DNA of 33,522 bases from Gemmatimonadota bacterium (GTDB lineage: Bacteria > Gemmatimonadota > Gemmatimonadetes > Palauibacterales > Palauibacteraceae), in contig JAOTZH010000018.1 in the NCBI GenBank assembly GCA_029861425.1, forward strand, positions 1-33,522, given 5' to 3'. A model generated the notes under the pieces. It did no database searches, was not told where the DNA came from, and saw nothing but the letters and a program-made list of their open reading frames with translations. Below are positions 1-33,522 of the stretch, piece after piece. A program made the position numbers and the translations under genes. How positions within the stretch are numbered: position 1 is the first letter of the stretch; the number at the start of each line of letters is the position of its first letter.

Positions 1-261
1 GACATGCCGGCGGCGAGCCACGCGGAGCTCGAGGGGTTCTTCGAGAGGTGGCAGACGGCGATGGAGGAGATCGGTCTCTTCACCGGCGTCGACCCGATTC
101 CGAAGATGAGGAGCTTTCGTCAGCTCTTTCAGCGCGCGCGCATGGACCGCCGCGAGCTCGGACTGATCGAGGCCTCGGCGTGGGAGATCATCAACTTTGC
201 CGAGCGCGAAAAGAAGCGGGCCCGCGATCGGGCCAAGGACGATCTGGCCGACCCGACCTGA
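1..261 (+). CDS. trmJ: TrmJ-type tRNA/rRNA 2'-O-methyltransferase, C-terminal fragment
   Basis: This is the 3' end of a gene whose start lies before the window; the reading frame is open from base 1. The visible 86 codons match the helical C-terminal tail of TrmJ, the SPOUT-family enzyme that 2'-O-methylates position 32 of tRNA. The recognisable pattern is a helix (ELEGFFERWQTAMEEIG), a short turn, then the RSFRQLFQRARMDRRELGL segment, which corresponds to the RRLFxRARxxxxELxIL signature near the end of E. coli TrmJ. The catalytic knot domain is outside the window, so substrate and position specificity cannot be judged. The gene converges on rho with only about 33 bases between their stops. 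A related TrmH-family RNA methyltransferase is the main alternative. Confidence 0.72.
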   Translation, partial: DMPAASHAELEGFFERWQTAMEEIGLFTGVDPIPKMRSFRQLFQRARMDRRELGLIEASAWEIINFAEREKKRARDRAKDDLADPT

Positions 262-294
262 CCGGCCGGCGAGTCTCGCGCCACCTGCCCGGAA

Positions 295-1740
295 CTATCT
301 GCCGAGCTGGATCCGTTTCGTCAGCTTCGCGATCAGCTCCGCGTTCGTCTCCGTTGCTCGCATGAGCCCCATCACCTCCGACATCGCCTCGACCGGCGCG
401 TAGCCCCCGAGCTCACGTCGCATGGCCTGCGACACGGACAGCGCTTCGTCATCGAGCAGAAGCTCCTCGCGCCGTGTGGCGCTCGCGTCGATGTCGATGG
501 CCGGGTAGATCCGGCGGTCCGACAGCTCGCGACTCAGCACCAGCTCGCTGTTGCCGGTGCCCTTGAACTCCTCGAAGATGACCTGGTCGGCGCGCGACCC
601 GGTGTCGATCAGGGCCGTGGCGATGATCGTCAGGGATCCGCCGCCCTTCGATGGGTCGATGTTTCTCGCGCTCCCGAAGAATCGCTTGGGCTTCTCGAGG
701 GAAGTCGCGTCGATCCCGCCGGTCAGGGTCCGCCCGCTTCCCTCTTCGGTCGTGTTGTAGGCGCGCGCGAGACGTGTGATCGAGTCGAGGATCAGAACGA
801 CGTCCTGCCCGAGCTCGGCCGCCCGACGCGCTCTCTCGAGCGTGATCTCGGCGACCTGGACGTGTCGCTCGGCCGGGTGGTCGAAGCTCGATGCCACGAC
901 CTCGCCGAGCCCCGTCGATTCCATCTCCGTCACTTCCTCCGGCCGTTCATCGACCAGGAGGATGAAGATCTTCGCCTCGGGCATGTTCTTCGAGACGCCC
1001 TCGGCAATCGCCTGGAGGACCATGGTCTTACCGGCCTTCGCCGGCGACACGATCAAGGCTCGCTGACCGACCCCGAGCGGACAAATCAGATCGATGATCC
1101 GGTTCGTGTAGTCCGGCTGCCCTTGACGCTCGAGCCCGCATTCGAGGATGATCTGGCGGTTCGGATGGAGTGCGCTGAGCCGGCTGAACTTCGGTCGGTG
1201 CCCGATGTCTTCGGGTGGAAACCCGTTGACGGTGTGGAGGTGACGAAGAGGAGCGCTCTTGCCGGGGCGAGGCGGCGTGCCGGCCTGCCCGCAAATCTCG
1301 TCGCCGGACCGGAGGTCGAACTTCGCGACGACCTTCGGGCTCACGTATATGTCGTCGTCGCTGGGGGTGTACCCGGCCTCCTTGCGACGGACGAAGCCCG
1401 CACCGTTCCCGAGACGCTCGAGTACCCCGAGAAACTCGTCGAGCGGACGATCGGGATCGGGCGTCATCTTTACTTCCTGACCCCCACCGCCACCGCCACC
1501 GCCGCGCCTGCCCTTTCCGCGGCGTCGCCGAGAGCGGTTCTTCTTCTGTCCGCCTCCCTGCCCCTGAGCCTGGCCGCCCTGCCGGTTTCCGCCCTGGCGG
1601 TTACCGCCGCTCGATCCCTGTCCGCGGCCGCGGCCGCCTCGACGTCGTTGGCCGGACCCTCCGCTTTTTCCACCGCCGGAGTCTCCCGACCCCGACCCAC
1701 GGTTCTGGTCGCCGGAGCCGCGCGATTCTTCGTTCGTCAC
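295..1740 (-). CDS. rho: Transcription termination factor Rho
   Basis: ATP-dependent RNA helicase that ends transcription (481 aa, GTG start). Residues 1-90 are a low-complexity Gly/Arg/Gln tract rich in RGG-like repeats and ending in a run of eight glycines; this replaces the usual N-terminal helical domain. The cold-shock RNA-binding domain covers about 100-165 ([23 protein letters not shown]). The ATPase core follows: Walker A SPAKAGKT at 232-239, [11 protein letters not shown] near 264, Walker B DVVLILDS at 313-320, the Q-loop TGGIDA near 340, and EEFKGTGN near 390. The second proline of the usual APPKAGKT Walker A is alanine here. The weak purine stretch before the GTG (GAGAAGAAA) is compatible with a ribosome binding site. 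The leader upstream is long; see the 1741-2145 entry. Confidence 0.97.
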
Positions 1741-1833
1741 GTCTTTCTTCTCTCGTACTCAAAGAGGAAACATGCCCGGCCTTCCACGCGGAACTGATCA
1801 CTGCCGGGAAGTGCTGGGCTCCTCACGGCGGGG

Positions 1834-1861
1834 GTTCGTGTCGAAAAAGCTCGACGCGAAC
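1834..1861. repeat. Inverted repeat / hairpin in the rho leader
   Basis: The arms are GTTCG (1834-1838) plus GTCGA (1840-1844), pairing with TCGAC (1851-1855) plus CGAAC (1857-1861), around a six-base loop. Positions 1839 and 1856 are T and G, so a plus-strand RNA would form a continuous 11-bp stem with one U-G wobble, while a minus-strand (rho leader) RNA would have one A-C mismatch. It lies about 95 bases before the rho start. A role in rho autoregulation is only a guess. Confidence 0.45.
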
Positions 1862-2024
1862 TTCGTCACGCTCGAAGAGGTCGGCTCCGGACGCCAGGAC
1901 ACGTGTAGGTACTGGGGGGAGTCGCCCGAGCGACAGACAAAAGCCGCAAGGCACTTTGAGTATGGGGCTCCGACGCGCCGTTCGCCAGCGAATTGTAACA
2001 ACGGGCGATAGCGAGCATTCGGCT

Positions 2025-2054
2025 CGGCTCGGCTCCAAACGTTTCCCCGAGCCG
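2025..2054. promoter_or_regulatory. Inverted repeat before the cytochrome operon, possible operator
   Basis: CGGCTCGG at 2025-2032 is repeated inverted as CCGAGCCG at 2047-2054. The palindrome AAACGTTT sits between them at 2037-2044. The left arm also occurs as an overlapping direct copy at 2020-2027. The element lies just upstream of the TATATT -10-like box, where a regulator could bind. No known regulator motif was recognised. Confidence 0.35.
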
Positions 2055-2145
2055 ATCAAGACGTATATTCCCGCGTCCTTTTCCGGAGGCCGCGACGGTC
2101 GCGGTCCCCGTCCCGAGGAGTACGTCGAACGATGGAGTTGCAGTC

Positions 2146-2637
2146 ATGAAGCGATACGGTTCAGCCGGGCTTGCCGGCGTTTTCACACTCGTGCTCGTCG
2201 CCTGCGGTGGCGGCGATGCGGGCTCGGACTCCGGCGCCAGCAGCGCGGCTCCCGCGCCTGCCCCGGCCGCTGCGCCAGCAGCACCACCCGCAGCGGCGCC
2301 GGCAGCGGCACCGGCTGAGGATGCCCCGATTGGCGAGCTTCCGGATGGCGTGACGATGGCTATGGTCACCGAGGGCGAGACGCTCTTTGCCAGCACCGGC
2401 CTCTGCTTCTCGTGCCACGGACCGACAGGTGAGGGCGTGCCGCAGCTCGGCCCGAACCTCACGGACAGCGAGTGGCTGAACACGGACGGGACGTATGACG
2501 GGATCGTCGGCGTGGTCACCGACGGCGTGGCCGAGCCGAAGGAAGCCGTCGCCCCGATGCTGGCGCGTGGTGGCTCCGCCATGAGCGATGATCAGGTCCG
2601 CGCGGTCGCGGCCTACGTGTATACGCTCAGTCACTGA
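2146..2637 (+). CDS. c-type cytochrome lipoprotein (monoheme)
   Basis: Small extracytoplasmic electron carrier of 163 aa. The N-terminus is a lipoprotein signal with lipobox LVAC and lipidated Cys at residue 20. An Ala/Pro-rich tether of about 35 residues follows, which would hold the heme domain off the membrane. The single heme site is CFSCH (C87, C90, H91) within LCFSCHGPTGEG, typical of class I cytochrome c domains such as those of cbb3-type oxidases. The axial methionine is probably M138 (APM) or M146; I cannot choose. It is the first gene of an operon with a sulfocyanin-like protein 8 bases downstream and proline dehydrogenase after that. The ATG has a GGAG eight bases upstream. It probably passes electrons between membrane dehydrogenases and a terminal oxidase. 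Confidence 0.88.
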   Translation: MKRYGSAGLAGVFTLVLVACGGGDAGSDSGASSAAPAPAPAAAPAAPPAAAPAAAPAEDAPIGELPDGVTMAMVTEGETLFASTGLCFSCHGPTGEGVPQLGPNLTDSEWLNTDGTYDGIVGVVTDGVAEPKEAVAPMLARGGSAMSDDQVRAVAAYVYTLSH

Positions 2638-2645
2638 GACGCGGC

Positions 2646-3236
2646 TTGAAGACGGCGACACGGCTGGCTGCGCTGGCCGTCGTCGCTGCGTGCGGGGAAA
2701 CGGGTGACGCGGGGGACTCCGTCTCGGATGGAGCCCCCGCGACGCCATCTGCTTCAGCTTCCCCCGGCCGCTCTGTCTCCTCCTGGTTGAGCTTCGACGA
2801 CGACCGGAGGACGGCATCCCTCTCCCTCGTGGCGGGTGACGGGAGTGAGAACGACGGCTGGAACTACAATGGCCACGCCCACGGGTCGGTGACCGTCGTC
2901 GTTCCGGAAGGATTCGAGGTCACGATCGACTTCACGAACAAGGATCCGGCCAACCACCACAGTGTCGCCGTCCTGGAGGCCTCCGACGCGTTTCCGGTGA
3001 GCTTCGACGGAGTCGACCCCGTCTTCGAGGGCGCGGCGACATCGGGGGCGACCTCGTCCACGGAGTCGACAGCCCTCGACGAGTCCGAGACGATCGGCTT
3101 CCTCGCGGACCGCGCCGGGTCGTATGCGTTCGTCTGCCTCGTCCCCGCACACGCCGCGACCGGGATGTGGATCGGATTCGAAGTCGCGAGCGACGGCGGA
3201 GTCGAGATCCGGCGAGGATCGGGAGGGGGTGACTAG
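2646..3236 (+). CDS. Sulfocyanin-like blue copper lipoprotein
   Basis: Cupredoxin-fold electron carrier of 196 aa with a TTG start eight bases after the cytochrome stop. The signal ends in lipobox VAAC (Cys16), followed by a Ser/Ala/Pro-rich linker to about residue 45. The domain matches the sulfocyanin pattern: SSWLSFD, then GWNYNGHAHG near 71-80, VPEGFEVTIDFTN at 87-98, and a C-terminal metal loop. The likely type 1 copper ligands are a His of NHHSV (H104 or H105), C164, H169 and M174 in FVCLVPAHAATGM. Sulfocyanins are best known from archaeal respiratory chains but also occur in bacteria. Being next to a cytochrome c lipoprotein suggests both serve the same respiratory branch. The family call is strong; the redox partner is inferred. 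Confidence 0.85.
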   Translation: MKTATRLAALAVVAACGETGDAGDSVSDGAPATPSASASPGRSVSSWLSFDDDRRTASLSLVAGDGSENDGWNYNGHAHGSVTVVVPEGFEVTIDFTNKDPANHHSVAVLEASDAFPVSFDGVDPVFEGAATSGATSSTESTALDESETIGFLADRAGSYAFVCLVPAHAATGMWIGFEVASDGGVEIRRGSGGGD

Positions 3237-4163
3237 GTGGAGCTGTTGCGCCGTGCCCTGCTCTGGGCCTCCACCAACCCCACGATGGCTCACTCGCTAC
3301 CGCGCCGGACGTTCGTCCGGCGGGCCGTGCGCCGGTTCATGCCCGGCGAGAAGCTGGGGGACGCGCTGCGCGAGGCCGGGACGCTGGACGGACGTGGCAT
3401 CTCGACGATCGTCACGATGCTCGGCGAGAACCTCGAGACTGCCGAACAAACGCACGCTATCGTCGACGAGTACGTGGGGGCGATGGAGGTCGCGGAGCAG
3501 CGCGGGCTGGATCTCGAGATCTCGATCAAGCCGACGCACCTCGGACTCGATCAGGACCCCGCCCTCGTGCTCGAGAACGCGGCGCGGCTGGCCGCGCGGG
3601 CGGAAGGTCATGGCACTCTGTGGATCGACATGGAGGGATCGGCCTACGTCGAGCCGACTCTCGATCTCTATCGCCAGCTGAAGAGGCGACACGCCAACGT
3701 GGGCCTGTGTCTCCAGTCGTATCTGCGGAGAACGCCCGCCGATCTCGAGGAGCTCCTGGACCTCGCGCCCCGGATTCGACTCGTGAAGGGGGCCTACGCC
3801 GAGCCCGCCGAGATCGCGTTCCCGGACAAGTCGGACGTGGACGCGAAGTTCCGCGAGCTCGCGGACACGCTGCTTCAGCACTTCGCTTCGGGAGGGGACG
3901 GGTTCGTCGGGTTCGGCACGCACGATCCCGCGCTCATCGACTGGCTCGCGGCGCGAACGGATGAGCTCGGGACGGCCCGCGAACGGATCGAGTTCGAGAT
4001 GCTCTACGGGATCGGCGTTCGTGACCAGGACCGGCTCGTGGCCGCCGGCCGACCGCTACGCGTTCTGATCAGCTACGGGAGCGCGTGGTTCCCGTGGTAT
4101 ATGCGGAGACTGGCCGAGCGACCGGCGAACATCTGGTTCGTTGTTCGGAGCGTGGTGCGGTGA
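3237..4163 (+). CDS. Proline dehydrogenase (monofunctional)
   Basis: FAD enzyme that oxidises L-proline to pyrroline-5-carboxylate and passes electrons to the quinone pool. The 308-aa length matches monofunctional bacterial enzymes; no aldehyde dehydrogenase half is present and none lies nearby. Diagnostic segments are DMEGSAYVEPTLDLY (131-145), VGLCLQSYLRRTPADL (155-170), RLVKGAYAEP (181-190), FGTHDPALI (226-234), FEMLYGIG (253-260) and YGSAWFPWYMRRLAERPAN (280-298). The last carries the paired arginines that hold the proline carboxylate in the family. The GTG start directly follows the sulfocyanin stop, with a strong GGAGGGGG just upstream. The operon with two redox lipoproteins suggests linkage of proline oxidation to respiration. 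Confidence 0.95.
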   Translation: MELLRRALLWASTNPTMAHSLPRRTFVRRAVRRFMPGEKLGDALREAGTLDGRGISTIVTMLGENLETAEQTHAIVDEYVGAMEVAEQRGLDLEISIKPTHLGLDQDPALVLENAARLAARAEGHGTLWIDMEGSAYVEPTLDLYRQLKRRHANVGLCLQSYLRRTPADLEELLDLAPRIRLVKGAYAEPAEIAFPDKSDVDAKFRELADTLLQHFASGGDGFVGFGTHDPALIDWLAARTDELGTARERIEFEMLYGIGVRDQDRLVAAGRPLRVLISYGSAWFPWYMRRLAERPANIWFVVRSVVR

Positions 4164-4217
4164 GCCCGCGCCTGGAGCGATCGGCCCGGATGCGGTCGGG
4201 GGCGCGGACGGATCGGT

Positions 4218-4254
4218 GGAGCCGAACCGCGGGGTTCACCCGCGGACCGGCTCC
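4218..4254. terminator. Two-tier hairpin between convergent proline dehydrogenase and dodecin genes
   Basis: An outer 7-bp stem (GGAGCCG 4218-4224 with CGGCTCC 4248-4254) and an inner 7-bp stem (CCGCGGG 4227-4233 with CCCGCGG 4239-4245) are separated by a 2x2 internal loop and closed by a five-base loop. All 14 pairs are Watson-Crick. It sits between two convergent stop codons. There is no T-tract on either side, so it is either a bidirectional terminator without a U-run or an RNA 3'-end barrier. Confidence 0.55.
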
Positions 4255-4269
4255 TGCCGCCAGCGGTGA

Positions 4270-4482
4270 TCAGTCGCGGCTGTCGCGCACCACGAAGGTG
4301 ACCTTGGCGTTCAGCCGGTACTTCGTGATCGTGTCGCCCTCGACCTCGGCCTGCATACCATCGACCCAGAGGTGCTTGATGTTCCGTACGGTCTCGGACG
4401 CTTCCTCGACGGCCCTGCGGGCGGCGTCTTCCCAACCCGTCTCTGACTCGGCGAGGATCTCGATGACTTTTGCGACTGCCAT
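4270..4482 (-). CDS. Dodecin family flavin-binding protein
   Basis: Small flavin-storage protein of 70 aa, the normal dodecin length; family members form hollow dodecamers that hold riboflavin or FMN pairs. The sequence has the expected layout of strand, helix, two strands: MAVAKVIEILAES, then GWEDAARRAVEEASETVRN, then IKHLWVDGMQAEVEG and ITKYRLNAKVTFVVRD. W39 is in the position of the flavin-stacking tryptophan. The ATG was chosen because it begins the family N-terminus and has a perfect GGAGG five bases upstream (4488-4492); the frame is open further upstream but only with non-family sequence. It is divergently arranged with the dienoyl-CoA reductase gene 93 bases away. Confidence 0.93.
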   Translation of the reverse strand: MAVAKVIEILAESETGWEDAARRAVEEASETVRNIKHLWVDGMQAEVEGDTITKYRLNAKVTFVVRDSRD

Positions 4483-4534
4483 TTCTGCCTCCAGTGGTGT
4501 TGTTTCAGACGAACTGCTTGTGCATCGACGTCGG

Positions 4535-4551
4535 CCGGATCGAAGATCCGG
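4535..4551. promoter_or_regulatory. Perfect inverted repeat in the dodecin/reductase divergent promoter region
   Basis: CCGGATC at 4535-4541 and GATCCGG at 4545-4551 form a perfect 7-bp inverted repeat with the three-base spacer GAA. It lies in the 93-base region between two divergent starts, 53 bases before dodecin and 24 bases before the reductase. An operator shared by both promoters is plausible. No regulator gene is adjacent. Confidence 0.4.
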
Positions 4552-4575
4552 GGCGGCCAAAGTAGCGAGAGTCGC

Positions 4576-5445
4576 GTGAGCGCGCCTCGGGGTGCCGGCG
4601 GGGTCTTCGCCGACGGGCTGCTGGACGGCCGAACGGCGTTCATCACCGGCGGGGGCAGCGGGATCGGGTACGGGATCTCTTCCTGTCTGGCTTCGGCCGG
4701 CGCGAACCTGTCGATCTTCAGCCGGAGCGAGGAGCGGCTGACCGGAGCGGCCGAGAGGCTGTCGGCTGAGTACGGGGTGGATGTCCACACGCACGCCGGA
4801 GACGTGCGCGATGCCGCCGCTGTCCAGGACGCCATGAACGGTGCGCGCGACCGGTTCGGCGGAGTCGACATCCTGGTGAACAACGCGGCGGGGAACTTCT
4901 ACGCGCCGACCGAAACCCTGTCGGCCAACGCGTGGCGCGCGGTCATCGAGATCGATCTGTACGGGACGTTCTACGCCTGCCAGGCGGCGTTCCCGATCAT
5001 GTCCGCACAGGGGTTCGGGCGCATCGTCTCGACATCGATGACGCTTCATTACCGAGGCTGGCCGCTCATGGCACACGCGACCGCGGCAAAGGCCGGAGTG
5101 GACGCGCTCACCAGGACCCTGGCGCTCGAGTGGGCACGGCACGGGATCAACGTGAACGCCGTGGCTCCCGGGCCGATCCCGACCGAAGGAGTGAAAAAGG
5201 CGTTCGAGGCCCCGACCAGTGGCACCCAGGACATGTTCGGCGAGCGCGCGATGGAGGCGTTCGCGACGCGGTTCATTCCGGTCGGACGGGTGGGCGAGCC
5301 CGCCGACATCGGGAACATGGTGACCTTCCTTGCTTCGCCGGCAGGCGACTGGATCAGCGGTCAGATCTTCGTGGTCGACGGCGGTGAATCGCTGGCGAGT
5401 CCGCGAGCGATCCCCGAGCCGGGGTCTCAGACCGAGGCCGAATAG
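4576..5445 (+). CDS. Short-chain dehydrogenase/reductase, 2,4-dienoyl-CoA reductase (DECR2-like)
   Basis: NADP(H)-binding Rossmann enzyme of 289 aa with a GTG start. The cofactor loop is TGGGSGIG (24-31) and the structural motif is NNAAGNF (102-108). The usual SDR YxxxK is missing: the lysine is kept (K172, in HATAAKAGVDALTR) but the position four residues before it is alanine. The surrounding sequence TLHYRGWPLMAHATAAKAG strongly resembles peroxisomal DECR2, whose active site also lacks that tyrosine. This supports reduction of 2,4-dienoyl-CoA intermediates during degradation of unsaturated fatty acids. A trans-2-enoyl-CoA reductase is the main alternative. The C-terminus ends with the normal ISGQIFVVDGG. 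The 3' end overlaps mtaB by 19 bases. Confidence 0.87.
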   Translation: MSAPRGAGGVFADGLLDGRTAFITGGGSGIGYGISSCLASAGANLSIFSRSEERLTGAAERLSAEYGVDVHTHAGDVRDAAAVQDAMNGARDRFGGVDILVNNAAGNFYAPTETLSANAWRAVIEIDLYGTFYACQAAFPIMSAQGFGRIVSTSMTLHYRGWPLMAHATAAKAGVDALTRTLALEWARHGINVNAVAPGPIPTEGVKKAFEAPTSGTQDMFGERAMEAFATRFIPVGRVGEPADIGNMVTFLASPAGDWISGQIFVVDGGESLASPRAIPEPGSQTEAE

Positions 5446-6731
5446 GGCAGGAGGGCCCTTTCACGCCGGGCGATCAGCTGGTCGCCCTCCAGGGTGAGCG
5501 GAGCCGTGAACCGCTCGCCCCCCTCGGCGTCTCCGAAAACGCGGATCCGCAGGTAGTCGCCCGTCAACGCGCTCGCGCCGGCGGACGTGTCGGGATCGGC
5601 CGTCTGCTCCACGACGATGTCGGCGGTCGTGCCCGCCCGCGCGGCCCGGTAGGCGATCCCCTTCTCCACTCCGATCTCTCGAAGCTCCCTCGATCGGGCG
5701 GCCGCCACATCGCCGGGCACCCGATCCGGCAACGAAGCCGCCACCGTCCGGTCGCGCACCGAATACGGAAAGACGTGCAGATACGTGAATGGGAGCTCTT
5801 CGACGAGGGCCCTGGTCTCGGCATGGTGCGCGTCGGTCTCACCGGGGAATCCGACGATGATGTCGGCACCGAGGCCGAGCGGGTCGACCAGCCCCGCGAT
5901 CTCGAGCACACGCGCGCGATATGCCTCTCGGGTGTGCCAGCGTCGCATGAGGCGGAGCACTTCCTCCGACCCGCTCTGCATCGGGACGTGAAGATGTCGG
6001 GCCAGCTGACCGCCGGAGTCCCGGAGGAGACCCACGAGCCGGTCGTCGATCTCCGTGGCCTCGATCGAGGAGAGACGGATCCTCGCATCGACTTCGCCCA
6101 GCAGGCGGGTGCAGAGATCGGAGAGGGTGATCCGTGGCTCGAGATCCAGCCCGTAGTGCCCGATATGGATCCCGGTAATCACGAGCTCCGGATGATGGCG
6201 CGCCAGCGCCTTCGCTTCCTCGATCACCTCGTCCGGCGGCCGTGAGATGGAGTCCCCGCGGGCCACACGTGTCGCACAGAACGAGCACTTCCGGTCGCAG
6301 CCATCCTGGACCTTCAGCCAGCCGCGCGTGCCGCGCACGTTACGAGCGAGCGGGCCCGGCGTGGCACTGGACTCCGCCTCGACGCCGAACTCCGAGAGAG
6401 CGCCCGCGACCAGAAGCGGGTCCTGACCCGCGACCACCCCGTCGGTCTCGGGCATATCCAGGTAGTCGGCCTCGCGCAGGGCCGTCGAACAGCCGGCGAC
6501 GACGATCCGCAGATCCGGCCGCTCGCGTCGAAGCCGCCGGATCAACCGGCGGGCGTTGGCGTCCGCCTGGTTCGTGACTGTGCAGGTGTTGATGACCGCG
6601 ACCTCGGCGTCGTCCGGGACGAACGCCGTCGCGGCGCCGCGGCTCTCGAGTTCCTGCCGCATGCGTTCGGTGTCGTACTGGTTGGCCTTGCACCCGAAGG
6701 TGTGGTACCAGACGCGGGGGGTGTCGCTCAC
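5427..6731 (-). CDS. mtaB: tRNA (N6-threonylcarbamoyladenosine(37)-C2)-methylthiotransferase MtaB
   Basis: Radical SAM enzyme that adds a methylthio group to t6A at position 37 of ANN-decoding tRNAs. The N-terminal UPF0004 domain provides three cysteines for the auxiliary 4Fe-4S cluster: C14 (TFGCKANQYD), C50 (NTCTVTNQAD) and C81 (VAGCST). The radical SAM cluster is CDRKCSFC with C145, C149 and C152. The core has HLHVPMQSGSEEVLRLMRR and ADIIVGFPGET, and a C-terminal TRAM-like strand region follows. TFGCKxNQYDTE and the 434-aa length favour MtaB over MiaB or RimO. The start is GTG with only a weak ribosome binding site. The gene converges on and overlaps the reductase gene. Confidence 0.94.
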   Translation of the reverse strand: MSDTPRVWYHTFGCKANQYDTERMRQELESRGAATAFVPDDAEVAVINTCTVTNQADANARRLIRRLRRERPDLRIVVAGCSTALREADYLDMPETDGVVAGQDPLLVAGALSEFGVEAESSATPGPLARNVRGTRGWLKVQDGCDRKCSFCATRVARGDSISRPPDEVIEEAKALARHHPELVITGIHIGHYGLDLEPRITLSDLCTRLLGEVDARIRLSSIEATEIDDRLVGLLRDSGGQLARHLHVPMQSGSEEVLRLMRRWHTREAYRARVLEIAGLVDPLGLGADIIVGFPGETDAHHAETRALVEELPFTYLHVFPYSVRDRTVAASLPDRVPGDVAAARSRELREIGVEKGIAYRAARAGTTADIVVEQTADPDTSAGASALTGDYLRIRVFGDAEGGERFTAPLTLEGDQLIARRERALLPYSASV

Positions 6732-6809
6732 GGGGTCCGTTACGCGTTCTCAGTTGAACCCGTCCATGCGAGGCAACGATCGCCGCAGGATCGGGGTTAC
6801 AGAGTATCG

Positions 6810-6847
6810 GGAGTCCGGGTGGACTCCACAAACGTGTTACGTATCTT
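6810..6847 (+). promoter_or_regulatory. Inverted repeat and -10-like box before the small lipoprotein gene
   Basis: GGAGTCC (6810-6816) and GGACTCC (6821-6827) form a perfect 7-bp inverted repeat with a four-base loop. TATCTT at 6842-6847 resembles a -10 box, and TGGACT at 6820-6825, inside the repeat's right arm, is a possible -35 with 16-base spacing. If this is right, a protein bound at the repeat would block the promoter. The region also lies upstream of mtaB on the other strand. Confidence 0.35.
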
Positions 6848-6907
6848 GACGAGGCCATGGCGGCGACTGAAGCCGTCGGCCCTTGAAGCGATGGAGGATT
6901 GGCGGAA

Positions 6908-7318
6908 ATGATGGACAGGACACTCAAGAGGTTCGCTTACGCGGCCATGGTGGCGGCTGTGCTGCTGCCGATCGCGGCGTGTTCGTCGGACGCTCCCATG
7001 GGGCCGACGTTCCAGAACCCATCGACGATTCGCGTGGCGAACAACCTTCTCGGGCCGGTCCTGTTCTTCAGGGTCCGCGCTTGCGGTACGACGGATTGGG
7101 GCCAGGATCTTCTGCCCACGGATCCGATCGAGGGTACGATTCAGCCGGGCGAGTCCAAGGACTTCACGGTCGAGGCCGGCTGCTACGACCTCCAGGCACA
7201 GCACCTCGAGACGACGGACCCCGGTCCGCTCATCACGAAGGAGACGTTCGACCAGAACGCGTCGACCGTCGCGATCCTCAACTGGACGCTGGAGGAGACG
7301 CCCGGCGGGCCCAGCTGA
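6908..7318 (+). CDS. Small lipoprotein of unknown function
   Basis: A 136-aa protein with a lipoprotein signal (KRFAYAAMVAAVLLPIAAC) and a mature beta-rich domain. Visible features are IRVANNLLGPVLFFRVRACG, DWGQDLLPTDPIEGTIQPGES and AGCYDLQAQHLE; the two mature cysteines could form a disulfide. The pattern WGxxLL...IxPGxS..F.V..GxYDLxA recurs in small bacterial lipoproteins of unknown function. I chose the ATG at 6908, ten bases after GGAGG (6893-6897). A second ATG at 6911 would serve equally, and a TTG at 6899 overlaps the binding site too closely. It stands alone, divergent from mtaB and convergent with the MMPL gene. Confidence 0.78.
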   Translation: MMDRTLKRFAYAAMVAAVLLPIAACSSDAPMGPTFQNPSTIRVANNLLGPVLFFRVRACGTTDWGQDLLPTDPIEGTIQPGESKDFTVEAGCYDLQAQHLETTDPGPLITKETFDQNASTVAILNWTLEETPGGPS

Positions 7319-7356
7319 TCGCCGGCTCGGCGGCACGCGCGATCTGAAGGGGTACC

Positions 7357-7393
7357 GGAGGCGGCGGGGGTCTACTCGATCTCCGCCGCTTTC
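7357..7393 (+). terminator. GC-rich stem-loop after the small lipoprotein gene
   Basis: GCGGCGG (7361-7367) pairs with CCGCCGC (7383-7389). Four weaker pairs (two G-U) extend the base out to 7357 and 7393, and the loop is 15 bases. It begins about 38 bases after the lipoprotein stop and runs into the last codons of the convergent MMPL gene. A short TTTC follows the 3' arm. Termination on the plus strand is plausible but the large loop weakens the case. Confidence 0.35.
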
Positions 7394-10026
7394 GTCGTCT
7401 CGGCCATCAGGGCCGGCAGGAAGACGAGCGTCGCCACCAGCACACACGTCATCCCGAGGCTGAGCAAACTGCCCATGCTCGCCATCCCGACGTGTACCGC
7501 GAACGCGAGATTTCCGAAGCTTGCCATCGTCGTCAGGGTGGCGAAGAGCACGGCGCGAGAGGTCGACGCGTTCATCGGATCCCGTCTGTCGTGACGGCCG
7601 ACGCGGGCCTGATGGACCATGTGGATTCCGTTGTCGACCCCGACGCCGAGCAATAGCGGCAGGGCGATCACGTTGGCGAAGTTGAACGGCATCCCGAGCC
7701 ATCCCGTGAGACCGGCAGTCCAGAGCCCGGCGACGAGCAGCGGTCCGGCTACGTACACCACGACGCGCAGGTTCCGCTGGAGCAGAAGCAGCAACACCAC
7801 CGTGACGAGGCCGGCAGTTCCGAGCGCCGCCCGAAACGCCCCGACGGCCACCCTACCGGTTTCGAGCTCGCCGACGGCGCTCCCCGTCGCGTCGGGCACG
7901 ACCTCTCGGACGCCATCCACGAACTCGCGCAGGGGCTCGTTGTCGATCAGGACGACCGCGGGCACTATCTCGACGCGGTAGCGCCCATTGGCCCCGATCC
8001 ACCGGTGTCGCAGCTCGGCGGGCAGATCGCCGACGGCGACCGGTCCCGCGAGCTCCGCCTGCCGTAGCTGGGCGATCCGCCCCGTGAGCCCGCCCAGGAG
8101 CGCCCGCTCGAGCGCGGCCACCTGGCGGGAACGCTCCTGCTCGGGCCACTCGCCGACACGGCGCTCCCATGCCCTGAGGACGAAGTGGAGCTGCCGGGCC
8201 ATGTCCGAGACCTCTGACGACCCCATCCACCTGCCGGCCGTGAGCACATCCGCCAGCCGGTTGACCGGTGTCGACCAGGACGTGTCCGCGCTGGCCCCCT
8301 CCCCTGCCGGCGGGAGACGCCCGTCCGCCGTCAACGCGGAGGTGATCCGTCCGAGCACGGGGAGCTTCGCCTCCTGGTCCGAGGGTACGAAGTCGAACAC
8401 GCTCCGGGTCCCCTCCGCCTCGGCAAGGACGGACACATCCGTACGCACTTGCTCCACGGAAGGGCGATCGAGACGCAGTGCGGAGAGGGAGAGCGGTTTC
8501 GCGAGCGGGTCCGCCAGCAGCTCCCGATACGCGACCACGGACTCGCTCGCCGGATCGCGGAGGTTCAGGGGGTTGTGGTCGAACCGCGCTCGGGGGAGTC
8601 CGGCCATCGCGAACAACGTCATGCCGCCCACCAGCACGAGAATCGGCCGCCGCCAGCGGTGGATGAGCTTTCCGATCACCGGCAGGCCGCCCGCGGGCAC
8701 CGGAGACCCGCCACGAACCGGAAATACGGACAGGAACGCGGGCAGGATGGTGACGGTGGCCACGAAGCTCACGAACATCCCGGTGCCGCCGATCACCCCG
8801 AGCTCGGAGACCCCGGTGAAGTCGGTTGGAACGAACGCGTAGAAGCAGCCGGCGGTCGTCAACGCGGAGATTCCGAGGGACGGCCCGACTTGCGAGACGG
8901 CGGAATCGACCGCGGCCGCCTGATCGTGACCCGCCCGAAGTCGGGACGTGTACCGGAGAATCAGGTGGATGGCGTAGTCGATCCCGAGGCCGATGTACAG
9001 CACCGTGAACGCGACCGAGATCAGGTTCAGCTGACCCACGAGGACCGCCGCGGCGAAGGCGGTCGTCACCAGTCCGACCCCGAGGGTGACGAGCGCGGCC
9101 GCGATCAGGCGAGCCGATCGCAGCGCCAGATACAGGATCAACGAGACGAGAGCCAAGGCCAGGAATCCGGACGTCGCCACGCCGTCGATGGCGTCGACGA
9201 TCTCCTCCGACTCGATCGCGACCTTTCCCGTGAGACGGATGCGCACACCGTTTCGCTCGACCAGCCGCAGACCTCGCGCGGCCTCGCGAATCCGCGAGAT
9301 CGCCAATCGGCCTGGCACCTGATTCTCGAACTCGAGCCGTGGGCGCACCGTGAGGGTCCGCCGGCGGTCCTGGAGGCTGGGCATTCGACCCTGTACGATC
9401 GCGCTCCACGGGACGTGCGCCTGACGACCTTCCGACGCCGCATAGGTCGTGGCCGTGAACAGTCCCAGGATCGGGGCGAGCGCGTTTGCATCGGCCGAAT
9501 CGCTCCCGGCCGAGTCCCGTAAAGCCCGCTGGAGCGCGGTCGCGAGCCCATCGAGCGTGGGATCGGCCTCGAGATCCAGGAGAAGCGGAGCCGAAGACTC
9601 GAGCCGGTCGGCCAGTGCCGAGAGCGAGTCCGGGGCCAGATACATGAGACCGTGACGATCCCAGTACTCTCCGACGCCGGGGGAGTGCACCTCCGCGAAT
9701 ACCGCGGTGTCCGCTCGCAGTGCTCCGGCGAGTCTTCGGGCGGCGTCCTCGGCGAGCCAGGGGGTCTCACCGGTCAGGACCACGACGATTTCCTGCTCGT
9801 TGCCGGGGAACGCTGCCTCGTACGCCGCCTGGATCCGGCGGTACTCGAGGTCGTCGGAGACCATGCTCGAGGTGTCCGTGTTCACCCGCAGGGTGCGGGC
9901 CGCATGCCAACCGAGGAGCCCCGTGACGAAGGGGGTCACGAGCATGATAAGGCGGGCGTGTCGGCGCACCGACCGCGACCAGCCCAGGAGCCAGCGTTCG
10001 ACCCGATCCGTGGGCCCTTCGTTCAC
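7372..10026 (-). CDS. MMPL/RND-family membrane transporter, HpnN-like
   Basis: An 884-aa inner-membrane protein with the RND layout: one N-terminal membrane helix (about 27-45), a large periplasmic domain, a five-helix bundle, then the same pattern again. The helix-4 signatures are GLGIDYAIHLILRY in the first half and GVGVDNGIHMVHQ in the second. The first periplasmic loop has DRHGLMYLAPDSLSALADRL and LEADPTLDGL, which closely match HpnN, the hopanoid-associated transporter that moves lipids to the outer membrane; the length also fits. No hopanoid genes lie in the window, so the substrate is open, and a generic MMPL lipid or sterol exporter is the alternative. The start is GTG with a purine-rich GGGGGAAGGCGGAGG directly before it. 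Confidence 0.85.
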   Translation of the reverse strand: MNEGPTDRVERWLLGWSRSVRRHARLIMLVTPFVTGLLGWHAARTLRVNTDTSSMVSDDLEYRRIQAAYEAAFPGNEQEIVVVLTGETPWLAEDAARRLAGALRADTAVFAEVHSPGVGEYWDRHGLMYLAPDSLSALADRLESSAPLLLDLEADPTLDGLATALQRALRDSAGSDSADANALAPILGLFTATTYAASEGRQAHVPWSAIVQGRMPSLQDRRRTLTVRPRLEFENQVPGRLAISRIREAARGLRLVERNGVRIRLTGKVAIESEEIVDAIDGVATSGFLALALVSLILYLALRSARLIAAALVTLGVGLVTTAFAAAVLVGQLNLISVAFTVLYIGLGIDYAIHLILRYTSRLRAGHDQAAAVDSAVSQVGPSLGISALTTAGCFYAFVPTDFTGVSELGVIGGTGMFVSFVATVTILPAFLSVFPVRGGSPVPAGGLPVIGKLIHRWRRPILVLVGGMTLFAMAGLPRARFDHNPLNLRDPASESVVAYRELLADPLAKPLSLSALRLDRPSVEQVRTDVSVLAEAEGTRSVFDFVPSDQEAKLPVLGRITSALTADGRLPPAGEGASADTSWSTPVNRLADVLTAGRWMGSSEVSDMARQLHFVLRAWERRVGEWPEQERSRQVAALERALLGGLTGRIAQLRQAELAGPVAVGDLPAELRHRWIGANGRYRVEIVPAVVLIDNEPLREFVDGVREVVPDATGSAVGELETGRVAVGAFRAALGTAGLVTVVLLLLLQRNLRVVVYVAGPLLVAGLWTAGLTGWLGMPFNFANVIALPLLLGVGVDNGIHMVHQARVGRHDRRDPMNASTSRAVLFATLTTMASFGNLAFAVHVGMASMGSLLSLGMTCVLVATLVFLPALMAETTKAAEIE

Positions 10027-10128
10027 CCTCCGCCTTCCCCCTCGACGCGCTCCTCAGGGGCCGGTGTCGTCGGAGTCACGCCGCCTGTTCCCGCGTTGAC
10101 GTCCACGTTACCGGCCGCACACATTCGG

Positions 10129-10134
10129 ATTCTA
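10129..10134 (-). promoter_or_regulatory. Possible -10 box for the MMPL gene
   Basis: The minus strand reads TAGAAT here, a five-of-six match to a sigma-70 -10 box, about 100 bases before the MMPL start. The -35 region at the right spacing is poor. The 255-base gap 10027-10281 otherwise holds nothing recognised; it must also contain the promoter of the aldolase gene on the other strand. Confidence 0.25.
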
Positions 10135-10281
10135 ACAGGTTGGAACGCGCCGACCAGCAGGCGTGTCTCGAACCGGCAATCATCTTGCATGCCGCGGATC
10201 GTCGGAACGGCCCTTTGTGGCCTTTCCATGGTGGCTGGCTAGCGATCGAACGTATCTGCACGAATCAAGGGTGAGGGACTC

Positions 10282-11316
10282 ATGAACCACCAGCTCGTCG
10301 AAATCGCACAGGCGATGGGAGCCAGAGGAAAAGGGATTCTCGCGGCCGATGAGAGCACCGGGACCATCGCGAAGCGACTGGACAGCATCGGCGTGGAGTC
10401 AACGGAAGAGAAGCGGCGTGACTACCGCGAGATGCTGTTCCGGACCTCTGATGCGTTGCAGGAGCACATCTCTGGCGTGATCCTCTTTGAGGAGACGCTC
10501 CGACAGTCCGCCGCCGACGGCACTCCGCTCGTGCAGCTGATCTCGGATGCGGGCTCGATCCCGGGCATCAAGATCGACAAAGGTGCGAAGGATCTGGCGG
10601 GCGCCCCCGGCGAGAAAGTCACCGAGGGTCTCGACGGCCTCCGGGAGCGGCTCGCCGAGTACTACGACCTCGGCGCCCGATTCACGAAGTGGCGGGCAGT
10701 CATCGACATCGGGCGCGGCGGCGAACCCGGCATGCCGAGCTGGTACTGCATCCTCGCCAACGCCCACGCGCTGGCCCGAATGGCGGCCCTTAGCCAGGAG
10801 CAGGGGCTCGTCCCGATCGTCGAACCCGAAGTCCTCATGGACGGCGACCACGATATCGACCGCTGTTTCGAGGTGACCGAGGCCACTCTCAAGGCGACGT
10901 ACAGGGCGCTCTCCGAACAGCAGGTATTGCTCGAGGGCTCCGTGCTGAAGCCCAACATGGTCCTGTCGGGCAAGCTCTGCGGCACTCAGGCCGGGGTCGA
11001 GGAGGTCGCGGAGAAGACCGTGAAGTGTCTCAAGCGCGGCGTGCCGGCTGCGGTTCCGACCGTCGTCTTTCTCTCGGGGGGCCAGTCGGACGTCGAGGCG
11101 ACCGCGCACCTGAACGCGATGAACGCCGGATACGAGATGCCCTGGAACCTCAGTTTCTCCTACGGCCGTGCCCTCCAGGCCGCGCCGCTTCAAGCATGGG
11201 GCGGAAGTCTGGACAACAACCCGAGCGCCCAGTCGGCGTTCCGACACCGCGCCCGGATGAACGGACTCGCGACCCTCGGAGAATGGTCGATGGATCTCGA
11301 ACAGGCCGCCCCCTGA
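10282..11316 (+). CDS. Fructose-bisphosphate aldolase class I
   Basis: Glycolytic and gluconeogenic enzyme that interconverts fructose-1,6-bisphosphate with glyceraldehyde-3-phosphate and dihydroxyacetone phosphate through a lysine Schiff base. The 344-aa protein is of the animal/plant-like class I type. The Schiff-base lysine is K223 in EGSVLKPNMVLSG. Other active-site residues by family correspondence are D23 (GILAADESTGTIAKRL), K100 (GIKIDKG), K136 (RFTKWRAVI) and E181 (PIVEPEVL). LSGGQSDVEAT and WNLSFSYGRALQ are intact. The C-terminus lacks the terminal tyrosine of the animal enzymes. It is a single-gene unit with a purine-rich site AAGGGTGAGGGA before the ATG and a strong hairpin after its stop. 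Confidence 0.96.
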   Translation: MNHQLVEIAQAMGARGKGILAADESTGTIAKRLDSIGVESTEEKRRDYREMLFRTSDALQEHISGVILFEETLRQSAADGTPLVQLISDAGSIPGIKIDKGAKDLAGAPGEKVTEGLDGLRERLAEYYDLGARFTKWRAVIDIGRGGEPGMPSWYCILANAHALARMAALSQEQGLVPIVEPEVLMDGDHDIDRCFEVTEATLKATYRALSEQQVLLEGSVLKPNMVLSGKLCGTQAGVEEVAEKTVKCLKRGVPAAVPTVVFLSGGQSDVEATAHLNAMNAGYEMPWNLSFSYGRALQAAPLQAWGGSLDNNPSAQSAFRHRARMNGLATLGEWSMDLEQAAP

Positions 11317-11335
11317 CGAGAACCCCGTCCAGCTA

Positions 11336-11352
11336 CCCGGCCGCCGGCCGGG
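11336..11352 (+). terminator. First of two tandem hairpins after the aldolase gene
   Basis: CCCGGCC (11336-11342) and GGCCGGG (11346-11352) form a perfect 7-bp stem with a three-base loop, 20 bases after the aldolase stop. CTTC follows. It may act with the longer hairpin just downstream. Confidence 0.45.
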
Positions 11353-11372
11353 CTTCAGCGGAGTGAGGCTTT

Positions 11373-11404
11373 ACGGCCCGCCTTCCGTATCGAAGGCGGG
11401 CCGT
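11373..11404 (+). terminator. Strong terminator hairpin between aldolase and hutF
   Basis: ACGGCCCGCCTTC (11373-11385) and GAAGGCGGGCCGT (11392-11404) form a perfect 13-bp stem with a six-base loop. TTCTGTCT follows on the plus strand, a partial U-tract. The stem lies between the convergent aldolase and hutF stops and could work in both directions, though the minus-strand side has no U-run. Confidence 0.75.
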
Positions 11405-11441
11405 TCTGTCTCGTAAACGCAGCCGGCGTCGAGACAGGGTG

Positions 11442-12773
11442 TCAGGGGCGGAGCCGGCGCATCGTCGCCGCGAACACCGCCCGCGTCTCCTCCTCGTGAG
11501 CCACCACTCCGTGCTCGACCATCCGGTCCCCCTTCACATACACGGCCGCGATGTCACGCGCGTCTCCCCCTACGAGCCACGCGTCGATCGCGGTTTCGGG
11601 GCGGTGGCCGGCGAGCGCGGCGGCCTCCCCGTTCAGGACGATGATGTCGGCGCGACCGCCGATCTCGAGACGGCCTACGGGTCGCCCCGAGGCTCGGGCA
11701 CCGCCCTCGGCGGTGCGGCTCCAGAGCGCCGCCCCGACCCCGGTAGCGTCGCCGAGACGGGCACGCATCCGGTCGCGGAGCCGCTGTCCGTATTCCAGGA
11801 CGCGGAGCTCCTCGATCGCCGAGATCCGAACGTTGGAGTCCGTCCCGATCGCCGCCACACCGCCTCCCTCGAGATGCTCGCGAGCCTCGAAGATGCCGTC
11901 CCCGAGGTACGCCTCGGTGAGCGGGCAAAGGACGACTCCGGCACCCGACTCGCGGATCGAGACGCGCTCGCCGGGGGTCGCGTGGGTGGCGTGAACGAGA
12001 TTCCATCGCGGGCCGGCCTCGACGTGGTCGAACAGGAGCTCGATCGGCGTTCTCCCGAACCGCTGGCCGCACTCCTCCACCTCCGTGGCTTGCTCGCTGA
12101 CGTGGATGTGGAGGGGCGCCTCGGGGCCGAGCAGCCCGCTCGCCCCCTCCACGAGCTCGGCGAGGTCCGCGGCGGGGACCGCCCTCAGCGAATGGGGTGC
12201 CACCCCACCGACCGCTTCACCCAGGCGCGCGACCGCCGCGAGGAACTCCTCCGGCGACTCGTGGACGAAGCGGTGCTGCTCCGCCTCCGCCGGCGCAGCG
12301 TCGAAGCCTGACGTGCGGTAGTAGACCGGGAGCAGCGTGAGCGGCAAGCCGACGGCGTCCGCGGCGCGCAAGACGGCGTCCGTCATCTCGGGCCCGCGCG
12401 ACCCGTCCACGCCGTGCAGGAGATAGTGGAACTCCACGAGGTGCGTGAAACCGCCCGCCAGCATCTCGGTGAACGCCATCCGGGCCACCGAGTACGCGTC
12501 CTCGGGCTGGAGGGAGTTGGCGAGGCGGTACATCTCCTCGCGCCAGCTCCAGAAGGAGTCGTTTCCGAGAGCGGCTTCGCCCCGTCCCGTCAGGGCCCGC
12601 TGGAACGCGTGGGAGTGGGCGTTCGGCATTCCGGGGAGGGCCAGGAATCCATCCCACGGGGGATCGGCCGGGGCAACCCCCGTAATCACGCCGTCGGCGT
12701 CGAAGGAGACCGCGCGACCGTGCTCGATCCCCGTCGGAGTCAGCACCGCCTCGAAGCGAAGGGTTCTCGTCAT
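11442..12773 (-). CDS. hutF: Formimidoylglutamate deiminase HutF
   Basis: Amidohydrolase-superfamily metalloenzyme of 443 aa that deaminates N-formimidoyl-L-glutamate to N-formyl-L-glutamate in the two-step end of histidine degradation. Metal and active-site motifs are all present: PNAHSHAFQRAL with H53 and H55, APHSLRAVP near 192, LHIHVSEQ with H224, HATH at 261-264 and IGTDSNVRI with D312. FWSWREEMYRLAN and FHYLLHG are typical of HutF rather than guanine deaminase or TrzN. No other hut gene is in the window, so histidine breakdown would be completed elsewhere. The gene lies 136 bases downstream of the signalling operon on the same strand and could be partly read through from it. Confidence 0.93.
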   Translation of the reverse strand: MTRTLRFEAVLTPTGIEHGRAVSFDADGVITGVAPADPPWDGFLALPGMPNAHSHAFQRALTGRGEAALGNDSFWSWREEMYRLANSLQPEDAYSVARMAFTEMLAGGFTHLVEFHYLLHGVDGSRGPEMTDAVLRAADAVGLPLTLLPVYYRTSGFDAAPAEAEQHRFVHESPEEFLAAVARLGEAVGGVAPHSLRAVPAADLAELVEGASGLLGPEAPLHIHVSEQATEVEECGQRFGRTPIELLFDHVEAGPRWNLVHATHATPGERVSIRESGAGVVLCPLTEAYLGDGIFEAREHLEGGGVAAIGTDSNVRISAIEELRVLEYGQRLRDRMRARLGDATGVGAALWSRTAEGGARASGRPVGRLEIGGRADIIVLNGEAAALAGHRPETAIDAWLVGGDARDIAAVYVKGDRMVEHGVVAHEEETRAVFAATMRRLRP

Positions 12774-12909
12774 GGCGCTACGGTGCGCAGCGAGCCGGAC
12801 CCGCGAAACCCCTTGCCGCCCGCGGGCGTTCCAGTTCGAGCTCCCCGGGGCGATCGCAGAGGGCCGCGACTAAGGCGACGGCGTCCGCCTGGACGGAGCC
12901 GTCGGCCCC

Positions 12910-14832
12910 TCAGTTCATTCGGGAGAGCTCTCCCCCCAGGGCCGCCGCGCTCGGCACCCGGTCATTCGGGTTCTTGGCGAGCAGGCGGTGGATCAGGGCG
13001 CAAACGGCGTCGGGCGTACCTTCGGCCAACTCGCCGAGCGGCGGCGGCTCTTCCCCCAGGACCTTCGCGATCAGCGTGATCGCCGATCCTCCGTCCAGCG
13101 GGGGACGCCCGGACAGGCACTCGTACAGGACGACCCCGACCGAATAGAGGTCGCTGCGTTCATCGATGTGCTCGCCGATCAGCTGTTCAGGTGACATGTA
13201 GGCGGGCGTCCCGACGAGGGCGCCGGCCTGTGTCAGCGTCGAGGACCGCTCGGACAGACATGCGACCCCGAAGTCCATCACCTTGAGCACGCCCTCCTCG
13301 TCGAGGAGGAGATTTTGCGGCTTGATGTCGCGGTGGACGACTCCCTGCGCATGCGCGATGGCGAGCGATTCGGCCAGCTGGGCGGCGACGGCGAGGACCG
13401 CTGAGACCCCCAGCTTTCCACGGCTGTCGATCAGGTCTCTGAGCGTCAGTCCTTCCACGAACTCCATCGTCAGGAACCGTACTCCATCCGCCTCGCCGAA
13501 ATCGTGGGTGCGCACGACGTTCGGGTGGGAGATCCGACGGGCCAGCTTGATCTCCGTCTTGAACCGCTCGAGCGACTCCGCGTCCGCGATGAACTCCGGC
13601 CGGAGCATCTTGATCGCGACGTCTTCCTCGAGCTCGAGATCGCGAGCCCGGTATACCGCACCCATGCCGCCGTGCCCCAGCAATCCGGCGATCTCGTACC
13701 GTTCGGCAAAGGTCTCCCCCGCCTGGAGCTGTCCGCCCTCGAAGGGCTCGGCGACCGTACCGGCGCCGCGTGCCGCGTCGATCTCCTGTCGCAGCTCGCG
13801 AACGCGGGTTCGGAGTCGCGTCTCGCGTGCCCGGACCTCGCCGGCCATCGAATCGAAGACCCTCGCCAGCCGTCCGAGCGCGTCCGCCCGGTGTCCCACC
13901 TCCGTCAGCGAGCCCCGATCGTAGGCCCCTGCCTCGACGGAGGCCGCCGCCTCGATCACCCGGTCGACCTGCCGGAGGTAGTCGACTTCCTGATCGCGAA
14001 AGCGCTTCTTTTCGAGGGACGCGTCGATCCGCGCCCGCAGGAGGACGGGGTCGAACGGCTTCGGCAGATAGTCCTCCGCACCGTTCTCGATGCACCGCAC
14101 TATGCTCCGGATATCGTCGAGGGCGGAGATCATGATCACCGGGATATCGCGTGTCGACGGGTCGCCCTTCAGCCGGTCGAGCGTCTCGTATCCGTCCATC
14201 TCGGGCATCATCACGTCGAGCAGCACGAGGTCGTAGGGCGACTCGGCCACTCGTTCGAGCGCTTCGACACCGTTTACGGCGCACTCCGGTGCGTGCCCTT
14301 CCCGCTCCAGTCGGCGTCGCAGGACTTCCCGGTTGTTCTCGTCGTCGTCGACCACCAGGATCCGCGCTCGACCATTCTCCGCCGATCGGTCCGCGTCCGT
14401 AGCCTGTCGGGACGACTCCCGCTCGGCGGTCGCGATGCCCGGCGGCGCGAGCTTCTCCGCCGCCTCCCGGATACGCTCGAGATCTCCGGTGAACCCCTCG
14501 TCGGCGGCCACGTCGGGCATGCCTCTCAGGGCCTCGACCGACGCGAGCACGCGCTCTCGTGGGGATTGGAACGCCGCGTACAGGGCGCGAACGTCCTCGT
14601 CGGACGGCTCGGAGAGCGTCGGCGGCAAGGCGGTGTTGATCTCCTTCAGGATGTCGCCCGCCGCGCCGATGATCGCCTCGATCTGCCCCCGACGGGCGGC
14701 GTGGGCCTCTCCCTCGGAGTCTTCCAGCAGCATCTCCGCGAACCCGACGATGTGGTTGATGGGCGTGCGAAGCTCGTGACGCAGCTGCTTGGCGGCCTCG
14801 GGGACGCCGGACTCCGGGGAGTAGGAGCTCAT
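12910..14832 (-). CDS. HisKA - receiver - HAMP-like - Ser/Thr protein kinase fusion
   Basis: A 640-aa cytoplasmic signalling protein. Residues 15-70 form a HisKA-like helix pair with an intact H-box QLRHELRTPINHIVGF (H19), but no HATPase domain follows. A receiver covers about 157-275, with acidic pocket D162-D164, phosphoacceptor D206 (LVLLDVMMPEMDGYE) and K258 (YLPKPF). A HAMP-like coiled linker (LGRLARVFDSMAGEVRARE) spans about 285-350. A complete Hanks-type kinase covers 379-635: GHGGMG (386-391), K408, E427, HRD 500-502, DFG 520-522 and GTPAYMSPEQ. The ATG at 14832 overlaps the stop of the preceding receiver gene as ATGA, so the two are coupled. H19 could only be phosphorylated by another kinase, probably one of the two encoded upstream. 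No transmembrane helix is seen. Confidence 0.93.
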   Translation of the reverse strand: MSSYSPESGVPEAAKQLRHELRTPINHIVGFAEMLLEDSEGEAHAARRGQIEAIIGAAGDILKEINTALPPTLSEPSDEDVRALYAAFQSPRERVLASVEALRGMPDVAADEGFTGDLERIREAAEKLAPPGIATAERESSRQATDADRSAENGRARILVVDDDENNREVLRRRLEREGHAPECAVNGVEALERVAESPYDLVLLDVMMPEMDGYETLDRLKGDPSTRDIPVIMISALDDIRSIVRCIENGAEDYLPKPFDPVLLRARIDASLEKKRFRDQEVDYLRQVDRVIEAAASVEAGAYDRGSLTEVGHRADALGRLARVFDSMAGEVRARETRLRTRVRELRQEIDAARGAGTVAEPFEGGQLQAGETFAERYEIAGLLGHGGMGAVYRARDLELEEDVAIKMLRPEFIADAESLERFKTEIKLARRISHPNVVRTHDFGEADGVRFLTMEFVEGLTLRDLIDSRGKLGVSAVLAVAAQLAESLAIAHAQGVVHRDIKPQNLLLDEEGVLKVMDFGVACLSERSSTLTQAGALVGTPAYMSPEQLIGEHIDERSDLYSVGVVLYECLSGRPPLDGGSAITLIAKVLGEEPPPLGELAEGTPDAVCALIHRLLAKNPNDRVPSAAALGGELSRMN

Positions 14833-15200
14833 GACCCGTCTGGCAGGAGGGCTTCGATCTTGGAGAGCAGCCGCTTGAGCTCGATCGGCTTGGTGTCGTA
14901 GTCGTCGCACCCCGCCTCGAGCGCCTTCTCACGGTCTCCGGCCATCGCGTGCGCCGTCAGGGCGATGATCGGGAGCGACTCCGTGTCCGGATTGGCCCTG
15001 AGCTGACGCGTGGCCTCCCACCCATCGATCTCGGGCAGGCTCATGTCCATCAGTACAAGGTCGTACTCGCCCGTCGACGCCTGCTCGACGCCCTCTCGTC
15101 CATCGACGGCGATCGCGACCTCGAAGCCACGGCGGGTCAGTCGCCGTGACAGCATGTCGCGGTTCATCTCGTTGTCCTCGACCAGGAGAATCCTCGGCAT
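14829..15200 (-). CDS. Stand-alone response regulator receiver
   Basis: A 123-aa single receiver domain without output domain, like CheY or DivK. Acidic pocket E8-D9 (LLVEDNEMNRDML), phosphoacceptor D52 (LVLMDMSLPEIDGWEA), the LTAHAM switch region near 81-86 and K104 (YDTKPIELKRLL) are all present. The gene starts in the stop codon of the upstream histidine kinase (TGATG) and its own stop overlaps the start of the Ser/Thr kinase fusion (ATGA). That order suggests it carries phosphate between the kinase before it and the HisKA domain of the fusion after it, or serves as a detached receiver of the receiver-less kinase. The partner assignment is inference. Confidence 0.93.
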   Translation of the reverse strand: MPRILLVEDNEMNRDMLSRRLTRRGFEVAIAVDGREGVEQASTGEYDLVLMDMSLPEIDGWEATRQLRANPDTESLPIIALTAHAMAGDREKALEAGCDDYDTKPIELKRLLSKIEALLPDGS

Positions 15201-17317
15201 CAGTCGGTCTCCGTCATCGGCGAATCACTCTCCCCGCTTTGTGTACCGTTGGCGGGCAGGAGGAGGGTGAACGCGGATCCGACCCCCAGCTCGCTCTCCA
15301 CTCTTACGTCCCCGCCCATCATCCGACAGAACCGCTTCGTGATCGCCAGACCGAGACCCGTCCCGCCGTACTTGCTGGAAGTGGCCGCTTCGGCCTGCGA
15401 AAAGGCCTCGAACACGCGTTCCAACTGCTCCGGAGACATCCCGATCCCCGTGTCCGTCACCTTGAACTCGATTGTCTCCGTGTCTCCCTCTCCCGCGCGG
15501 GACACGGCGAGCCCGATCGTGCCGGCTTCCGTGAACTTGCTCGCGTTCGACAGGAGGTTGAGAAGCATCTGCCTGACCTTCGTCAGGTCACCGTTCATCT
15601 GCCCCGGCTCACCCTCGTACCGGAGATCGAAGTCGTTCTGGTTCTTCTCGATCAGCGGCCGCGCGGTGGTCAGCACGTCGTCGATCATCTCGGCGACCTC
15701 GAACGTCTCGTAGAACATCTCCATCCGCCCCGACTCGATCTTCGAGAGATCCAGCACGTCGTTGATGAGCGACAACAGGTGCTTCCCGGCGGTGTGGATC
15801 TTCTCGAGATCGGCCGTGAGGTCGCCCTGGCCGAGATCCTCCATCTCCTCCTGTACAAGCTCGCTGTAGCCGATGATCGCGTTCAGTGGCGTGCGCAGCT
15901 CGTGGCTCATGCTCGCGAGGAAGCGACTCTTGGCGCTGTTCGCGGCCTCGGCCTCGCGCCTTGCTTCCAGAAGCTCCGTGATGTCGTGATAGATGCCCAT
16001 CAGCCCGACGCGCTCGCCCTCCACGAGGACGGGGACGCCGAGGACCTCGACGTCGACCGTGGAGCCGTCCTTCCTGTTGCGGCGTCCCATACCGTGAATG
16101 GGGCGATCGAGCGCTTCCGTGGTGTAGCCGATCGCCTCGGAACGGGTCTCTTCGGTCGTGATCAGCGTGTCGAGCTTCCGGCCCACCGCCTCCTCTGTGC
16201 TGTAACCGAACAGCGTCTCGAACGCCGGGTTGCAGGAGACGATCTCGTGCTCGGCGTCCAGCGTCACGATGGCGACGGGGCTGTTCGAGACCAGCGTCTC
16301 GAAGTACTCCCGCTGGTTCTGAGCCGCCGTGTAGAGCCGCGCGTTCTCGATCGCGATCGCGGCCTGCGGAGCGAAGAGGTTGAGGAGCCGGAGATCTTCC
16401 TCGTCGAACACGTGGTCGGGGTCGGCATGCACGGTGGCGATCGCGCCGACGAGCCGTCGCCCGATCATGAGCGGCGCGGCCATGACCGAGTGAACGAGAA
16501 CGTCCTCGTACTGCACCGACTTCCCGAGCCACTCGTGATAGGAGGGAATGATGAGCGGCTCGTTCGTCTCTGCGACGTGTCCCATCGCCCCTTCGCCGAG
16601 CGCGATGTGCACCCCGATCGAGTCCACGCCCACCTTCTCGCTCGCCACGATCACGAGCTCCTGAGCATCTTCGTCCCAGATGGCGACCTCGCCGCCCGTC
16701 ACGCCGATGAGCGTGACCGCACGGGCGAGGACAGCCTGGAGGACTCGCTCGAGCTCCAGCTCGGAAGACAGATCGCTCATCGTGTCGAGAAGGGCCCGGT
16801 GTTCCTCGACCCGCTCGCGCTCCTGCTCGAGTAGCCGCGCGCGGCCGATCGCGATCCCGGCCTGATTCACCGCTGCCGTGAGGATCTCGAAGTCGTCCGG
16901 GCCGAACGCGGCGGGCTCGGAGCTCTCGACCACCAACACGCCGATCGTCATGCCGTTGACCCTCAGGGGCACGTCGATCTCCGACCCGCTCGCCAGGCTC
17001 GGCAGGTACCCCGACTCCCCGCGGACGTCTGCGGTGTAGTGGAGCTCGCCGTCCTCGATCGCTCTGGAGCTCAGGCCTTCGCCGGCCGGGATGCGCCACT
17101 GGTCGGGAGCGTCCGGCCAGCCGATACTCGCCTGCAGCACCCGGTCGCCGGTGTCCTCGTCGACCACGAACGCACCGAGGAAGCTGTAGCCGATCGCCTC
17201 GTCCTGAAGCCCGTGGACGAGCGAGCGATAGACCGCGGCTTCGTCCCGCGCCGCCGCGATCTCGGTCGTAAGCCGGAGCAGCGCGCCCTGACGCCGGGCG
17301 GCGTCGTTGCCGTTCAC
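15200..17317 (-). CDS. GAF-GAF-PAS sensor histidine kinase
   Basis: Soluble sensor kinase of 705 aa with no membrane helix. Domains: GAF 1 about 27-160, GAF 2 about 186-328, PAS about 336-452 ([20 protein letters not shown]), HisKA with H472 ([19 protein letters not shown]), and HATPase about 576-688 with N591 ([12 protein letters not shown]), DTGIGM (622-627) and GGTGLGLAI (651-659). It has no receiver; the next gene supplies one. The GTG at 17317 was chosen because its product aligns with the N-terminus of the paralog and GGGAG lies eight bases before it. The ATG that overlaps the upstream stop is out of frame and opens only a 13-codon mini-ORF. The frame is open upstream to 17413, but that part is non-homologous. 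It is a clear paralog of the kinase encoded just before it. Confidence 0.93.
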
Positions 17318-17355
17318 GACCCCAGCTCCCGGGACCCCGGGCAGTGGCGACTCAT
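17314..17355 (-). promoter_or_regulatory. Coupling element between the two histidine kinase genes: mini-ORF plus SD-masking hairpin
   Basis: The first kinase's TGA overlaps an ATG as ATGA (17355-17352). That ATG opens a 13-codon ORF ([13 protein letters not shown]) whose TGA (17316-17314) overlaps the GTG start of the second kinase (17317-17315) as GTGA. Within it, CCCGGG (17336-17341) and CCCGGG (17328-17333) can fold into a hairpin whose 3' arm overlaps the GGGAG ribosome binding site (17326-17330). Ribosomes passing through the mini-ORF would open the hairpin. The overlaps and the repeat are seen; the coupling mechanism is inferred. Confidence 0.5.
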
Positions 17356-20330
17356 GACCCGACCCGCGTCGCGACCACCTGCCGTACCTCGGCGAGCAGC
17401 TCTTCCACGGCAAAGGCCCGCTTCTCGAACACCTGCTCCACGCCGCCGTTCAGCCGCCGGCGGTCTTCGACGGTGAGCTCCTTCGCCGTGATCACGATCA
17501 CCGGAACGTCATGCATCTCCGGCCGCGCACGGAGCTCATCCAGGAAATCGAACCCGTCCATCTCCGGCATCATGAGATCGAGCAGGATCAGGCCGGGAGT
17601 GGTCTCCTGGAGGACCTCGAGGGCCGCCCGACCGTTTTCCGACTCGAGCACGTCGACGTTCTCGCCCTCCAGGGTGCGACGGATGAGGTGACGCGTGGTC
17701 GCGTCGTCCTCGACGATGAGGACGGAGGAGCGCTCCTCCCCGAGGTGTCGGCGAAGGACCTCGACCAGACGGCCTCTGTCGATCGGCTTCGACAGGAATT
17801 CGGACGCGCCGAGCGAGTAGCCGAGGTTCCGGTCATCGATGATGGTCACCATCACGACCGGGATGTCCGACAGCTCTGGATCTGCCTTGAGCGCGGTCAG
17901 CACCGCCCACCCATCCATGCCCGGCATCAGCACGTCCAGCGTGATCGCCGCCGGCTTCTCACTTCGCGCGAGCTCCAGCCCTTCCTCGCCCGTCTCGGCC
18001 TGAAGCACACGGAGGTTTTCCTTTCGGAGCGTGCGGCTGATCAGGTCCCGAACCGCGGGGTCGTCGTCGATCACCAGAACGGTCGCTCCGTCGGCGACCG
18101 GGAGATCGACCCTCTCCGCCGCTTCCGCCGACGACTCGTCGACCGGGCTCGGGTCTTCGGACGCGATGCCTTCGACCGATATCGCCCTTGGAAGTCTGAC
18201 GGTGAACACGGACCCCTCGCCGGGCGTGCTCGACACCTCGACATCGCCACCCATCATCCGGCAGAACTCGCGGCTGATCGCGAGTCCGAGCCCGGTGCCG
18301 CCGAACTTGCTGGTCGTCGACGCTTCGGCCTGAGCGAAGGCTTCGAAGATCCGGCTGACCTGCTCGTCGTCCATGCCGATCCCGGTATCTCGAACCGAAA
18401 AGACGACCTGTTCGCCGCGTGCACCGTCCGCGACCGGATCCGTGCCGACAGTCAGTGTGATCGTGCCATTCTCGGTGAACTTGGACGCGTTCGAGAGCAG
18501 GTTGAGGAGGATCTGCCGGATACGCGTGACGTCCGCCGTCATCTCGCCGAGCCCTTCCGCCGAATCGATGACGAACCGGTTCGAGTTCTTCTCGACGAGC
18601 GGAGTCACGGTCGAGGCGACGCCGTCGACGACCTCTTCAATGTCGAAGGTCTCGACGAACAGCTCCATCTTGCCGGCCTCGATCTTCGACAGATCGAGGA
18701 TGTCGTTGATCAGCGTGAGCAGGTGCCGGCCGGCGCCGTGGATCTTCTGGAGGTCCGGGATGAAGTCGTCCTGTCCCGTGTCTTCCGCATCCTCCTGGAG
18801 CATTTCGCTATAGCCGATGATCGCGTTGAGCGGCGTGCGTAGCTCGTGGCTCATGCTCGCGAGGAACCGGCTCTTCGCGGTGTTCGCGGCCTCGGCATCG
18901 TGACGCGCCGCCAGGAGCTCGGTGATGTCGTTGTAGAGGCCCATCATGCCGACACGCTCGCCGCCGACGATGACCGGCACGGCGCGGATCTGCACGTCCA
19001 CCAGCGATCCGTCCTTGCGCCGACGTTGTCCGATGCCCGCGACAGCCCGGTCTCCCGCGGCTTTCGTGTATTGCTGCGCTTCGGCTCGGCTCTCGTCGGT
19101 CGCGATGTGGTCGTCGAGGTTCTGTCCGATGAGCTCGGACTCACGGTACCCGTACAGGGCCTCGAACGCGGGGTTGCAGGCGATCACATGGTGATCCCGA
19201 TCCAGCGTGACGATCGCGATCGGGCTGTTCCCAACCAGTTCCTCGAAGTACTGCTTACGGTTCTGGGCAACCGCGTAGATGCGAGCGTTGTCGATGGCGA
19301 CCGCGGCCTGACGGGCGAAGAGCTCCAGCAGCCGCATGTCGTCCCCCGCGAACTGCCGTTCGCGGTCGGAGTGCCAGAAGTTGATCGCTCCGACCAGCCG
19401 GTTCCGGATCACGAGTGGGACGACGGCGGAAGCGTGGACCTCGATATCGGCGTACCGGTCGAGACGCCCCTCCCAACTCGCATAGTCGTCGATGACAAGC
19501 GCCTCCCGAGACGCCGCGGCTTCGCCCATGAGACCCTGTCCCAGCGCCATCCTGGTCCCGACCGAAACCTCGGTTGCGCCGCGGTGCGCGACGATCTCGA
19601 GCTCCTCCGATTCGTCGTGGTAGATGGCGAGCTCGCCACCGCTCACGCCCAGGACGGACGTCGCCCTGCCGAGTACGGAGTCGAGCAGACTCGACAGATC
19701 GAGCTCGGACGTGAGATCCGCGAGCGTGTCGAACAACGCGCTCTGTTCCTCCGAGCGTCTTCGCTCGCGGGCCAGAAGCCGGCTCTGCTGCTCCGTGAGG
19801 CGGGCGCGACCGATCGCGATGCTCGCGAGATCGGCCGCGGCCGTGAGGATCTCGAGGTCGGCGTCGTCGAACGCCTCCGTCGTCTCGCTTTCGACTACGA
19901 GGACTCCCACCACCTCCGCGTCCAGTATGAGCGGGACGTCGACCTCGGAACCGGAGCTCAGTCCGGGCACGTAGAGCGGCTCCTTCGTCACGTCGGGCGT
20001 GTACCGCAGCGCTTCGGCCTTGACGGCAAGCGCGCTCAGCCCCTCGTCCTCGGGGATTCTCCAGCCGTCGGCGAGCCCCGACCACCCGACGGAGGCACGG
20101 AGAACGCGTTCGCGCGCGTCCCCTTCGATGAGGAACATCGCCACGAAATGGAAGCCCAGAGACTCGTCGCGGAGGCCTTCGACGACGTTGTGGCAGACTT
20201 CGCTCTCGTCGGTGGATGCGGCGATCGCCGCGCTGAGCCTCAGCAGCGCGGACTCACGAGCCAAACCGCGTTGTGCGCGGCCGTCGGCGGAAGAGTCGCC
20301 GCGGCCGGCCGTGTTGGACTGATCGGGCAT
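17352..20330 (-). CDS. GAF-GAF-PAS hybrid histidine kinase with two C-terminal receivers
   Basis: First gene of the signalling operon, 992 aa, no membrane helix. Domains: GAF 1 about 40-175, GAF 2 about 205-350, PAS about 358-470 ([20 protein letters not shown]), HisKA with H495, and HATPase about 600-715 with N614, DTGIGM (648-653) and GGTGLGLAI (677-685). Receiver 1 (about 750-862) has D755-D757, D799 and K848. Receiver 2 (about 868-985) has D918 and K970 (VFEKRAF). Both receivers keep their phosphoacceptor and lysine. The GAF domains lack the cysteine motif of bilin-binding phytochromes that I could recognise, so the ligand is unknown. The first 700 residues are paralogous to the next gene's product. 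The ATG at 20330 faces the metalloprotease gene across 156 bases. Confidence 0.95.
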
Positions 20331-20486
20331 GCGCTACCCTCGTCCTGGGGTCGGGGCCGACACGATACGGAGCGACAGGTGGCTTCACCAGACGATCGAC
20401 CGCTCGTCTTGCGTCCGCCCCTACGCGTCGCTTGGTTCCACGAAACCCGCGCCACGAATGGCTCATCACCCCGGCGGAGACCTTCG

Positions 20487-23066
20487 ATGCCCCCTCGCTC
20501 ACGCTTTCACATCCCGCGATTCGCGTTTCTCGTCTCTCTCGCCGTCGCCGCGTGCTCGACCCCTTCGGCCCCACCCACGACCGGGCCGTCGCCCGGTGAC
20601 GCGTCAGGCTCCAGGGGGCCGCGCGGAGGCGACGACGAGGGGCCGGCCGCATACGACAGCGTGATCACCGAGGACGCGGTAACCGACGCCGGGATGCTGG
20701 ATGTCCACACGGTGGACGGGAAGACGTTCTTCGAGATCCCGGACTCCTTGCTCGCCCGCGACATGCTGCTGATCAGCCGCATCGCGCGGCTTCCGGCGGG
20801 GCTCGGAGGGTTCACGCCGGCCGGAAGCAAGACGGCCGAACAGGTGGTCCGCTGGGAGCGTCGCGAGAACGACATCCTGCTCCGCAAATACTCTTTCCAG
20901 CAGGTCGCGGACGACTCGCTCCCTATCAGCATTTCCGTCGTGAACAACAACTTCGCCCCGATCCTCGAAGCGTTCCCGGTCGAAGCGTTCGGACCGGGCG
21001 GAGCCGACGGCGAGGATGAGGGCGGGGCCGGTGACGCCGCCGAGACGGTGATGACGGACACGACGTATGTGATCGACGTCACGGACTTCTTCGTGACCGA
21101 TGTGCCGGCGATCGGCCCCCTGTCAGGCGGGCAGCGGCAGCAGTACCAGGTCCGCAGAGTCGATCCGGACCGGACGTTCATCGAATACGCGCGGGCCTTC
21201 CCGCTGAACGTGGACGTCCGACACACTCTTACCTACGAGGCGACACGCCCCCCATCGGACACGAACACGGGGACGATCTCGCTCCAGATGCACCAGTCGA
21301 TGGTGCTCCTCCCCGAGGAGCCGATGCGAGCCCGGTACGCCGACCCGCGCGTGGGCTACTTCTCGATCGATCAGATCAACTTCGGCCTCGAGACCCAGAA
21401 GGCGGGCACGCAGAGCTTCATCCGGCGGTGGCGGCTCGAGCCGACCGATGCCGAGGGGTACCGGCGGGGCGAGCTTGTCGACCCGGTGAAACCGATCGTC
21501 TACTACCTCGATCCGGCGACACCGACCCAGTGGAGGTCCTGTGTGCGGCAGGGCGTGGAGGACTGGGGGCCCACGTTCGAGACCGCGGGATTCAGCAACG
21601 CGATCATCGCGCGGGATGCTCCCACACCCGATGAGGATCCCGAGTGGAGCGGCGAGGACGTGCGTCACTCGGTCGTCCGGTGGGCCGCGAGTATGGTGCG
21701 AAACGCCATGGGGCCCAGCACCTCGGACCCCCGCACGGGCGAGATCATCGAGAGCGACATCGTCTGGTTTCACAACCATCTCAGGTCCTACAGGAACCGG
21801 ATCATGCTCGAGACGGGGGCCTCGAACCCGCTCGCGCGGTCGTTGCCGATCGACGAGGGCATGATGTGCGAGGCCATGCGGCAAGTGATCGCGCACGAGG
21901 TGGGGCACGCGCTGGGCCTCCCCCACAACATGATCTCGAGCTCGGCCTACCCGGTCGATTCGCTGAGGAACGCCGGCTTCGCCGGTCGAATGGGCGTGGC
22001 GCCCTCGGTGATGGACTACGCCCGCCAGAACTACATCGCGCAGCCCGGGGACGGGATCCGTGGGGCGGCCTACATCCGGCAGATCGGCCCCTACGACCAT
22101 TACTCGATCAACTGGGGCTACCGGCTGCTCCCGGAGGCGGCGACACCGGAGGATGAGCGACCGATTCTGGATGCCTGGATCCGGGAGAAGGCCGACGACC
22201 CCATATACCGCTACGCGCCGCAGCGCGGAGGGCTGCTCGTCGACCCGCGTCAGCAGACCGAGGACATGGGAGATGATCCCGTCGCCGCCAGCGGATACGG
22301 CATCGCCAACCTCCGGGCCGTGATGCCTGATCTGATCGAATGGACGGCAACAGATGGCGAAGACTATGGCGATCTGGCCGAGCTCTACGGTGAGCTCGTG
22401 GGTCAGTGGAATCGATACGTCCGACATGTGCTGACGGTCGTCGGCGGCATGTACGAGGTGCTGAAGGCGAGCGATCAGGATGGGCCCGTGTACGAGCCCG
22501 TCCCGAGCGCGGACCAGCGCGCGGCGGTGGCGTTTCTCGTCGATGAGGTGTTCGAGGGCGCCGGCTGGCTCGACGACACCGACATCCTGCGCCGGATCGA
22601 GCACGCGGGAGGCGTCGACCGCGTCCGCGTACTCCAGTCCGGGCTACTAAGGGGGCTCCTCGACCCCGGCCGGATGCAGCGGATGGCGGAGATGGAGCTC
22701 CACGAGGGCCCGGGTGCGTACACGCAAGCGGATTTCCTGGAGGACGTGAAGGCGGGCATCTGGTCCGAGCTCCGGCAGGCCAGCCCCATCGACCCGTACC
22801 GGAGGGCCCTGCAGCGCGCTCATGTCGAGCGGCTCGAGTGGCTTCTCACCGAGGAGCCGACCGCGCTCCCGAACAGTCCGTTCCTGTGGCGTACCACCGT
22901 CGACGTGAGCCAGTCGGACATCCGGCCGCTGGTCCGCGCTCAGCTCGGCGACTTGCGGGACGAGACAGCGCGGTGGGGGCGCCTGACCAACGACCGCATG
23001 ACCCGCATCCACCTGGAGGACATCGTCGTCCGGATCGACGAGATCCTCGATCCCGGCGGGCAGTGA
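20487..23066 (+). CDS. Secreted zinc-dependent metalloprotease lipoprotein (DUF5117/DUF4953 type)
   Basis: An 859-aa extracytoplasmic protease. The N-terminus is a lipoprotein signal (FLVSLAVAAC) followed by a Ser/Pro/Gly-rich tether. The catalytic site is HEVGHALGLPH at 470-480, the extended HExxHxxGxxH zinc motif, with a downstream Met-turn candidate PSVMDYAR (M509), as in metzincin-like enzymes. The body, with FFEIPDSLLARDMLLISRIAR near the N-terminus and a long C-terminal alpha-helical part, matches the large bacterial family annotated zinc-dependent metalloprotease with DUF5117, DUF4953 and DUF5118 regions. The ATG has GGAG seven bases upstream (20476-20479). The frame is open far upstream, but that part is antisense to the histidine kinase and not real coding. 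Its substrate is unknown. Confidence 0.9.
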   Translation: MPPRSRFHIPRFAFLVSLAVAACSTPSAPPTTGPSPGDASGSRGPRGGDDEGPAAYDSVITEDAVTDAGMLDVHTVDGKTFFEIPDSLLARDMLLISRIARLPAGLGGFTPAGSKTAEQVVRWERRENDILLRKYSFQQVADDSLPISISVVNNNFAPILEAFPVEAFGPGGADGEDEGGAGDAAETVMTDTTYVIDVTDFFVTDVPAIGPLSGGQRQQYQVRRVDPDRTFIEYARAFPLNVDVRHTLTYEATRPPSDTNTGTISLQMHQSMVLLPEEPMRARYADPRVGYFSIDQINFGLETQKAGTQSFIRRWRLEPTDAEGYRRGELVDPVKPIVYYLDPATPTQWRSCVRQGVEDWGPTFETAGFSNAIIARDAPTPDEDPEWSGEDVRHSVVRWAASMVRNAMGPSTSDPRTGEIIESDIVWFHNHLRSYRNRIMLETGASNPLARSLPIDEGMMCEAMRQVIAHEVGHALGLPHNMISSSAYPVDSLRNAGFAGRMGVAPSVMDYARQNYIAQPGDGIRGAAYIRQIGPYDHYSINWGYRLLPEAATPEDERPILDAWIREKADDPIYRYAPQRGGLLVDPRQQTEDMGDDPVAASGYGIANLRAVMPDLIEWTATDGEDYGDLAELYGELVGQWNRYVRHVLTVVGGMYEVLKASDQDGPVYEPVPSADQRAAVAFLVDEVFEGAGWLDDTDILRRIEHAGGVDRVRVLQSGLLRGLLDPGRMQRMAEMELHEGPGAYTQADFLEDVKAGIWSELRQASPIDPYRRALQRAHVERLEWLLTEEPTALPNSPFLWRTTVDVSQSDIRPLVRAQLGDLRDETARWGRLTNDRMTRIHLEDIVVRIDEILDPGGQ

Positions 23067-23075
23067 TGCCGAGGG

Positions 23076-23093
23076 GATCGAACCGGTTCGATC
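23076..23093. promoter_or_regulatory. Perfect 18-bp palindrome downstream of the metalloprotease gene
   Basis: GATCGAACCGGTTCGATC reads the same on both strands. It begins nine bases after the metalloprotease stop and ends 94 bases before the next start. As a hairpin it would have a 7-bp stem and a CCGG loop with no T-run after it, so an operator for the anchor-B gene is at least as likely as a terminator. Confidence 0.45.
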
Positions 23094-23145
23094 GGCGTAT
23101 GATCTCCGCTTGACCGGCGCTATCTTGTCGCCCTTCACCACATCT

Positions 23146-23160
23146 CGGGGGGTCCCCCCG
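23146..23160. repeat. Short G6-T-C6 inverted repeat before the anchor-B gene
   Basis: CGGGGGG at 23146-23152 and CCCCCCG at 23154-23160 are a perfect inverted repeat around a single T, 28 bases before the ATG at 23188. In RNA this would be a very GC-rich hairpin in the leader. It may affect translation or RNA stability; nothing more can be said. Confidence 0.35.
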
Positions 23161-23187
23161 TTCAGTTCTGACCTGGAGCAGCCTCAA

Positions 23188-25638
23188 ATGCACCGCTTTC
23201 ATCGATTTCTCGCGACCCTCCTGGTCTGCGGTCTCGGTTCGTTCGGTTTGGCGAGCGAGATCTCCGCGCAGACGCGGGTCTCCCCCGATCAGCCGTCCTT
23301 CGCGGGCGCACTGCTCGGGTTTGGCAGCTCGGCCGTCGTGTCCGGCGACCGGGTGTTCGTCGGTCGTCCGGGGCAGAGCGATCTCTTCCCGATGCCGGGT
23401 TCCGAAGCCGGCACGGCGCACGTGTTCGCCCGCACCGCGGACGGCTGGGAGGAGACGGCCATGGTCGCGGCCGACGATGGCCACGTAGGGGACGGCTTCG
23501 GTCGTGCGATCGCGGCCGGGGGGGACCTGATGTTCGTCGGCTCACCCACCCGCGACGACGGCGGCGCCGTCTACGTGTTCGCCAGCAACGCGGATGGATG
23601 GACTCAGATGGACCGACTCGCACCTCCGGGTCTCGAGCCGGGCGACCGGTTCGGACAGGCCCTGGCGTACATCGATCAGAACCTGATCGTCGGCGCCCCG
23701 GGGCGCGGGACCGCGGGGACGGCGTACTCGTTCTACGTGACGGACGGCGGCGCCGTCGAGCACGTGGAAATTCCCGCGGAAGGCATGTCGGCCGACGCGA
23801 ACTACGGGGCCGCCGTCGCGATCGAGGGCGACCTCGCGGTCATTGGCGCGCCGGGGCCGTTCAGCCTGAACTCCCTGGCTGGAGCGCCGCAGTTCCAGGC
23901 CGGTACGGCGGTCGTGTTGCGTGGCGGGAAAGCCGACTGGGCGCAGGCGGGACGGCTGACCCCCACCGGCGGCGGCGCCTTCGGCCTCGCCGTGGCGCTG
24001 TCGGATGGCCACGCGTTCGCCTCATCGCCGCTCGACACGCAGGCGAGCGGGGCGGTCTTCGAGTTCGCGCCCGACGAGGCCGGAGAGTGGGGGCAAGTCG
24101 CCAAGGTGACGCCGGCCAGCCCGCTACCGGGGAGCTTCTTCGGGCTCTCGATGTCGGAGGGTGGTCAGGAGATGGTGGTCGGCGCGCCTGGCGCGAACGG
24201 CATGGCCGGCGCGGCGTACGCCTTCACGCGTGGTTCCGACGGCGCGTGGTCGGAGTCCCACATGTTCGGCGAGCAGACGACGGGCCTGCTCGGGTTCTAT
24301 GGAAGCGCGGTCTCGGGCGGCGACGACGTGATCGTGGTCGGTGCTTCCGCCGCCGAGTTTTTCGAGGGGATCGGATTCGTCTACGAGCGGGAGGCCGACG
24401 GCTGGACGCTCGCCGGCGGCATCGTCGAGGGCGAGGGCCTGCTCCCGTCCGTCATGGGCGAAGAGCAGAAGTGCTCCGAGGAGGGCGCCGCCGCCGGATT
24501 CGCCTGCGAGGCGGTCGATCTCGTCTCGTTCATGTCGATTCCGGACGTCGGCGGAAGACGTGGCATCCTGATCAACGACGTCTGGGGCTGGACGGACCCC
24601 GATACGGGCCGCGAGTACGCGATCCTGGGGCGATTCGACGGTACGGCGTTCGTGGACGTGACCGACGCCGCCAACCCGCGCTACCTGGGCAGCCTCCCGC
24701 TGACGGACGGCGCCAATCCGAATCTGTGGCGCGACATGAAGGTGCACGCGAATCACACCTTCATCGTGGCGGACAACGCTGGACAGCACGGAATGCAGGT
24801 GTTCGACCTGACCCGTCTCCGCGATGTCGGCAGCGACCCGGTCGAGTTCGATGAAGATGCGATCTACGACGGGATCGCCTCGGCCCACAACATCGTCATC
24901 AACGAGCAGACCGGCTTCGCCTACGCGGTCGGGAACAGCGGCGGTGGGACGACGTGTGGCGGCGCGCTGCACATGATCGACGTCCGCGATCCGAAGAGCC
25001 CCACGTTCGCCGGCTGCTACGCGGACCCGGGGACCGGGAACGCCTCCACGGGCTACACGCACGACGCGCAGTGCGTCGAGTATCAGGGACCCGACGAGGA
25101 CTACCGGGGTCGCGAGGTTTGCTTCAACGCGAGCGAGAACGCCCTCGGGATCGGCGACGTGACGGACAAGGACAACCCGACTCCGATCGCCTCCGCCTCG
25201 TATCCGAACGTGAACTACTCGCACCAGGGGTGGCTGTCCGAGGACCACCGGTACTTCTATCTCAACGACGAGCTGGATGAGCTTTCGGGAGCCGTCGACG
25301 GCACGCGTACCCTCGTGTGGGACGTGGCCGACCTCGATGATCCCGTGCTCGCCGCCGAGCATGTGTCGGACAACAAGGCCACGGACCACAACCTCTATAT
25401 CCGCGGCAACTTCATGTACCAGGCGAACTACGTGAGCGGTCTCCGCGTGTTCGACATCTCTGATCCGGAGAACCCCAGGCCGGTCGGATACTTCGATACG
25501 GCCCGTGGAGAAGACGTTCCGGGGTTCGCGGGCGCGTTCAGCACGTACCCGTTCTTCGAGTCAGGCAACATCCTGGTCTCGAGCATGCGCGAGGGTCTGT
25601 TCATCCTTCGGAAGCAGCAGCCCGAGCTGGTCCCCTAG
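23188..25638 (+). CDS. Secreted choice-of-anchor-B family protein with FG-GAP-like repeats
   Basis: An 816-aa exported protein. A Sec signal peptide (FLATLLVCGLGSFGLASEISAQ) ends in a normal cleavage site. Residues of about 35-420 are repeated beta-propeller blades of the FG-GAP or integrin-alpha type, with recurring units such as GDGFGRAIAAGGDLMFVGSP, GDRFGQALAYIDQNLIVGAP and GSFFGLSMSEGGQEMVVGAP. From about 425 to the end lies the region typical of choice-of-anchor-B proteins: GFACEAVDLVSFMS, DVWGWTDPDTGREYAILG, VDVTDAANPRYLG, HNIVIN, YTHDAQCVEY and GLRVFDISDPENPRPVGYFD. The two parts may form two propellers. The ATG at 23188 has GGAG nine bases upstream. No enzyme activity can be assigned; cell-surface adhesion or binding is possible. 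It ends four bases from the convergent S51 peptidase gene. Confidence 0.88.
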   Translation: MHRFHRFLATLLVCGLGSFGLASEISAQTRVSPDQPSFAGALLGFGSSAVVSGDRVFVGRPGQSDLFPMPGSEAGTAHVFARTADGWEETAMVAADDGHVGDGFGRAIAAGGDLMFVGSPTRDDGGAVYVFASNADGWTQMDRLAPPGLEPGDRFGQALAYIDQNLIVGAPGRGTAGTAYSFYVTDGGAVEHVEIPAEGMSADANYGAAVAIEGDLAVIGAPGPFSLNSLAGAPQFQAGTAVVLRGGKADWAQAGRLTPTGGGAFGLAVALSDGHAFASSPLDTQASGAVFEFAPDEAGEWGQVAKVTPASPLPGSFFGLSMSEGGQEMVVGAPGANGMAGAAYAFTRGSDGAWSESHMFGEQTTGLLGFYGSAVSGGDDVIVVGASAAEFFEGIGFVYEREADGWTLAGGIVEGEGLLPSVMGEEQKCSEEGAAAGFACEAVDLVSFMSIPDVGGRRGILINDVWGWTDPDTGREYAILGRFDGTAFVDVTDAANPRYLGSLPLTDGANPNLWRDMKVHANHTFIVADNAGQHGMQVFDLTRLRDVGSDPVEFDEDAIYDGIASAHNIVINEQTGFAYAVGNSGGGTTCGGALHMIDVRDPKSPTFAGCYADPGTGNASTGYTHDAQCVEYQGPDEDYRGREVCFNASENALGIGDVTDKDNPTPIASASYPNVNYSHQGWLSEDHRYFYLNDELDELSGAVDGTRTLVWDVADLDDPVLAAEHVSDNKATDHNLYIRGNFMYQANYVSGLRVFDISDPENPRPVGYFDTARGEDVPGFAGAFSTYPFFESGNILVSSMREGLFILRKQQPELVP

Positions 25639-25642
25639 CCGG

Positions 25643-26518
25643 TCAGTGGGGCCAGCGCCGCTCTTCGACACGTTCGAGCGGCACGAGCTGGCGAGCCGGG
25701 CGATACGCCGTCCGGCTCGTCAGGTCGTACTGGTCGCCGGGGAACAGGAAGTAGAACCGCCCCTCCTCACCGATCATCCGCTCGTGATCGTAGATGGCGA
25801 CGAGCGACTGCCCGATGACCTCGAATCGATCGCCCTGCACGACGATCGCGGTGTTCTCGTCGATCCCTATCCCCAGCAGCTCCGGATGGGCCGCAACGAT
25901 CTCGATCAGGTCGAACTGACGGTTACGCCGCAGCAGGTGCTGGTCGATCGCGGAGTTCTTCAGGAACCCGAACCCGACCTCGTGATCCCCCATCATCACG
26001 GTGTTCCCGCCCGTGTCGCCACGTGCCAGATACGAGCCCTGGATGGTCGCTCCGGCCGACGATCCGCCAATTACGCCCCCCCGTTCGAGGACTCCCCATA
26101 GAGCCTCCTCGGTCTTCGTCCCCAGGTACGCGTCGGCTAGCCGCCACTGACGGCCGCCCGGGAACCACACCCCCGAAGCCTCCTCGATCGGCCGCGCGAA
26201 AGCGTCCGTATCGGCCTCCGCCGGATCCGTCGTGTGGACGACCGTCAGGCGGTTCGCGCCCAGCGTCCTGAAGGCACCCAGCCCCCCGTAGGACTGGTCG
26301 TATTCCGGGGCGCCGCCGGCGGTCGGGATCACCACGAGGTTGGCATCGACGCCGCCGGCGAGGTCGATGAACCGGCGGACGATGGCCGTGTCGCGCATCG
26401 CACCGCCGACGATCACGAGCGACCCTCTCCGCGGGCCGATCTCCTGAGCTGGACCGGGGTCGGGTCGGACGAGGCCGAATGCTGCGAGCACGATGATCGC
26501 CAGATACGAGCGACGCAT
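25643..26518 (-). CDS. Cyanophycinase-like S51 family peptidase, secreted
   Basis: A 291-aa protein with a Sec signal peptide (MRRSYLAIIVLAAFGLVRP...AQ). The S51 core is clear: RGSLVIVGGAM (31-41), VIPTAGGAPE, VWFPGGRQWRL (117-127), the nucleophile elbow GGSSAGATIQG with S154, and IDQHLLRRNRQFDL with H194, followed by GIGIDENTAIVV. This order matches cyanophycinase, which cleaves the storage polymer cyanophycin to beta-aspartyl-arginine dipeptides; extracellular forms (CphE type) also carry a signal peptide. Other S51 peptidases acting on Asp-containing peptides are the alternative. The ATG has a perfect GGAGG seven bases upstream. A longer frame to 26647 has no signal sequence and was rejected as the start. 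Confidence 0.87.
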   Translation of the reverse strand: MRRSYLAIIVLAAFGLVRPDPGPAQEIGPRRGSLVIVGGAMRDTAIVRRFIDLAGGVDANLVVIPTAGGAPEYDQSYGGLGAFRTLGANRLTVVHTTDPAEADTDAFARPIEEASGVWFPGGRQWRLADAYLGTKTEEALWGVLERGGVIGGSSAGATIQGSYLARGDTGGNTVMMGDHEVGFGFLKNSAIDQHLLRRNRQFDLIEIVAAHPELLGIGIDENTAIVVQGDRFEVIGQSLVAIYDHERMIGEEGRFYFLFPGDQYDLTSRTAYRPARQLVPLERVEERRWPH

Positions 26519-26687
26519 GGTTTTGCCTCCGGTGGCGGCGGACGAATCGGGAAGTCGGTGCAGGACGCTACGTTCGCCCGCCCATCGCCGCGACCGTCGG
26601 GCGGACGTCCCCCCCGTGGACGGCATGTCCGTGACCCGCGCCTGCACCGCGGAGTCTACCGATTGTCCATGTGGGAAGGGGGCTGTG

Positions 26688-27122
26688 ATGAAGAGCAGAA
26701 TCGGATGGACCGCCTTGCTCCCCGTGTTCGCGGGCTGCGGCTTCGCATACGGAGCCGGGGCCGGAGTCGTGCACGAGGAGGTCTACTACGACGAGGCGGC
26801 GTACGCGTCCTACGGCGGCGTCTACTTCGACGTCGACTACGCCCGGCGGGTGAACTACCGCCGTCTACCGGTGCCCCGCGGCCATCTGCCGCGAGCAGGC
26901 CGGTGCAGGATCTGGCTCCCCGGGGTCCCCCCGGGCCAACAGCCGAGACACGGGTCGTGTCGCTCGCTTCAGCGGCGGGTCCCGCTCGGGGCGTGGCTTC
27001 TTCACCGGTCGCGGGACGTTCCCGGGATCGTCGAGCTCACGCACTTCGATGCCCGACGAACCGGTGTGTACACCCGGCACTTGTACGATGTGCGCAGCGG
27101 GCGACGGGTGAACCCCTGGTAG
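26688..27122 (+). CDS. Small lipoprotein with PxGxCRxWxPGxPPGxQP motif
   Basis: A 144-aa predicted lipoprotein. The signal MKSRIGWTALLPVFAGC ends in a lipobox-like FAGC, followed by a Tyr/Asp/Glu-rich stretch (VHEEVYYDEAAYASYGGVYF). The central part GHLPRAGRCRIWLPGVPPGQQP followed by C (the piece is split by my count at residues 64-90) resembles a short motif I know from small bacterial exported proteins, commonly PPPGxCRxWxPxxPPGxQPPPxxC; its two cysteines are kept. The rest is Arg-rich and unrecognised. The ATG follows GGAAGGGGG. The frame is open upstream to 26493 without signal-like sequence. The function is unknown. Competing open frames overlap it, so the frame call rests on the signal and motif. 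Confidence 0.68.
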   Translation: MKSRIGWTALLPVFAGCGFAYGAGAGVVHEEVYYDEAAYASYGGVYFDVDYARRVNYRRLPVPRGHLPRAGRCRIWLPGVPPGQQPRHGSCRSLQRRVPLGAWLLHRSRDVPGIVELTHFDARRTGVYTRHLYDVRSGRRVNPW

Positions 27123-27305
27123 ACGGCGCGCACTGACCCACGGGCCTGGCCCGGATCCCGGCGGCATCGCGAGACGGGGTCCAGGAGGCCGGCCCGGCAC
27201 ACCACCCGTCAACGGACTGGCCGTTCTCGCGGGACGGCGCGAGCTTGCGGCCCGACGTCTGGCGGCCAGAGGAGCCGGCAGGCCACCCGATTCCGAGGAC
27301 GGCAG

Positions 27306-28745
27306 ATGCAGGAGACCCCACGCTCCAGCCGCGGAACCAGAAGCCGCGGCGCTCTCTTCTCGCTCGTCGGCGCTCTCTGCGCGTTCGCCCCACAACAGGC
27401 CTCCGGACAGATCTCCGGCCTCTCGACGGCCGACAGCCTTCTGACGCGCGAGATCTTCGCCGAGCTGATCGAAATCCCCACCGTCTCGAGCACCCCCGAG
27501 ACGGTGGTCGCGGCGCGAGCCATGGCGGCTCGGTTACGAGCAGCGGGCTTCCCGGCGGAGGACGTATTGGTCGGTGGGAACGAGCCCGGCGGGAATCTCG
27601 TCGTGCGCTTCAGGGGAACTGGGGAGCAACGTCCGATCCTGCTCATGGCGCACCTCGACGTGGTGCCGGCGCTGCGCTCCGACTGGTCTTTCGAACCCTT
27701 CGTGTTCCGCGAAGAGGACGGGTGGCTCTTCGGTCGCGGCACTACGGACAACACGGCCGGTTCGGCCATGCTTGTCGCCAACTTCATCCGGTACCGTCGG
27801 GAGGGATTCGTCCCGAACCGTGACCTGATCGTCATCCTCACGCAGGACGAGGAGACATCCAGCGGCGGCATCAAGTGGCTAATGGGCGAAGGTAGCGAGT
27901 GGATCGAGGGGGTCGAGTATGCGCTGAACACCGATGCGGGTGGCGGGAGTCTTCGAGACGGGAGACCGCTCGACTTCAACGTGCAGGCGAGCGAGAAGGT
28001 CTACCTCACCTTTCAGCTCGAGGTGAAGAACCCCGGGGGGCACAGCTCGGTCCCGCGGAAGGACAACGCGATTTACGCTCTTACGCGAGGTCTCGACCGA
28101 CTGGCCGCCACTGAATGGCCGGTCCAGTTCAACGAGATCTCCCGCGCCTACTTCCAGGCCGGCGCCGAGATCGAGACCGATCCCGCGGTGGCCGCGGATA
28201 TGCTGGCGGCAACGGATATCCCGGCGAATCCGGAGGCGATCGACCGGCTCGCGGCCGCGAACCCCTACTACAACGCGGTGATGCGTACGACCTGCGTCAC
28301 GACCCGTCTGGAGGCCGGCCACGCCGACAACGCCCTGCCTCAGACGGCGCACGCGACCGTGAACTGCCGGGTCCTTCCCGGAAACTCGACCGATGAAGTC
28401 GCCCGCGAGTTGGCCAGGATCCTCGACGATGATCAGATCACGATCACGCGCGTGAACGATCCGACGCCGAGCCCCCCGTCGCCGCTCACCCCGAACCTGA
28501 TGAGCGTGATCGACGACCTGAGAGAGCAGTTCTGGCCGGGAGTGCCGATCATTCCGTCGATGTCCACCGGAGCGACGGATGGGCTCTACGTTCGCAATGC
28601 GGGCATCCCGGTGTACGGAGTGTCCGCGCTGTTCGGGCCCGAAGGAGACATCAGGGCTCACGGTCGGGACGAGCGGGTCGGTGTGACCGCCTTCTTCGAG
28701 TCCGCGCAGTACTGGTATCTCCTCGTGAAGACGCTGAGCTCCTGA
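27306..28745 (+). CDS. Secreted M20/M25/M40 family metallopeptidase
   Basis: A 479-aa zinc peptidase with a Sec-type signal (ALFSLVGALCAFAPQQASGQ). The M20 metal site is intact: H116 and D118 in LLMAHLDVVP, bridging D148 in GRGTTDNTAGSA, and the E182-E183 pair in TQDEETSSGG. The dimerisation domain begins near KNPGGHSSVPRKDNAIYAL, and the C-terminal ligand region is AHGRDERVGV. It probably cleaves dipeptides or N-acylated amino acids outside the cytoplasm. The ATG follows GAGGA by six bases. It is the first gene of a four-gene overlapping operon with a small secreted protein, a DAO-family flavoprotein and rlmI. The family is certain; the substrate is not. Confidence 0.93.
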   Translation: MQETPRSSRGTRSRGALFSLVGALCAFAPQQASGQISGLSTADSLLTREIFAELIEIPTVSSTPETVVAARAMAARLRAAGFPAEDVLVGGNEPGGNLVVRFRGTGEQRPILLMAHLDVVPALRSDWSFEPFVFREEDGWLFGRGTTDNTAGSAMLVANFIRYRREGFVPNRDLIVILTQDEETSSGGIKWLMGEGSEWIEGVEYALNTDAGGGSLRDGRPLDFNVQASEKVYLTFQLEVKNPGGHSSVPRKDNAIYALTRGLDRLAATEWPVQFNEISRAYFQAGAEIETDPAVAADMLAATDIPANPEAIDRLAAANPYYNAVMRTTCVTTRLEAGHADNALPQTAHATVNCRVLPGNSTDEVARELARILDDDQITITRVNDPTPSPPSPLTPNLMSVIDDLREQFWPGVPIIPSMSTGATDGLYVRNAGIPVYGVSALFGPEGDIRAHGRDERVGVTAFFESAQYWYLLVKTLSS

Positions 28746-29224
28746 TGAGCCCGTGCGTCCGCGTCCGCCGACGACGAGCGTGGGTCCCGATCGCGTTCGG
28801 CCTGGGCCTCACCGCCCTCGCCGGACCAGCCGTCAGCCAGCAGGACGCAGCGGAGCTTCGGGGATCCTGGGAGGCGCAGGGATACGTCCTGTCGGGAGGC
28901 GCCACGCACGCGGTCCGGGGTCAGATCCACTTCACGCAGACCGACTGGCTTGTGCTCTTCTTCGTCATGGACGGGGCTGAGCCGGCGCGGGGGTCCGCCG
29001 AAGGCGGACGGTATACGCTCCAGGGCGACCTCCTCACGTTCGAGCATCTCCACCACCTCTCGGTGGGGCGGGAGCTCGCCGGCCTCGCGGCGAGCCCGCT
29101 CCGCATGGAGACCAGTGCGGAGGGGGCAAAAGAGCCCACGCGGATCGAGCTCGACGCGGATTCGCTCACGCTGCTGTTCCCCAGCGGGAACCGCATGACG
29201 TTCGTGAGGAGTTCCGCCCCGTGA
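28745..29224 (+). CDS. Small secreted beta-rich protein of unknown function
   Basis: A 159-aa protein with an Arg-rich start and hydrophobic signal (AWVPIAFGLGLTALAGPAVSQ). The mature part looks like a small beta-barrel with lipocalin-like features: LRGSWEAQGYVLSG at the beginning, VRGQIHFTQTDWLVLFFVMDG, SAEGGRYTLQGDLLTFEHLHHL, and a final LDADSLTLLFPSGNRMTF. There is no cysteine in the mature part and no catalytic motif I recognise. Its ATG overlaps the M20 stop (TGATG) and its stop overlaps the next GTG (GTGA), so it is translated as part of the operon. It may bind a small ligand related to the neighbouring enzymes, but that is speculation. Confidence 0.75.
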   Translation: MSPCVRVRRRRAWVPIAFGLGLTALAGPAVSQQDAAELRGSWEAQGYVLSGGATHAVRGQIHFTQTDWLVLFFVMDGAEPARGSAEGGRYTLQGDLLTFEHLHHLSVGRELAGLAASPLRMETSAEGAKEPTRIELDADSLTLLFPSGNRMTFVRSSAP

Positions 29225-30435
29225 TTCGGGGGTTCCCGGCCGGTTCGGCGCCTCGGCAGATCCCTCGCCGCGAGGCCGTCCGGCGCCTCGGCATCGTCGC
29301 CGCGGGCGGCGTCTTCGGCGGTTGTGCCGGCGCGAGCGTCGCTTCCGATCCACTCGCGGCTCCGGCCGTCCGGCCCTGGACGCGCGACTGGGCGGCGGTC
29401 CACGTCGCGCCCGAACTCGTCACGCGGACGATCGTGGGCCTGAGGCCCTACCGGAGCTCGGGGTTCGTCCTCCGAACAGAGATGCACGACGACAAGCCCG
29501 TCGTGCACAACTACGGGCATGGCGGCGGCGGCATCACCATGTCTTGGGGCACCGCCCACCTGGCGATGGAAGAGGCGCTCTCCACCGAACATCGCGAGGC
29601 CGCGGTCATCGGGTGCGGCGCCGTGGGTCTGGCGACCGCGCGCCTGTTTCAGAGACACGGCTTCAAGGTCCGGATGTATGCGCGCGATCTCCCGCCGGAG
29701 ACGACCTCGAACATCGCGGCGGGCCAATGGTCGCCCTTTTCGGTCTTTTCCGCCGGATCGGTCACCGACGCGTTCATGAGCCAGTTCCGTCGAGCAGCCC
29801 GGCTCGCGTACAGGCATTACCAGGACCTCGTCGGACCAGATTACGGCGTCTCCTGGATCGACAACTTCTCGCTCTCGTCGAGCCCGATCGGCGCGGGGGC
29901 GCTCGAGCGCGAGATCCCGGACGTCTTCCCCGGTATTCGCGACCTCGCGCCGGACGAGCACCCCTTTCCCGCCCCGTACGTGCGGAGGGTGGTGACGATG
30001 ATCGTGGAGACCTCCACCTACCTTCGCGCGATGGAGCGCGATGTCCGCCTGGCGGGGGCGGATATCGTCGTGCGGGAGTTCGTGGATGTCGCCGAGCTCG
30101 TCGCGCTCCCGGAGCCGATCGTGATCAACTGCACCGGACTCGGGGCCCGCCAGCTCTTCGGAGACGAGGATCTCGTTCCGGTCCGGGGACAGCTCGAGGT
30201 CGTCCGACCGCAGACCGAGATCGACTACATCCTGCTTCCGGGAAATGGCCTGTACATGATGCCACGCAGGGACGGAATCGTGCTGGGGGGCTCGTTCGAG
30301 AACGGGAACTGGTCCCTCGAGCCGGACCCGGCGACGTCTCGCCGGATCGTAAGCGGGCACGTGGAGCTCTTCGGCCAGATCGCGGAGAACATCGCCGCTC
30401 ACCAGGCCGCCATCGGCGCCGACGCGACCTGGTGA
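29221..30435 (+). CDS. D-amino-acid-oxidase-family FAD oxidoreductase with permuted motif order
   Basis: A 404-aa flavoprotein. The N-terminus has twin arginines (IPRREAVRRLGIVAAGG) and a possible lipobox (FGGC), suggesting Tat export and perhaps lipidation. Residues 73-112 carry GLRPYR and HNYGHGGGGITMSWGTA, which in D-amino-acid oxidases lie at the C-terminus and bind the substrate carboxylate and FAD. The Rossmann GCGAVG (131-136) comes after them, and the protein ends shortly after MMPRRDGIVLGGSFENGNW with no second GLRP or HNYGHGG. The family's usual order is therefore circularly permuted. INCTGLGA near 302 and VPVRGQ near 313 are normal family motifs. The start is GTG, overlapping the preceding stop. 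It probably oxidises a D-amino or related acid; the substrate is unknown. Confidence 0.87.
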   Translation: MIRGFPAGSAPRQIPRREAVRRLGIVAAGGVFGGCAGASVASDPLAAPAVRPWTRDWAAVHVAPELVTRTIVGLRPYRSSGFVLRTEMHDDKPVVHNYGHGGGGITMSWGTAHLAMEEALSTEHREAAVIGCGAVGLATARLFQRHGFKVRMYARDLPPETTSNIAAGQWSPFSVFSAGSVTDAFMSQFRRAARLAYRHYQDLVGPDYGVSWIDNFSLSSSPIGAGALEREIPDVFPGIRDLAPDEHPFPAPYVRRVVTMIVETSTYLRAMERDVRLAGADIVVREFVDVAELVALPEPIVINCTGLGARQLFGDEDLVPVRGQLEVVRPQTEIDYILLPGNGLYMMPRRDGIVLGGSFENGNWSLEPDPATSRRIVSGHVELFGQIAENIAAHQAAIGADATW

Positions 30436-31586
30436 CACGGGTCATCGTCTCGGCCCGTGGCGCGCGGCGCTGGCGGGCCGGCCACCCCTGGATCTATCGA
30501 TCTGACGTGATCAGCGAGGCGTCGGCGTCGGGACCCGGTGTGGTCCGCGTCGAGGACGAGGCGGGTCGTCAGGTCGGTCCCGCCCTGTATTCGCCCGCCT
30601 CCGAGATCCGGCTGCGGATGCTGGACCGTGGCGAAGCGACCATCGATGCGCAGTGGTGGGCGGGCGCGATTCGTACGGCAGCCGCCCGCCGGGCCGGGAT
30701 CGGGGCCGACGCGTACCGCGTGGTGCACGCGGAGGCCGACGGGTTGCCGAGCCTGATCGTGGATCGATACGGACCCTACCTGGCGGTCCAGCTGCTCTCC
30801 GCGGGGCTCGAGACGCGCCGGGCAGAGATCATCGACGCTCTCGTGGTGGAGCTGTCGCCCGCCGGGATCATTCTCAGAAACGACGTTCCCGTTCGGAAAC
30901 GCGAGGGCCTCGAGCGCGCCATCGAAGTCGTCCACGGCGACATCCCGGAGACGACACGAATCGAGTCGGAGGGCGTCGCGATGCTGGTCGATCTACGGGG
31001 AGGTCAGAAGACCGGGAGCTTCCTCGATCAGCGCGAAAACCGATGGCTCGCCGGACAGGTGGCGCGGGGCCGCGGCCTGGACCTCTGCTGCCACGATGGG
31101 GGGTTCGCCCTGCACATGTCGGGGGCGTGCGATTCGGTGCTGGCGGTCGACCAGTCGGCCGACGCCCTCGGGAGGCTTCGGGGCAATGCCGACCTCAACG
31201 ACATCGAGAGCATCGAGACCCGTGAAGGGAACGTATTCGACGTGCTACGCGAGATCGACGAGGCGAAGACGCCGTTCGACACGATCGTGCTCGACCCGCC
31301 TGCCTTCGCGAAGAACAAGCGCTCCCTCCCCCGTGCCCTCCGGGGCTACAAGGAGCTCAATCTCCGGGCGATGCGAGCGCTGGCCCCGGGCGGCCACCTT
31401 CTCACGTTCTCGTGCAGCTACCACGTGTCCCGAGCCGCATTGGAAGACATGTTGCGGGAGGCCGCCGGGGACTCGGGCCGCCGCCTCGTCGTCGTCGCTT
31501 CGCTCGCCGCCAGCGCGGATCACCCGGCGGTTCTTAACGTCCCGGAGACCGCCTACCTGAAGGGGCTGATGCTCAGGGCCCTGTGA
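30432..31586 (+). CDS. rlmI: 23S rRNA (cytosine(1962)-C5)-methyltransferase RlmI-like
   Basis: Class I SAM methyltransferase of 384 aa. An N-terminal PUA-type RNA-binding domain (RRWRAGHPWIYRSDV, GVVRVEDEAG) covers about 1-75. A central region with EADGLPSLIVDRYGPYLAVQ follows, then the catalytic domain: KTGSFLDQRENR, the SAM-binding loop LDLCCHDGGFALH, LDPPAFAKNK (motif IV) and FSCSYHV, whose cysteine is the likely nucleophile for m5C formation. The layout and length match RlmI. The start is a GTG overlapping the oxidase stop as GTGA; the frame is open upstream but runs inside the oxidase gene. It is probably a housekeeping gene carried at the end of a catabolic operon. Confidence 0.9.
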   Translation: MTRVIVSARGARRWRAGHPWIYRSDVISEASASGPGVVRVEDEAGRQVGPALYSPASEIRLRMLDRGEATIDAQWWAGAIRTAAARRAGIGADAYRVVHAEADGLPSLIVDRYGPYLAVQLLSAGLETRRAEIIDALVVELSPAGIILRNDVPVRKREGLERAIEVVHGDIPETTRIESEGVAMLVDLRGGQKTGSFLDQRENRWLAGQVARGRGLDLCCHDGGFALHMSGACDSVLAVDQSADALGRLRGNADLNDIESIETREGNVFDVLREIDEAKTPFDTIVLDPPAFAKNKRSLPRALRGYKELNLRAMRALAPGGHLLTFSCSYHVSRAALEDMLREAAGDSGRRLVVVASLAASADHPAVLNVPETAYLKGLMLRAL

Positions 31587-31764
31587 GACGACCTCGCGCG
31601 ACCACGTCCAGCTGAGAGGGTGGGGACCCGGGCCACCTCCCTGAGGGGTTGGCGGCTTTGTGGGTTCGTGTGTCAGTCACCACCGCCGGCGACCCGGGTC
31701 TAACAAGAAGAACACCGCTGGGCCGTTTGCGTTCCCGAGCGCGGTCGGCCAAATACGTGTTCTC

Positions 31765-32901
31765 ATGTCGACCAAAGACCTCGTGCTCAAGCTGCATCGC
31801 TGGGGGGGATTGGCCACCGGACTGGTCGCGTTTCTGCTTTCCCTGACCGGCGCGGTTCTGCTCATCACCATGCCGGCGGATACCGCCCGGGCGGGCCAGA
31901 TCGGCCGCGCCAACACGGGGGCGCCACTCCTGCCTCCATCCGCGATCCTAGCCGCCGCGAGGGCGACGATGCCCGACGTCCGGCCGCGGAGTCTCGAAAT
32001 CCGGTTCGTGGACACGCGTCGGGCGGAGGTGCAGTTCTCGGAAAACACGATCGCGTCCATAGACCCGTGGGATGGGTCCGTCATCGAGGTGCGGCCCGAG
32101 AGTGATTCGCTTTCCGGCGACTGGATCCACTTCCATTCGAATCTCATGCTCGGCGCGATCGGGAAGTCGGTCGTGGGCATCTCGACCATCGTTTTCGTGC
32201 TTCTCGCCGCCCTGGGCCTGTGGCTCTGGTGGCCAAACCGGCGGACGGTGCGCCGGGCGTTCCTGATTCAGCTGCGCCGCGGGTTCAAACGCGCCAACTA
32301 CGACATCCACAACGTGCTCGGCTTCTACTCGGCATTGTTGCTCCTCATCCTCGGCCTGACCGGCGTTCTGCTGGCCTACCCCGGGTTGCAGGGGACAACC
32401 GCCTCGATTCTCGGCCGGGTCATGCCGGAGGGGTCACCGCCGGCAGCGCCTCCGGCGGCGGAGGCGAGTCGGACGGCGACGGACTCTCCCCCGGCCGGCC
32501 CGGACGCGACCATGGATGACACTCCCGCGATCGATCGGGCGTGGGCAGCGGCGCGGGGCCTGTATCCGGACGCACCCTGGCAGCGAGCCTTCCTCGTCGG
32601 GACCCCGACGCGCTTTCGGGTCCAGGTCGGCGCTGGGGATCCGGGGGATCTCCACCGCCACCACCTCATCCAGCTCGATGCGGAGGGAAGACTGGTGCGC
32701 GTGACCCCGGCCGACCGAATTCCGCTTCGGACCCGCCTCCCGGTGCTGGTGGGGCGTATTCACACGGGGGATATGGGCGGTGCCTATCGGGTCGCGGCCT
32801 TCCTGGCATGCCTCGTGGGGGTGACGCTTCCGGTGACCGGCTTCCTGGTCTGGTTCCCGCGTTGGCGGCGTCGCCGACGGGCGGGAACGGCCGAAACCTA
32901 G
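31765..32901 (+). CDS. PepSY-associated transmembrane protein (PepSY_TM family)
   Basis: A 378-aa inner-membrane protein. The first helix (KLHRWGGLATGLVAFLLSLTGAVLLI, in residues 9-35) begins with the LHRW signature of the PepSY_TM family. A periplasmic PepSY-like region follows, ending in HFHSNLMLG. Helix 2 is VVGISTIVFVLLAALGLWLWWP, helix 3 starts at DIHNVLGFYSALLLLILGLTG, then comes a second periplasmic part with a Pro/Ala-rich segment and HRHHLIQLD, and helix 4 is near AAFLACLVGVTLPVTGFLVWFP. Relatives are often iron-regulated or act as siderophore reductases, but no TonB receptor lies nearby. The ATG gives the family N-terminus; I see no clear ribosome binding site, and an upstream TTG frame adds non-family sequence. 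Confidence 0.88.
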   Translation: MSTKDLVLKLHRWGGLATGLVAFLLSLTGAVLLITMPADTARAGQIGRANTGAPLLPPSAILAAARATMPDVRPRSLEIRFVDTRRAEVQFSENTIASIDPWDGSVIEVRPESDSLSGDWIHFHSNLMLGAIGKSVVGISTIVFVLLAALGLWLWWPNRRTVRRAFLIQLRRGFKRANYDIHNVLGFYSALLLLILGLTGVLLAYPGLQGTTASILGRVMPEGSPPAAPPAAEASRTATDSPPAGPDATMDDTPAIDRAWAAARGLYPDAPWQRAFLVGTPTRFRVQVGAGDPGDLHRHHLIQLDAEGRLVRVTPADRIPLRTRLPVLVGRIHTGDMGGAYRVAAFLACLVGVTLPVTGFLVWFPRWRRRRRAGTAET

Positions 32902-33522
32902 CCCGAGACCAGAAGCTTCGAGACTTCGTCCGAACCGAGAAATCGGTCGTCGGCGTTCACATACCAGCTACGGCGCGCGGGCAGCCGCAGTCCCCCTGCC
33001 TCGACGCGCCCCTCGAAGACGATATACTCGCCGTCGTTGATCGACTCGTCGTGGTAGAACCGGCATCCGACGACCTCGGCCGTGTCCGGGTCGAAGTAGA
33101 AATACCACGTGTCTCCGCCGACGTCCGCGTCGTACGTCACCCGGATCGCATCCACCGTCTTCCCCATGAACTCGGTTTCGAGCGGATCCGGATCGATGTG
33201 CGTGCCGGGATCCATCAGCTTCATGGGCAAGCCGGCCAGGTAGCCGAAGTAGCTCCGCCAGAAGAACCCGTCCTCCCGCAGAAGCCGCATCTCTTCCATG
33301 ATCTCGGCCGGAATCTCGGCCGAACCGTTGACGGACACCGTCATCTCCGCGTCGGTCGTCGCGTACTCGATGTCGTGGCCCCGGTATCGACCCGCCATGG
33401 AGAACGTGGTCCCGTCGGGCTCCATCGTAATGTCGAGCGCCACGCGCTCCTCACTCTCCGAGCCGGTCCCGTTCCAGGACAGACTGACGGACCGGTGCGA
33501 CCCCACCCCTCCCGGCTCGTGC
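32898..33522 (-). CDS. DUF6503-like protein, 5' end outside the window
   Basis: The C-terminal 208 or so residues of a protein; the frame stays open to the window edge, so the start is probably beyond it, though a GTG at 33506 exists. The core FFWRSYFGYLAGLPMKL with MDPGTHI, then ETEFMGKTVDAIRVTYDADV, GDTWYFYFDPDTAEVVGCRF and SWYVNADDRFLGSDEV, resembles DUF6503 proteins, which are mostly exported and of unknown function. Aromatic residues and alternating strands suggest a lipoprotein-carrier-like beta fold. Its TAG stop shares a CTAG with the TAG of the convergent PepSY gene. The family call is from memory of the pattern and is moderate. Confidence 0.7.
   Translation of the reverse strand, partial: HEPGGVGSHRSVSLSWNGTGSESEERVALDITMEPDGTTFSMAGRYRGHDIEYATTDAEMTVSVNGSAEIPAEIMEEMRLLREDGFFWRSYFGYLAGLPMKLMDPGTHIDPDPLETEFMGKTVDAIRVTYDADVGGDTWYFYFDPDTAEVVGCRFYHDESINDGEYIVFEGRVEAGGLRLPARRSWYVNADDRFLGSDEVSKLLVSG

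Follow-up and report, generated by a model that had tools for sequence, protein, structure and literature searches.

A recurring Gemmatimonadota operon encodes the parts of a probable phosphorelay with a Hanks-type Ser/Thr kinase as output

Two-component and Hanks-kinase signaling in bacteria have mostly been studied separately, the two meeting by cross-phosphorylation. The Spo0F–Spo0B–Spo0A relay of Bacillus subtilis comprises a single-domain receiver, a DHp-type histidine phosphotransferase, and a second receiver with an output. In the yeast HOG pathway, the His-Asp-His-Asp relay Sln1–Ypd1–Ssk1 controls the Ser/Thr kinase Ssk2. The cyanobacterial adenylate cyclase CyaC is phosphorelay controlled, with histidine kinase, receivers, and cyclase in one protein, and HstK, also cyanobacterial, is reportedly (by title) a Ser/Thr and His kinase, a single protein with a histidine kinase domain. 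The excerpted part of PMC3433190 describes the four-helix bundle of Spo0B as built from hairpins of two subunits, and ChpT as a free-standing dimer whose ATP-binding fold is atypical. ChpT belongs to the Caulobacter CckA–ChpT–CtrA/CpdR system, which the excerpt of PMC9981736 presents as a hybrid kinase, a phosphotransferase of pseudo-kinase type, and receiver outputs.

We analyzed a stretch of 33,522 nucleotides (the window) from a Gemmatimonadota bacterium of the family Palauibacteraceae (assembly GCA_029861425.1, contig JAOTZH010000018.1, positions 1 to 33,522). It contains an operon of four overlapping genes, all on the minus strand, spanning 12910–20330. Its features are as follows, with the basis of each assignment in parentheses.

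17352..20330, minus strand: histidine kinase HK1, 992 aa, a soluble hybrid of order GAF-GAF-PAS-HisKA(H495)-HATPase-REC(D799)-REC(D918) (Pfam, translation, residue check)
17314..17355, minus strand: 13-aa ORF bridging HK1 and HK2 with overlaps of a few bases (sequence)
15200..17317, minus strand: histidine kinase HK2, GTG start, 705 aa, GAF-GAF-PAS-HisKA(H472)-HATPase without a receiver (Pfam, paralogy with HK1)
14829..15200, minus strand: lone receiver (single-domain response regulator), 123 aa, with D52, T82, and K104, the putative shuttle (Pfam; position next to the kinase gene)
12910..14832, minus strand: output protein, 640 aa, tandem DHp, REC, HAMP-like/coiled coil, and Hanks Ser/Thr kinase (Pfam, models)
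14629..14799, minus strand: DHp hairpin 1 of the output protein, aa 12–68, with predicted phospho-acceptor H19 (column count, AlphaFold2 model)
14455..14601, minus strand: DHp hairpin 2, aa 78–126, a degenerate repeat without His (profile comparison, model)
14026..14361, minus strand: output receiver domain, aa 158–269, with D162, D163, D206, S236, and K258 (Pfam; identical in 29/29 rows)
13765..13977, minus strand: HAMP-like segment that continues as a coiled coil, approximately aa 286–356, between receiver and kinase (HAMP matches of relatives, model helices)
12949..13698, minus strand: Hanks-type Ser/Thr kinase domain, aa 379–628, catalytic residues intact (Pfam)

In the sequence, the stop codon of HK1 overlaps the ATG of the 13-aa ORF (ATGA), which in turn ends in a TGA that overlaps the HK2 start codon GTG; the junctions are TGATG between HK2 and the lone receiver and ATGA between the receiver and the kinase gene. 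The 13-aa ORF may be a translational coupling device, or a chance occurrence. On either side of the operon lie a divergent DUF5117/DUF4953 metalloprotease gene and, downstream, an amidohydrolase gene. The four overlapping minus-strand genes described in an initial annotation of this DNA are confirmed by the sequence and the Pfam domains, and each residue cited there (H495, D799, D918, H472, D52, H19, and D206) was found at its position.

The operon is like Spo0F–Spo0B–Spo0A in having a lone receiver, a DHp-type module, and an output receiver. It differs from Spo0B in that a single chain contains both hairpins and continues into the second receiver, and from Spo0A in that the output is a Ser/Thr kinase rather than a DNA-binding domain. 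By its architecture, the tandem DHp fits a phosphotransferase of the Spo0B/ChpT type. A hybrid kinase, a candidate phosphotransferase, and receiver outputs are likewise shared with CckA–ChpT–CtrA/CpdR, whereas the window module, unlike ChpT, is a tandem DHp without an ATPase domain. The proposed chain would end at a Ser/Thr kinase as the yeast Sln1 relay does; receiver and kinase are separate there and fused here, and yeast has an HPt where the window has a DHp tandem. Both kinase types occur within one system, as in HstK, but the Ser/Thr kinase protein of the window has no HATPase match and would receive phosphate from other proteins. With CyaC, the operon would share an enzyme output under phosphorelay control, but it has a separate histidine kinase, a lone receiver, and a tandem DHp. 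We do not claim membership in the Spo0 or yeast Sln1 relays; the likeness would be one of logic.

The initial annotation had proposed a search for the same gene order in related genomes. A full-length homolog of the output protein was found in 3 of 59 other relatives. With its first 344 residues as query, at least 35 of 393 other class genomes and at least 40 of 394 other phylum genomes gave matches that reached E 1e-45 or better. The draws (394 class and 395 phylum genomes, own genome included) overlap, and both counts are lower bounds because only the five best first-look candidates per genome were scored. The class set comprised 36 loci from 35 genomes (G379 has two), in which domain order was read with window-protein queries. 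At 28 of these loci the DHp-REC-kinase protein lies in one frame (L088 is cut inside the kinase by a contig edge). A lone receiver lies 15 to 54 bases upstream of the DHp match at all 28, and a histidine kinase lies within 1.2 kb at 27; the exception, L093, is at a contig edge and shows the two receivers of the kinase. By this 28/28 recurrence, the order of lone receiver then DHp-REC-kinase is more than chance, and its restriction to this one genome is excluded. An operon unique to the window genome was likewise rejected, homologs being present in class and phylum genomes. Eight class loci were left out: L096 (split over two frames), L100 and L101 (no DHp), L102 to L104, and L105 and L106 (cyclase). 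L100 (5366–6982) and L101 (5276–6889), from two class genomes, encode REC-linker-Ser/Thr kinase proteins without a DHp match, HAMP being matched in L100. In L103 (9350–12624), the kinase homolog has an eroded H-box and directly follows a receiver-EAL gene (c-di-GMP phosphodiesterase type) instead of a lone receiver.

We also scanned named genomes with alignment A2 and kept the best 80 loci, a set that overlaps the class set. The Ser/Thr-kinase type accounts for 33 of these 80: 30 from Gemmatimonadota, two labeled only 'bacterium' (L116, L141), and one from Rokuibacteriota (L137). Excluding L121, a lone receiver is present in 31/32 and a histidine kinase in 29/32; among the exceptions, contig edges cut off L124 and L125, and both genes are missing from L137. 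The kinase-output gene of L137 (3831–5693) is missing the H-box segment, and the 3.8 kb upstream contain no lone-receiver or histidine-kinase match. In L121 (1182–3254), the kinase-type output gene is broken by one stop between receiver and linker.

The operon was not found in any of the 16 same-genus genomes examined (G001–G016), and its distribution therefore points to patchy loss or transfer. Ser/Thr kinases matching at E 1e-40 occur, among these 16, in G004 only. The window contig is probably not misbinned: its Rho shows 66 to 81% identity across the matched part in 15 of the 16 same-genus genomes, with G004 giving 54% only, to another Rho copy. Identities are 65 to 73% in other genera of the family (G023, 77% over a short part only) and 62 to 68% in six of eight genomes from the order's other family, the other two giving 53% to another copy and nothing. 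No conserved flanking target gene was seen around the loci; the first non-operon cluster spans four loci, and the large neighbor clusters are, by coordinates, frames opposite to or inside operon genes.

Pfam places HisKA at aa 14–61 of the output protein with 28.5 bits, barely above the 26.9 cut-off, followed by Response_reg and Pkinase. The N-terminus is composed of two DHp hairpins in tandem without an ATPase domain, and Pfam found no HATPase family in any of 29 output proteins; H19 therefore needs an outside phosphodonor. A histidine kinase has an ATP-binding HATPase domain after its DHp; with no such family matched in these 29 rows, the output protein is not classed as one. The earlier assignment of H19 to a kinase is not borne out; the residue sits in an ATPase-less tandem DHp, a module of phosphotransfer type. 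Relatives from other phyla have tandem HisKA hairpins with which the H19 region can be aligned. Because the 69 DHp rows (window and 68 others) and alignments A4 and A5 were chosen by a pattern requiring His, their unbroken H19 column is not independent evidence. Seven candidates without the pattern were left out of the 69 (two of them, L160 and L167, do carry an H-box), and further rows, such as L115, L133, L151, L164, and L169, are absent owing to filters. For an unbiased count, candidates were chosen by the receiver alone, with no His required. In the class set, a DHp match covers the H19 column in 35 of 37 candidate frames, and His is present in 33 of the 35, window included. The exceptions are Tyr in L102 and Leu in L106, the latter probably a shifted alignment because the H-box pattern is present in L106. 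Of 81 frames in the named set, 76 have a DHp match over this column, all of them with His; frames without the match are L137, L163, L170, L186, and L187 (split).

Repeat 2 carries a His in 17 of the 69 rows, comprising 0/31 of kinase type (29 so labeled, L121, and L127), 9/19 of cyclase type (row L176 is misplaced in the repeat alignment), and 8/19 others. For the 17 two-His rows, profiles of repeats 1 and 2 match each other with 99.9% probability (E 4e-36). The kinase-type repeat 2 matches the repeats of the two-His rows with 96 to 97% probability (E 2e-9 and 3e-10), whereas kinase-type repeat 1 matches its own repeat 2 with only 57% (72% with another cut). Single-sequence repeat scores are weak in the kinase family (Z over 3 in 4/29), so repeat homology there rests on profile comparison. 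As aligned, the second hairpin has lost its His in the kinase family and kept it in 17 relatives.

The tandem DHp is modeled as four long helices within one chain: AlphaFold2 (aa 1–146, 63 sequences) predicted helices 12–38, 42–68, 78–103, and 112–126, with mean pLDDT 87.7 and pTM 0.79, and an additional low-confidence helix at 133–145. Foldseek searches with this model gave generic helical matches only, at E 0.1 or more and none at E 0.001, and the top 50 matches listed include no DHp or HPt entry. The sequence profile of the tandem DHp matches histidine-kinase DHp domains of solved structures. Relative to an HPt domain (a single-chain four-helix bundle with one His), the model has the four helices, yet sequence homology is to HisKA DHp.

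Both histidine kinases contain GAF, PAS, HisKA, and HATPase_c domains by Pfam; Response_reg is matched over two stretches of HK1 but nowhere in HK2. HK1, with its HisKA H-box, HATPase_c, and receivers, is a hybrid histidine kinase; HK2 has no receiver and is not a hybrid. The two are 56% identical, and within their own genome each matches only the other at E 1e-30. In named operons with at least two histidine kinases, the one adjoining the lone receiver lacks its own receiver in 11/15; in those with one, that kinase has two receivers of its own in 12/14.

The lone receiver, with E8, D9, D52, T82, and K104, is a single-domain response regulator. We compared receivers in 43 operons, that is, the window and those 42 of the 80 named loci from which all domains could be cut (a histidine kinase with two receivers, the lone receiver, and the output receiver). 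Helix alpha1, the receiver surface that meets DHp domains, is remarkably variable among homologs according to the excerpt of PMC9981736. Lone and output receivers share alpha1 at identities of 0.58 (24 kinase-type operons), 0.64 (10 cyclase-type), and 0.68 (9 other), against 0.32 to 0.42 for other receiver pairs in the 43 operons and only 0.31 to 0.33 for lone versus output receivers outside the interfaces. The beta4-alpha4 and beta5-alpha5 surfaces showed no such sharing in these operons. Position 13 of alpha1 is Asn in 43/43 lone and 43/43 output receivers; in hybrid-kinase receivers it is mostly Ala or Val in the first and mostly Thr or Ala in the second (Asn in three). Lone and output receivers have a common docking helix, unlike the receivers of the hybrid kinases. 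Operon-specific covariation of lone and output receivers was not found: alpha1 identity is 0.616 within and 0.619 between operons, and the shared helix is therefore a family signature.

Five class homologs without an intact H-box (L100–L104), representing only about three lineages, served as controls. L100 and L101 have no DHp, and L102 to L104 have an eroded H-box with no HisKA by Pfam, although the H19 column of L103 and L104 still shows His, the surrounding motif being gone. None has a lone receiver just upstream, and position 13 of alpha1 in their output receivers is Ile, Ile, Thr, Pro, and Pro, respectively. L137, despite lacking the H-box, retains the alpha1 Asn.

D206 and the kinase catalytic residues that we checked are identical in 29/29 aligned rows, window included. 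K408, E427, H500-R501-D502, N507, and D520-F-G are all intact, and by this residue set (K, E, HRD, N, DFG) the output protein is classed as a Hanks-type Ser/Thr kinase. The nearest solved relatives by sequence are PknB chains for the kinase domain and PleD for the output receiver. Between receiver and kinase, Pfam detects HAMP (E 0.01) in 19/29 rows, the window protein not among them. The full-length model places helices 262–301 and 318–356 around this linker, a helix-break-helix pattern; its pTM is 0.51, and the arrangement of domains in it is therefore unreliable. A HAMP-like linker, overlooked in the initial annotation, connects receiver and kinase.

We consider it probable that the operon is a four-step phosphorelay with a protein-kinase output, Spo0F/Spo0B/Spo0A-like, with a Hanks kinase joined in one protein to the phosphotransfer domain and the last receiver. 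HK1 and HK2 would sense intracellular signals via their GAF and PAS domains and, to judge from intact motifs, autophosphorylate at H495 and H472. The phosphate would pass from the kinases to D52 of the lone receiver, from D52 to H19 of the tandem DHp, acting as a phosphotransfer module without ATPase, and from H19 to D206 of the adjoining receiver. Phosphorylated D206 may then switch the Ser/Thr kinase via the HAMP-like/coiled-coil linker, probably by altering the kinase dimer, and the two receivers of HK1 may gate or drain phosphate flow. The comparison demonstrates architecture, conservation, and repeat homology; we infer each of these transfers and the sense of kinase control. A chain from soluble GAF/PAS sensors through a His-Asp relay to a Ser/Thr kinase had been suggested for this locus. 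It stands as the best reading (the operon is found repeatedly, H19 and D206 are conserved along with the kinase residues, and the lone receiver is present at 28/28 loci), with the corrections given above on H19, HK2, and the linker. Against the lone-receiver step, a histidine kinase with two receivers of its own, the arrangement in those 12 of 14 single-kinase named operons, could feed H19 directly.

The tandem DHp might instead be a platform for docking, dimerization, or phosphatase activity, with the histidine kinases phosphorylating D206 directly and the lone receiver serving as a phosphate sink or DHp-bound competitor. Hanks kinases are often controlled by dimerization, and all 31 aligned kinase-type rows lack a His in the second hairpin. 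T23, after H19, is as conserved as the His (29/29 rows); we take it to be the T of the HisKA phosphatase-type motif, and the tandem DHp could also dephosphorylate. We nevertheless judge this reading unlikely. Where no His was required for selection, H19 is kept in 33/35 class and 76/76 named frames, more than docking needs, and lone and output receivers are alike in alpha1, as though sharing one His domain.

Less probable still is a branched arrangement: the histidine kinases would use the lone receiver to reach partners outside the operon, binding or other phosphodonors would control the output protein, and the operon would reflect co-expression only. Lone receivers can act on several partners, and in two genomes (G047 and G056) the gene for the cyclase-type output and the histidine-kinase array occupy opposite strands. 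The lone receiver, however, adjoins the output gene in 28/28 class loci and was not seen just upstream in the five homologs without an intact H-box. It is very improbable that the kinase acts back on the relay, with Ser/Thr phosphorylation of the histidine kinases or receivers as feedback and no outside target. Response regulators are documented as Hanks kinase substrates in the excerpt of PMC6213207, and no recurring non-signaling neighbor gene suggests a target, but the same head also carries outputs incapable of such feedback, for example cyclases.

Relative to the initial annotation, the system is real and recurring, and larger and more modular. The parts new to this analysis are the ATPase-less tandem DHp, the HAMP-like linker, the docking helix shared by lone and output receivers, and the varied outputs in other phyla. 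Among the best 80 named loci, the head carries a Ser/Thr kinase in 33, a cyclase in 22, a SpoIIE-type phosphatase in 4, an HD domain in 2, a HATPase histidine kinase in 3, a ParA-like ATPase in 5, and a linker only in 8; the remaining 3 (L163, L170, L186) are without DHp. Pfam supports the non-kinase calls for SpoIIE in 4/4, HD in 2/2, HATPase in 3/3, ParA-like in 1/5, linker-only in 2/8, and cyclases in 5/22 (the class cyclases L105 and L106 were also Pfam-checked), the rest being called by sequence similarity. In an unrooted, quick-method tree built from DHp and receiver together (68 rows, HATPase-type rows and L176 left out), a branch with support 97 sets the 31 kinase rows apart, and 13 output changes are needed, versus 33 with shuffled labels. 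By this tree, the kinase version is one clade. The Ser/Thr kinase at the proposed relay's end, as earlier suggested, is intact on a recurring head, but it is only one of several outputs on that head.

We give about even odds to a broader reading, in which a DHp dimer has been fused into one chain, one of its hairpins is decaying toward an HPt-like single-His bundle, and the resulting tandem counts as a phosphotransfer domain in its own right. It would stand at the head of a plug-in relay, made up of a hybrid kinase, a lone receiver, and a tandem DHp-receiver, to which bacteria of many phyla have attached no fewer than six kinds of output, the Gemmatimonadota version driving a Hanks kinase as a bacterial counterpart of the yeast relay-to-MAP-kinase junction. 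In the literature searched, with subscription papers mostly outside its scope, we found no description of a DHp-REC-Ser/Thr kinase relay architecture, which does not prove absence. The recurring operon appears to unite two-component and Hanks-kinase signaling by design, with all parts co-encoded, and is small enough for in vitro rebuilding. Since relatives of the tandem DHp variously show two histidines, a single one, or no second hairpin at all, the possible origin of monomeric HPt-like domains from dimeric kinase domains would become directly testable, and a head that occurs with different enzymes offers a natural modular input for engineered signaling.

Several individual loci show further arrangements of the head. 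In cyanobacteria it carries a ParA/MinD-like ATPase (L147, L149, L155, L156, and L179, with Pfam on L147 only), and these five rows fall on one side of a branch with support 100. A Chloroflexota locus (L144, 3422–12002) encodes, in order, HK-REC-REC, a lone receiver, tandem DHp-REC-HisKA-HATPase, HK-REC, and DHp-REC-HD; with two heads in series, it looks like a relay feeding a second relay. In L105 (10281–11897) and L106 (4544–6151), both of the same class as the window genome, a HisKA-REC-cyclase gene is divergent from the histidine-kinase array, and in L105 the lone receiver lies at the far end of that array.
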